NCBI RefSeq assembly: GCF_018320785.1
Contig: NC_054886.1
Span: forward strand, 32,967,732-33,031,731
Reading direction: 5' to 3'
DNA length: 64,000 bases
Source of the DNA: Cheilinus undulatus
Taxonomy: Eukaryota; Chordata; Actinopteri; Labriformes; Labridae
Position numbers and translations under genes: made by a program. A model generated the notes under the pieces. That model searched no databases, had not been told where the DNA came from, and saw nothing but the letters and a program-made list of their open reading frames with translations. How positions within the stretch are numbered: position 1 is the first letter of the stretch; each line of letters opens with the position of its first letter. Of the stretch, positions 1 through 64,000 are shown piece by piece.

Positions 1-658
1 TTGTTAGCGGGTTTACCAGCATTTAAAAAAACCCGCTTTTACATGCTAATTGACCTATGGCTAAGTCCCGCCCTCAAATGCAATGAGCCAATCACAGTGC
101 GTATACCACGCCAATACACTCAGACATCGGCTGCCTGGACGTCCATTGAAATGTACAGGAGAAAGTCAGTTTTCGTCCGGTTTTACCAGTTTTTTTTTTT
201 TGTTGAGATTTTAAGTTTAAAAATGGTCAAACGTGTTCATGGGGTACATGCGACTCCAACACCAGGTATCCTGAGAGGCTGGGCGACGTAGTGTGTTTTT
301 TACCATTTCCTAAGCCATATCTACACCGAGAAAAGTGTCTTCTTTGGATAAAAGTTTTGTGGTAGACCACAATATCAACTCAATGTGGATAAAATTAATA
401 ACATCTGTTCTAAGGTAAGCCGACATTGTATTTGAGGCAACATATTGTCACTTTGCTGGAAAGAAATATAAAGTAGTGGTGGGATTCGATTAAAAACATT
501 GATCTAATTAATTAGAGGCTTCATAATTAATTAATCTCAATTAATCACATATCAATATTTGACACAAGAAGCAACATTTTTCAATTGAAATGGATTTTGG
601 TAAATGACTGAATCAATGAATAGACACATAAATGAGCTTAAACAACAAAGTGGTGTTG

Positions 659-834
659 GCGCGCCAGTAGTCGAGTGGTTAAGGCGCATGCCATGTGCGC
701 AGGCAACCCGGGTTCGAATCTGGCCCGTGGCACTATTTCCTGCGTGTCTTTCCCCACTCTCTCCCCTGTTTCCAACTCTGTCCACTGTCCTATCAAATAA
801 AGGCAAGAAGGCCAAAAATAAATCTTTAAAAAAA
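659..834 (+). mobile_element. tRNA-derived SINE, full length with target-site duplication
   Basis: The head has a tRNA-like A box (TAGTCGAGTGG) and B box (GGTTCGAATC). A C/T-rich body (tctctcccctgtttcc, then tgtccactgtcc) and an A-rich 3' end follow. A perfect 15-bp target-site duplication, AACAAAGTGGTGTTG, flanks it at 644-658 and 835-849, proving retroposition into the hAT element. The same family recurs at 5355-5538 (plus) and 54534-54657 (minus). Confidence 0.85.
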
Positions 835-1047
835 AACAAAGTGGTGTTGATTTTCATTACTGAGTGTTAACATAAAGTGCAATATGAATAAGAAATATTA
901 TGATTGCATTGTCTGAAATTTTCTTTCTGCATGGCAGTTATAATTTGGGTCAGACGACGCTATCTGTAGCACCGCTTCTAGCCCCTTATCTTCTCCCACT
1001 GAGAGTGGTCGATAGTCCACTTCAATCCATTTCACCAGTGAGTTTGA

Positions 1048-1311
1048 TCATTTGTCAGTCGTGGACTTACTCATTTTGGCTCTGAACCCAGTCATCTTGT
1101 TGAATGTGGATTGGCGACACTGCCTGCTTGAACTAGGAACGTTGTCTGTACTAGCTGCAGCACATTTGGCATTGAGGTGGCAGCGAAGGCTAGAAGAGCT
1201 CCGGTGATAGGCAAATTCTTTCTTGTGCAATTTGCACACAACTGTGCTTTTATCCAGGTGTCCATCCGGTAGTTTTTTAAAACTATATTTTCCACCCACC
1301 AAACCCAGCAA
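1048..1311 (-). pseudogene. hAT transposase BED zinc-finger fragment (ZBED1-like)
   Basis: An 87-residue frame includes DKSTVVCKLHKKEFAYHRS followed by SSSLRCHLNAKC. This matches the BED finger of hAT transposases (C-x2-C then H-x4-H/C), but the second Cys is His (CKLH) and the last His is Cys, so zinc binding is probably lost. A Ser-rich linker and a TGFRAKMSKSTTDK segment follow, as in full-length fish hAT proteins. The catalytic and dimerisation domains are absent. It is a remnant within the hAT element at 474-1515. Confidence 0.65.
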
Positions 1312-1523
1312 CGACTTCTCATCGGTTTACATGGTGTTTGTCGTGTTGTGTCTTGTGCATCAGTATTACAGGTATACCAGGAACTCGTGCAATGACAAAC
1401 GTTCTGCGCTGTTTGGAGTGCAAAAGTAAATTGCGATTAAATGTGTTATTTTTTTATCACGTTATTTTTTCTGTAACTAATTAATCTTAATTAACCCGAT
1501 AAAGTCCCAGCCCTAATATGAAG

Positions 1524-1785
1524 TTATCTTTAACATCTCTAACGTTAGCTCCTAGCTGCGTTGTTTGTTGTGTCTCATTGTTCGTTGGGAGTTCGTTGGC
1601 GTTTTTTGTTCTAGTTTTTGTTCTTTGGTGATCGTGCATCATTGTTAGCTGTTGTTCAAAGGGCTCTAGTTAAACTAACGTTAACTTCTGGAGCTTAGCT
1701 TCATTAACTTATCTGTAATAGCCGAGATAACAAAGGCTGGCAAACATTATGCTGAATGATTGAATGTAAATACGATAGCACCAAA
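1524..1785. other. Unassigned interior of the 1-2235 element
   Basis: AT-rich DNA between the nested hAT and the ORF fragment. No coding or structural signal was seen beyond repeated GTTAGCT-like words. Confidence 0.3.
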
Positions 1786-2145
1786 CTAACGGAGAGACAC
1801 TCTTGGTAAAGATGGTAAAAAGGCCGTTATATTTTTCTCATATTCTGAGCCAAAAACCTGAACTTCAGTGGCTCTTTGATGCTGATCCTCTATCTTGTGG
1901 TCTGAGATTGTGATGGCAATGAGATGCGGTTTATCACGTTTGCACTGGGACCTGTAAATTTTGGCTTGTAACCGAAGCTTTTTGTTGACCTTCTCGACAA
2001 TAAAATGATTAACATATCCCTCCAGTGCGTAGTTTACACCCTTTTGGTGACTTCTAGATGATATGTGATCTTTCTGTCTCCAGAAATCATCAATGGCCTT
2101 CTGTGAGATGTCTCCTACTGTGACAACTGCAACAGCGTCTGTCAC
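1786..2145 (-). pseudogene. Transposon ORF fragment, SWIM/YqaJ-protein-like N-terminal region
   Basis: This is an open frame of 119 residues. Its core (SRSHQKGVNYALEGYVNH, then a K/R-rich strand and a PHLIAITI stretch) resembles the region just before the SWIM zinc finger in fish element proteins that also carry YqaJ-like nuclease domains. No cysteine cluster, nuclease motif or C-terminal part follows, because the frame is lost towards the hAT insertion. It lies just inside the right terminal repeat of the host element and reads away from it. It is almost certainly a dead fragment. The family assignment is from memory of similar sequences and is tentative. Confidence 0.35.
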
Positions 2146-2639
2146 TGAATGTTCATTGTTTGTCCTAGTGAGTGGAGGGGGCGTGGCTTAGCCATAGGTC
2201 AATTTTAGTGGGAAAGTGGTATTTCTTACCTACAATTTGCACATAGTAGGACTTATTGATCGTCCTCTATAATGATCACTAGTGTATTTTTTGTACTTTG
2301 TCTTGTCAGCTGTGGTCCTGTCAGACGTCTGCCCTTGTTTTTGGGTTTGGTTTCAGTTGTGTGTCAGTTTTATGTGCGACATTAGCAACTTGCTAAATCT
2401 GGTGCAACCATGTTTTCATTTACTTTGTATGAACGTTTCATGTCATTGCACACTGTCCCTTGATAAAAAAAAAACAAACTAAAACTAAACTATTGTCAGG
2501 ACCTGTCAGTTTGAAATTTAAGGAGACTGAGGAGAAATCGAAAGTGGTCTGAGGAATGGAGAATTCTGGGGAATTCAGCCAAATATTTATTACTGGAGTC
2601 TTGCTGTCTGAGCGATTGGACTTTTGTTCATTTTTACTC

Positions 2640-2980
2640 GTCTACTGTGTAGAGCCCTGATCTTTTCAGAAAAGTGATTCCAGCTGTTTACTCTTCATCA
2701 TCTGAAGAAGTAGTCCCAGTTTCCATATCTGGTCCCTCCCTGTGGCTGAATCCAGGCAGCCATATGACTCTGAGCACACAGGGGATCTCTAGTAGGTCTG
2801 GTCTGTGCAGAAACAGCTGTAGGAATGTCTATGTGCTTTTTTTAATGGTTTAGTTTTATAATAGCGATTTGTTTGATTCAGAATTATTGATCACATTGAT
2901 GCTGTTTTGATTAGAAAGAGCTCTAGTATAGTTTTAAAGAGAAGTTGTCTGTGATTATCGTAAATACTGTATATGAATAT
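2640..2980 (+). repeat. Orphan copy of the block downstream of gene A
   Basis: From about AGAGCCCTGATC to TGTAAATACTGTA this matches 31930-32275 closely, with shared runs such as TCTGGTCCCTCCCTGTGGCTG, GATCTCTAGTAGGTCTGG and AGAGAAGTTGTCTGTGATTAT. The other copy begins about 250 bases after the gene A stop codon. This copy could therefore be the 3' flank or 3' UTR of a lost family member, or an unrecognised dispersed repeat. No coding exon of the family was found before it in the window. Confidence 0.55.
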
Positions 2981-3204
2981 TTTATAAGTTAGCACACGTA
3001 TAAAATGTTAATAATATTAAAAGACCTCTGATACTGATTTTTTCTCCTTTTTGGTCTATCTAACCACTTTTTATGATGGTGCAGTGGACATATATATACT
3101 GAAATTAATAAGAAAAGTAAAAAAGATAAACAATTTGAATATCACCAAATTTAACAAAATTCCAACACTCAAGTCTGACTACTTTTCCCCCCAGGGTCCT
3201 GAGT

Positions 3205-3310
3205 TAATCTCAGAATTCTGATGTATCCTCAGAACTCTAATTTCTGTTTTTAAATCTCAGTATTCTGACGTCAATCTCAGAAAGCTGATGTTAATCTCAG
3301 TATTCTGAGT
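3205..3310 (+). repeat. Degenerate tandem repeat based on AATCTCAGTATTCTGA
   Basis: Five or so diverged copies of a unit near AATCTCAGTATTCTGA occur here, and one more copy reappears at about 4072-4088. About 760 bases of unrelated DNA separate the two blocks. A related motif occurs at 17690-17730. Confidence 0.5.
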
Positions 3311-4071
3311 TTGATCTAAAAAGCATACACATTTCTACTGCTTTGACTGCTTTACGGCATACGTCACTTCCCCTTCCTTCCTGATTTGTTGAAAAGACGG
3401 AAGTCGAGGCAAAAGCTAAACGTAGGGTTGTTATCATGGTGGAAGCAGCAAAAAACCCAAAGAAAAGAAGTTTTATCAGAGGAGACAAAAAAAAAGAAAG
3501 TGGGAGAGTAACAAGATAAATGCCCGGACAAGAAAAAACATTGGCGTTCACTCGCTGGCGTGAGCTGAAAGACGAGGAGGGATGTCCGACCGATGCTGAT
3601 TTGGCCCTGTTATTGTTGGACTTGTAAGTATATGTTGATTGCTTACCATCTATATTCAGTACTCTTGAGTTTGTAATGTGTTTTTTCGTATCGCTACGGG
3701 CCATCACGTCATCAGTTTATTCACTATCTCGCTGAAACAGGATGGGGGCGGGGGTGACTTCACGGTAATAAAACCAAGTTGAACTTAATGATTTTCAACA
3801 TCGTCATTTAGCCAGAAATAAATACATTACATCCTCACTATTCATCCTGCAAACAGCCGCTAAAGACAGAAGAGTAGTTTTGAAAGTAAGTCCCGTCTTC
3901 TTTCATTCGCTTCCAAAACAAATGCACGCGACCGGGAGATCAGGATGTTTACGGCAGTACGCGCTGGTGCCTCTGGGTAAATGAGTGTTCCTTCTGGTAA
4001 AGCACTACCGCTTTTGTCCACTGGCGCCGCAAAACTACAAAAAAAGGTGAAAGTTCTGTTGTGCTGCTTTA
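3311..4071. other. Unassigned insertion-like stretch, no gene seen
   Basis: Non-repetitive DNA, relatively GC-rich in the middle, lying between two copies of TTAATCTCAGTATTCTGA. This fits an insertion with a long target duplication, or simply tandem-repeat spacing. ORFs across it are short and resemble nothing I recognise. Confidence 0.3.
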
Positions 4072-4099
4072 ATCTCAGTATTCTGATTATTAATCTGGG

Positions 4100-4782
4100 T
4101 GTTACGACCTTTTTTACAATCTAGGGGTAACTAAAAGCAGCAACATCGTAAGTTTTAAAATTAAACAAGTGTAACTAACAAAAACTCCCAAACTAGAATA
4201 GCAAGAATTTTAAAGATTTATTTACAATCAAATCAGGTAATAACAAAATCAAACATTAGATGACCAAGTTGTGGACAAAGGAAGAAGTTTGCCGACAAAG
4301 AATTAACTAATAAAAACCTCAAACAGAAGTACTGACTTCAGGGAACTCAGATTAACAAACAAAAACCCAAATCTAACTACAACAGATCAAACCTTAACTA
4401 TCTGTACCAAAATTAAAAAAACAACAACCCTAAGCTCCCTGACTAACCACAAAACAGGAGAAAACCAAAATCTAACAAAAATGGCAGAGATCCCCCTACA
4501 CTTCCTCTGTCTCAAACTAAAATGTTTACCTTAATCAGAAAACAGAAGCAAGCTTAAAACAAACAGGCAAACACATCATCATGGCTCAGGAGTGGAGTGA
4601 GAGACTGAAGCTCTGTCTTGGGGGTCCTTTGTAACACCTCAGATGAACCAGATCAGCCTCAGCTGCCGCAGACTGCTGAGGTGTGGCAGACCTGCAACAC
4701 AATCAGGGGGAGAGAAGGCCCAAACAAAAAAACAGAAGATTCACCCAAAACAACAGACTCTGCCTTATCAGAGGCCGTAACA
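4100..4782 (-). mobile_element. Probable solo LTR of a Gypsy-type retrotransposon
   Basis: It begins TGTTACGACC and ends GGCCGTAACA, giving the TG...CA ends and short inverted repeat of an LTR. On the minus strand it has an AATAAA-type signal near the low-coordinate end (plus-strand TTTATTTAC near 4215). The pairing of a CACACCTCAGCAGTCTGCGG-like stretch with that signal looks like fish Gypsy LTRs. I could not find a clean target-site duplication, so the exact limits are uncertain. Confidence 0.5.
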
Positions 4783-5354
4783 CTCTTTAAACTGTGATGC
4801 CAAACTACACTGAATTTAAGATATTTGTAAACTTCCCCTTCAGGACATTTTTGCCCAGGTTTCCCATCAAGTATTTTCTATCAACTCAAGAATCACTGAG
4901 TCATCTGTGTCTCTAATCTGATGAGGGATTTAATCTCATCTTGTGATTGTTAAGGGTTTAAATTCTTTCCAAACCTGAACACACGCTGATGTTGGGGGCT
5001 GTCTGTCTGCATCGACAGCTTTTTAAACTATTTTCTTAAATTAATTCCCTGTAAATAATGTATGACCCATGCATTTCCAAGCTTTTGAAGAAAACTGAAA
5101 CTAAATTACTCCTGGACTTAAAAGAAGAAGAAACACTCAGCAGCACTATCATAAAGGGTTAAAATGCCTTTACACTCTACATGACGGTGCTGTGCCAGTA
5201 TAGCGGCGTGTAGCTGTTGAAGAGAGTTTTTCTTGTCTAGTTGTCAAGCTTTGTATTTTTTCTTTCATCGATTGCTGGCATGTTATTCACTCACACTCAC
5301 AGTATTGCTTAGTTCCATAAATGTGAAAAATCAAAGACAAATATACAAAAATGA

Positions 5355-5538
5355 GGCGCGCAGATGGTTGAGTGGTTTAAGGCGCTACCCATGTACACGG
5401 ACGGGTTTGAATCTGGCCTGTGGCCCTTTACCACGTCTCTCCCCACTCTCCTCCCTGTTTCTGGGTCCATCCACTGTCCTTCCTCTTTCTAATGAAGGAA
5501 TGTAAAGACTGCAAAATAAATATTTGAAGAAAAAAAAA
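5355..5538 (+). mobile_element. tRNA-derived SINE, second copy
   Basis: Same architecture as the copy at 659-834: GGCGCGCAG start, TGGTTGAGTGGTTTAAGGCG A-box region, GGTTTGAATC B box, C/T-rich body and A-rich tail. Insertions near TCCACTGTCC make the body slightly different. No convincing target duplication was found. Confidence 0.8.
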
Positions 5539-5628
5539 GTGTGACAGATGCAGCTGATAACACCTAAAACATCTGGTGTTACATTTCGCCACATGTACAC
5601 TTTCACTTTTTTAATCCTTTCCACAGAG

Positions 5629-6514
5629 CAGTGATACTCAACCTGTGGCTCTTTTCTGTCTTAATCTGAAATATTACTCCCTTTGACCTCAAATGATCCA
5701 TTACAGGTCACTTTAAACCATTTGTTTCCCACAGTTATACATTCAGCTTTAATTTTAAAACTTAATTTTCAACCTTTATCTTTTGTCTGTGTATTTCCAC
5801 TGCCCTTATTTGTGTTTTTGCCACTTTTATTCCATTTCTATTGCTTCCAGCCTAATTTTGCACTTCTTTTTGACATTTTTCCCCCTATATTTGCATTTTA
5901 ACCCTGCTTTTTGATTATTTTTGCTCATATTTTGCTACTTTTTGCCCATTTGAGCTGACTTTTGCAATTAAATTCCCTATTCAGCCACTCATTGCCGATT
6001 TTTGCCAATATATTTACACCTTTCTACTAGTTTTAGCCCTGGTTTTAACTCATTTTTCCCTCATTTTTTTTTTGGCTGTTTTTGATGCCTTTTTACCACT
6101 TTTGCCACTTTTTGTCCTATTCTGCCACCCTTTCTCCACATTTTTTGCCACTTTTCCCCCAGTTTTCCCATTTGATGCATATTTTGACCCTTTTCACCCA
6201 TTTGTTCCACTTTTTTGGACCATTTCTGTCACATTTAATTTATTTTATTGCCACTTTAACCCGTTTGCCCCCCCCCCCCCTTTTTTTGTTACCATTTTTT
6301 GCCAACTTATTTTTATTGCCACTTCAATCCATTTTTGCCACTTTTCTCCCAGTTGTCCCATTTGATGCACATTTTGACCGTTTTCGACCATTTTTGCCAC
6401 CTTTAACTTATTTTTATTGCCACTTTAACCCATTTTTGCCACTTTTCAACACTTAGATTGTGGTTCTTGCAAATGTACTTTTCAACAGTTTGGATCTTTG
6501 GTCGAGGAACACTG
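5629..6514. mobile_element. Non-autonomous hAT element with internal TTTTGCCACTTT array
   Basis: It starts CAGTGATACTCAACCTGTGG and ends ...TCGAGGAACACTG, the CAGTG...CACTG ends of hAT elements. An 8-bp duplication flanks it (CCACAGAG at 5621-5628, CCATAGAG at 6515-6522). The interior is almost entirely diverged units of TTTTTGCCACTTTTACCCATT on the plus strand, including a C10 run near 6270. Long pyrimidine-rich ORFs across it are not genes. Confidence 0.75.
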
Positions 6515-6522
6515 CCATAGAG

Positions 6523-7585
6523 TTTCAGTCGTTTATCCCTGATGAGAAGGTTGTGACTTTACCTTTAAAGACTGCAGATGCCTAAACATGATCCTCATGT
6601 AAAGTTATCACTTTTGAGGCACATAAACAGAAAATGATGAAACTCTGAATGAACCAAAAGTACAGCAAACATTTCTCATTTGGTAACCCAGCTGAGAAAA
6701 GTCCAAAATATTTGGGATTTACCATTCATGCTCTTTCAGAGTGTTCCTTCGTAGGAGTTTTCATCACATTACTACAGCTGTGACAGGAGAAGATCACATG
6801 ATCTGACTGGTCCAGTAGTTTGGAGATTTTTAGAAAGAGTCAAAGCTGACATCTACTGGCCAAACAGTGGTACTACAGGGAGGGAATCAATTCAGCAGAG
6901 ACACACATGATATGCTTTTAGAAATATATGTGTCAGATGTTAATGATGAACTCAGTTAAAGGGCTAAGGCTGCAGCACTGTAGAGAGCTGTCAGAAATAT
7001 GAGAAAGTGGAAGAGTTTAGGAACAACAGCAACTCATCCATGAAGTAGAAGACCCAGGGAGCAATGTTCATAAAAGTTTCCAACCCTGCTGACTCCATGG
7101 CTATACAGTCCTGAACTTCAACTGGCATTAACATAAGCTCTAAGACTGCAGCAGGAGATTCATGAGTGGATTCCCATGGCTGAGCAGCCCAATGTAAACC
7201 TTCTGAAAAAAGACAAGACTCTTTTACTCTACAAAGAGCATCAGTGCTCAGTCCAGAAGTCAACTACATACAAGAGCAAGCTTTGTTTCTTGACAGATGC
7301 TAAAGGGGCCGGACTTCACAGAAGTAAAATTAGTGTGCATTTGTTTAAAACTCAGGTTTGTATTAGAACAGGGACTTTTCATAGTGTATGAGAGTGAGCC
7401 TACCCTAAGAACAACTGATCCATTCGGTGGACCCCCACCCACAGAAAGGAATTTAAAAAAAAAATTAAACAACAACATTTCAAACATTTATGTCTAATCT
7501 TGAAACATTTTTAAAATTAATATATTTTGGATATTTTGGTTCTCAAATGTCCTTAAACATCTGTCTTTCTCTCCTATTCAGTTAT
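6523..7585. other. No gene seen; possible old repeat
   Basis: I see no coding signal. A 35-bp stretch around GTGCATTTGTTTAAAACTCA (7336-7373) recurs at 8303-8338, hinting at a diverged repeat pair on either side of the next hAT array. Confidence 0.3.
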
Positions 7586-7589
7586 AATA

Positions 7590-8129
7590 CCAGTAAATAC
7601 CCTTTTTCATATTTTTTGGGCCATTTTGCAACTTCTTTTCCCCCATTTTTTCCACTTTTATCCCATTTTCACTCCTTTTCACCTTTTTGTCCATTTAAGC
7701 CACCTTTTTTATTATTAAATATCCCTTTTTCCATGTTTTTTGCTCATTTTTGTGACATCTTTTTGCCACTTTTCCCCAAGTTTTTCCACTTTTATCCAAT
7801 TTTTTGCCCATTTAAACTGCCCTTTGCCATTACATACCACTTGTTTCCTATTTTTTGCCCATTTTTTTTTCACTCTTGACTGCTTTTTGCCCAGTTTAGT
7901 CACTTTCCACTCATTTTTTTGTCACTTCTCAGAGAGTTTTGCTACTCTCTGGCCATTTTTCCACTTTTTCTCCCCATTTTCACCCATTTTTTGCTGCTGT
8001 TTGACCATTTTTCCACCTTTAACCAGTTTTTATTGCTTCTTCCAGCTGTTTTTGCCTCTTTTTACCTCTTAGATTCCAGCTCCTGCAAAGGTATTTTCAA
8101 TCATTTGGCTCTTTGGTTGAGTAACACTG
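7590..8129. mobile_element. hAT-derived TTTTGCCACTTT array, second copy
   Basis: The same degenerate pyrimidine-rich units occur as in 5629-6514. The right end reads TTTGGCTCTTTGGTTGAGTA then ACACTG, matching the right end of that element. The left terminus is not recognisable, so the copy is truncated or very diverged. Confidence 0.65.
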
Positions 8130-8199
8130 CTCTATAGCATAGTCCCTATACTAACTATAAGTTTATCCATTTTGCTCCATGCACAGCAGAGGTTAGCAA

Positions 8200-8275
8200 A
8201 GCAAATCAACTTTTTTTCTGGTTTACGCCTCCCCTGAAGCTCTGTGGCGCCCCCCAGGGGAGGCCTGCCTCACAC
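8200..8275 (-). mobile_element. hAT terminal fragment
   Basis: The end ...GCCTCACACTTTTCTACCACTG, read on the minus strand as CAGTGGTAGAAAAGTGTGAG, followed by a GGGGGGCGCC stretch, resembles a known style of fish hAT terminus. The matching other end was not located. Confidence 0.4.
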
Positions 8276-8279
8276 TTTT

Positions 8280-9180
8280 CTACCACTGTATTAGAAAAAC
8301 AGTGTGCATTTGTTTAAAACTCAGGTTTGCATCAGAAAAAGTGTACATCTGTTTAAACTCATTGTGTCAGTGAATTGCTAGACATTTGTGAAACACACTT
8401 TATTTGTTTGTAAAGTTTTGGCAGGAAAATAACCTCATAACTGGTCTATTTTTGTGACTCTCTGGCAGGAAAAATTAAACTCTCAACATGCCTGAAGTGC
8501 AAAGTAGATGTGCAAAATGTCAGCTTTAATCAAGAACGGTCTGATGAATATTTCTGTAAAATGGATCAAACATTGAGCCGATGATTTAGAGTCCATGGAG
8601 ATATAATCAAACAACATACCCTGAATACCACAACATACTTTCGGATTGTGATAATCTTCTGTGGGCTGGAAGGGAAGCTGTGGTGGGCCTGATGTGGTCA
8701 CCCAGCCACCAGTTGATGATAACTGCTCTTATCCATCACTATTTATGCAGACCAATGTGTAGCAAGAAACCAGCACTTCACCAGGGTTGTGAAGTGGGAA
8801 CCCTCCTTTGTCGGTGTTTCGTCCAGTTAGTGGCCGTGGCCGAGCCGCTGCATGCCTCACATCACCAAGTCCAATCCCAGTGTCAGAGGGCGTGGTTTAT
8901 AGCACACTGACTATGTTCAAGACCACATGACCACTAGGTGGCATAAGACAATTATATGTTTTAAACGTTGACATTGAAATATATGTGAATGTTTCCCAAG
9001 TAACAAGCTGCTCTTACATTTCAAGTTATTTTTCATTCATAAAAAACTCCAAAAGAGAAAATACCATATAAATAACTGACAATTCCTTTGGAACTGCAAA
9101 TATATCAGTACTAAAATGACAATAGTTAACAAATTCTTTAAATGCCATTACTGCAAAACTGTTTTTATATGTAAAAAAGT
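8280..9180. other. No gene seen downstream of the Fc-receptor-like gene
   Basis: Mostly unique AT-rich DNA. At about 8705 a short segment (CCAGCCACCAGTTGATGATA) resembles the hAT end at 11690-11709. Confidence 0.3.
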
Positions 9181-9183
9181 CAT

Positions 9184-9189
9184 TTTATT
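9184..9189 (-). terminator. Candidate polyadenylation signal of the Fc-receptor-like gene
   Basis: AATAAA on the minus strand, about 230 bases past the putative stop at 9419-9421. It is a position-only candidate. Confidence 0.3.
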
Positions 9190-9418
9190 TAATGCATAGT
9201 TTGATTTTAATATCATAAGTGGAAAACAAAGTTATAATAATGTGATAAGTGTGATTATATGAGGTCCAAAGCAAGGATCTCTGTGAAGTAATTTCTGATG
9301 AAAAAAAAAAAAGAAAAACTCTCAAAAATCATGGACAAATAAATGGATATAAAGTCAGAAAACTTCATGATAGTAAAAATGCTGAATAAAGTTGTTTCCT
9401 GTTTCTTGCTCTTCCTCT

Positions 9419-9468
9419 TTAGTTCAGTCCAAAACAATGATTCGCTCTCTTCCTACCATCAGCTCGAG
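9419..9468 (-). CDS. Fc-receptor-like putative last exon
   Basis: The acceptor TTTTTCCTGCAG is followed by 50 nt that complete the phase-1 codon and give [16 protein letters not shown] and a stop. The good acceptor and exact phase fit are the only support. It lies 2.7 kb from exon 4, with a Tc1-like element between. A different or additional tail exon is possible. Confidence 0.35.
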
Positions 9469-12400
9469 CTGCAGGAAAAAACACAGAGAAGAAACGGTTA
9501 ATAAACCGTTAATAAAGTGAATATCTAAAGAATTAAAGCTTTGGTTAAAGGAGGTTTACATCAGTTCACAACTCTCGTCTCACTTCCTGTTGTCAGCCAG
9601 TGTTGCTGCTTTGCTGTCGCCATGAAGACAAGCTCAACCTGTTAGCCACAATCTTTGGTCTGCATCACCACCAGCTACCTCTGTCTGTGACATTTAGGTT
9701 CTTGGAACTGCAGGTTTGAGAGGTTTACCACCAACATTTATTTATCTCATGATTACTTTGTTCAGAGGTGTTTTCACGCGATCACACAGGAGGAAATATA
9801 TATTCTTATCCTTCCTCTAAAACTGAAGGTATTTCTATTTTTTCTTGATTTTAATGAAGAATAATCAGAGCTGGTGAATCATGGATGTTTGTTTGAAAAA
9901 GATTATTAAAGCCTTTATCCCTCTGTAAATTTGCTTTGATGGTTTTCATTGTCTGACTTTGCTCATCTCATGTAGCGCTGACTATGGAGGGAAAAGGAAG
10001 AAAGTCTGGAAAGGTGTTGGAATTTCTTGCCACTCAGTGGCACCTTTTACTCGTACAACCCCACTTCCAAAAAAGTTGGAGCGCTGTGTAAAATGTTAAC
10101 AAAAACAGAAGTCAAGGATCATCAAATCCCCCCAAACCCGTATTTTATTCATAAACAACATATCAGATGTTGAAAATGAGACTTTTTAACATTTCATGAA
10201 AAATATTAGCTCATTTTCAATCTGATCACAGCAACACACCCAAAAAAGCTGGGACAGGGAACAAAAGGCTGGAAGAGTAAACTGTACTGATGAAAAGCAG
10301 CTGGAGCAGCATTTTGCAATTAATTAGGTTAATTTGCAGCAGGTCAGTAACATGACTGCGTATGAAAGGAGCATTTTAAAGAGACAGATTCTCTCAGAAG
10401 TAAAGATGGGCAGAGGTTTACCAATCAGTGGTAAACTGAGTTAATGCACTGCATTAAAAAAAGGCATGACTCTGGACTGAAATCGCTGCATGGGCTCAGG
10501 AACACTTCCAGAAATCATTGTCTGTCAGCACAGTTGGCCGTGCCATCCACCAATGACAGTTAAAGCTGGATCATGGAGAGAAGAGCTATATGTGAACAGG
10601 ATCCAGAAACACCGCCATCTTCTCTGGACCAAAGCTCATTTAACTTGGACTGAGGAAACATGGAAAACTGTTCTGTGGTCAGAGGAAACCACAGACGTCG
10701 TGTCCTGTGGACTCAAGAGTTGCAGTTTTTGCAACTTTAAAACAATTTTTCCGAACTTTTAACCCCTTTTTGATACTTTTTGCCTCTTTGATCCAATTTT
10801 AGCATGATTTTAACCCCTTTTAAATGACTTTTCCTGCATGTTTTATCCCCTTTGTGCCACTCTTTTATCCATTTTTGCCACTTTTCTTATATTTCTGCCA
10901 CATTTTAACCCCTTTCATACATTTTTTCAACAATTTTTTCAACTTTAAAACCATTTTTCCCACTTTTAACCTATTGTTGTTAGTTTTTGCCTCTTTAATC
11001 CAATTTTAGCATGATTTTAACCCCTTTAAAACCACTTTTCCTGCATGTTTATCCCTTTGTGCCACACTTTTCTCCATTTTTGCCACTGTTTAACCCCTTT
11101 TATTATATTTTTTACATTTTTTGCGACTTTGAAAGCATTTTCCCCACTTTTAACCCATTGTTGCTACTTTTTGCCTCATTAACCCAGTTATTGAAAGATT
11201 TTAACCCCCTCTAAACCACTTTTCCTGCATGTTTTATCCCCGTTATGCCACTCTATTATCAATTTTCGCTGTTTTTCTTCTATTTCTGCCACTTTTTAAC
11301 CCCTTTTCTTGACTTTCTTGCACTATTTTTTGTCATTTGTAACCAGTTTTTGATACCTTTTGCCCCTTTTTCCTCCTTTATCATTTTGTGACACATTTTA
11401 ACCTCTTTTCACAACTTTTTTCTGATAATTTTTGCAGCACTTCTGCCAACCTTAACTGTTTTTTTTGTAATATCGACTTATTTTGACAGTAAATTTCTGT
11501 AAAAACAGATCAAATGTTAAGTTGTTATAAAAATATTTCAATATTAATTGTTTGTGGGATGGATTTAACAGCTACAGACATTTAAAGCAAAAGGATGCTC
11601 TTAAAATCTTCTTTTCCTCCTGTTCTGAATTTACCGATCTTTTGGGGGCCGGACAGGAAGTTTTGGGGGTCCTGATCCGGCCCCCCAGGCCGCCAGTTGA
11701 TGATCAGTGATTTAAAGCATCATAAAAGGAAAATTCCAGCAAAGAAGACCCAGGACTGTTGAGCAGCTAGAATCCTACATCAGACAATAATGGGACAACA
11801 TTCCTCTCCAACTCCTTCCCAGACGTTTACAGGCTGTTGTTAAAAGAAGAGGGGATGCTACACAGTGGTAAACATGGCCCTGTCCCTACTTTTTTGAGAT
11901 GTGTTGCTGCCCTCAAATCCAAAATGAGCTGATATTGTTCATGAAATGGATCTGATCTGATCTGTTGTTTTTGAACAGAATATGACTGAATGGGATTTGA
12001 TAATCAGTGCATCCTGTTTTGATTCACACAACGCCTCAACTTTTTTGGAATTAGGGTTGTAGTTTTTCAACACGGGTGTCTACACTTAGTTTGATTTAGA
12101 ATAGGTTAATCTGAGCTACAAATGCAGATTCAAATATGCCGTCCAAACTGGCCCAAAAGTCCAACCTTTAAACGTCTAACCAAAAATGATCAACACAAAG
12201 TGTTCTTACCTCGAGCCTTCATGCGGAACGTGTAAATACAGACACAGAGTATGATTGTGTAGAGGATGAAGAGCAGGATGGAGCACACCAGCTTGGGCAC
12301 AGACATGATAGGAGGATGAGGAGTTGTGGGGGGAGGTGAGGTAGGAGCAGGCCGATCTGTGAGGAGGAGAAACACCATCAGGACATCCATCCATCCAACT

Positions 12401-15400
12401 GGGCCTCATTGGGAAGATGCTTTCCTTCTAAACCAGGTATCCTAAGGACTCCCCATGCCTGAAGAGGTACATAATCTCTCTGGGAAGTTTTGGGTCTTTC
12501 AAAATGAAAGAGGTAGATGTTCTGACATTTACAAGGGGAGGCTTAAATTTACAACACAGAGTAGAGTTTTTAATGGATGCAGTGTGGACAGCAAGCATGC
12601 AATTCTGGAGAACTTCCATGCAATGCCTGATGCCCACATACTGTTAGGAAGAACGCAGCTGGAGCATTTCAGGCATCGGACTGGGATGGTGCAACCATCC
12701 AGATGGGAGAATTTTCTGTTGTAGATCTGAACTTGCTGGGGGTTCTTATGTCAAGTCTCGCCTGGAACTTGGAACTGCTAAGGGTGCCAGTAAGACTAAT
12801 ATCTGGGACAACTTACTTAGCCTGCTGCTACCCTGAACCATCCCAGGAAAATTGAAGAAGGGGTACATAATCCCTCTCGCAAGTTTTGGGTCTGACCTGT
12901 GGTCTCTTCCCCAGAAGACTTAACAGTGGAGCTAACCAGTAGGAACCCTTACCAGATCCCTGAACTACAACTGTCACCATTAGTTTTTTTGCATCCAAAA
13001 TGAAATCAGTAGATGTCCTGATGTTTACAAGCAGAGACTGAAATGTCCAAGACAGAGAGTACAGTTTCTAACAGATGCAGCGTGGACAGCCAGCATCATG
13101 ACTGTGCAATGTCAAACAATGCCTGACACTCATATGCTGTTAGGACGCGATGCAAGAGATAGGACAGAAGGGGGAAGCTCAGAATAGAGTTGCTACTCCT
13201 TTGCATCGTAGGAAAACAGTTGAGTCAGTTGGGAGGGTCTTCTGAAATGTGATCTGCCAATGTAACTATGACTACAAAAGGAAACCAGAACACTTCCTAT
13301 GATCCAGACATATGAGCTCTTATTCTATATTTATGTGTAGACTGTGTCAGCAGAGATTAGCTAAATAGCATGAAGGCGAAACAATCAGACTTTGTTGTCA
13401 CCTCTCACTGCCAGCCAGCTCTGCGGCGACCCTCCTTTTGTTGGGTGTTCACACTTGTAGAAACCTTCATCAGACGTGGACACTGCTGGGAGGACCATCT
13501 GTCCTCCTGGCTCTTTACCGATAAAAGCTCCATCTTTGAAGAAACTTGCTGTAAAGTTTGATGTAGAATCATCCTCATTTTCTTCCTTGTAGGAGCAGCG
13601 AAGTGTCACTTTGTCTCCCTCTGGCACAGGAAATCCCGGGATTTCCAGGATCACAACTTTATCTGAGACAGAAAAGAATATTCTATTAAAAGACGTTAGC
13701 GTAGCGTGCGTTTTGTCTCCCAAGAGGACACTTGAGCGTGCGTTTTGGCTCCCAAGAGGGCACTTGTTTTTTAACAATTGGGCCACGAGGGGGGGCGATG
13801 GCTCCCCCTGCACCCACCACCCCTCACCCCTCCCTGTGCACACCACTGGTTTTTTTGTCATGATGCCGCCAGGTTTTTCAATGAAAAAGCAGAAAAAAAT
13901 ATGTATTTTCAATATACAACATCCAAAGTAGTTTTTGTGCTGAATTATTAAAGCCTGGAATATGTCAATGATTAGCAGCAGCACTGAGTTTCACAAATTA
14001 TTATGTTCTGCATGTTTTTTCTCCATATGCTAAATATGCTCAAAGTGACGTCATCTGGTGTAGATAAGAAATAATTTTTTTAGTTCCAAGGCAAAAGCCC
14101 AGGTTGACATCCAGATATAATAAAATGCATGTATTATGCTTTAATGGAATTGGGATCAAAAATGTCAGCTTAAATGTGTTTCTATGGAGCATTTTTGGTG
14201 CTTAAAAGCTTGAGTCTAACTCTTACTTGTAAAAGGTGTATTTTAGTTTTACTGTAGGGCTGAGCTGGAAATAACAAGATCAGATCAAAATACACAATCT
14301 TGCCAAAATTCATGCCACATACATGAACACGGCTGAAATGATCAGAAAATGAAGAATGAAAAGTGTGCACCACCTCCCAAAAAACAAATCAATCACTGAC
14401 CCATATTTAGTGTTTTTGGTATTACCTGTAACTATGATGTTGATGATGTTGCTGCATTTCCCATCCGTAGACTCACACCAGTACGCTCCGCTGTCTCGTT
14501 CATTGGGATAACGAGAGAAGCAGGAGAAATCCTTGTTCAGTGTCCCCCAGCCGGGCTGACACGGCTCAGACGTGATGAAGGAGGTGTTTCTTTTCACCAT
14601 CCAGACACTAGAGTTAGCCGGCGTCTCACATTCCATGGTGAAGCCCTCATACTGAAAGAACTGAGATTTGTTGGGGTTGACTCTCAGAGTGGCTGTGGAA
14701 AATCATCACAAAGGGGTCAAACACAAAGCACTGTCGAGTCTGCTTTCAGTCCCCTTTACTTATTATTCAGGATGCCCTAAATCAGGGATCACCAGCCACG
14801 TTTGCACAAAAGCCAGATTGTTTTCTTGGCAGACATTGTGGAGGCCAGACTGTTAATTAAGCAAATGACATCTTCAGAGATGTTTTGATTTCCTTTGAAA
14901 TGCACCTTATTTTAGGCATTAGCAGTAAATTCACTCCCTACTGCAGCCAGCCACAAGGGGGCGACTGAAATATTTTTCCTATATATTATTCCTTTTATTG
15001 ACTGTTTCAAGGTTCAAAATCTGTTTAGAAACCCTCACAGGGTTAGGCTAAGTCTGTTGACAGTCCTAATCTAAAGACATCCACGTAATACTGAGGAAAG
15101 TCTGCGAAGAATGCTGTCGCCATGGCAGTTCTTTTGTTTGCCATGAAACAGGAAGTAAAACTTTTGGACGAACAGCAAACATTAATAAAAGAACAATGAA
15201 AGCAATAAAACAATGAAAATAAAAACGACATAATACTGTAAAAATTTTTGAATATTAAAAAGTTAATGAAATAAGATTAAAAAGATGTGTATTTATTGTG
15301 TTTTTACTTTTTAAACATCCAGAGATGATTGTGATTTAAATGTCCAAAGGCAGTCAGGCCCAAATTTCTGGGATATAAACACAGAAAGCTGTTCCTAGTA

Positions 15401-16297
15401 CCCGTGTGAGTCACATCAAGGCTGGGGGAACAGTGAAATAAAGTTAGGCAGAAGTGGGAAGTTAGAAAATCATGTTTTCACATCTGCTTTTTTCTGGTTA
15501 AAATTCCTGACAGAGCATTCTGAACAAGCAGTGCTTTGAAAATTCACTTTTTGGGTAGTAAACGGTAAAAGGGAGTTCCAATAAACTAAACAGATGATAA
15601 TAAAGGCAGGAATGATCGTTTCAGCATTTTTCTCTGGTAAAAAAACATCTTACTTTGGCAATGTTGAAGTGTTTGTGAAAACTTAAATCTGAATCTAAAA
15701 CCTCTCCTAAGTTTGCGATGCTTGTTTAAATGTGATTGTTAAAACTGCTGTATTTGTGTTTTCTCTCTTGCTGCTTTGGCTCCGTCTAAAATAATTTCAG
15801 TTTTATTTTCATGTTGTTTTGGAAAGTTCTTGCTCATCCAGACATTAACACCAGCGATGAGTGAAGTGGGGTCATCAGGGGAAACACAGATGTATAACTG
15901 AGTATCGTCGGCATAGAGGCGACTTTTTTTACATTATGATGAGTTACGATGTCCTCAGACTGAAGCAGATTGGTCTCCATCTGATACACACAATTCTATT
16001 TACAGGATTAAAATGATGATAAACAAAGACTTTAGAGAGCATCTTCATATTTAAAAATAAAGCAGATAATTCTCACTACAAAGAACAAAGTAGGTCAGGA
16101 AGAAAAAGTTTTGTTTTATGATCCATAATACATCAAATTATCAAGGTGGTGTTTCAGAATTTGATTTGTAAGCAGCTGAGACTTTAAGGAAGTCTGGTTA
16201 GTAATAGAGCAGACAGATATGAGAGCATAGAGACTGTTATTTATCAAAAAAAGTAAATTCACCTACCAAGCATCAGGCAGAGCGTTGTAATCTCCAT
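9419..16297 (-). CDS. Fc-receptor-like two-Ig-domain membrane protein
   Basis: Five exons are inferred from splice sites and phase: 16297-16267, 14692-14426, 13662-13402, 12356-12210 and, less surely, 9468-9419. Joined, they give 756 nt, a 251-residue type I membrane protein. Residues 1-10 begin the signal peptide. Residues 11-99 and 100-186 are two Ig domains with canonical cysteine pairs. A Pro/Thr stalk and one TM helix follow, then a tail of about 20 residues. [15 protein letters not shown] at the start of domain 1 is typical of teleost Fc gamma receptor/FCRL-like proteins, which bind antibody or related ligands on leukocytes; the ligand here is unknown. No ITAM or ITIM is visible. Every exon junction is phase 1, the IgSF norm. 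Introns carry a Tc1-like element, tandem duplications and LINE debris. Confidence 0.75.
10056..12059 (+). mobile_element. Tc1/mariner-like element, degenerate, with a hAT insertion
   Basis: The ends are inverted copies (CAACCCCACTTCCAAAAAAG and, inverted, CAACCCTAATTCCAAAAAAG) bounded by TA at 10054-10055 and 12060-12061. A transposase-like frame remains at 10490-10720 ([28 protein letters not shown]), and its continuation is recognisable at about 11715-11900. Between them lies a pyrimidine-rich hAT-like insertion. Stops and frameshifts show it is inactive. It occupies the intron before the last putative exon of the Fc-receptor-like gene. Confidence 0.65.
10720..11709. mobile_element. hAT-derived insertion with TTTTGCCACTTT array, nested in Tc1-like element
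   Basis: It interrupts the Tc1-like transposase frame. The interior is the same TTTTTGCCACTTTTAACCC array as at 5629-6514. The right end CCCCAGGCCGCCAGTTGATG then ATCAGTG resembles a fish hAT terminus. The left end is unclear. Confidence 0.5.
12210..12356 (-). CDS. Fc-receptor-like exon 4, stalk and transmembrane helix
   Basis: The acceptor CTCCTCCTCACAG and donor G|GTAAGA frame a 147-nt exon, phase 1 at both ends. It encodes a Pro/Thr-rich stalk, then [20 protein letters not shown] as the membrane helix and a basic stop-transfer FRMKARG. Confidence 0.75.
12455..13160 (+). repeat. Diverged tandem duplication within the Fc-receptor-like intron
   Basis: Segments 12455-12660 and about 12865-13150 are copies about 410 bases apart. 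Both run GTACATAATC, AAGTTTTGGGTCT, CAAAATGAAA, GTAGATGT, CTGA, TTTACAAG, then a GCATGCAGTGTGGACAGC-like stretch, CAATGCCTGA and ATACTGTTAGGA. A LINE tail lies between them. Confidence 0.6.
12735..12860 (+). mobile_element. RTE-like LINE 3' tail fragment
   Basis: CTGGGACAACTTACTTAGCC, TGCTGCTACCCTGAACC and AATTGAAGAAGG follow the order of the Rex3/RTE 3' end seen better at 17330-17400. Confidence 0.4.
13402..13662 (-). CDS. Fc-receptor-like exon 3, Ig domain 2
   Basis: The acceptor CTGTCTCAG precedes it; 261 nt, phase 1 at both ends. Residues include [18 protein letters not shown] at the start, an [13 protein letters not shown]' region, and [10 protein letters not shown] at the F strand. The donor is GTGACA, which is weaker than consensus. 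NFT is a potential N-glycosylation site. Confidence 0.8.
13690..13870. repeat. Short tandem duplication and hAT-like terminus
   Basis: GTGCGTTTTGTCTCCCAAGA and GTGCGTTTTGGCTCCCAAGA stand as a 35-bp tandem pair. GTGCACACCACTG downstream resembles a hAT end, and a partner-like fragment lies near 40600. Confidence 0.4.
14426..14692 (-). CDS. Fc-receptor-like exon 2, Ig domain 1
   Basis: The acceptor TTTTCCACAG precedes it and the donor G|GTAATAC follows; 267 nt, phase 1 at both ends. It encodes [15 protein letters not shown], the B-strand Cys in FTMEC, a Trp in SSVWMV, an extra pair-like CQPGW...FSC, and DSGAYWC at the F strand. This is a canonical C2-type Ig fold. Confidence 0.8.
14777..14860. 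mobile_element. hAT-like terminal fragment
   Basis: TCAGGGATCACCAGCCACG followed by a decayed flank looks like a fish hAT terminus. Only one end is visible. Confidence 0.25.
15560..15972 (-). mobile_element. Non-LTR retrotransposon reverse-transcriptase fragment
   Basis: On the minus strand [10 protein letters not shown] contains the YADD catalytic motif (15904-15915), followed by [20 protein letters not shown] and, after frame breaks, [19 protein letters not shown]. The order matches fish Rex1/L2/CR1-class LINE palms and thumbs. It lies in intron 1 of the Fc-receptor-like gene on the same strand. Confidence 0.7.
16267..16297 (-). CDS. Fc-receptor-like exon 1 (signal peptide start)
   Basis: ATG at 16297-16295 gives [10 protein letters not shown] and then a phase-1 donor (G|GTAGGT). 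It is short for a signal peptide. In FCR/FCRL genes of mammals the signal is split over two exons, the second a 21-bp mini-exon. A phase-compatible mini-exon could hide in the 1.57-kb intron. Confidence 0.6.
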
Positions 16298-16370
16298 TTT
16301 GTGTGTGATAATGTGACAGCTGAGTTATGTTTTTTCCATAAGTCAACCACATCCTGACAGAACACAGGAA

Positions 16371-16378
16371 ATTATATA
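16371..16378 (-). promoter_or_regulatory. TATA-like box of the Fc-receptor-like gene
   Basis: TATATAAT on the minus strand lies about 75 bases before the ATG, followed by TTTCCTGTG, an Ets-like (TTCC) site. Spacing suits a short 5' UTR. Confidence 0.4.
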
Positions 16379-16796
16379 GACCACCTCACAAAAGCCACAG
16401 ATGTATAATGAACGTCACACATTTTTAAAAACACATCTGCTCAGTTTATAAGTACTAAACAGTACCTGAGGCTCAGATCAGATTTACATGAAACCAAAAA
16501 AATCTAAAATTTCAAAAAAGTGGTTTCAGGTACTTCCTCTGAGAAACTGAAAGTAAAAACCCACAGCTTAAACAAAGACAGAGATGCTGACTCAACTACA
16601 CATCCCAATGCAAACATCAAACCTTCATGCCAAAACAACAGAAACAAAAAAAGCTACTCTTTAAATTTCAAACTTAATTCAAACAAATTCTATGATTTAA
16701 GCCTTTTATATTAAACGTCTTTCATGGATTTATGACATTATTCAGCTTCTTGAGACATCTATTTTAAAGTCAGGATCTAACGAGGAGAGGTTAGAA

Positions 16797-16945
16797 GAGG
16801 CAAAACTGGGTTAAAGCAGCAAAAGTGGGCAAAAATAGGTGGAAAGTGGCATAAATGAAAAAAAAAAAACACAGTGGTGGATCAATTTAAAGGAGGCAGA
16901 AGTGGGTTACAGTAATGCAAAAGTTGAAAAAATGGATTAAAATGA
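16797..16945 (-). repeat. Short TTTTGCCACTTT-family array
   Basis: GCAAAAGTGGGCAAAAATAGG and similar words are the reverse complement of the array unit found in the hAT elements of this window. Confidence 0.5.
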
Positions 16946-17009
16946 GAGATCTACAGGCAGATAGGTGCTGCATCAGTGGTGAGGAGGGAGCTGAGCCGAG
17001 AGGCAAAGC

Positions 17010-17412
17010 TCTCAGTTTACTGGCTGATCTTCCTCCCAACCCTCACCTGTGGTCATGAACTCTGGGTAATGACCCAAAAAATGAGATCGCGGATCCAAGC
17101 GGTCTAAATGAGTTTCCTTCGGAGGGTGTCTGGGCTCAGCCTTAGAGATAGGGTGAGGAGCTCAGACATCCAGAGGAAGCTAGGAGTAGAGCCGGTGGGG
17201 GTATTCCAGGCAGATACGTCTGGGACGAGACCTCAGGGAAGACCCAGAATGCGCTGGAAAGATTACATATCCTGTCAGGTCTGGGAACGCCTCAGGATCC
17301 CCCAGAAGGAGTTGGAAAGTGTCGCTGGGTAAAAGGACGTCTGGGTGGACTTGCTTCACCTACTGCCCCCATGACCCGGCCCAGGATAACTGGAAGAAGA
17401 TGGATGGATGGA
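17010..17412 (+). mobile_element. Rex3/RTE-like LINE 3' end
   Basis: The frame 17108-17332 includes LSLRDRVRSSDIQRKLGVEP, RPQGRPRMRWKDYIS and WERLRIPQKELESVAG, the C-terminus of fish RTE-type (Rex3-like) proteins, with a short internal deletion after GVEP. The 3' end is the tetranucleotide tail GGATGGATGGA typical of this group. It is 5' truncated. Confidence 0.75.
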
Positions 17413-18114
17413 CCTTTAATGTAAGAGCTCCAGTCCTGACATTCAGTCGTTCAGTCTACTGTTCATCAGTGCTGTAGAGAGAGAAGGGAGCAGTCTGAGA
17501 AAAACCTGGAGCAACAGAGGAAGAGGACTGTTCAGATACAGACTGCCATCTGCTGGTTAAATAGAACACCTACATCCATCTAGAAAAGTCCCACCTCAAT
17601 CACCCTGATTCTACTGCAGTTGTCCTCTGTTAAAACATGTCCTTACATGACTTTAATCTTCCATATTCTAACTTTAACCTTATAATTTTGATCTGTAATC
17701 TCAGATTTCTGACTTTAATCTCATATTTTTTCTCAGTTTTGAAAATAAACATCTCGCTTTTTTCAGTTGCCCTTCTGCTCTTTAGTTTAGATATTTCTTC
17801 TAATGCCAGTAAAGTATTTTTAATAAAATGATGAGAGTTTTACATTAAGATTAATTTTACAACATGTCAAATAAAATCAGTTCAAAGAAAATAAATGTTT
17901 TGAGAAAAAGTAAATACAAAATGTGAGCTGTTTTATCTACTAAATGTAGATTTAAATGCTTGACAGTAAAATGACCAAAATGTGACAAAAACTGAAAATA
18001 TATTTGAACGGAGCTAAAAACTAAAAGTCCGACTTAATTCAAATAGCTGCCAAATTCAACGCCGCTCAGCCCTGACACTTTCTCATTTTTATAACATAAA
18101 CACAAACTTCATCA

Positions 18115-18570
18115 ATAATGTCTCCAGTCATAATGAAGTGCTTCGAGAAACTGATCAGAAGCATCATCCAAGGACTTCTGCCCACATTTGACCTTCACCA
18201 GTTCACATATAGAGAAATCAGATCAACAGAGGACGCCATAGCCATAGTCCTCTACACCACCCTGACCCACATAGAACAAAAAAACAGTTACACCAGGCTT
18301 CTTTTCATTGACTTTAGCTCATCCGCCCAGCACACCACCAGTTCAACCTGCTACCCTCAGGAAGACGGTTCAGGACAGTAAGAGCCAAAACTAACAGACT
18401 GAAAAACAGCACCTGTCCCAGAGCAGTTTCAATAATCAATGAACACTCTCAACGTAATATTATTTATTAGAGTGCCTTTTTTTGTTTATGTATTTCTTTT
18501 GCACTGAATGGAACTGCACACAATTTCGTTGTACTTGTGTACAAGGACGATAAAGATTCTGATTCTGATA
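18115..18570 (+). mobile_element. L2-like LINE fragment, internally deleted
   Basis: Residues MKCFEKLI, QFTYREIRSTEDAI and RLLFIDFSS are reverse-transcriptase fingers/palm of an L2-type LINE. The sequence then jumps directly to the 3' tail. The tail has AATTTCGTTGTACTTGTG, ACGATAAAGATTCTGATTCTG, a usual L2-type end. It lies just upstream of the gene A promoter region. Confidence 0.75.
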
Positions 18571-18834
18571 CATGTTTTTTAAAGATATCTCTATATTTCA
18601 TAAAGTCCTGATAAATGTCCTAGCCCTGCTTCAGGATCATGTTGGCCATTTTCTTAAATGAGCTGGTACAGCAGAGCTTTGGTCTTTAGAAATACAATAA
18701 AACCAAAGTAAAAGAATAAAATAAGTGTTTGGTGATGTTCAGATATGTCCCAATCAGTCTGACATGTTAGTGATGATATATCAGGATAATAACAGTATCA
18801 AAACTGGACAGTCCTGTACAAGCATGAACCTGTC

Positions 18835-19005
18835 GGCGCCTGTGTGATGAAGGTTAGACGTGACTGATGAAAGTGAAAGCAAACGAAAGTCAAGATCAAC
18901 GTCTGAGAGCAGAGCTGTATTTTTACTTCTCTCTCTTTTTATTGTTTTTTTAAATGATTGATTCCTTTCTCCTGATCAATCCTGGTCATTGATATTATAA
19001 CTGAA
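18835..19005 (+). promoter_or_regulatory. 5' flank of gene A, shared with gene B
   Basis: ACCTGTCGGCGCCTGTGTGATGAA, AGAGCAGAGCTGTA, CTCCTGATCA and neighbours align with 61735-61893 upstream of gene B. This marks a duplicated promoter/5' UTR. No clear TATA box was seen. Confidence 0.55.
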
Positions 19006-19084
19006 ATGGACCTGAAGAAGGTGTTGGTGTTGACTTTTCTCTCATTCCCTCCCATGGTCAACGCTCCTCCTATCAGCCTGACAG
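19006..19084 (+). CDS. Gene A exon 1, signal peptide
   Basis: ATG at 19006 encodes MDLKKVLVLTFLSFPPMVNA followed by PPISLT and a phase-1 donor G|GTGAGA. The flank of the donor (GTGAGAGAT...TGCCATTATCAGTGACAGT) is shared with gene B at 61973 onward, confirming orthologous exon structure. Confidence 0.75.
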
Positions 19085-22000
19085 GTGAGAGATTTACCTT
19101 TGCCATTATCAGTGACAGTCATTGCTTCTTCTTCCTTGTTTTGAAAGAAAAAAAGTAATTCACAACGGAGTTTCTGTCCCACAGACCCCAGACTTTATTG
19201 CCTTACTAAATTAAACCGCGTTTAAAAACTGTGTAATGCTCCAATAAAAACGTATCTCATCAGTTACTTCTAAATCAAACCCTCACTGAGTGGAGCTTTG
19301 CTTTTCGTAGGCCTGATAAACTCGGCTAACCAGGATTTTCCATAAAAGAGCGGACATCAGCCATCATTAAATGGAGAAATCATCCTCTAAATTAAGTATT
19401 TAAAGGCAAATAGAAAACAGAGGAACATTTTAAATCTTTTAACTATTCTCATTTATTCTTGTATTTCTTGTTTATCATCAAATAATCATTTAATCTACAA
19501 AAATGTTCATGCAAGGCTTAGAAACTAAAGAAAAGACTAGTGGACGGTTTTAAAGACTAGACAGTTTTTCTGTGCTGTTATTATCGGTCTTTCTGATCTG
19601 CTAAGATAGAGCAGCTCCTTTGTCTTGATACTGGTGTATTACACACAGAACAGACACTGAAGCTCTGTCGTCATGTTTTTATATGAGTTAGGGCTGTGCT
19701 GTATGAAAAAAGATCATGTCAGAAACCAAACACTCTCATTATTCCCTTAGAGTTCTGTAAATGCCTGCTTCATTCAGTACTTTTCCACCCCCCCACCTCG
19801 ATCTGGAACTGATAATGATCTTGGATTCAGTGCGGCTCTGACCAAGAGTAACAAAAATGTTAAAAGCGTGTAACAGCCTGCCCTGAGCCTATGAGTTTGG
19901 TTGGTTTGGTTTCCTGGTTCAGCAGCCAATAGGCAGAGTCAGGAGGGCCATTTGTGGACTGAGCAGCTAACTATGCACACCTGTGTTAGTCAGGCCTCAG
20001 CTTATTTAAGTAGCTTCCACTCTAACAGCTCTCTCTCCCTCCCAGGCCTCCGCCAGCTGGTTGGGTTTCGTTTGCACTCAACAACACTCCACACACATCC
20101 ATACATTGCTTCACAACTGATCTTACAGACTTGCATAATTATGATTATTTTAATTTGCAATAAATTAACTTCTTTTAAAACTTGTTTCATGTATGACTCC
20201 CCTTCTTTGTCACCTACTTTGAGCCAGTTCGTGACAAGCGGCACGCCTCTTTGAGGTTCCCATATGCAGCGAGGTTGAACCAGTGAATTGCATGCCTTTG
20301 GATTCCATCATCAGTAGTAGAACAGGAATCTGTAAACACACAAGCAGATACTCATGAACAAATAACCTTTTGCAGCAACATTTTTAACTGTCCCTGTTAC
20401 CCAACTAGGGCTTTCAGGATATGACACTGGAACCTCATACTTCATTATAACGATATTTATAGAGTGGTTGAGAAAACAATCTGGAGGATGACACAGGCGA
20501 AGGTTGGGTATGATTGGGTGCCCTGGTCACCCCTACCAAAAAGTCTCATTTTGCTGCTGCTATTGAAACTAACAGTCATGTAACATGATCTTGTCCATTA
20601 GCAGGAGAGAAGGCTCTGATTATGGACAGAGAGGGACACAAGCAAAGAATAGAAACTTACTATTCATCCAGGGAAAAGTCAGACAACTTTCTTAAAAAAC
20701 TTCGTTCCTCATGAACAATGACTGAAGGTGCTTCAGCTGGGAGCAGCTTGTTTCATAGCTGCATAAACTAGAACCTGACCATGTCATGTGACTATCTATA
20801 TCGGCAAGTCAAGCTGCCGTCATGTGTCAACATCAATGTTGACGTAGAGGACAATAAGTGCTCCATTTCACTATGCTCTAACCTGTCCCCAAAAAATAAA
20901 CCCAATAATCTCTTTGTTCAGAGGACAATGACTTGAAATGACTAGAAAAATTTTAAATTACTTACGTAACAGGAAAGCTCATCAATGTCATCTTTCTGAA
21001 CGTTCCATTCAATCCTTTCCAGTTTGTTTTCCTCCCCACATCGTCACTCAACATTTTGGCGAGGATGTCTCAAGTTTTGTGTCTTGATATTCTATAGTTG
21101 CTAGGGAGCGAAACTAGAATCATCAACAATAAATCCCATCAGACTCTATTATTTCAGATTTTAAAGCTTAAACCTCAAAAAATTATATAAATATGAAAAA
21201 TGATTCCGGAAATATTGAGGCCATTGAGGCTGATATCCACATAATACACCAGCAAACTACGATGTTTGAAATGAGGTGTGTGTGAAAGAGTGAGAGAGAG
21301 TGTGGGGTTGGGCAGGGGTGAGTGAGTGAGCGAGAGAGAATAAAGCAACAGGTGCTGATCTGAACCATCAATCACCCATCTGTTATATTTCAGTGGTTTA
21401 TATCCACATGATAAATGAGCAAACATTGGTGTTTGAAGTGAGGTTTCAGTGCGAGAGAGAGAGAGAGGAGGGGTCTGGTGGGGTTGAGCAAATGAGGACG
21501 CAGCGAGCACTGTTTTGAATCATCAGTCACCCATTGAAATGACTTGACTGGATGCGAAATTTCGCATAAAATCGAGACTGTTCTGTTCTGAAAAAAAAAA
21601 TGACGGACAAAAGTTTTGGCGTCAGAGTGCAAACTTGATTAAAACAACATGAGCTCAACTGTATTTTTAAAATGTGCAAAGAATTCGGGCGAAATAAACA
21701 GACCCAATGTTCAAACGCCTTTAGGGTCAGCTTGCTTGTCAGGTAGTTTACCTTAATAATTCACTGCTCCTCACTCTATTTGGTGTTTAATGTACTCCAG
21801 TGAACTTAAAATATGGACTCCTGCTGCTGTAAGAAATTAGAAATAGTTATATATTCATATTATATACAAGCTATTCCAAGATAATTTTATGTGCATGTGT
21901 GCTGAATAAAACTGAAAATAACTGAATGCTAAGGAATCAGGTGGGAACCAGTGTTAATTTCGTTGATTAAAACTAGGACTAAAAATTTTCGCTGACAGCC

Positions 22001-25000
22001 TTTATTTCCATGATGAAAACTAGACTAACCTCCAATTTCCACATAAAGCGGCCACGCCAGTGATTGTACTGTGGAGCAAATCTCTCCCTCTCTAGCCTAT
22101 CAGAGCGGTTCCACAGCTGCGGCGCTTCGGTCCAGCAGCGGCGCGTGCCTGGAGCGCCACTCTGCTCTGCTTCGTTCAAAATACGCTGCAAATACAAGTC
22201 ATGAGCGTAGAATATCCGGAACAGAGTGGCAAAAATGGGGAGAAAAGGACTAAAAAAGAGGTAAATTTGGTCTAAAAAAGTGGCAAAACTTTGTGAAAAT
22301 GGACAAGAAAATTGATAAAATGGCAATATGGGATATAACTGGCAAAAATGGGTAAACAGTTTCAAAAATGTGTTTAAAGTGGAAAAAAATGGGTTGTAAG
22401 TTTTAAAAAAATGAGCAAAAGTGAAAGAAGTAGGTCTGTTTGACAAAAAAAAAGAATTGGCAAAAATGGATAAAAAGTGGCAAAAATGGGTTAAAAATGG
22501 CAAAAATGGATAAAAAGTGGCAAAAATGGGTTAAAAGTGGCAAAAATGGGAGAAAAGCAAAAAAGATGGCTTAGGTGTGGGGAAAAAGTTTCACAACAGT
22601 GGGTCAAAATGGTTCAATTGGCAAAATAAGTGGAAATTGATTGATTGAAAACAACAAAACAATGTGCGAAAAGCAGCAGAAATGAGGTGAGAGTGACATA
22701 AATGGGTGTAGAAAATGGCGAGAGGGGCTAAATTAAATGATTCCAACATCAGACCAGGTAACAGCTTCACACACTTTGCCGCCCTAACAGGAGGTAACTG
22801 GAAATTTGGAAACATTTAAATAAATAAATGTTAAGGACACTCGTCATTTAAAGCATCACAGTGGAATAAAACGATTAGTGGGGCTCTAACAGGAAGTCGT
22901 GTAACCTCTCTTTCTTCAGATTCTTCCTCTGGATGTTCAGTTCAAGTACCAGTCGGGCCACCGCAGTCCTAGAGGTTAAACCTGAGGTTACATTAGACCT
23001 ATCTGATCTTAAAGTAGAGTGGAAATATGGTGACAAGTACGTCCACGTGTCCCAGAATGCTCAGGACTATTTTAGGACTCAGGACGAGAACTCTAAAGGA
23101 AGAACATCTCTGTTAGAGGATGAAATGAGTCGAGGAGACGTTTCTCTCAAACTCACTAATGTGACTGAAAAGAATGCTGGTACTTACAGCCTTAGTCTTC
23201 TGTTCTTTGGCACAGCTAGAGAAAAATCCTTGCATAACAAGGTCAGTTCATGGTTCAGTTCTGGGGGGCACCTGCTCCAGGTGTGGGCATTGTTTGGTAG
23301 TGTTACTTTAGACAGCAGCCTTGTTACTGTACTGAGAAAGGAAATATGTCAGGAGTACTTTCTCTCACCAAAATTAAAACTCTATTTGTTTGAAATATTG
23401 GTTGGAAAAATGGCACACAGCCAGCTGAATGTTGGCCTTTGTTCATGTGGACCCTACCATTATTCCACAGCCAAGTTAAGGGCCAATAATCTGATAACAG
23501 AGTAATAGACATGATAGCTGTAACAGCTGTTTTAATGCTCATGATCTGATAGCAAACAGGGCAAAGGCAAACAGAATTATAAGATCTGTGCTTTCTGCAC
23601 ATTCAGTACATACAGTACAACAACTTTTAAACTTACATGTTACCAAAGAGTTCTTGGTCTTTATCTAAAAACTCAGAATAATGGGTATATTTCCACAGAG
23701 TAATTCCATCCTCTCTGCCACCTCACTAGCTAAAGTAGACACAGATGTGTTTATCTTATGCTAGCATGCAGCTACATGCTAACGTGAAGGAGAGAAACAG
23801 AAACTGTGCAAATCCTTCAGGGATTTTCTCAGCAGCGACAGAGATAAAAGAGCGTCGGTCAGTCATTCTTCAGCAAGAAGGAGGTTAAAAATAGAGTACT
23901 TCAGCTGCAACTCAAGCGTGTTGAAAACTCAGAATGGAACAAAAATTCATAAAGCTTTCTTTTGTTGCTCTTGACCAGCTTAATCCACGTCTTCTTTGCT
24001 TCCCAGTTCTTGCTGTTTCACATTCATTTCTGTTGCAGTGGGTTCATCAATTCTTTATCCTTATTTCTAATTCACTCTTGTTTACTTCTTTTATTTTTAG
24101 TACTCATATTGCAAGAGCTTGACAGCATCTATTCTGTATTTACATAAAAAACTTTGATATGAAGTTCTAAGAAAAGACACACCTGATGGTAAACAATGCT
24201 GAGAAATATAACCATTACTGATGCTGGAACAGGAAGTCTCACTGTCATCTCTGTTTCCCCAGAATGTTCAGCTCGAGGACCAGCAGGGGACACCACCATC
24301 CTGCCGGTCCACCTCAGGATCCCTTTAGATCTATCTGATTTAATGGTAAAATGGGAATATAAGGGGAAGCTTGTCCACCTGTTTCGGGATAGTGGGGACT
24401 ATTTGGAAACTCAAGACGAGGAGTATAAAGGAAGAACATCTCTGTTTAAGAATGAAATGAGCCGAGGAAACGTTTCACTGAGACTCACTAATGTGACTGA
24501 ACAGGATGCTGGAACTTACAGCCTCATTCTACGAAGCAAAAACATCCCTCAAGACAAAAGAAAGCACAGCGTTTCTCTCTGTGAGTACTGCTAACCTCAT
24601 CAGTCTCATAATGTTGTGTAGTGTTGATTATTTTATGCTGAAACTCTGATGATCTTTAATGTTTGAACAGGTGTGGAGAAGACAGAGGGAGATCGTCGGG
24701 CTGTGGTGAGTAAATGTCTTCAGTTGTGTCTGTTTGTAATTTCCACATTATTCAGCAGAGGCTCATCCACAAGGTCAGAATTTATTCACTCATTTAATCA
24801 TTTTACTTCATTTTTCCACAGACACCAGGAGAAAAAGAGGAAGTTGATAAAGAGATAACACAGCCAGTGCCAGTCTGGGTGAGTGAAAACAGCCAATCAT
24901 GAGCCTCATTCACCAACCCAAACCCCTGGACAATGTTTAAATCTAGAGTGATTTTAAAAATGTGGAAGATCACAGAGAAAAGGACAGTTAAAATGATTTC

Positions 25001-28000
25001 TCATTTTATAATCCTCTGAACACACAAACTAGGAGACTCAGCCAGACGGTGAGACCACACGCCAGGAACCTGTTGAGGGAGTACACAGTGTTATAGGCAC
25101 GGCATAGATATCAGCTACCATTAGCTCTCAAAGTTAATCATGGGCACATGTGAAAGTTTCTGTTATATTGGCTCTGAAATTGGCTGTGAATATTTTCATA
25201 TATTGGTTTTAAATGCCACCTTATATTCACTGTAGAGATCAGCCTTTATTGGCTGTAAATACTGGCCTATTTTGGCTTATCAGCTTATAATTGTCTAAAA
25301 TCCTGGCAAATATTGGCTGTAAATATTGACCTATATTGATTTTTAACACTGGCCTCTATAATCCATATATATATATATGGCCTATATTGGTTGTAAATAC
25401 TGACCTATATTTACTATAAATATGGGTTCTTATTGGCTGTCAATATCAGCTTAAATTGGCTGTAAACATCAGAGGATTTTGCTGTCAATATCTGCATATT
25501 TTGGTCTATACTGGCTGTGTGTATTGGCATGTAATGCCTGTAAATATGGCTATCATTATCAGCTTAAATTGTCTGTCAATATTGGCCTTTATTGGCTGGG
25601 AAAAACAGCCTGTATCTCCTGTAAATGTTTGCCCATATAGCTTTAAATACTGGCCAATATGGGTTTTAATATTGGCTTGAATTGGTTGTAAATACTGACC
25701 TTTATTTATTATAAATATGGGCTCTTATTGGCTGTCAATATCAGCTAAAATTGGCTGTAAACATTAGAGTATTTTGCTGTCATTATCTGCATATTTTGGC
25801 CTATACTAGCTGTGAATATTGGCATATAGTGGCTGTAAATATAACCCTAATTTGGCTGTCATTATCATCTTAGATTAGCTGTAAATATTGGCTTTTGTTG
25901 ATTGGGAAAAAACAGCCTGTATCTGCTGTAAATATTTGCCTATACAGCTTTAAATATCTACCTAAATTGGCTGTAAATATCAGCCTGTATCGGCTATAGA
26001 TATACGCTTATATCGCCTGCAAATACCCACATAAATTAAAATGATAGCTATAAATATCTCCTTATAACAGCAGTAAATGTCTGCTTATACTGGCCTTGAG
26101 TATCTGACTTTATTGGCTGTAAATATTAGCCTAGATCTGCAGTAAATACCAGCATATGCCAGCTGTAAATATCAGGACGAATCTGCTTTACTGATCTGTT
26201 TAGTATCCACTATAATGTATGAATGGAGTTATAGGTATGAAATCATAGGCAGTAATAACAGACCAATACCAGCTGAAGTCTTATTCTTCGTACATCTTCA
26301 TTACTTTAATCTGAAAGCCATTTCTTTAATTATGCTTTGATGGAAATGAATGAAAGGAAAGGAAACAAGTGAGTGTTTAATGACTGTTATAAAAGCTAAT
26401 AGAAGGACAAGAGGAACTTCTCAGGGAGAGGGAGAAGCAATTGGTTAGAAACAACCTGATAGTTCTCCCTACAGATTACTGATCTGATGTCTAAGCAAGC
26501 AAATTAAATTGTTATCACTGAAAACCAAACAACATTGATGATCTTCCCCTTTCCTCCAGGTCTGGATCATTCTTGGCATTTGTGGTCTTTTTGTACTTGT
26601 TGGTGGCTTAACCTTCTTGGTGTACAGACATAGAACAAGTAAGTCGTATATTTTTCTTGTATTTTTAAGATCAAAGTCAGAGGTTTACAATCTGGTTCCT
26701 TAAAACAACATTCAGTCTGTTTTGTTGGTTTTGAAAGACTAATAACGGTTTTGATTTGAGTGGATTTTGCTGTAAAAGTTGTTCCACTTCAAACACGGAC
26801 CAGACCAGTTCTTCCTGTTAAAGCAGCCTGAACACAACTATATCTGTTATTGTCTGAGGTTAATCTCTCCTTAAGCAGTTAGATTCAACTGAAACTTGTA
26901 AATCATTTCTCTGAGGCACAAAAACATCAACTCTCCGAATGCTGCTGGATCACCAATGATACCAAGTAGTATCACCGCTGTTGACAAAATCTCAGGACCA
27001 TGTGACGGATCTCTACGGCAGGCTCAACCTTTTCAGCCTATGACCCCCAAAATAAAGGTCCCATAGACCAGAGACCCCCACTGTACCTGAAGGTGGTTGA
27101 ACACAGCCATGCAAATTCAAGAATAGTCATGGTAGAAATAGGATTAAAAAGGGTTAGAAATGGGTTTAAAGTAGGGGAGTACCGATCGATCGGCCAAGAT
27201 CGGTATTGGTGCCGATTTTCTTAATTTTAGGAGATTGGTGATAGGCTGATCCTTGTAAATAAGATCAATGGATAAGATTGGTTTCATATGCCTCTACCTA
27301 CTAAAATGTGAAAAATTTAAGACTAAAGGAACTGATATAATTTAGTAGTTTGGACAGCAATGCTTTAAACTTTTCATTTATATTTGAGAGAACTACCTTG
27401 TGCAGTTAAAACAACAACTTTATATTGTTCCACAGATACTGTTCAATGTTATTCAATAAAATAAGATTGGAACATTGAAGGTGTATGCTGTCAGTTATAA
27501 AAAAAATCGGTATTGGCCAAAATCGGAATCGGCAGGTCAGGCTTTTTAAAGATCGGCGATCGGCCAGAAAAATGCAATCGGTGCACCCCTAGTTTAAAGT
27601 GGCAAAATGGGTGTAAAAAATGGTGAAATGGGGTTAAAAAGTGTGGAAATATGTTTAAAAGTGGCAAAAATGAGGCAGTTAAATAGGCAGAAAGTGGCAG
27701 AAATGTGTTACACTGGCAAACATAGGCATAATAAATAGTAAAATGTAGTTATAATGGGTGTAAAAAGTGGTGAAAAAGGGTTAATAGTGGCAAAAATTGG
27801 TCAACAGGAGCAAATATTGGTGTAAAGTGGCATGAATTGGTTTAATTGCAAAAATTGGCAGGAAAATTGGTCTGCTACCAATCTACTGATGGCTCCTAGC
27901 GTTTAAATCCCTTGCAGATTATTTTTATCTGGATGCAAAGCCCATTGTTTATTCAAAGCTTTGGTACTATAAATCCAGATTACTAGATTAATGATAATGT

Positions 28001-28861
28001 GTTCATTTATTATGTTTTCAAAGTGAAAAACTTTTGACACTGGCAGCGAATGACAACAACTCTCTGTTCGCCTGCTGGCCAATCACAATGCTCCAATTTT
28101 TTTCTCTGTTTTCTTGGCGGGGTCAGCCAAGGATCAACAATCGACAATAAAGGTATGTGTTAGTTTGGAAAGGAAGACAACATAATGCTCTATGGCCCGG
28201 CTTATGAAAACATGACATTTGGGCTCCTAACATGGGATTAATGAGCATTTTATGCACTAGAATACCACATGCACAAAGTGTGAATGGGTTTACAGAAATA
28301 AATGATAGTGATAGTTTCTGTTTTGTAAAGATGTTATTTTTTTCTTGATAGTTCTATAAGATAAAATTTCTATATTATTCTTTTACCTGGTCTTTCTGGC
28401 TAAATAACTTTGAATATATTCCTTCATCCTTGCAGCACACATATTCTGATAGTCCAGGTTGTCCTGAAAAAATAGATGTGTATAACCTGATTGTGCTTAC
28501 AAGGGTAGAGATTCTACATGAATTTTTGAAAAATGAATAATAAATAAAAAACAATAGAGGTGGACCACAAATATAGAAACGTTTCAAGGGTTAAAAACCT
28601 GAATGATTTCGAGGAAATTTGAATGCAACATGCAATATTCATACAATATTTGTTGTATGAATAAATCCCCCCAAAATTCCAGGAAAAATTCTGGAAAATT
28701 TTCAAACATATTCCCCAAAACATCCAAGCTAATTTCCTGAACTTTTACATGAAAATCCAGGTGGCATTTATTTTAAAATGTACAAATTTTCCAGATTTCT
28801 GATCAAACCAAAGTCCTAAATGTGTATGAATTTATTCCCTAATTCCCATTAAAATACATAC

Positions 28862-28912
<51 letters not shown>

Positions 28913-31680
28913 CCAAAATGCAATTTAATAAAATGTGTGTGTGTTTTTTTTTTTTTTTTGACTTTTTCCATGTAAGGTTACCTTGAATGCTTTGAAAGAC
29001 GTCTTTATATAGAAATCTTTATTATCAATGATGTTCTTTTATGTGCATGAATAAATCTGCAGGAGTGCATGTACAAAATGACTCCCTGCATGCACACATA
29101 AGGACATCGTTTCAGCCTCTTCAAGAACTAACTAAGCATCAGGGCAAGGAGGTTGAATATAAAAAACAACAACAACAAAAAAACAAACTAACAAATGTAA
29201 AGAACCAGATCAGTGGTCACATTAGAGGTATAACTTTGTCTACAAGAGGCTGCCAAAAACCAAAAGTTTCTCACACTAGCTCCATCATGGCCCAGAGGAC
29301 TTTTATTTGGAAGGTCAATGAAAGAATGAGTCTCAGACTTAAAATAAAAAAAAAAATCATAGTCATATTATTTTAAATCAGGCCACCTAACAATTAAAAT
29401 TCTAAACTGCAGTTTTTAATTTGCATAGTTAAGAAAAACCGACCAGTTCTACATGTAAAATTTTATAAATGTAAATGAGTGCTGCTCTGCTACACCAGTT
29501 CAGTCTGAAGCCTTGATGTAGAGCTAGGACAGAGAGCTTTTTTAGTTGAATACACTGTTCAACAGTATTACACACAAAGAAATCTGCAGGAGCGCATGTA
29601 AAAATGACTCACTGATGTCCAATGTTCGCTGGTTAATGCAACAGCATATGTATTTCTTAGGAGTTCATGTTTAGTCACTTCCTGAGTTTAGTGACCCCGT
29701 TAAGATGAACTAAGTTAACAGATCAAGTTACTGCTCTCTATCATTGCTTTACTGTGCAGTTTCTACTGTCTTTAAGGTCACATATTGTGCAAATTACACT
29801 TTTTCAGGCTTTTCTAACAAAAATATGTACCCCTGGCCTGTGTACAATCCCCCCAAGAATTAGAAAAAATCAATTCCCTTGTCTTAAAATGGTAAAATAT
29901 GTCTCATTTGAACTAACAGTCCTTTACCTATTAAGATTAAAAATCTGCTTTAATCTTGAGAGAAAATCAGGAATCTCTGGTAGGCAATAACGTAAGCTTA
30001 ACCATGAAAAAATGAGCCTGCTATGGATCAAAAATTAAATTTAAAGCTAAAAGAAATTATTATAATGATAAATACCGTTATCTCAAGGTATGAATGAGTT
30101 TTGCTTTGTCTGCTGAGTTCATTTAAGTGAAATGAGAAATTTAAAGGAGAAATGATGTCCTTAATTGCCTCACCTTGAGAGCAAAGGGACTTTAAGTCCA
30201 AGGCTCTCTCCAAGGTCAGGACCCATACATTTTCTCTGAGGCATTCACAATAACTTCATGTTTCTGTGGTAACTGCAAAGATGTCACAATGCCAAGAGCC
30301 TGACTTCCTCCTCTGATCACATCCATTCATTGTGAGCATGAGTGATTGATGCAGTGATGCTCTTATCACCAATATACCATCTTTGGTAAATGCTGAGGCT
30401 GGGCAGTTGCTGATATTCAGTATGTAAATTTACCATGACCTCATATCTTTTAAGTGTTGTGCTCCTGCCTGCCTCTGTCTGACTGTTTTCTCACTCACTG
30501 ACACACCTCTCATGCTGACTACAAACTAATATCACACACATGTGGTGCCACACAGTGATCAGCTGCATTCCTGAGCTGTAAGTTTATCAGGGTTCTGCAC
30601 ATTACAAGCAGCTATTTCCTCAAAGTTTACCTTTTATTTCTCAGTGCTGCTGATAACACTGATTTTCTCCTGTGAGTCTGAACACGGGGGCTGAGAATGC
30701 CCTGTTTCACTTCAACCATGCTTGACTGTCAGCTTCAGTGTTGATGATTTAGATGCCTGTTGCAATGAGGCCGCTCTGTATATGCAAACATCAGATTTCT
30801 ATCAAAATACCTGCAAAAAATGACTCAGTCTCTTAGTCGGTCATGTGCTGCACATTCAAACTCATGCACTGACACATAATCTTCAAATCCTTAAAGAGAG
30901 AAGTCCAAGGATCATTGACTCTTAAATGACTGTTGCCAATGGGGAAGCATGACACATGACTGTAATGAGCTGTTTCATAAGTCTGAGGAGACTTGCTGTA
31001 TTTAGAGGAGAGCTTATACTGATCATGCTTCATCTCATACCAGTCGTACCTAATTTGACATATAACACTTTCCCAGCAACAAAACTGACTAGTGGAAATG
31101 CTGAGTGGCTAGTAACTTTGCAAAACCACTAACCACTGTGGCTGGTTATGATTAGTGCAAATTCTTTTGTGGATATGGTGTAAAAAAGGTGACCAGTGGA
31201 CGCTACATGTGCAATAATCTCGATATCTTAGTGCTGTTAGCACAGTGCAGTTCATTCATTCAGGATCTGCTGCTTTTTACATTGTTTCCAGACCTTAAAT
31301 GCATCATTATTAACCACACAACATCAACAGCCCTGGTTAAATCATCTCTAGGACCTTTCACAGAGGGTTATTCTATCAGCACAGTTAATAAACAACCTCT
31401 GTTCTTGATTATTTTGAGTCCACATGACTCCTGATGGTCTCAGTGTGGACAAAGACAAAAAATGGAAAGATGTGCTTTTCTAAGTAGGACAAACTCTGCT
31501 AAAAAGGATAAAGGATCATGGATGGCTAAGATAAAGTGAAATGAGCTTATCAGAGATTCATGTACTCGTGATTATAAGTTAGTAGGGGATTTTTGACCTG
31601 CCTTGTAAACTCCTCTCCTAATCTCCTTATAGGACAAAAACGGAGCAACTGCCAAGGAGTCGGAGATGACCAAAACGTAG
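19006..31680 (+). CDS. Gene A: V-set-like type I membrane protein (B7/butyrophilin/MOG-like)
   Basis: Inferred exons are 19006-19084, 24263-24580, 24671-24705, 24822-24878, 26560-26638, 28127-28152 and 31633-31680. They join in phase to 642 nt, 213 residues. Residues 1 to about 20 are a signal peptide, 27-132 a V-like domain, 133-163 an acidic linker, about 164-185 a TM helix, and 186-213 a short charged tail without obvious ITIM/ITAM. The domain keeps W57 and DAGTY (108-112), but V42 and L114 replace the two canonical cysteines. C28 and C133 sit at its edges. A dead V exon at 22920 must be skipped for this frame. It likely acts at the leukocyte surface like other fish butyrophilin/B7-like proteins; the partner is unknown. 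Close paralogues are genes B and C. Confidence 0.65.
19869..20236 (+). mobile_element. Solo LTR in gene A intron 1
   Basis: It runs from TGTAACAGCC to GTTCGTGACA with a 4-bp target duplication AGCG on both sides (19865-19868, 20237-20240). It contains a TATTTAAG promoter box near 20002 and AATAAA near 20160, in LTR order on the plus strand. Type is probably Gypsy. Confidence 0.7.
20241..21200. other. Intron 1 of gene A, nothing recognised
   Basis: No ORF, repeat or splice-bounded exon was found here. Confidence 0.3.
21225..21545. repeat. Tandem duplication of about 165 bp with GA-rich core
   Basis: Two copies share ATATCCACAT, ATGAGCAAAC/ACCAGCAAAC, GATGTTTGAAATGAGGT-like and (GA)n segments, then ATCA-TCACCCAT. 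ORFs on the minus strand reflect the simple GA/CT content. Confidence 0.5.
21967..22030. mobile_element. hAT end fragment (CAGTGTTAATTT family)
   Basis: CAGTGTTAATTTCGTTGATTA and GACTAAAAATTTTCG match the left end of the longer element at 45613-46756. The copy is cut short after about 65 bases. Confidence 0.55.
22222..22720 (-). repeat. TTTTGCCACTTT-family array in gene A intron 1
   Basis: Reverse-complement units (GGCAAAAATGGGTTAAAAAG) recur many times and end 200 bases before the dead V exon. Confidence 0.6.
22920..23240 (+). pseudogene. Gene A dead V exon (V1) with frameshift
   Basis: The acceptor CTTTCTTCAG leads into D-SSSGCSVQVPV, and then the frame hits TAG at 22970-22972. Compared with the gene B exon (63656), one base is missing at about 22955-22957 (AGAGCC there, GGGCC here). 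After the shift, a clean V-like frame resumes: DLSDLKVEWKYGDKYVHV, GRTSLLEDEMSRGDVSLKL and NAGTYSLSL. The 3' end lacks the T|GTGAGT donor of the intact V exon; the nearest candidate is AAG|GTCAGT, which is in the wrong phase. The exon is dead or, less likely, carries an assembly error. Confidence 0.75.
23241..24262. other. Intron between gene A V exons
   Basis: No further exon was seen. The 3' end GGAAGTCTCACTGTCATCTC resembles the intron ends before the V exons of genes B and C, supporting exon duplication. Confidence 0.4.
24263..24580 (+). CDS. Gene A V-like exon (V2), intact
   Basis: The acceptor CTCTGTTTCCCCAG and donor CTCT|GTGAGT frame 318 nt, phase 1 at both ends. Order of strands: ECSARGPAG, TTILPV (B strand, Val for Cys), LMVKWEYKGK (C strand Trp), GRTSLFKNEMSRGNVSLRL (D-E strands) and TEQDAGTYSLIL (F strand, Leu for Cys). 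N103-V-T is a potential glycosylation site. The overall pattern is that of a B7/butyrophilin V-set domain without its disulfide. Confidence 0.8.
24671..24705 (+). CDS. Gene A linker exon 1
   Basis: The acceptor TTGAACAG and donor GTG|GTGAGT frame 35 nt that take phase 1 to phase 0 and encode CVEKTEGDRRAV. The Cys codon is split across the junction (T|GT). Confidence 0.6.
24822..24878 (+). CDS. Gene A linker exon 2
   Basis: The acceptor TTTTTCCACAG and donor TGG|GTGAGT frame 57 nt in phase 0 encoding TPGEKEEVDKEITQPVPVW, an acidic membrane-proximal stalk. Confidence 0.6.
25130..26210 (+). repeat. Intronic minisatellite, TATTGGCTGTAAATAT units
   Basis: Dozens of diverged copies of a 20-25 bp unit like TATTGGCTGTAAATATCAGCC fill the intron before the TM exon of gene A. 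Higher-order repeats are visible: 25390-25560 resembles 25690-25860. Confidence 0.7.
26560..26638 (+). CDS. Gene A transmembrane exon
   Basis: The acceptor CCTTTCCTCCAG and donor A|GTAAGT frame 79 nt, phase 0 to 1. It encodes VWIILGICGLFVLVGGLTFL then VYRHRT, a TM helix with a basic cytoplasmic anchor. Gene C has the same phase pattern at 45267-45348. Confidence 0.75.
27115..27870 (-). repeat. TTTTGCCACTTT-family array split by a hAT insertion
   Basis: GTGGCAAAATGGGTGTAAAAA and similar units lie on both sides of the element at 27172-27591. Confidence 0.55.
27172..27591. mobile_element. Short non-autonomous hAT element, perfect TSD
   Basis: The ends TAGGGGAGTACCGATCGATC and GGTGCACCCCTA are inverted repeats. 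An exact 8-bp duplication GTTTAAAG flanks it (27164-27171, 27592-27599). The same element lies inverted at 38425-38816. Confidence 0.85.
28127..28152 (+). CDS. Gene A putative cytoplasmic exon 1
   Basis: A pyrimidine tract (TTTTTTTCTCTGTTTTCTTGG) and CAG precede 26 nt that restore phase 0 and encode TKDQQSTIK, with donor AAG|GTATGT. Support is from phase and splice sites only. Confidence 0.45.
28865..28908. repeat. (TA)n microsatellite
   Basis: About 22 uninterrupted TA units in the last intron of gene A. Confidence 0.95.
28910..31630. other. Long last intron of gene A, no gene seen
   Basis: No exon-like ORF was found. A 35-bp stretch AAATCTGCAGGAGTGCATGT (29055) recurs at 29580, an isolated duplication. 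The rest is unique AT-rich DNA. Confidence 0.3.
31633..31680 (+). CDS. Gene A putative last exon
   Basis: The acceptor TCTCCTAATCTCCTTATAG leads into DKNGATAKESEMTKT and a TAG stop, in phase 0 as required. AATAAA follows at 31890-31895. The charged short tail has no recognised signalling motif. Confidence 0.5.
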   Translation, partial: DKNGATAKESEMTKT

Positions 31681-31889
31681 GACAGGAGCGCATCGAGATG
31701 CTAGGACTTGGGGAACGCCAATGAAGGCTGAACATTTCTAGGTCAGAGAGAAACAGAAACTGTGCATCACTGTCCAACTGACATAGTTAATGAAATCCAC
31801 ATGTTCTCTGAAAAAAATGCTGCTGATGGGGTTACAGAGAATCATGACACAAGCTTTTTTTTCCACTTCACTACAACCAGTCACAGAGA

Positions 31890-31895
31890 AATAAA
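31890..31895 (+). terminator. Candidate polyadenylation signal of gene A
   Basis: AATAAA about 210 bases past the gene A stop. Confidence 0.35.
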
Positions 31896-31924
31896 AAGTT
31901 GAACAGAAGACTCAACTCATTCCT

Positions 31925-32275
31925 GGAGCAGTGTAGTACAGCAGAGCCCTGCTCTCATCAGAAAAGTGACTCCAGATGCCGTTTACTCTTCTTCATCTGG
32001 AGAAGCAGTCCCAGCTTCCATCTCTGGTCCCTCCCTGTGGCTGGATCCAGGCAGCTATGTGACTCTGAGCAGACTCTGGGATCTCTAGTAGGTCTGGTCT
32101 GTGCAGAAACAGCTGTAGAAATTGTTTATATTTTTTTTTTATAGTTCAGTTTTATAATGGTGATTTGTTTGATTCATTATTGATAACAATTGATGCTGTT
32201 TTGATAAGAAACTCTAGTGTTATTTTAAAGAGAAGTTGTCTGTGATTATTGTAAATACTGTAATACTGTAAATAA
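31925..32275 (+). repeat. Block downstream of gene A, copy of 2640-2980
   Basis: It starts about 250 bases after the gene A stop and just past the poly(A) signal. It matches the orphan block at 2640-2980, as described there. Confidence 0.55.
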
Positions 32276-33188
32276 TTCCATGCAGTGGTCACGCTGTATC
32301 TATGATCAAGTGTAATGCAACCGTTCAGAAGAGGTATAAGGTTGATGAAAAATTAAGTCCTTGGCTTACTTGGGTTTGTAGAAGCTCCTCTGTAGTTTGT
32401 AGTAGAATCCCGTGTAGCTCACCATAATGTCACAGGTCAGTGGGCCTCATGCTTTTTGCCGTGGCATGCTGTGGTTTAATTTGGTGCTGCTCTGCAGTAT
32501 GGCCTTCTGTAGTTTAAGGATGTAGCCATAGTCTTTCTCCACCTTTGCAGAATGCAGGCTCCACTTCCTTGATTTCTTGTCAATAGCTTTCATATCAGAA
32601 AATGAAAACATGACAAAAATAATTATATTTAATGATAACATAATTTTAAAATTCCTGACATAGAAGTGTGAAATTTAAATTTTTACGACATGTTCTTTAT
32701 ATAGACATCCTGGCCTGCTGAGTAAACAGTTCTACTTATATACAAATACTGTTATTGTGGACATGCCAATTTGGAAATCTTATTCAATGGAACAATCAGC
32801 TTTATTTGCACTGGTCGGTGGATATGATAGTGTTAATCCAACTCAATTGATGAGTGAAAGTGAGTTTAAAAAGAACATAACCTATTACACTGTGGATCTT
32901 TTTTCCCAGGTTCTTTGATCCATGCCACATGTTAAGGGTTTGTCTAACTCAACCTGACTTATACTTGTCTTTGCCTGTATGGACCATTGACAACAGAGAT
33001 TTTTAAGCATGGATATTTGAAACCTTTCAGCATATTTTGACACACTACATATGTAGCACGTCAGTGAGACAACCCAAGGTAAATTTATTTACTGAAGAGT
33101 GTAGCTATTAGGCAGAATTCACGCAGATTTCCCAGTCAATACTGTGGATGAGGAAAATGATTTTATGATATCAGCTTGAAATTCCATG

Positions 33189-34300
33189 TAGGGCTGAAAC
33201 GAATCCTCGAATTATTCGGGTGATTCAAAAAATTCCTCGAGGCAAATTATCTGCCTCGAGGCTTCGCTTAAATCAGTCATGTATCCATATACGCCCGTAC
33301 TGTAACCTGGACATCGCGCCGTTTGTTGCACGGCGAGCTGTCTTTCACACGGACGGCTATTTGTGTTGCACAATGTGCTTGTTTTCGCTGTTACTATAAT
33401 GCAACATGCATGATATGAGGCATGAAAATCACAAAGGAAGAGAAGTTGATGCGCACTGATGTCTTAACTGCAGCATATTTTTCAAAAAGTGTCAGCATCC
33501 CAAATAATTTTATAAGACTTATATTGGTAATAAATTGACACCAAAACACGCTATTGCCACAGACATTGACTGAGACTAAATAGGTCAAAGTTCAACATCA
33601 TGTAGTCAGAATTCAACAGGTCACAGAAGCAGCTTTATCCCTTCAAATGTGTTCTCCATGTCAGTGGATGGTCTTAAAAGGTCAGATTTTTATGGTGGAT
33701 GAACTCACAAACAAAAATGTGCTAAAATTAAAAGTGAACATGCATTGAAAAATAGACCATATTCCTGTAATCTTAAGGTTCACCTTTCAGACATCATCAG
33801 ACCACTGTGTGAATGATGAAGCTTTATTCTTGCTATAATGTGAAATATTACACTCATGTATAAAGTAGAGGATGTTAAAATGATTGTGTCCCTTTACTTA
33901 AATGACAAATTGGAAAATAAAAATAAACTACAATAGAAGAAACAAAGTGTTGGCACCCAAAATTTCCTGGGAGAGGATCCTTAAAACCCCAAACATGACA
34001 TAATCTAATGTCATTATTTAACTTCCTTTCCTTGTAACGTTAAGAAATTTAAACTGTCATAAGTACTTCATTGCACTTTGTAAAATGTATTTTCTTTAAA
34101 GAATAATACCAATTTTTAATATAGAAGTAGTTAATTTAAGGGACCCAGCTTCTTTTCTCATTTCTCTAGTACTACTTCTCTTGAAAAAAGCCAAAGTGAC
34201 TGATTAAAAAATGCAATATTTCTTATTAGAGTACTCGATTAATCGTCAGAAGAATCGATAGAATACTCGACTACAAAAAGAATCTATTACTGCAGCCCTA
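33189..34300. mobile_element. hAT element remnant
   Basis: TAGGGCTGAAACGAATCCTCG at the left and CTGCAGCCCTA at the right are inverted ends, followed inward by ACTCGATTAATCGTC-type subterminal DNA. An 8-bp duplication ATTCCATG / ATTCCTTG flanks it (33181-33188, 34301-34308). A GC-rich patch near 33290-33370 and a 10-bp stem (CCTCGAGGCA) lie near the left end. No transposase frame remains. Confidence 0.8.
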
Positions 34301-34309
34301 ATTCCTTGA

Positions 34310-36527
34310 ACATTTGTAAGTTTGTACATGGAGTTTCAATGTTGTTGAACTCTAAATCAGTGCCGTCCTCTCTCAGATCCAGTGACATCATACTACACAG
34401 ACTGCCATTAGGCAGTAATATCACATAACTGCACATCACTATGTTTAGGCCAGGATGTAGCCACTAGGCATATAGAGGATAATTCATAAGCTAACAGTTT
34501 TGTCATTAAAATCTGAAGTATGCCTTGCACTGAAGTCGCTGCACTGTTTTGTCCTCACTGCTGCTGGTATCCAGCTCCCAGACTGAAAAATGGGAGAAAC
34601 TCTCATTATTCTGTTTTTGACCAAAAATGGAAAAAAAAAAAAAACAAGCCGTTGTTCCGTTTTTCCCATTCTTGACCAAAAATAAAATAATGGAAAAACA
34701 AGCCATTTTTCTGTTTTTTTTTTTTTGTTTTTTTTTTTCCATGTTGGTAACAAAACAGGTCAAATTTTTTTTTTTTCGATTCCATTATTTTGTTTTCTTC
34801 ATTTAATGGAATTCTTGAGGAAGGAAGTCATGTGACCATTGGGACAGGTGAGCGTTTCAAAATAAAAGCCTTCATGTCAAAACAAGAGCCAGTTATTGTG
34901 TTTTACATTATTAAACTAAGCCAAAATGCTCTTTTATTCTCTCACTCCCTCTCTCTCTCTCCATAGAAAAATTTCCTGTTGTAAATGAATAAAATGTTCA
35001 CTAATTAAATAGAAACAACCTTAAATTTATCTACGTGTATAATCACATCCTTGCTGATGTTTATAAACTTTTTTTTAACTCTCACAGTCTGTAACAGTCC
35101 ATGCAGTTTGATGCTGCATTGTGTTTTTACTCCTGACTGTAACTTTTCTCTCCTCATCTCTCTCCATCCTCACTGTCCGTCTGTCTGCTTCATATTAGAC
35201 TGCGTTAATGCAGACACGTGTTGCCTCGTTTAGCAACCAAAGAGAACTACACTATCTACGGGAGGAATTATCAAGCTAACTGATACTCGAATGTAACATC
35301 ATTTAGGCTGCGGGACTTTGAGTCCGTCCGACTCCAGTTTGAAGCCATCGAGGGGTGAGTAGGTGAGAGGTGTGTCTGTGCCTCGCGCAGTCTCTCTCCG
35401 TGACTCTCAGGTGTGGAGAGGTAAAATAACTCTAAGCACAGATGAGTTTTCTTGAAGGTTCAACATCATGTTGTCCTGTACTACCCCGCGTTGAGCTAAT
35501 GTTGGCCAGTGTTTCGTGCTGCTGCTTTGACATGCTGTTATTGTTTAGGAGGGGGGCGGGGGTGAGTGTTTGGGAAGTGCCACGCTTTAGTGTTCCCCGA
35601 AACATACTCCTCAGATATACGTCCCTCTTAATAAAAACACAGCATTTCAGTCAAATTCATTCAAATTTTCGTGATTTACGAGTTAAATAGTAGATTCTGT
35701 TTTTATTGGCCAATTCCACGATTCTGTCCACGATTCCGCTAATGTGGAAACCATAGGGTCCTAGACTCCTTGTCTCAGCTAACTCGTCTTTTTGTCTACT
35801 CTCTTTGTCTTTCTAATGATCGTAGATCTGGGTCCAGGTCCGTATCAGATGGTGTCTGGGTCCAGACCCAGACCGCGGTCTGCCATTTGGTAAACCCCTG
35901 CATTACAGCATAAACTGTCCAAGCCATTGTCTAAGTGTATGAACAAATCAATGAACTGTTTGGTTTTACAGCCTATATAACAACATTTAAGTACATGACA
36001 CAAATAAGCTCTAAGAAAATAACCGCTGTGTTACAAGAACTAAGTGTTAACCATCACCTCTGCAGCTGCAGCCCCTCCACCAGTCTGCTGCTGAAAAGAA
36101 GAGCCTTCACCACTATTAACAAGCCGTAAGAATGGAAAGGGAGGATTCAGTTAATGTAAAAAAAAAAAAGAGTACTGTATTTATGTGTAAGGAAAACTAA
36201 CTTGACTAACAAATGATTGGCAAAAAAAAGGTTTTATGATGGGATCACTTTTAAAACAACAGAAGACTTATAAAATTACAAACCTGTGCTTAAAAAGTGA
36301 GTGGCATAATAATAATGAAACAGAAGAATTGTGAATTAATTTTTTTTGTTGTTTGCTTTTTTTGATTGTGGGAACGGGCTTTCATCGACTCAAGAAAGTA
36401 TTTCCTATAGTTTTAAACTTAATTTTTGTATCAGCAGCAGTAGCAGGCCCCAGTATAGAGCTTAGTGTTATTGTTGCTGTCAGGCCCAGGCTAGCTGATA
36501 TCCTATAGTGTGAACCAATACACAGAG
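34310..36527. other. Intergenic stretch, no gene recognised
   Basis: Contains a tandem pair of a TTTTTGACCAAAAATGGAAAA-type unit with long A/T runs (34590-34790). No conserved ORF or splice-bounded exon was found. Confidence 0.3.
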
Positions 36528-36530
36528 TTA

Positions 36531-36981
36531 AGGCCCATTTATACTCCCTTTACGTACGAAAATGTGTACGTCCTTTTCAAACGATGTTACCGTCACTGCT
36601 CACGTACTTCCATGCATCCTTTACGTTGGCATGGATGTTAACCAATACATCCACCAGGGGGGGCAGCCTAGAGTCAAAAGTTTATGACAACAACAAACTC
36701 AAAAATAAACATGGCGACTGTGGAGGAGGTATTGATTATGTACCTCTTGCATAAAAAACAAAAACGGAGGTACCGTTTCTAACCACAACTTTTCCTCAAA
36801 AAGTTCCGCCATTGTTATTTCTTCTTCGTGTCTCACTAGAGCTACGTATCGGGTATTGACAGCAACACTGCCCCACAGCTTTATGGAAACGTGCAGAAAT
36901 ACAGCGAAATGAATGCAGAGCACAGACAGATGGCTCCGTGCGTATCCGGATCCGTATTTAACGTTGCGCATAAATGGGCCT
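36531..36981. mobile_element. PIF/Harbinger-like MITE
   Basis: AGGCCCATTTATACTCCC at the left and AAATGGGCCT at the right are inverted, flanked by the 3-bp duplication TTA (36528-36530, 36982-36984) expected for this superfamily. No coding capacity. Confidence 0.75.
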
Positions 36982-37578
36982 TTAAACTGTTTCCAGAACA
37001 TCTCTACTCTTTTTAAAAAATTATTAATAGCCTAACTGAACATTAATATAATTAAAATACTTAATCCACAATTGACAACTTAAGTGAAAGTTTGTGCTTC
37101 TGCATCGCGTCAACGGCGTAGCTACGCGGTGGACCCCTACGCTGTAGACTGACGTGCACCTCCCAAAAAAACGAATTACATGTCGCAGCGACGCGGACTG
37201 CAAGGGCTGTGATTGGTCTGCTCAAAACGTCATTTCTGGCAGTTGCCAGCAGTCGACTCATTTAGTGGCCGTATAGACCACCTCCGCAAACGTCTTCCCT
37301 GTCGCCTGCACTTCAACATTTGCAACAAAAGAATTTGTTCGTCGATATCAATGAGCGCCAACTCCTTGGTCGCCATTGTTTACTGTGACCAGAAGATAAA
37401 CAAGGATTTGGATGTGACCCCTCTGAAACCACATACACACACAGCCACACCACCCTGGCGGCACGGTGGTGAATTGCAGAGTGGTGCGTTTCCTCAAAGC
37501 AGAACTTCAAATGGTCAACGACGACCCCACGTCGTCGGTTTACTTATGCCATCGACGCAATGCAGAAGCATAAATCAG

Positions 37579-39040
37579 TAGGCCTGGGTTCGAAAGATCG
37601 ATTCTCCGATTCAGATCGATTCTTTTTTTAAAAATCTGATATCGATCCATAAAATCCAAAGATAGATCTTTTAATAGATGCCTTTTCCCTCTCCTGTTGG
37701 CCCCTTGCGCTACCGGTCTCAGACTTCTGTCACTCACGCAGCCTGAAAATTGACCGGCACTCACTTCTTAAAGCGTTTAGACCATGATTTAAGGTTTAAA
37801 TCTCACGCTCAATCATCTAATTTTTGATATCTGGGCGCGTTATTAATACGAGCTGCATATCTCTTCCTCAGACGGAAACCTCCGCCGGTGCAGCGCGAGC
37901 AGCGGAGCTCTACAGGTGGAGAGCGCTTAAGCCACTGTTGCTACAGACCTGCTACACTCACACACAATAGTGATCGTCTGAGATGCTATGTTTAAGAGGA
38001 GCATACCCCGACTTATTTGTGAAACCCCCATATGTGTCGCTCCATACAGTGTGCTTTATTTTACGACCCCCACCATTCCTCCATTTCACGCGCAAATTAC
38101 GCACGGCCCACTATTACAGCAGGGAAATGACGGAGCGCTTAGTCTAATATTTAGAGAGATATGAGTTACAAACTTGCATCTCATGTAGATTTTCTATTAA
38201 GTAAGCATAATATAACATTGACAACAACATACAATGTGCATTTATGATAGATAACATATGGTGCATGTTTCTTTTTATCAGCACTATGGGTTCTGTCTTT
38301 TAATCAAAGAGCAAACTTGACTGTATTTTGGATTTAAACACTACAAAGAGAGAGAGGCAAACTGGACAAAAAAAAGATCACATTCAGGATGGGCCACATG
38401 GAGGTAAAATAGTGATGTAAATACTAGGGGTGCACCGATTACAATTTTTTCGATCTTTAAAAAGCCTGACCTGCCGATTCCGATTTTGGCTGATACTGAT
38501 TTTTTTTTTTTTTTTAATAACTGACAGCATACACCTTCAATGTTTCAATCTTATTTTATCGGAAAACATTGAACAATACCTGTGAAACAATACAAACTTG
38601 TTGTTTTAACTGCACATGAGGTAGTTCTCTCAAATACAAATGAAAAGTTTAGAGCATTGTTGTCCAAACTACTAAATTATATCAGTTCCTTTAGTCTTTC
38701 ATTTTTCACATTTTAGTAGGTAGAGGTAGATAAGATTGGTTTTATATGTAAGGATTGGCCGATCGGCGATCCCCCAAAGTTAAGGAAATCGGCGCCGATC
38801 GATCGGTGCACCCCTAGTAAATACTACTAGTTTAGGGTCAATTTTGATGCAAACCCTGGGATTTTTAATAATGTGCCTAGTTGGAACATTCTTTGTACTA
38901 CTTCCAACTAAAGTTCTCTGAGAATCTCTTCAATGTAGAAGCAACATAGGATTTTTTACTAAAATATCTCTACATGGATCGATACTGAATTGAATCGGAA
39001 TCGAATCGATTCAGGGAATCAGTGGCAATACCCAGCCCTA
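37579..39040. mobile_element. hAT element nested in the Harbinger MITE
   Basis: TAGGCCTGGGTTCGAAAGAT at the left and ATACCCAGCCCTA at the right are inverted ends with GATTCGATT-type subterminal DNA. The 8-bp duplication TAAATCAG is exact (37571-37578, 39041-39048). No transposase frame remains; the core is GC-rich at 37790-38130. Confidence 0.85.
38425..38816. mobile_element. Short hAT element nested in hAT, perfect TSD
   Basis: Second copy, inverted, of the element at 27172-27591 (TAGGGGTGCACCGATTACAA ... GATCGGTGCACCCCTA). The duplication GTAAATAC is exact (38417-38424, 38817-38824). Confidence 0.85.
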
Positions 39041-39099
39041 TAAATCAGGCTTAAAGTGGGCTGGTCTGAGCCTTAAAATTCCAGGGCAGAAAATCAGAC

Positions 39100-39844
39100 C
39101 CACTCTGGCCCTGCATGCTTCAATCTCTTCACAAACCTGAACATCTAAACACCACATAGGAGTTTTATCATGAAAACCATTTAAATTACAAAACTACGTA
39201 TGACGTTGTTAGTAATATTTATCCCCCAGCAACCGAAGCTTACCTACCGTTAGCTTTATGCTAAACTGCTTTTCAACATTAAAAAGTGCCACAAAACGTC
39301 AGCGTTTGTAAATCTACATTTACCTAAAAAAGCTCATACAACCATTACAGCTCAATGAGGTTACAAGAACATGAAGTTAGAAGCTTACCTGTCCAGGAGG
39401 AGAGCTTCCAGATCGTAATCCAAGATGCTATCACGTAGTTCTCTCCATCTTTGAAATGTTTCTCATTTATCCAGGTTTTATTTCTCCTGGCGTCGGCTCT
39501 CCTTCCGTGGGCTGCTTTTCATCGTAGGCTGTCTTTATTAGTGACTTTTCAGACGGTTAGTCCGCCATTATCAACCGCTCACAGTGCTGAGGTACTGAAG
39601 TGCACGCGCTCTACCTTCGCAGTGGCCAATAGGAACGCTCCCTCCGTCCTGAGCCGTGATTGGCTGAGAGTACTGGCCTCCTCATTGGCTGGAGCATCGT
39701 CCCTTGCTGAAGTAAGAGTGCAGCGAAAGGAAGCAGTGGAGAAGCGCGATGACTTCAGTAAGAAGATCCTAAAGGGTTGTGTTGTTTTTGTGGACATCCG
39801 ACACTGAAAATAAATCATACTGCAGCTTTAATCCTCTAACTGAG
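39100..39844 (+). promoter_or_regulatory. 5' flank of gene C with CCAAT-type boxes
   Basis: GCCAATAGGAAC (about 39624) and two inverted boxes GATTGGCTGAG and CATTGGCTGG (39657, 39684) lie in a GC-richer stretch before the first exon. Part of it (ending CTGCAGCTTTAA) may itself be repeat-derived. It does not match the A/B promoter. Confidence 0.35.
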
Positions 39845-39914
39845 ATGGAGTCAACACTCAGGACTTTCCTCCTGCCTGTCCTCGCTGTGGCTGCTCCTCT
39901 TCTCCTGCATGAAG
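39845..39914 (+). CDS. Gene C exon 1, signal peptide
   Basis: ATG at 39845 encodes MESTLRTFLLPVLAVAAPLL then LHE and a phase-1 donor G|GTGAGT. It has a strong hydrophobic core. The sequence differs from the A/B signal exons. Confidence 0.65.
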
Positions 39915-40599
39915 GTGAGTGATCTAATCAGTGAACACTGAAAGCTGCTTCAGTTTCAATGTTGTGACACACCAATACCTATTCTTCACCATTACCCGAC
40001 ATCATTTATGCAGAAACACGCTAATAATGATCATTTTTAGACCTTTATTTAAGTCTTAACTCTCGTCTGTAGCTACATAACATTCACAAATCATTAAGTT
40101 TATTTCCTCACATGATTTTGAAGAAATCCCCTACTGTAGTTAAGACTTTATGACCAAATGCATTTATGAGAAATTTAAAATTTAAATCTTGAATGTTATT
40201 ATTTTTTGATTATTATGGTAGGAATCGTTTATGGTACAAACTGCATGCATATTAAAATATAAACAATGTAAAAATAAACATATATAAGGTCAAAAAAGTA
40301 TTTACTTCTACATCAGAAACGTATTTAAATAGAAAATATTATTTTTTTACACAGTAATCTTTGAATTGAAACTTCAACAGGCTGCCTCATAAAACTTAGG
40401 ACAGGGACTGAGCTGAACAGGACAGGTCTACCTCAGAGTCCTCTTGGGTGTGGCTACACAGAGACTGTTTGTCTTTGGATGCTGACACCTTTTTGCTGCA
40501 AGACGTGACTAAATTAAATAACAGATTTGTTTTTTTAATATTTTTGACTTTTTCTGCCTTTATTCAGAGAGGAGAACAGTGGATGGGATTCGGGGATGT

Positions 40600-40680
40600 G
40601 CACAGACATTTTGGGGGGCAGGGGCTCAAGAAAAAAAAAAGGGCACTTCTCTTCATAAAAAATGTTCAAAGAAAGTGAAA
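40600..40680. mobile_element. hAT-like end fragment
   Basis: GGATGTGCACAGACATTTTG, GGGGGGCAGGGGCTCAAG and AAGGGCACTTC resemble a CAGTGGTGTGCAC-type hAT terminus; a related fragment lies at 13690-13870. The flanks at 40540-40590 and 42325-42380 share a CTGCCTTTATTCAGAGAG-type segment, possibly SINE-body-derived. Confidence 0.35.
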
Positions 40681-41319
40681 TATATTAGCCCACCTCTGAC
40701 TTAACCGATCACTATTTTATTTTAATATCCTTTCTACAAAATAAATGGAGCACACAAATAAAATGTCTTCTTTAGTATTCACTGGGTTTATCACAACAGT
40801 AAGCAAAAACAGAATAAGCTATGACACCATGTCCATGTTTTCTCTGCTGCTAGTCTCTAGTAAATATTTAGAATAACTGACTGTAGCTGCCAGGGCATGG
40901 TGAAGAAAGAGTTTTCAAGAAAAGGGAAAAAAGCACTAATATTTATTCATTTATTTTTTTGCACTAGATAATAAATGAATTCTTTGAATTCTTTTGGTTT
41001 AATTGAAATAAAAAGTACTTCAAATAAACATACTCTTCAAAATAAACTGAAAAGCACTGTTTTATACATAAATAAGCAAACAAACCTACCCTCTGCGACT
41101 GCAATTAGGCCAGTTATTAGTTGCAACAATAAGGATTAGTGCATCTGCATTCCTCTACTGCTCACTTTGTTAATTTTACTGAAAAACAGCAGAAATACTG
41201 AAATTCACTGCAAAAAATTATTGACAAAATGAAAATGGCATTTAGCTGCAGGCATGACTAAAATGTAAATAGGCTGAATTTCTATTGCCAAGCAGCACAA
41301 TACAGAATTTCCTTTATCT

Positions 41320-41845
41320 TTTATGATTATTATGATGATGATGGTGATGATGGTGATTATTATAAGTAGTAGTACTATTATTATTTTTATTATGATGATG
41401 ATGATGATTATTATTATTATTATTAATATTCTAAGTACTATTACTATTATTACTTATTATAATAATAATAATAATAATTATTAATAATATTATGATATGA
41501 CTTATTATTATTGTTATTATTACTGTAATTATAATTATTATTGTTATTATTACTGTAATTATTTTTTATAGAATTATTATTATTACTACTACTATGACTA
41601 TTATTATTTTTATTTTTTATTGCTATAATTATAATTATCATTATTATTATTATTACTTTTACTATTATTATCATTAATTATATTGTTTTTATTACATTAT
41701 TATTATTATTATTATTATTGTTGTTGTTGTTGTTGTTATAATTTTTAATATTAATATTATTACTATCAGTATTGTTATTATTACTAATATTTTTTCTATT
41801 ATTATATTACTATTATTATTATCATAATATTATTATTCCCTCTCC
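41320..41845. repeat. ATT/ATG trinucleotide-rich microsatellite
   Basis: Over 500 bases of (ATT)n, (ATG)n and (GTT)n mixed units in gene C intron 1. ORFs of poly-Asn/Tyr type across it are artefacts. Confidence 0.9.
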
Positions 41846-42521
41846 AAACAAGCACACACTGCTTGATGGTGACATGATTTTCGTTTTAGTGCATGGGAGG
41901 GCTCTCTTTCTGTCAGGTATGAAATATCAAATTTCTAGAAGAATGAAAAGTTGTTAGTTGAGGAGCCTACAGTCAAAATGATGCAGTAGCTGCTTCAGAC
42001 AGGACTCTAGAGTTTAAAACATTGTGTTTTCATGTTCTGGTCAGTTTAGAGATTTTGGTTTATTTTGCATCCATGTCTTCTTTCACTCTAAAGAAAAAGA
42101 CAACTTCCAAAAAACCCGTTTAGATGGTGTTTTTCTGCCCTCTACATAAACATTTCAGGTAAAATACGGTCTTGTAATTAACTGGGGAAGTTCAATGGTG
42201 ATCTGTTTTAGTTCATTTTTTTATCCTATTGATCTGCAGTGCCTTTCAAATATATGCAAATGGGCGCATTTTAATGAAACAGGCCGAGCACTTAATTTGC
42301 ACATCAATGCAACGTTATTGATGACGTATTTTTGACTGTTTCTGCCTTTATTCAGAGAGCAGGACAGTGGATGGGATTGTAAACGGGGTTGAGGAGGGGT
42401 CATACAGGAAAGAAGCTGCAGGCTGCACTGGGCCGTCTGTGCCCTGAATCTTTAAACTTGGCCTATCCTGACTGGTAGGAATAATAAAATCAGTAGAACT
42501 GATAAACAAACGCACCCACTT

Positions 42522-42913
42522 TTATCAAATTTTGGCAGTTTTTTTGCCACTTTTTGCCCATTTAAGCTGCCTTTTGCCATTAAATTCAATTTTTTTCCTA
42601 TTTTTCCAATCTTTTCTGGGGCTTTTTTGCCAATATTTCCACCTTTTTGCTAATTTTTGCCCATTTTATTCATCAGTGAGTCAGTTTTTGCCAACTCTCA
42701 CCCATTTTTCCATTTTCTGCCCATTCTTACCACTTTTTCTACCCTATTTTGCCCCTTTTCACCCATTTTTTGCCATTTTTTTTCCTGTTATTAGACACTT
42801 TCTGCCACCTTAAAATTTCTTTTTATTACCACTTCTCACCACTCAGATTGTGGCTCTTGCGGACGTATTTTTTAACAGTTTGGCTCTTTGGTGTAGCAGG
42901 TTGAGTATCACTG
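42522..42913. mobile_element. hAT-derived TTTTGCCACTTT array, right end intact
   Basis: The array ends with TTTGGTGTAGCAGGTTGAGT and ATCACTG, the inverse of the CAGTGATACTCAACCTG end seen at 5629. The left end is missing. Confidence 0.65.
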
Positions 42914-43017
42914 CTCTAGAGCATCATCCAATACTCTGACTTCTAGTGCACATGCATTTATTTCCTCTTGAAACCACGGTGGCTGATGGCCAGTCTGGTA
43001 TGACGGGTTCATCTGGA

Positions 43018-43110
43018 ACAGTGGTTTCCAACTTGGGGTCCAGGGACTGCTTGGGGGCGCCAAAGATCTCAGGTGGGGCGTGGAGACTAGTCTGCACTAA
43101 TGTCGTCAAA
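43018..43110. mobile_element. hAT terminus fragment (CAGTGGTTTCCAACTTGGGG)
   Basis: CAGTGGTTTCCAACTTGGGG followed by GTCCAGGGAC and a GGGGGCGCC stretch is a common fish hAT start. A similar start, ATGGTTCCCAACCTGGGGTC, lies at 47281 just before the Tc1 element. Confidence 0.5.
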
Positions 43111-44013
43111 CTTGGGTGTATGCATTGCTGGACTTGGGCCAAAACCTTGTATCTCCTAAATCACCACTTTTTAAGGAATGAAAAAAAATCTCAGCATTTA
43201 ACTCTGAATGGTCATAGATTGTTTATGATCATTTTTATTGTTTTAAAATTGGCTCAAACCTACTTGAACATAAAAGGTGACTTAAAAGCACTTATTTATG
43301 AAAAAAATGAAAATAATTACAAACTATGATATGAGGTTTCGGCCTGACACCAAAGGTATATTCTTTTATTCATGATCAGCAACATAATGTATGGTGGCCT
43401 GTAAAGGCCACTAAAAATATTTTTTTAAACAAGGGATGCCATTGATTTTCTGAAAGAAAAAAAAAGTAAAAATTGGGGAAAAATTTCAAATTGTGAGATT
43501 ATAAAGTTGTAAATTTACAAGAAAACTCAGAGTTTAAAAGTCATTAATTTATGAAAAACCAAACAGAAAACAGTTGTTGGATTTTGACTTTTCAACTTAT
43601 AATCTCAAAAACGCAACCTTTCAGTTCACTTAGATTTATAAGTTTTAAAGTAAAAACAATATATTTTTTCTTGAAATCAACAACTTGTTAAACTTGAGGA
43701 TTTCAAGTTTTTTTCATGAAAATTAGCAGATCTTTTTTATGATTTATTTTTCTATAGTGGCCATAGACATGGCAGATATGTCTGTTAAAAACATGGGAGC
43801 TGTTGACCAAGCTGTCCTCTGAATGTGACCACTAACTGACTAATATTTTAGTGAGGAGAATGTGCAAACATCTCTGTTCTTTGTCTACTTCCTGTTTATC
43901 CTGTCTAGTTTCACCACACTTTGATGTAAACTCTGCTGATTAAACAACATTTAGAAGTGAAGTGGTAATTCATGCTGCAGCAGGAAGTATTCATTCTGTC
44001 TCTGTTTTCTCAG

Positions 44014-44219
44014 GATCACAGCAAGATCCCCAAAGACGTTCTGTTAGAGTACGAGTAGGGGGAACGGCCATCCTGCCTTTAAACCTCAACACCATGCTGG
44101 ACTTTTATCATGTAAAAGTAGAATGGCTCGCATGATGGGAAGTCTGTGCATGTGTTTCAGAATAATCAGCGCTACAGCACATCAGATGACTTATTATATG
44201 TTTCATCTTTTCTACTAAG
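44014..44219 (+). pseudogene. Gene C V exon, frameshifted and truncated
   Basis: The acceptor CTCTGTTTTCTCAG leads to SQQDPQRRSVRVRVGG, TAILPLNLN (Leu where Cys is usual) and YHVKVEW. Then LA and TGA follow. In another frame HDGKSVHVFQNNQRYSTSDD continues the C'-C'' region. The D-G strands (GRTSL..DEMS, DAGTY) are absent. Sequence passes straight into the intron end TTTCATCTTTTCTACTAAG of the next exon. Confidence 0.65.
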
Positions 44220-44261
44220 GACCCGACACCTGCGCCTAAACCTGACCAAGACAGGACTGAG
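44220..44261 (+). CDS. Gene C linker exon
   Basis: A pyrimidine tract and TAAG precede 42 nt in phase 0 encoding DPTPAPKPDQDRTE, with donor GAG|GTAAGT. Pro/Asp-rich stalk comparable to linker exon 2 of gene A. Confidence 0.55.
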
Positions 44262-44424
44262 GTAAGTAGCAAACTTGTTTTGACCTCAGTTCATAAAACA
44301 CTATCATCACTCTTTACTCAGTCTCCTTTCACGTCCTCACTCAGGTCATGCTTGTGACTTTCAAACATTCAAACTCTTTGTGTTCTCATTGCTCAACGTC
44401 ACTGACGTGATCAAAATATTCCAT

Positions 44425-44520
44425 CCATTTTCTTTACCGCTTATCCTGTTGGGGGTTGCGGGGGGGCCAGAGCCTATCCCAGGTACACCCTGGACTGGTG
44501 ACCAGTAGAGCTCTACATTC
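44425..44520 (-). mobile_element. LINE-tail-like dispersed repeat
   Basis: TCCATCCATTTTCTTTACCG, TTATCCTGTTGGGGGTTGCG and AGAGCCTATCCCAGG are words of a very common fish retroposon tail, here degraded. Confidence 0.4.
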
Positions 44521-45122
44521 TCTACATTCTGTAGAGCATTTATGAGTTCAGGCACTGATGTTAGACCAGAAGACCTGGCTCACGATCTCTGTTCCAGTTC
44601 ATCCCAAAGGTGCAGGAAAAGGATGGGGATCGAAATCCGCGTCCCTGAGGATATAACGTGTTAGCTTGTCGATAATGCTATCGAGTCAGATCAGGTCTAT
44701 TTTCAGCGCTGCTGGAATTCCTGTTGATCAGAAAGCTCCAAAAAGAAAGTGAAAATCATAGAACATCTGGTTCTTTCAAAATACAACACAAGGCATGGAC
44801 TCTTGGTTGTAAATCATCACTTTATCAACCATGGGGGGAGTGGGGGGTGGGGGGGCTTGTGGGGCTTCAGCCCAAAATCTTTCATGTTGGTTGTAAGTAT
44901 GTAGCTTATGGCCTTGATGATCACACCGAGGAAATGAAATTTTAAAATGATTTTTAAAAATCAGATCTTTTTTTACTTTTAAGAACATGTGTATGGAGGA
45001 GGATTAGGGACATTTAACAAAAAAATGGGTATTCATTTTTATTATTATTGGTACCCTTTTTCCCCTTGTCCTACACCCCTTCACACATGCATCCAACCAT
45101 GCCCACATACAACCCCCCCCAC

Positions 45123-45147
45123 CACACACACACACACACACACACAC
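45123..45147. repeat. (CA)n microsatellite
   Basis: Twelve CA units within a longer C/A-rich tract in gene C intron before the TM exon. Confidence 0.85.
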
Positions 45148-45266
45148 CCCAACACACCCCCACTCACCCACACACACAGTCAACTTGTGACATAGACATG
45201 ATGACTGGATGTTATCTTTGAAGACCAAACTGTAAAAATAATCCTGGATGGTTTTCCTTCTTTCAG

Positions 45267-45348
45267 ATAATTGTCTGTGCTGTTGCTGGTGTGGTGATTG
45301 CTGTGGTGGGCGTCATTGGTGTAGTATGTTATAAATGTAGAGGAAACA
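45267..45348 (+). CDS. Gene C transmembrane exon
   Basis: The acceptor CTTCTTTCAG and donor A|GTAAGT frame 82 nt, phase 0 to 1, encoding IIVCAVAGVVIAVVGVIGVV then CYKCRGN. Same phases as the gene A TM exon. Confidence 0.7.
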
Positions 45349-45612
45349 GTAAGTTATCCTTCCTTCTCTCTTTATTTTTCAGGTTTAAAGTCGGGGGTAG
45401 CGACACTTGAAACTTTATGATATATTTCTTGCCCTTCACTTCAAAAAGCAGCATTATTGACTCAAACACATCATAAATACATGATACTGCCCACACTTCT
45501 ACAGATTTTCATCCTGTCAAGGCCCAACATTGGCTGTCAGAGCTCTCTGACTTTGGAACAGCCTACCAGCCTCATGACATTTCTTTACAAAAAGCTTTTT
45601 TGGTGTTTTAAG

Positions 45613-46756
45613 CAGTGTTAATTTTGTCGACTACAACTATGACTAAAAATGTTCGTCAACAACCTTTTTTTCCATGACAAAAACTTGACTAAATTTAACA
45701 AAAATAGATCCGTAATGACTAAAACTGACGAAAACTAAGTTTAGTTTTTTTCAAGATGACTAAAACTGGACTCAGATGTCATGTAGTTTTTGTAGGACAT
45801 TCAAAATCCTTGTACAGGTCTATATCTCTGTATTTGCTCCCCTGATCTATCTTCATCACCAATGATTGGAACATTCAGAAGACAATCAGTCATTGCTTTT
45901 AGCCACTCTGTCATTTTTCTCCTGTAGAGTGGACACAAGGGAGAGGGAGTGAGGCTGCAAGCATGCAAGAGAGAGAGAAAGAGAAAGAGCACCTGTGCCA
46001 AGCAGCGCAGAAAGGGGAGCTGTGAAGTTGACAGTACAGTGATTTGTTCATATTTTAGAGCTGCATTCAATCTTCAGGGCTCATGCCTCCTGCCCATTTG
46101 TTTGACTGCCAAAGTAACTGCAAGCTCTTTATATTAATGAGGGGGATCACCCTCTGTTTCTGGGTTGTGTCACATCCACGGTTGTGACACAACCCGACAT
46201 GCAACGGGTGGCGAGGGCCCATTATCACTGCTTGCAGCTTTAATTAATTTTAGGTTTAGTTTTAGTCTTTAGATGAAATGAATTAGTTTTAGTCACATTT
46301 TAGTTGTTTCTACCCTTTTTAGTTTTAGTCCAGTTTTAGTCAAAACTCAAAACATTTTAGTGTAGTTTTAAAAAGTCCTCACATTTTAGTCTTTACTTTT
46401 AGTCCAAGCAGTTATTTTCTTGCCTAAATCTGGTACCAAATCATGGTAGTGTGTTCTCTGCACTCTGCTAAACCTGGGGTCCCTGCTTTCTACAGCTGAG
46501 AGGCAGGATAGATACAGATGCATTGTTTTTTCACAGATTTACCCACAGTGGAGAAATATCATGGATTTTGAATGTCCGATGAAAACTAAATTACATTTTA
46601 GTCAAGTTTTAGTCATTCTGACAAAAACTAAACTCAGTTTTTGTCAGTTTTAGTCTTCACAGTTCTTTTTTTGTAGTCTTAGTCTAGTTTTTGTCATGAA
46701 AAAAAGGCCATTGATGAACATTTTTAGTCATAGTTTTAGTCACAAAATTAACACCG
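45613..46756. mobile_element. hAT element (CAGTGTTAATTTTGTCGACT family)
   Basis: The left end CAGTGTTAATTTTGTCGACT and the inverted right end CGGTGTTAATTTTGTGACTA pair, with TTTTAGTC-rich subterminal repeats. The expected 8-bp duplication is not visible. A second insertion appears to occupy 45790-46250. A 13-bp perfect stem is at 46162-46195. Confidence 0.6.
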
Positions 46757-47375
46757 TCCCACAGCCAATCACAGCTCTTTCTCTCAACACAGCGGCCCAT
46801 TTAAATATGACTCACTTTTCGCTAATCCCTGTTTGCCTTAATGCTGATGCACCACACTGCTGCTGGCAGAGCTTAACCTCCTCCACCCCAGCCTCCTCCT
46901 TTGTAGCATAAGGCTTGTTGCACACTCGCAGTCAGATTCATGCTACCATGGATTAATTACCGTTTTTATTTTATTCAGGTTGCATTGTCACAGATTTTTT
47001 TATTTGTGAGGGGGTTTCTAGCTATGTGCTCTATGGAAAGTCAAACCATGCAGCTTGACTAACCCAGGGAGCATCATTAGAGCAGAGCCTTCTCCATCAA
47101 GTAAAACTGTAGATCCGTTTTGCAATAGAAAGATTAAATGTATGGCGAGTGTTTCTGACTGAAATAATATTAAAACTAAGTATAAGAATTATGCTCCTGA
47201 AAACGGCCTTATAAAACAAAAACATGATCCTGTGATCATTAGTTTTCATTAACTTATTTGAGTTTTTAACACTGTAGACTAATGGTTCCCAACCTGGGGT
47301 CCAGGTACCTCTGAGAGAGCATGGAAGAACTCAGGGGAGTCACTGGGTTCTGTCTGCTAAGACGTGTCAAAATTA

Positions 47376-48366
<991 letters not shown>

Positions 48367-49127
48367 TAGATGTGCACATATTTTTTCCGAAAAATCGTAA
48401 TAAGAAACATAAGAATGATTCTAGATGGTTACAAACAAAAGAGGATCTGTTCATTTTTGAGGAATAAAGGCAAATTCTTTTGAGGAAAAAATCTAAATAT
48501 TTCAGATTTCAAAGCAATATATTCACAAGAAAACACACTTAGAATTTCAGAGTTTGAAAGTGTTACATTTTGACATCAGAAGTTCATAGATTTCAAGTTT
48601 TTTTAATCATAAATTTACAACAGTGTTCAGACAAAAATAAAGAAGAAACCACGATGGTTTGACTTTTTCCTGTGACTGAGAGCTGTGAATCAGACTGTAG
48701 TCTATTTAATTAGATCACTTTGTAAAGGAGCCGTAAAAAAACTGTATGTTTCAGTTAATGTAAAATCATGTCCAAGAACTGTTTACATAAACTGTTAACT
48801 GAATATGAATAAACTTGAGACTACAGATTAAACAAACACACCAATCGTCCAAAAGATAACGAGATGATGTTGTCAGTAAGCCAACAATTTGGTCTGAGCT
48901 TCAACAACATCTTCAGAAACTGATCAGGAGGTTTTATCTCTGCTTTACAACTTTAAGACTCCTGAAACAAATGCAGATGTTGCCTTGTCCAATTTTTCCA
49001 TTAAAAGCGAAAAAACTCAACAAAAACAAAATTCATTAATGGGAGTTATTAGAATGCCAAAGATTGATGGGCTACTGATGGACTATGGATGGGGATTTCA
49101 AATAGGCTTCTCCTTATCTCCCTACAG

Positions 49128-50272
49128 AGAACAACCAAAACAACCCAAGGGGGATGCATGCCTTGAATGACTCCAACTTAGACAATTCAGATAACCCTGG
49201 AAACCAAAACAACGCCAACGACCAAGGAAACCAAAACAACCTTAACAACCAAAGAAACCAAAACAACGCCAATGACAGAGGAAACCAAAACAATGCCAAC
49301 AACCCTAATAACCGAGGAAACAAAAAAAAAAACAACAATCAAGGAAACAAAAAAAAACCCAACAATCAAGGAAACAAAAAAAAAAACAACCGAGGCACCC
49401 AAAACAAAAGAGATGTCCAAGACAACCAAAACAACCCAGACAACCAAGACATCTTCAACAACGACTCAGACAACCCAGACGACCAAGACAACCAAGATGA
49501 CCACGATTCAGACAACCAAGAAAACCAAGATGACCAAGATTCAGACAACCAAGACAACCAAGATGACCAAGATTCAGACAACCAAGAAAACCAAGATGAC
49601 CAAGATTCAGACAACCAAGACAACTAAGATGACCAAGATTCAGACAACCAAGACAACCAAGATGACCAAGATTCAGACAACCAAGACAACCAAGATGACC
49701 AAGATTCAGACAACCAAGACAACCAAGATGACCAAGATTCAGACAACCAAGACAACCAAGATGACCAAGATTCAGACAACCAAGATGACCAAGATTCAGA
49801 CAACCAAGACAACTAAGATGACCAAGATTCAGACAACCAAGAAAACCAAGATGACCACGATTCAGACAACCAAGAAAACCAAGATGACCACGATTCAGAC
49901 AACCAAGACAACCAAGATGACCAAGATTCAGACAACCAAGACAACCAAGATGACCAAGATTCAGACAACCAAGAAAACCAAGATGACCAAGATTCAGACA
50001 ACCAAGACAACCAAGATGACCAAGATTCAGACAACCAAGAAAACCAAGATGACCACGATTCAGACAACCAAGACAACCAAGAAAACCAAGATGACCAAGA
50101 TTCAGACAACCAAGACAACCAAGAAAACCAAGATGACCAAGATTCAGAAAACCAAGATGACCACGATTCAGACAACCAAGACGACCAAGACAACCAAGAT
50201 GATGACTCAGACGACCAAGACAACCAAGATGACCACAATGACTCTGACAACCCAGACGACCAAGAATTGTGA
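49128..50272 (+). CDS. Gene C last exon: N/Q-rich then D/N/Q-repeat cytoplasmic tail
   Basis: The acceptor TTATCTCCCTACAG leads, in the phase set by the TM exon, to KNNQNNPRGMHALNDSN, a GNQNNAN/GNKKK-type stretch (to about 49400), then DNQDNQDDQDS repeats. The first stop in this frame is TAA at 49625-49627, giving a tail of about 166 residues. A second in-frame TAA stands at 49814-49816, and the array's natural end is DDQEL then TGA at 50270-50272. All length changes in the array are multiples of three. Frames in the other registers and on the minus strand are also open but do not fit the splice phase. Confidence 0.55.
49494..50260 (+). repeat. 33-bp minisatellite in gene C tail exon
   Basis: About 20 tandem copies of GATTCAGACAACCAAGACAA plus CCAAGATGACCAA, with GAAAAC for GACAAC and CACGAT for CAAGAT as recurrent variants. 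Some units are shortened by 12 or lengthened by 9 bases, always keeping the frame. Confidence 0.9.
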
Positions 50273-51040
50273 AATGTTTTTGGCGAATAGATTCCATTGT
50301 GATTTTTTTTATGTACTTGAAGGGGAAGTGAGGCCAACAGCAGAATGGAGTTTAGACACTGGTGGTGGAAGGAGTAGGATAAGATGAAGAGTAGACTTCT
50401 GAGGAGCCATTTGTTCTGAAAATACAGAGGACATACGCACTTAATCCTTCTCAGGGATAAATCATTCCATTTGTACTCTGTGCCTTGCTTTGTGCCAGGA
50501 TTGTTCTCCCTTAATGAGGAAAGATATAGACGATTGTGCCAAATCACCGGTGCACTTCAAATGGTGTTAAAATAATTCTTCAAGAAGCACCCACAAAGTT
50601 GATAAAAAACTTAGCTTTATTTTTTTCTGAATTTCACTAAAAGCTGTCATGCTGATAAGAGGAGTGTGGTAGAACGATCCCTGTCAATGGCGCTACAGAA
50701 TCATGGCTCACCAAGTTTACATCTCATCAACTTCAGAAATAAACATGGTTAAAAATAAATGCTAAAAACTTTTAACTTGGAAAACAAAAGGATTTTATTT
50801 AAATAAATTTAAAGCTTTAATATTTAAATGCTTCAGATTTATTTCCTTAAAAAGTATTTAAATTGAATCAACTGTAAATATTGTATTAATTGAATTTTCT
50901 CAAATTTCTTTTTGTATAGATTTGAAGAAATTACATTAAAATGTACTTTTCTGTGCAGTTTCCTTGTTTGATTTTTTGCCATCAAATGTCTGTTATTTTA
51001 TCCTGTTAATTTGAGGTTTTAAGTTGTTGAGTCATGAGGC
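50273..51040. other. 3' flank of gene C, nothing else recognised
   Basis: AT-rich unique DNA, no conserved ORF. Confidence 0.3.
50738..50743 (+). terminator. Candidate polyadenylation signal of gene C
   Basis: AATAAA about 470 bases beyond the array's terminal stop; weak positional support only. Confidence 0.2.
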
Positions 51041-51059
51041 TTTTTCAGTTAGAGATTCT

Positions 51060-51270
51060 GCAACAATTACAACAATTAGGGTCGTTGTCTTGTTGAAACA
51101 CCCATTTAAAGGACATTTCCTCTTCATAAGGCAACATGACCTCTTCTTGTATCCTGATGTACTCAAACTGCTCCCTGGTATGGATAGACAGACCTGACTC
51201 CACAGTATGAGGAACATGTCCAGATCATGATGCCTGCTCCACCATGCTCTGCTGTCTTCAGTGGACTGTG
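51060..51270 (-). mobile_element. Degenerate Tc1/mariner-like transposase fragment
   Basis: CTTGTTGAAACACCCATTTA and TGCCTGCTCCACCATGCTCT match, in order, the transposase segment of Tc1-class elements on the minus strand. Frames are broken. Confidence 0.4.
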
Positions 51271-51540
51271 GTTTAAATTCACCTGCTTTCCTCTGATTGG
51301 CCGATTTTTCGGAGGCTGGCCGGCGGCAGGACTCAATGTTTTGTGCCCGCCCCCGCTAATGTGGCTAATGTTATTATGCTAGTACTTGTAAACTTTAAAT
51401 GAACCGGTCCGATAGTAAAATACGGCAAATTTTGATATATGTCTGTATGTGTTAGACCCAGACTCTGACCCTGATAGTTTGGAGAGAGAGGGGGAAGAAA
51501 ACCAGCAGCAGCGAAGCATAGAGAAGGACATGAGTTTGGT

Positions 51541-52906
51541 AAAAAAATTTTTCAATCTTTATTTATGAATACAAATTTGACAAGTGTCCAAAGACAGTTA
51601 CAATATAGACTGAGCCAAAAAAATAGTGAATAAACAACAGGCAATAGTGAACAAACAATAACAACAGACCATGCGCATAAGGCAAAAGGAATAATAAGAA
51701 AACACTGAAAGCCAAATAAAATTAAAATAAAGGGAATTGGGGGGGGGATACATTCAATATGATAAAATGATTACAGTATCAATTTCCTGGATTCTGTTCA
51801 AATGAAAAGACCAACAAGTTCTCACAGAGACATTGTGCATTTTTTGTTTTAATACCTTTTAAAAAGTTAGAAAATATAGAAAGCTCTTTCAAAAAGACCA
51901 GGGATTGTGGGTTAGTATTCTTAAACTTATATTTATGAATATAGTATTTTGCAAGGATTATGAGATCATTAAAGAGAGTTTCTAACTTGGAATCCTCCTA
52001 AAGTACACCAAATTTAACACTGTTATATGTAAGTGTTGATAAAGGTAAGTTATGGTCAGAAAACCATTTCTAAAAATTTTCCCAGAATAACTCAGAAACA
52101 TTACAAGAAAAGAAAAGGTGGTCCTGAGTCTCAATTCCATTTTTACAGAATGTACATTCATTTGAATTCATATTTAACTTAAGGTGTATAAAGTCACTAA
52201 GAGGATAAATGTCATTCATTATTTTAAAGTGTACTTCTTTTGCTTTGGGTGGAATAGAAAATTTCAGATAGTTAAATCTAATATTTTAAAAGTGGAAGTA
52301 ACATTTGAATATCTTTCTAATATAAATCTTTTTAAGAGTGAGGGAAAACATTCTTTTGTCAGTAATGATCTTGTTTTTGTTACACTTGTCATCTGAAAAA
52401 AGACAATCTTGAAAATACAGAGGGTACAAACAAGGTATTGTTGTTTCATAAAATAAATATCCTTTGATTGTGTTAAGAGCTTGTGGTATTGCATTAACTA
52501 CGTCATTATACTGTTTTTGAGAACAGTTTAAGTTGAATTTTTTCCTGAATTCTGTAAAATCAAAAATGTTACCTCTGTTATCCATTAAGTGCAGAATAGA
52601 CCAAATTCCTTGGTTAGACCATTGTTTGAGGTAGAAGGATTTCCTTTTTATTAATATACATCCATTATTCCAAATTGGTGTGTTATGGGGAGAGAAATTG
52701 TGTTTAAAAATCAGTTTCCAGTAGAGTAGGACATGCTGGTGGAATTTTGAGAGTTTGATTGGCAGTTTACTAATTTTCAAAGTCACATTTTAGTAGAAAT
52801 TCAATACCTCCAAAATCTGAAAATTTTTTTGAGGGGAGTTTAAACCAAAAACTTTCATACTGTTTCATGAAATTCTGCAACCACTTTAGTTTTAGGGAAC
52901 CCATCA
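51541..52906 (-). mobile_element. 5'-truncated L1-like LINE
   Basis: The minus-strand frame 52786-52286 holds KFHQHVLLYWKLIFKHNFSP, HNTPIWNNGCILIKRKSF and FRKKFNLNC-type residues of the fish L1-like ORF2 C-terminal region. After frame breaks, CTFCKNGIETQDHLFFSC, the C-terminal Cys-rich motif, appears near 52140. The A-rich 3' end abuts 51541. A 10-bp target duplication AGTTTGGTAA lies at 51533-51542 and 52906-52915. Confidence 0.75.
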
Positions 52907-53269
52907 GTTTGGTAAGTGTTTAATTACTGTGTTGCTAAGTGGCTAAATGCTAAAAGGCCTTGTGGGGGCGGTCTGTTCTGCTTTGCCGGCAGCATGGTTG
53001 AACCACGAACCAGTCAGGAGAGCCTATTGCAATGACCTCATCAGTTTGGTCCATCGAAATCTCGTCTCGGAAGAATCTCAGAGAGATTTTCAACGAACCG
53101 TTTTCATCAGTTTACATGCTAATTCCAAGATTACTGCCGCGTACATTTATCTTGTGGTTTGAAAATTTGCATACGTGGAGTATAGACACCCAACATTGTG
53201 ACTTTATATTTATTTTTTAAAAACCGGAAAAGTATAATACCCCCTCTTTAAGAATTGTACATGGTGTTA

Positions 53270-54205
53270 CACCTTTCGTCCAGGAGATGGTGCTATTGTG
53301 CCTCCGTGGATAGCTTAGAGAGACTCCACAGTGTTTCACTGGATTAACTCTGACTCCTGCAGATATAAAGTATTTGAAGGCACCAGAGTTTCTGAAATTC
53401 AGGAACTCACCTCTCAGCATGCTTGGCATTATGTCAGCTCCAACAACAACCCAGCTGATGACATAACAAGAGGCAGATTTCTCCTGGACTTAACACCTCC
53501 CAACAGATGGCATGATGGCCCTCTTTTCCTCCTCCATTCCCCAGATCAGTGGCCCCAACAACATACAGGACTAGAGACAGAGTTGACTCAAACCACTACA
53601 AGTCATAGTTGTCCTGATGTCCACCTTTTCCCTGTCTATCAAGCCCTTCTGGAGGCTACAGCTTAGAGAGTGCATGGGGCGGCAGATCCATCAGGATTCC
53701 CCTCTGCTGATGACTTCAGAGAGGCTGAAAACCTCATTTTATAACAAGCACAGCTTGACAATTTCAGACAGGAAATAAATCACCTGAAAGCAGGTAAACA
53801 GGTGCCAAACAACAGCAGGCTCAGCAGTTTAGCTCCTGAGTTCGACCGCACAACCCACCAATTCGAGTGGGTGGGCGCCTCCACCAAGCCACCACTCTGG
53901 ACACAGATACGCTGCACCCCATAGTACTAGATCCGAAACATCCTGTCACTCAGCTCCTTATCCAGTATACTGATGAGAAGTTATGTCACCCTGGACCAGA
54001 TGGGGTCTTTTCCAAAATCAGAAGGAAATTCTGGGTGCTACAAGGCAGGCAAGCAGTCTGCCACTACCAACGTGATTGTCAAGAATGCAGGCAATGGCGT
54101 GCTAAAGCTGTGACACCTAAAATGGCAGACTTACCCAGCCTTCTACTCAACTGGAATGGACTGTTATGGGCCATTTTCTATCACAGTGGGCTGCAGAGTT
54201 GAAAA
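53270..54205 (+). mobile_element. BEL/Pao retrotransposon pol fragment
   Basis: Frame 53331-53666 reads FHWINSDSCRYKVFEGTRV, IQELTSQHAWHYVSSNNNPA, DDITRG (RNase H to connection region). Frame 53867-54202 gives LDPKHPVTQLLIQ, an H2C2-type zinc region (CHPG ... CQEC) and KMADLP ahead of the integrase core. A frameshift separates them and no core or LTR follows. It is a dead pol piece. Confidence 0.75.
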
Positions 54206-54533
54206 AAGATGGGGCATCATTTTCAAATGCCTGACAACTAGAGTGATATATTTGGATCTCCCTCACAGCTTGGATTCGGATTCCTTTCTGATGGCACTAA
54301 GGCGTTTCATTTCAAGAAGAGATACTATTGGCTGATAGTTTATGACTGCATGAGACCCGCTCCCAGCTATCGTTCCTCAGTGATTCAGTAATATGGCTGT
54401 TCTACTGATTTTTGTCAGACTTTTGTACACCATCAGGCTTCCCTTTTGTGTCCCCCCCAATATTGGAGACAGGTGCATTTGTCCCACCCAAAAGTTATAT
54501 CACGGAGGAGAAAAATATCTGATTTAGAATTTT

Positions 54534-54657
54534 TTTTTTTAAAGGTTTATTTTTGGGCATTCTGTGCCCCTATTTGATAGAGGAGAGGACAGTGGACAGA
54601 ATCGGAAACAGGGAAGAGAGCGGGGAGAGACATGCGGTAAAGGGCCTCGGGCCAGAC
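54534..54657 (-). mobile_element. SINE fragment, third copy
   Basis: Reverse complement of the SINE body (AGAGGACAGTGGACAGAATC, GAGCGGGGAGAGACATG) with the A-tail as a T run at 54529-54541. The tRNA-like head is missing. Confidence 0.7.
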
Positions 54658-54679
54658 ATTACAGAACTGGACAATAAAT

Positions 54680-54975
54680 CCATGTTTCTCCTAAATCCTC
54701 TCTTCATCCTTGTATTTATTTAAGATTTGTATTTGGAATGTTCTTTTAAACTTACCTATGGTTTTACATTTCTTTAATTCACCTGCTAAACTGTTCCATA
54801 ATTTAACCCCTAAGATTGACACACACATGCTTTTTAATGTTGTTCTGACATGATGCATTTTTAGGTTCAGCTCCCCTCTTAGATTATAACCTCCTTCTCT
54901 TTCTGAAAACAGTTTATTTATATTGTTTGGGAGTAAGTTATTTTTTGCTTTGAATAATTGAATTGTTTTAAAACG
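54680..54975 (-). mobile_element. Non-LTR retrotransposon ORF2 C-terminal fragment
   Basis: On the minus strand: AKNNLLPNNINKLF, YNLRGELNLKMHHVRTT, CVSILGVKLWNSLAGELKK and FKRTFQIQILNKYK. This order is the end of many fish LINE ORF2 proteins. It is a short remnant. Confidence 0.65.
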
Positions 54976-55244
54976 TGAATGAGGAGATCAGTACTTTGGA
55001 GCTTCTACATTATTTTGAAAAATACAGAAGAATCTCCACTGGCTGTTTTTAAAACTTATTTGGTAAATATTTTTCTCTAAGGACTAATTGATTTATTAAT
55101 AAATGCTGTTTTTTTCAGCTTGGCTAAACTTCTATCACATTTGTTATCTTCACACACGGTCACATGCCATCCGAAGCCACACCCTACTGCTGCGTTGCTT
55201 TTCCTGAGAGAATCTCAGACTGACAGAAGAACCTCTTTTTCATG

Positions 55245-57930
55245 AACTTAAAGGGATATTTTGGGATTTTTGAAGTTGGGTCGTATGAGGTGCTTGGCTA
55301 TAGTAGTAGCATTAGCCTCCTGTGATTTCCGTGTAATTTGATCCTGTTGTTATTACGAGCTTGGAGAGCCGGCGCATAGCTGTAGATGGGAATGTTTTGT
55401 CCGCGTAAATTAACGAGTTTTATGAAAAAATGGGCCAAGCAAATGTGTTGGCTCGCCTGTGTGCTGTATCGAAAACGTACGCAGCGCTTCATTTCTCCCA
55501 AAAACCCCTCTGTGTCAGGTACTAATTTACGAAGCAGCTTTCGTTTTTGTATCCTTCCACCTCCACACACTGTTTCCTGTTTACATCCCCCAGTCAGCTG
55601 TGTGGATCTGCTGTGTAGCAGGGTCAAGCATCGGTTACTACAAGGCGTTGTGAGTTTTTTAATTCATTTTTGGCAGATTCAGAAGATGCCGTTTAAACAA
55701 GCACACCTCCTGGACACCATACAGATTTCACCGTATTCCGCTACGTGACATCAGTTTTCGCCAACTTTGGCTTGAATATGGGTATAAACACCCCACCTTC
55801 TGCACTGAAAAGTTTATTGCAGTGCCCATTTTACCGAGCAGGACTATTAAAAAGGACTACAAAGCACAAGCATAGGTTGAAGAGCTCTGCTGTACCTACA
55901 CTTCAGGTAAGGACTATTTACCGATATAAAAATTGAAAACACACAGCCAAACACTCGCACATTTACAGGAAATTCCATTGCAAAGCCCAAGCTACAAAGC
56001 ACAACTTCCTGGTGCCCTACAGTCAACTCCAAAGATGAGGTGTGTCACAGAAATGGGTGGGCTTGTATGACATATAATTTCAGTTTATAAAATAGAAAGT
56101 GGCTCGTTCCAGCGTTTTTGGCCATTTTGAGTCATCTTTCAAGACCCACAGAATATTTTGTACTATGACTCTGAAAACACAGAATAGCTCAAATGAAAAA
56201 CGAAACTCTTTATTTCATCATGGAAAAAAACGTTTCTTTGCACCTTGTTCCATTCTTGATTTATCTGAAGTTGAACAGAGGCTAGTTTCACCAAAAATGC
56301 CACTTTTTTCTAGAAAGCTGAGAGAAATGCATTTAAGTGAAAGAGTCTGTCAAGCAGAACAGTGATTTGAATGTTATAATTTTGCCTTCAGTGACATAAA
56401 AGAGATCTGAAAATTGAATTACAAATGTTATTTTATTGTAAAATAAAAATAAATACAAAATACAGCACGATAAAACTGGAAGGCCACCACGGGACCCCTA
56501 TACGCCCACGTCCTCTCTGCTTGCGTGTCCCCTGGCACTACCTGTAAATTATAAACGTAATACAACATATATATATATATATATATATATAGTTTTTTTT
56601 TTGGTTCTTACTTCTTTTTCTGCCAACAGACGGTGTTGTAGAGCTGCATGGGGCTTGCTCTTCTCTCAAGTCTGCTTCTGAAATCACAGGAGCATGAGTG
56701 ATGGTTTCATTCGATAAATCTGGCTGAATAATCAGTGGGTTTCTAACGTTAACTTCATCGCTCTGGGGCAGAGAACAAGATCCGCTCCGCTCACTCAGCA
56801 GCCATTCCTCAGAGTCTCGGTCAGAAAAGTCCGTCTCCGAAGTGTCGTCACTGTATGCATCCAGCTGGCGAGAGGCTGCCTTATTTCTGCGACGCACAGG
56901 GGAGACCTGGCGGCATTCTTTAGCCTCTTGGCCAGCCAAGGCAGATGAATGAACGTGCTGATGGTGGACTCGCTGTCGGTTTCAGTGAGTAACCGATTTC
57001 TCATGCAAAAGTTTAAAGTTTCTTCCAGCGTCCGCTGGCGAAACTGGCCACTTGATCCCTCAGTTTTTGGGGGGCATTTTGTACTGATACGGAATATTTG
57101 AGGGGAAGAGGGAGAGGTGGTTTTTCTGGGTGGTTTGCCCACATCTTAAGATCATAGAACATATACAGACAGATATATTACATGCATTTATATAGGTGTG
57201 CACAGCACTGTTTCTCAAGAAACATTTAAAAAAAGAAGAAAGAGTAAAAGATCACCTAGCATTTTGTGAATATTTTGCGGAGAAATTAATTTTTGACATA
57301 TTTCTGATCAAACTATTTACAGATTTGTCAGGTTTCCAATATGTGTCCCCCTCAATGGTAAACTCATTCCTACACCCTTGGCAGTACCCAAATCTTGCAC
57401 AGGCAACAGAGCTAATAGATGCTGAAAAGCTAGTTGATCACACATCATATTACCCAGTCAGTTTAAAAGACGTGTGTGTGTTGACAAAATATAACCATGA
57501 TGATATACTAGCGTTGAAAAGTTGAAATGAAAAAACAAATTTCAATCTATATGATACCTGTGTTTTGTTATTGTAAAAGTGAATTGTGATGTCACACTGC
57601 AGCTGAATAAATGTTAATGCTGGTCCAATTAAGTCTAAGTGTATGAATTGGAAAACTGGGAGGTCTTGAAACAAGTCTTCACAGCTAAAATGGTAGTGAA
57701 AGATGCAGTGTCATCTCAAATGGCATCTCGGTGAAATAATTTGGCTTAATATGCATTTTAAATAACTAATTTTAGGATTTGGTAACTAAGTAAGAAAAAA
57801 TAGACACATAATCTAAAAACAAAGTTAATAATCTCACACATTCTCTTCTTACAATGAATTTTAGTCTCAAAACAAGATCAAAAATTCTTTTTGTCTATAT
57901 GTAAGATTGTAAGACTTGGTTAGATAAATC
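55245..57930. other. Repeat-like stretch without an identifiable gene
   Basis: TTAAAGGGATATTTTGGGAT at 55248 looks like the end of a TTAA-targeting DNA element; its other end was not found. Minus-strand frames at 56538-56939 and 57142-56795 overlap in different registers and include SDDTSETDFSDRDSEEW, which I do not recognise. A 109-residue plus frame at 57196-57525 is also unrecognised. Probably transposon debris. Confidence 0.3.
56566..56591. repeat. (AT)n microsatellite
   Basis: Thirteen AT units. Confidence 0.9.
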
Positions 57931-57934
57931 ATTT

Positions 57935-58235
57935 TTGCAGTGTACCAGGGTGATCCCAGTGGCTGCGGATGAACTTAGAGAGACAGTTGATATGGTTCAC
58001 CGTCTAGGAAAGAAGAATGATGCAGCTCACAACAACATGCTGAGACCTATCATCATCCAGTTTGCAACGGTGTCAGAAATGACGTGTGGAAGAAGTCAAA
58101 GGATGCGAAGGTTTGCAACGAACTCGGCATTCAATTCAGAGAGGACTTTTCCAAGGAAGACAGAGAAGCTCGAGCTAAACTGTGGCCACAAGTCCAAGAA
58201 GCATGCCGCAATGGAAAGAAGGCAACCCTTAAGGG
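57935..58235 (+). mobile_element. L1 ORF1-like fragment (transposase_22 type)
   Basis: RETVDMVHRLGKKNDAAHNN, MLRPIIIQFATVSE, then in another frame VWKKSKDAKVCNELGIQFRE, DFSKEDREARAKLWPQVQEA. This is the RNA-binding core of L1-type ORF1 proteins, with a frameshift. It stops where a TTAAGGGGATACTTCAAC element end begins at 58230. Confidence 0.65.
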
Positions 58236-58735
58236 GATACTTCAACATTTTGGCAAATTCGCCCTTTGCCATAATCCCTATAGTCTTAGTAATAGGTTTT
58301 GTTTCCTTTAGTTGTCGGTGCAAGCTGTTTTTAGATCGGCGGGGCTGAGATACGAGCTGCTCAGCTAACGCTATGGAGACATATATAGTATTCCGGCTTT
58401 CCCTCATCAAACTCCAAAACGTTCTCGTGGAAAAGTTGTGACCTGCACATTCACCACGTTATGAAACAATCATGGAACATTACGAGACGGAGATGTTTTA
58501 GAGGCAAATGCAAAGACGGAACTACCAAGTAACTATGGCACTGCCACAGGTGCGCACTGTGTCACTCCGCCCAGTGGTTTACTAAAGAAAGTAGTTCCGA
58601 GTATTTTCTTCATGTGTCGTAATGTTACATAATCATACGTTATTATTTGACTCTAACACATGTTTCGGTAACCTACAGGAAGGAGTATCTGGTAAACTGT
58701 GCACCAGTCTTTGCTTGAATCACCAGAAAAGAGTG
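58236..58735. other. Probable DNA-element end and unassigned DNA
   Basis: TTAAGGGGATACTTCAAC is similar to a common fish repeat terminus. No gene. Confidence 0.3.
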
Positions 58736-58894
58736 CTTTGTGTTACCCTTCCCATTGTCTTTAGCAGCAGCAGAACACTTTGTTAGAGAGGAGTCACTTC
58801 TGAGCTTGGACGAGTGCCTCCCTGGTCAATGGCTTCTCCAGGGCAGGTGAATCATCAGATTTCTTTATTTTCTTTGACTCTGAAGACTGGCAGT

Positions 58895-59320
58895 TCACCT
58901 TATCACCAGTAGAGGGTGACAAGCTCTCTTCAGACAGGACAGAGGCAAACAAAGAGTCAGACAAGTTTGGGCCTGCTTACGAACAAACACTTCTGCATGA
59001 TTCTGAGCTAAATCATTTTGTGCCAGTTCTGAAATGGGAACCTCAACTACCTCAGGAGCAGGGTTAACTTTACCTCCAGCAATATCGTTTCCCATGATGA
59101 AATCCACTTTATCAATAGGAAAACAGGAATGCACTGCTACAGGAAAGAAACCAAAGGCTAGCTTAGAATTAACATAGATATGATGCAGGGGAGCAGGCAC
59201 AAAACTCATCCCAATACCTCTAACCACAGTGCTAGTGTCACAGGCAGACTGTTAACTTACTGGCAGGACATTGGACAGAATGAATGACTGTGAGCCCCCT
59301 GTATCTCTCAGAATTCCTAC
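58895..59320 (-). pseudogene. Gypsy retropepsin-like protease fragment
   Basis: LRDTGGSQSFILSNVLPVS contains the DTG active-site triad (59297-59305) and then a stop. The next frame (59227-58895) carries GIGMSFVPAPLHHIYVNSKL and FPIDKVDFIMGNDIAGGKV, the flap-to-helix part of the same fold. Broken by the stop between the two. Confidence 0.7.
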
Positions 59321-59436
59321 AGGATGCTGATCCCCAAGTTTTCCTGGAAGGGACACAAAACAACTGAAAGTAAAAGGCTTAAAGCATTCATCTGGGCCAT
59401 CTGGGGATGTGAGCTTACTACCTGGACACACCGTCT

Positions 59437-59772
59437 TTACCAGCCTGACACCCTTGTGGGGTTTAGGAGCAGCTGTTTGTGTTTCCAGGCTGCACAGTCA
59501 GCTATCAGATGGTCATTCTTTTGGAAAAATAAACAGAGTCTATCTACCTTGGAATTAGAAGTAAAGGAGGAAATTTTGGTGTGCATAGCAGTTGAGTCTG
59601 GAGTTTTCTGGGTTAAGTCACGAGGGAGAGATTCCCGTTTAACTGAAGTGTTTTTATGTGTTAATGCAAACTCATCTGCCAGAGTGGCTGCTTGACCTGA
59701 AATGACCTTTTGCTCATCAGTTTTTGAACTCTTCATAGAGAATGAGTTCACGCAAGGTAGCAAAATCCTCAA
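59437..59772 (-). pseudogene. Gypsy gag C-terminus with degenerate zinc knuckle
   Basis: Frame with CLFFQKNDHLIADC: the CCHC spacing is kept but the second Cys is Phe. It follows the capsid frame after a shift. Confidence 0.6.
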
Positions 59773-60277
59773 CCTTACTCGCTAAACACCACCGATCAAA
59801 TAAGACCCTCTTTTCTCTTGCAAAGTTGGTGTAAGACTGGCAGATGTTTTTCCACAGACTTCTAAACCGCTGCCTGTGAGCCTCAGGAACCAGTTCAAGA
59901 GCTCTGAGAGTTGCATTTTTAACTTTATCATAGTTAAGGCTGTCCTCTACAGAGAGTGAGGAGCAAGCTTCCTGGGCCTTACCAGACAGACGACATTGTA
60001 GTAGGATGGACCGGGCATCTGGCGGCCAGCGCAGAGCAGTCGCGATGCGTTCAAACGCAGATAAATACGATTTCACCTCTGCTTCTCTAAACACAGGGAC
60101 AAGAGAAATGTTTTTACTCACATCAAACATGGATTCAGGATTTACATATGGGCTAAAAGAAGGAACACTTTTTGTCTGCAACTCCAGCTGTTTCATTCTC
60201 ACTGCAGTTTCGGCCTCCAGTTCAAGCTTTCTTAGCTCGCGCTCCCTGTCCTCTCTTTCTATCTGAAGATGTGCCAC
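59717..60277 (-). pseudogene. Gypsy gag fragment (SCAN-like capsid)
   Basis: A 186-residue frame. An N-terminal charged coiled coil (REDRERELRKLELEAET) precedes a capsid-like domain with KSYLSAFERIATALRWP, QCRLSGKAQEACSSL and FDRWCLASKVEDFATLREL. This is the gag type related to the SCAN domain. Typical elements continue in one frame into the zinc knuckle; here a frameshift near 59760 breaks it. Confidence 0.75.
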
Positions 60278-60299
60278 TCATGTAGTTTCGAACCTACAG

Positions 60300-61370
60300 A
60301 AGAATCAACAGAGAGAGGTTCAAACTGTGGCAGTGTAAGCGGTCTATTTTTATCTTCACTATTGTCTTTTACCACTGGGTGACACCACCAGGCCGCACTT
60401 CTTTGGCCCTCTCCTCCACCTGGGAAGCTACACAGCTTTCAGCCAGGGAAGCTGCAGCTGGCCCTGCTATTAGCCCCGGAGACTACATAACTGTAGGTGA
60501 GAAAATACCCAGAAAATAGATAGAGATTTATTTGATTTAAAATTTTAATTTTTATTGAAACATTTGCAATGGAAATTTATGGACCCTTGTTTATTCATTT
60601 ATATGTCTTTAATTAAAATTATTAGTTGAATGTGAATTTGTTTGAGTGTGTTTAAGAAAGGCATTTTTGTTTCAAAGGAGAAATTTTGTTATTTTGTTCC
60701 CTTAAATTGAAATTTAAAAGAGAAATATTTTATTTGCAGTTTATAATTTTGTTTTATTTTGTCTGATTTTCCTTGATTTTGTATCAAGTGTTTTGTGTTG
60801 AATTTTAATACAGTTTGCATAATTTAATTATTGGTTTCCATCTATTAATTTTCACCCAGCTCCAGAGCCGAACCACCAGCCTGAGACTAACCTTGTGTTA
60901 TATGTTTGAGATACAAGCCCATACTTATTCATAAATACTTCATAAGTGTTACATATTTCACACAGATCAACTTTTCTACACTCGTGGATCTGTGTGAGTG
61001 AGGGTTCAGGTACAAACTCTTCCAAATTAAAGGTTGCCATACTCACCTGGTTTCACACTTCCTGCTGTGGTAGGCAGCTACACACAAAACAATGTTAGTA
61101 TCTACTGTGACACGGCGGATTCAATGCCAGATAACATGATCAATAACAAACACACAAGACACTATACCAACCTTTATAAAACAAACCTCCCCAGACCCTA
61201 CCTAACCCCCCTTACCTATCTTCTGATGGCTTGCCGAGGATATTACAGCTGACCCAGCAAGTGCCAACCATAATACTGAATGAAACACACCCCCTCCTCG
61301 GGATTACCACCCAAAACAACAAACTATCTTTTTCACTTACCTAGAATATTTCCAGTCTCCTCCTCCACTG
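60300..61370. other. Gypsy leader and unassigned DNA between gag and LTR
   Basis: About 1.1 kb with no conserved ORF between the primer-binding site and gag. The AT-rich section 60500-60840 may be a secondary insertion. Confidence 0.3.
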
Positions 61371-61390
61371 AATCCCGGGCCGAGCCCCCA
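61371..61390 (-). promoter_or_regulatory. Primer-binding site, tRNA-Pro-like
   Basis: Minus strand TGGGGGCTCGGCCCGGGATT lies three bases after the LTR end. It is close to the complement of the tRNA-Pro 3' end as used by several retroelements, differing by one mismatch and one extra base. Confidence 0.6.
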
Positions 61391-61393
61391 AAT

Positions 61394-61728
61394 TGTTACG
61401 TTCCCTGAAACTAGGGGATGAGGGGAATTAACAGTTGCTTTTTAGAAAAACCGGGAATGAAGAGGGAGGCAGGAAACACCCAAAATAAGCAAACATTTAT
61501 TGAGCCAAAAATAAGTACGTGAATCAACCAAAAAAGAACTTTCTAAGAAACTGAAGCCAATCGACCTTTTCTATGAGTTAAAGAAAGAGATCAGACACTC
61601 CTTCCAGGGTTAAACTCCTTCCAGAGTTTGTAAACTTAGTTTCTCAGTAAAAAAAAAAAAAAAGGAGAGAAATGAAGAGTCCACCCTTATATAGCCACCC
61701 ACAGGGAGACAGTGACACCCACATTACA
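61394..61728 (-). mobile_element. 5' LTR of the Gypsy element
   Basis: Minus-strand TGTAATGTGGG...GGGAACGTAACA. It contains GGCTATATAAGGG, a TATA box, at about 61688-61698. The outer edge at 61728-61730 is uncertain by a few bases. Confidence 0.6.
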
Positions 61729-61734
61729 CATGTG

Positions 61735-61893
61735 TGAACCTGTCTGCGCCTGTGCGATGAACTTGATGAAAGCGGAAGTAATGAGGAAACAGAAAGGATC
61801 GTCGTCTTGGAGCAGAGCTGTACTTTCACTGATCGGTTTTAATGTTTGATTGATACCTCCTGATGACTCCTGATCAGTGATTTTCTAACTCAG
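61735..61893 (+). promoter_or_regulatory. 5' flank of gene B, shared with gene A
   Basis: ACCTGTCTGCGCCTGTGCGA, GGAGCAGAGCTGTA and TCCTGATCAGTGA align with 18835-18990. The similarity starts within a few bases of the Gypsy LTR edge, so the LTR cut off the more distal duplicated flank. Confidence 0.55.
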
Positions 61894-61972
61894 ATGTGCC
61901 TCAAGTACTTGCGGTTAGCTTTTGTCTTCTTTTTTTCCCTGGTCAAGGCCTCCTCTCCGAACAGCTTGACAG
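61894..61972 (+). CDS. Gene B exon 1, signal peptide
   Basis: ATG at 61894, 79 nt, the same length and phase as gene A exon 1. Donor G|GTGAGAGAT with a shared downstream flank. Confidence 0.75.
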
Positions 61973-64000
61973 GTGAGAGATGTCTGCCATTATCAGTGAC
62001 AGTAGTTGCTTCTTTTTCCTTGTTTGAAAGAAAAAAATAATTTACAAAGGAGTTTCTGTCCTACAGACTTCAGACTTTATTTATCAAATGTGTGTAATGG
62101 TTGGTAGGTGGTTCTAGGTGGAGAGGCTAGCAGCGTTAGCATTAGCTCCAGGATAGCAGGTTAGCTCAGAGAAGCAAGAGGACAGTACGGAGATTTCAAC
62201 ACGGTGCTTTGTTCTACAACTGAAGACAGACCTTATAATGCCAGGCCTCCACGGCACTAGTCATACATTAGAAGTAAAATATAGACATAACCTTCACCAA
62301 CTCGTCACGCAGTTTTGGGAGTCCTCTTCACTGTTAGGCGTACATGCTAAGAGAGGATAGCTGCTGACAAGATCGCTACCACTAATCTTACTGGGTTAGA
62401 GTCTCCTTGCAAATCTGTTTAAAATCACTAAAATACTATGCCATCCATGAAAGCATTGTTGGTGGTAAAGTGATTTTCTAGTTCATGTTTTGGGGACATT
62501 TGATCAGTTTGGTGTGTTTGACGGTGGATTTTGATCGTGGATTTTGTTTGGGGCCTGGTAGCACATGGTGTTCACATGGAACCTGTGAAAACCCACGGAT
62601 CGAAATTCCTTGTTGCATTACAACTTTCATCCTCAACATCTAAAAGATAACATTCCCTATGGACAATTCTTAAGGTTAAGAAGGATCTGTGGCCAGGACT
62701 CAGTTTTTCAAAAACATTCTCAAACCATGACAATGCGCTTTTTAGATAGATCATATAAAAAAAACATCATCTCCACAGCTCAGACCAAAGCAGCCTCCAT
62801 CGGATGTCGCTACCTTCTACAGCCTTCTAATAAACCAAAAAAAAGACTCTTTTAGGTATCCATGCAGTTAAACATTACAGTAAACAGGCTAGACAGATTA
62901 AACATGTCATCCTATCTAACTGGGACATATGAGTGACCCCTCTTTGAAGGAGATATTCGATCAGCCACCTAGCTTCCAAAAAAGAGCTCCCTCTCTAAAA
63001 GACAAACTGACTCATAGCTATCTTCCAGCCCAGTGGCTCAAGAGACCTACTGGAAGCTTTAAATGTCTGCAATCACTTAAAAACAGGAGAGGTATACAAG
63101 ATTAAACATCTCAGAAACTGCAATTCGACACATGTAGAATACCACCTCACCTGTCCCTGCAAATGCTTCTACATAGGACGCACTAAAAGGCGTCTAAAAG
63201 ATAGGGTAGCTGGGCATAAATATGCTATAAGAACTAACAATGTGGACTACCCTGTGGCCTGCCATTTACAGGAATGTCATCAGAGCAACGACAGCCTTCT
63301 GGAGGTAGAAGGTTTAGAACTAGTGGAGCAGTCAGTTAGAGGTGGCGATCGTCTTAAAAAACTGCTACAAAGGGAGACCCTCTGGATCTTTAGGTTTGGT
63401 GCTATGACGTACCCAGGCCTTAATGAGGAGATGATTTCAAACCTTTTCTAAAGAAGATGGTTTCTAAAATTTAGATCAGTGTTCTTAGAATAACATATTT
63501 TATAGTAAATCTACCTCTTGAGTACATAGATCAGCCTATTTTTTGCACTTTCAATTAATATTTTGATTGAATTGAGTCACCAGGTTTACACACTCATCCC
63601 TCTTTAATTTCATTCCAGTATAATGGAAGTCTGACTGTAATCTCTCTTTCCTCAGATGCTTCCTCTGGATGTTCAGTTCAAGTACCAGTCAGAGCCATCG
63701 CCATCCTACTGGTTAGCCTTGAGGTTATGTTAGACCTATCTGATCTCAAAGTAGAGTGGATATTTGGTGACAAGTATGTCCACGTGTCCCAGAATGCTCC
63801 GGAATATTTTAGAACTCAGGATGAGAACTATAAAGGAAGAACATCTCTGTTAGAGGATGAAATGAGCCAAGGAGACGTTTCTCTCAAACTCACTAATGTG
63901 ACTGAAGAGGATGCTGGAACTTACAGCCTTAGTCTTCTGTCCTTTGGCACAGCTAGAGAAAAATCCTTACATTACAGGGTCTGTTCATGGTTCAGTTCTG
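61894..64000 (+). CDS. Gene B: V-set-like membrane protein, partial (runs off window)
   Basis: Exon 1 is 61894-61972 (MCLKYLRLAFVFFFSLVKAS then SPNSLT, phase-1 donor). The V exon begins at 63656 and is open to the window end. It is a close paralogue of gene A: the signal-exon flanks, intron ends and V exon all align. As in gene A the V domain has the C-strand Trp (LKVEW) and DAGTYSL, but neither canonical Cys. Downstream linker, TM and tail exons lie outside the window, so function and integrity cannot be judged. Intron 1 contains a Penelope remnant. Confidence 0.65.
62600..63451 (+). mobile_element. Penelope-like retroelement, 5' truncated, with GIY-YIG end
   Basis: Residual RT thumb: YNFHPQHLKDNIPYGQFLRL, then after frame breaks FDQPPSFQKRAPSLKDKLTH. 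The C-terminal frame (63100-63451) is intact: VEYHLTCPCKCFYIGRTKRR, LKDRVAGHKYAIR, GGDRLKKLLQRETLWIF and YPGLNEE. This is the GIY-YIG-type endonuclease end, with the Y-x-G/Y-I-G core given as VEYH...FYIG and catalytic-type Arg, His and Glu in place. It lies in intron 1 of gene B. Confidence 0.8.
63656..64000 (+). CDS. Gene B V-like exon, open to window end
   Basis: The acceptor CTCTCTTTCCTCAG leads to DASSGCSVQVPV, RAIAILLVSLEV (B strand without Cys), DLSDLKVEW, YKGRTSLLEDEMSQGDVSL and EEDAGTYSLSL. Unlike the dead gene A copy it has no frameshift here. The 3' end (GTAREKSLHYRVCSWFSS) matches that of the dead gene A exon and lacks an obvious T|GTGAGT donor in view. Confidence 0.7.

Follow-up and report, generated by a model that had tools for sequence, protein, structure and literature searches.

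A B7-like V-set domain of a labrid fish that lacks both canonical disulfide cysteines and carries a cysteine at each edge

The disulfide between the B and F strands comes close to being the defining mark of V-set domains. V domains of the CTLA-4/CD28 type keep it, and the cysteine that links the CTLA-4 dimer sits in the stalk; many butyrophilins carry a cytoplasmic B30.2 domain. The available part of PMC11969063 describes dimerization of CTLA-4 through an intermolecular disulfide and A'/G contacts. V domains free of the disulfide are already known in other families. According to excerpts of the respective sources, the N-terminal V domain of SLAM/CD2 receptors has no disulfide (PMC11012012, PMC10657885) and CD2 is a named exception (PMC12051499); SLAMF2/CD48 has the cysteines for the bond in both of its domains (PMC10657885), the membrane-proximal C2 domain of the family has two disulfides, and some members have no ITSM (PMC11012012 / PMC10657885). 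The preliminary description of our locus held the B-F disulfide to be necessary in nearly all V-set domains, which leaves these SLAM/CD2 domains out of account, as far as the same excerpts go (PMC11012012, PMC12051499). In teleosts, the NITRs end their V domain with a J-like FGxGTxLxV motif, as stated in the accessible portion of PMC2442602.

The window, a stretch of 64,000 nucleotides from Cheilinus undulatus (C22:32967732-33031731; the genome comprises 1.17 Gb in 46 contigs), contains on its forward strand, at 24263..24580, a V-set exon, V24 (A_V2), of what we call gene A. This exon is of phase 1-1 with consensus splice sites, and its translation (...CSARGPAGDTTILPVHL...VKWEY...GRTSLFKNEMSRG...DAGTYSLIL...HSVSL(C)) matches Pfam V-set at 8.2e-08, its 32.9 bits against PF07686 lying above the curated cut-off of 26. 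Alignment to B7-H4 places Val at the B-strand cysteine position and Leu at the F-strand position, which confirms the earlier report that both canonical cysteines are lost; all five copies of the group that includes V24 (group 1) lack the pair and have Val and Leu in its place. The C-strand Trp, the D-x-G-x-Y motif and the D-E segment are kept, as had been noted, but the segment was then misquoted: DEMSRG belongs to the V22 copy, and V24 reads GRTSLFKNEMSRG. One cysteine lies near the start of the exon, and the codon of a second is split across the 3' junction as T|GT and completed by the next exon, which begins with GTGTGGAG; the cysteine at each edge was thus correctly recognized at the outset.

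When V24 was compared with PDB sequences, B7-H4 came first (9.7e-15), followed by CD276, MOG, PD-L1 and BTN2A1. A profile search returned the same B7/BTN/MOG families, with no SLAM/CD2 entry among the best 60 of 210 matches. We infer that V24 is a variant of the B7/BTN-type V domain, for which a recognition function at the cell surface would be expected. No teleost family of this description was found in literature titles and the opening parts of abstracts, which is weak evidence.

Gene A is apparently intact, with a signal peptide, one V domain, a stalk, a transmembrane segment and a predicted tyrosine-free tail. Its open frame spans six plausible exons on the forward strand. Exon 1 (19006..19084), identified by its sequence and a consensus phase-1 donor, encodes the signal peptide MDLKKVLVLTFLSFPPMVNAPPISLT and has a counterpart in gene B. 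V24 is followed by stalk exon 1 (24671..24705; VEKTEGDRRAV), which completes the Cys codon, has consensus splice sites and recurs in genes B and C, by stalk exon 2 (24822..24878; TPGEKEEVDKEITQPVPVW) and by the transmembrane exon (26560..26638; VWIILGICGLFVLVGGLTFLVYRHRT), the gene B homologue of which is 92% identical over 63 nt. The putative tail exon (31633..31724) encodes 30 residues and ends with a stop; it has a phase-compatible acceptor and a frame common with gene B. In both genes the choice of the tail exon is a prediction of splicing, and neither predicted tail contains tyrosine. A 26-nt alternative cytoplasmic exon (28127-28152) was dropped, as it has no counterpart in the aligned stretch of gene B. 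Joined with the predicted tail, the exons yield a protein of 219 residues, whose predicted ectodomain has cysteines only at 28 and 133; further cysteines occur at 171 in the membrane segment and 196 in the tail, and N-glycosylation motifs at 96 and 103. Since only the exons of 35 and 57 nt were recognized between V24 and the transmembrane exon, the predicted protein has no Ig C domain, and its predicted tail has no B30.2 domain.

Three further V exons lie on the forward strand of the window. V22 (A_V1; 22920..23241) has lost both canonical cysteines and matches Pfam V-set at 4.2e-06 in its downstream frame; it carries a 1-nt frameshift near its 5' end and has in-frame stops when read from the acceptor. 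V63 (B_V1; 63656..63978) is an open V-set exon of gene B (Pfam V-set 2.2e-07), again without either cysteine. The best donor of V22, AAG|GTCAGT, is of phase 0 by phase count, as is the weak candidate donor of V63, so that neither can be joined in frame to a phase-1 exon of the V24 type. Both are probably relics, V22 by its frameshift and V63 by this mismatch of phase. The dN/dS between them, 0.77, does not differ from 1. The phase-0 end of V63 matches the phase-0 start of stalk exon 2 (the gene B exons lie in L009), and V63 could serve with the V2 exon of gene B as an alternative first domain, in an isoform in which V63 is joined to stalk exon 2. V44 (44014..44187; SVRVRVGGTAILPLNLNT...), a broken remnant akin to the sister group described below, has Leu at the B-strand cysteine position; its frame is broken after VKVEW, and its DNA is 88% identical to that of the sister-group copy L011 over 458 bp. 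Elsewhere in the window, Ig-domain exons on the minus strand (13391-14702) resemble an Fc receptor-like gene in our reading; 13391-13990 matches Pfam Ig_2 (5.3e-08) and 14313-14702 has no Pfam match. In mammals, FCRL genes neighbour SLAM genes.

Gene B begins within the window with its exon 1 (61894..61972, forward strand; signal peptide MCLKYLRLAFVFFFSLVKASSPNSLT), and the match to its V2 exon begins 755 bp beyond the end of the window. Gene C, the other neighbouring paralogue, lies outside the window. Both genes have an open V2 exon with Val and Leu at the B and F positions, an N-terminal Cys and a T|GT junction Cys; gene B has in addition a second N-terminal Cys and a G-strand Cys. Gene B would be complete from signal peptide through tail, the tail being predicted as in gene A. 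For gene C, V2, stalk and transmembrane exons were recognized, but no tail exon; a search of three loci (L010, L014, L051) did not reveal its signal exon, and its locus has a V1 match of 53 bp only. The earlier remark that three family members share the cysteine loss holds for V22, V24 and V63 in the window, although two of them are the probable relics. The proposal that the loss is older than the duplication of the family is supported for genes A, B and C, which have both losses in common.

A search of the whole genome gave 35 matches. Alignment classed 27 of them (13 with both canonical cysteines, 8 with neither, 5 with only the F-strand and 1 with only the B-strand cysteine), and the other eight were read by eye: L020, L028, L031, L033, L035 and L036 retain both, L027 retains neither and contains an internal stop, and L034 has kept the F-strand cysteine. 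The totals are 19 with both, 9 with neither, 6 with only F and 1 with only B. When the genome was searched with Pfam V-set, the best 150 of 1327 candidates were scored, which gives no rate of cysteine loss for the genome as a whole. No relative was found in the viral contigs and genome contigs scanned, and all genomic comparisons are within one genome.

The closest relatives of group 1 are a sister group of four copies (L011-L014), all with Leu at the B position and Cys at the F position. The clade of the two groups has a support of 99/100; 57% of the 200 bootstrap trees hold group 1 together as a single clade, and the best tree requires two changes in group 1. Since the sister group has retained the F-strand cysteine, a stepwise loss is likely. 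In the simplest reading, the B-strand cysteine was probably lost first, in an ancestor of both groups, and the F-strand cysteine later. All four sister-group copies have also gained a Cys immediately behind the C-strand Trp. An apparent terminal Cys in this group was rejected because it had been read from the intron; after splicing, L011, L012 and L014 have T|AT (Tyr) at this codon and L013 has G|AT (Asp).

Unusual cysteine patterns also occur elsewhere in the genome. At about 54.84-54.86 Mb of contig C4, L022, L030 and L027 (the last with the stop) are V domains in which both canonical cysteines and the C-strand Trp are gone; their N-terminal segment and G strand carry cysteines close to the register that an A'-G staple would require. 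Of 18 matches in a whole-genome search, these three reached at least 85% and the remaining 15 at most 38%. In L034 (C22:31928958-31929125), reading by eye indicates that the B-strand Cys has become Trp and the C-strand Trp has become Cys (ITLEW..IEC..YQC), as if two core residues had exchanged strands. L024, on contig C18, has tandem V domains, one without any Cys in the examined stretch and its neighbour with only the F-strand Cys.

We lean, by a little, towards the reading that the product of gene A is a small type I membrane protein that has a single hydrophobically packed V domain of B7/butyrophilin ancestry, a stalk cysteine that joins chains and a fast-changing recognition surface, having lost its canonical cysteines in steps. 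The packed core would replace the B-F disulfide, as in the V domains of SLAM/CD2 receptors. The cysteine at the domain-stalk junction, perhaps together with the N-terminal one, would link chains by disulfide bonds, in the manner of CTLA-4, and a putative partner in immune recognition would be bound by the fast-changing, loop-like surface. As the V24 domain looks intact and changes fast, it appears as if still used for recognition.

Counting N-terminal cysteines from the B position and C-terminal ones from the V/stalk junction, genes A and C have them at -14 and 0, gene B at -22, -14, -5 and 0, and L013 at -14 and -2, while L011, L012 and L014 have neither edge cysteine. Of the seven V2-type exons of the clade, four (A, B, C and L013) thus have both an N-terminal and a G-strand or junction cysteine and three have neither. 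In the part of PMC12051499 that deals with strand register, A' residue 1848 pairs with G residue 9554 via a parallel backbone bond; we mapped this register onto antibody VH numbering and V24, where it sets -12 beside about -4. Against this partial reference, the -14/-5 cysteines of gene B and the -17/-7 cysteines of the C4 pair L022/L030, which has a third Cys as well, fall within one or two residues, whereas genes A and C are off by about six residues and L013 by about four.

An edge disulfide from A' to G between the N-terminal and junction cysteines of the same chain, replacing the B-F bond, would explain the joint presence or absence of the two cysteines in all seven V2-type exons. The distant C4 pair, without canonical cysteines and with Cys at -17 and seven before the junction, would fit it, as would the G-strand Cys of gene B, five before the junction and nearly in register with -14. 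We nevertheless consider it unlikely. The junction partner in genes A and C lies about six residues, roughly 20 A by our estimate, away from the register taken from the consulted part of PMC12051499, V63 has the -14 Cys and L019 a -17 Cys without any G-strand Cys, and the paralogues are not independent. An AF2 model of three window copies is not usable for this purpose: at a pLDDT of 49, its Foldseek matches, mostly PD-L1 with a TM of about 0.6, carry little weight and no distances were taken. The preliminary description had suggested linked edge cysteines and, in V24, an A-to-G disulfide. The linkage agrees with their co-occurrence but not with V63, and the disulfide is not supported for gene A, where the N-terminal Cys would face a G residue about six before the junction Cys in the register drawn from that excerpt (PMC12051499). 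Its second suggestion, pairing between chains, would fit gene A better.

A broader scenario, which we also hold to be rather doubtful, would have a B7-like V clade leave the canonical disulfide in two steps, B and then F, with edge cysteines as replacement. Gene B would have an A'-G staple and genes A and C a stalk bond between chains, and the surface would be under diversifying selection. The distant pair on the other contig would have arrived at a similar state, probably independently. Finally, the protein could be the same but monomeric, its edge cysteines free or paired with another protein, as the sequence does not reveal their partners. We judge this improbable, as the junction Cys is retained in all three genes and unpaired surface cysteines are uncommon in secreted domains.

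Equally improbable, in our view, is a decaying locus in which the cysteines were lost once constraint had gone. In its favour are the frameshifted V22, the broken V44, the 53-bp V1 match and missing signal exon of gene C, and the V2 substitution rates of A, B and C. With a purpose-written codon likelihood for dN/dS and M1a/M2a, the V2 exons of A, B and C (3 sequences, 100 codons) have a dN/dS of 1.31, not different from 1 (2dlnL 0.91), and an M2a over M1a of 5.48, which misses the 5% level with 2 d.f.; a dN/dS above 1 is not demonstrable for these three alone. The sister group (4 sequences, 106 codons) has a dN/dS of 5.52 (2dlnL 16.7; M2a over M1a 37.3), and the pooled seven (97 codons), on an assumed tree, 1.71 (2dlnL 7.7; M2a over M1a 26.5). 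The purifying selection for which a dN/dS test had been proposed was therefore not found. Sites with a posterior >0.9 lie, by our strand assignment, in A', BC, C-C', C''-D and FG/G.

Other observations speak against decay. V2 is open in all three genes, with in-frame gaps only, and the replacement residues at both cysteine positions are identical in A, B and C; splice sites and stalk exons are retained in all three, each with a transmembrane exon. When neutral change was simulated, all three V2 exons stayed free of stops with a probability of 0.033, and their invariant residues are clustered (P 0.024). The V2 exon also diverges more than the flanking introns, with 57/312 versus 18/427 differences between A and B (P 4.5e-10), 60/309 versus 44/442 between A and C (P 0.00036) and 59/303 versus 49/418 between B and C (P 0.0044), although part of this excess may stem from gene conversion or exon exchange, as the A-B dS of 0.15 (NG86) exceeds the intron value of 4.2%. 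Neutral decay is thus disfavoured by the open frames, the clustered framework residues and the dN/dS above 1 of both the sister group and the pooled set.

Near relatives with both, one or neither cysteine in one genome make the order of bond loss testable. The same relatives allow tests of how the bond is replaced and of a fast-evolving recognition domain without it. Moreover, searches that require both cysteines will overlook open fish V-domain genes.

Among known systems, the V domains of B7-H4 (VTCN1), PD-L1, CD276 and the butyrophilins resemble gene A in the D-E segment, the C-strand Trp and the D-x-G-x-Y motif, and are its best PDB matches. Gene A differs from them in having neither B-F cysteines nor an Ig C domain behind the V domain, and in the cysteine at both edges; its predicted tail has no B30.2. 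SLAM/CD2 receptors ordinarily have a V domain free of the same bond, and a minus-strand Ig gene that we read as Fc receptor-like lies nearby at 13391-14702; membership of this family is nevertheless very improbable, as gene A has no C2 domain between V and membrane (only the 35- and 57-nt exons), no Tyr in its predicted tail and B7/BTN/MOG, with no SLAM/CD2 entry, among the sequence matches listed. NITRs, in the portion of PMC2442602 at hand, are similar as clustered, divergent V-domain membrane receptors of fish, but their J-like FGxGT motif at the G strand is absent by eye from V24 and from the V2 exons of genes B and C, and the predicted tail has no ITIM tyrosine. CTLA-4 and CD28 share the layout of gene A, with one V domain, a short stalk and a cysteine between V and membrane, and differ from it in the B-F bond, which the V domain of gene A lacks.
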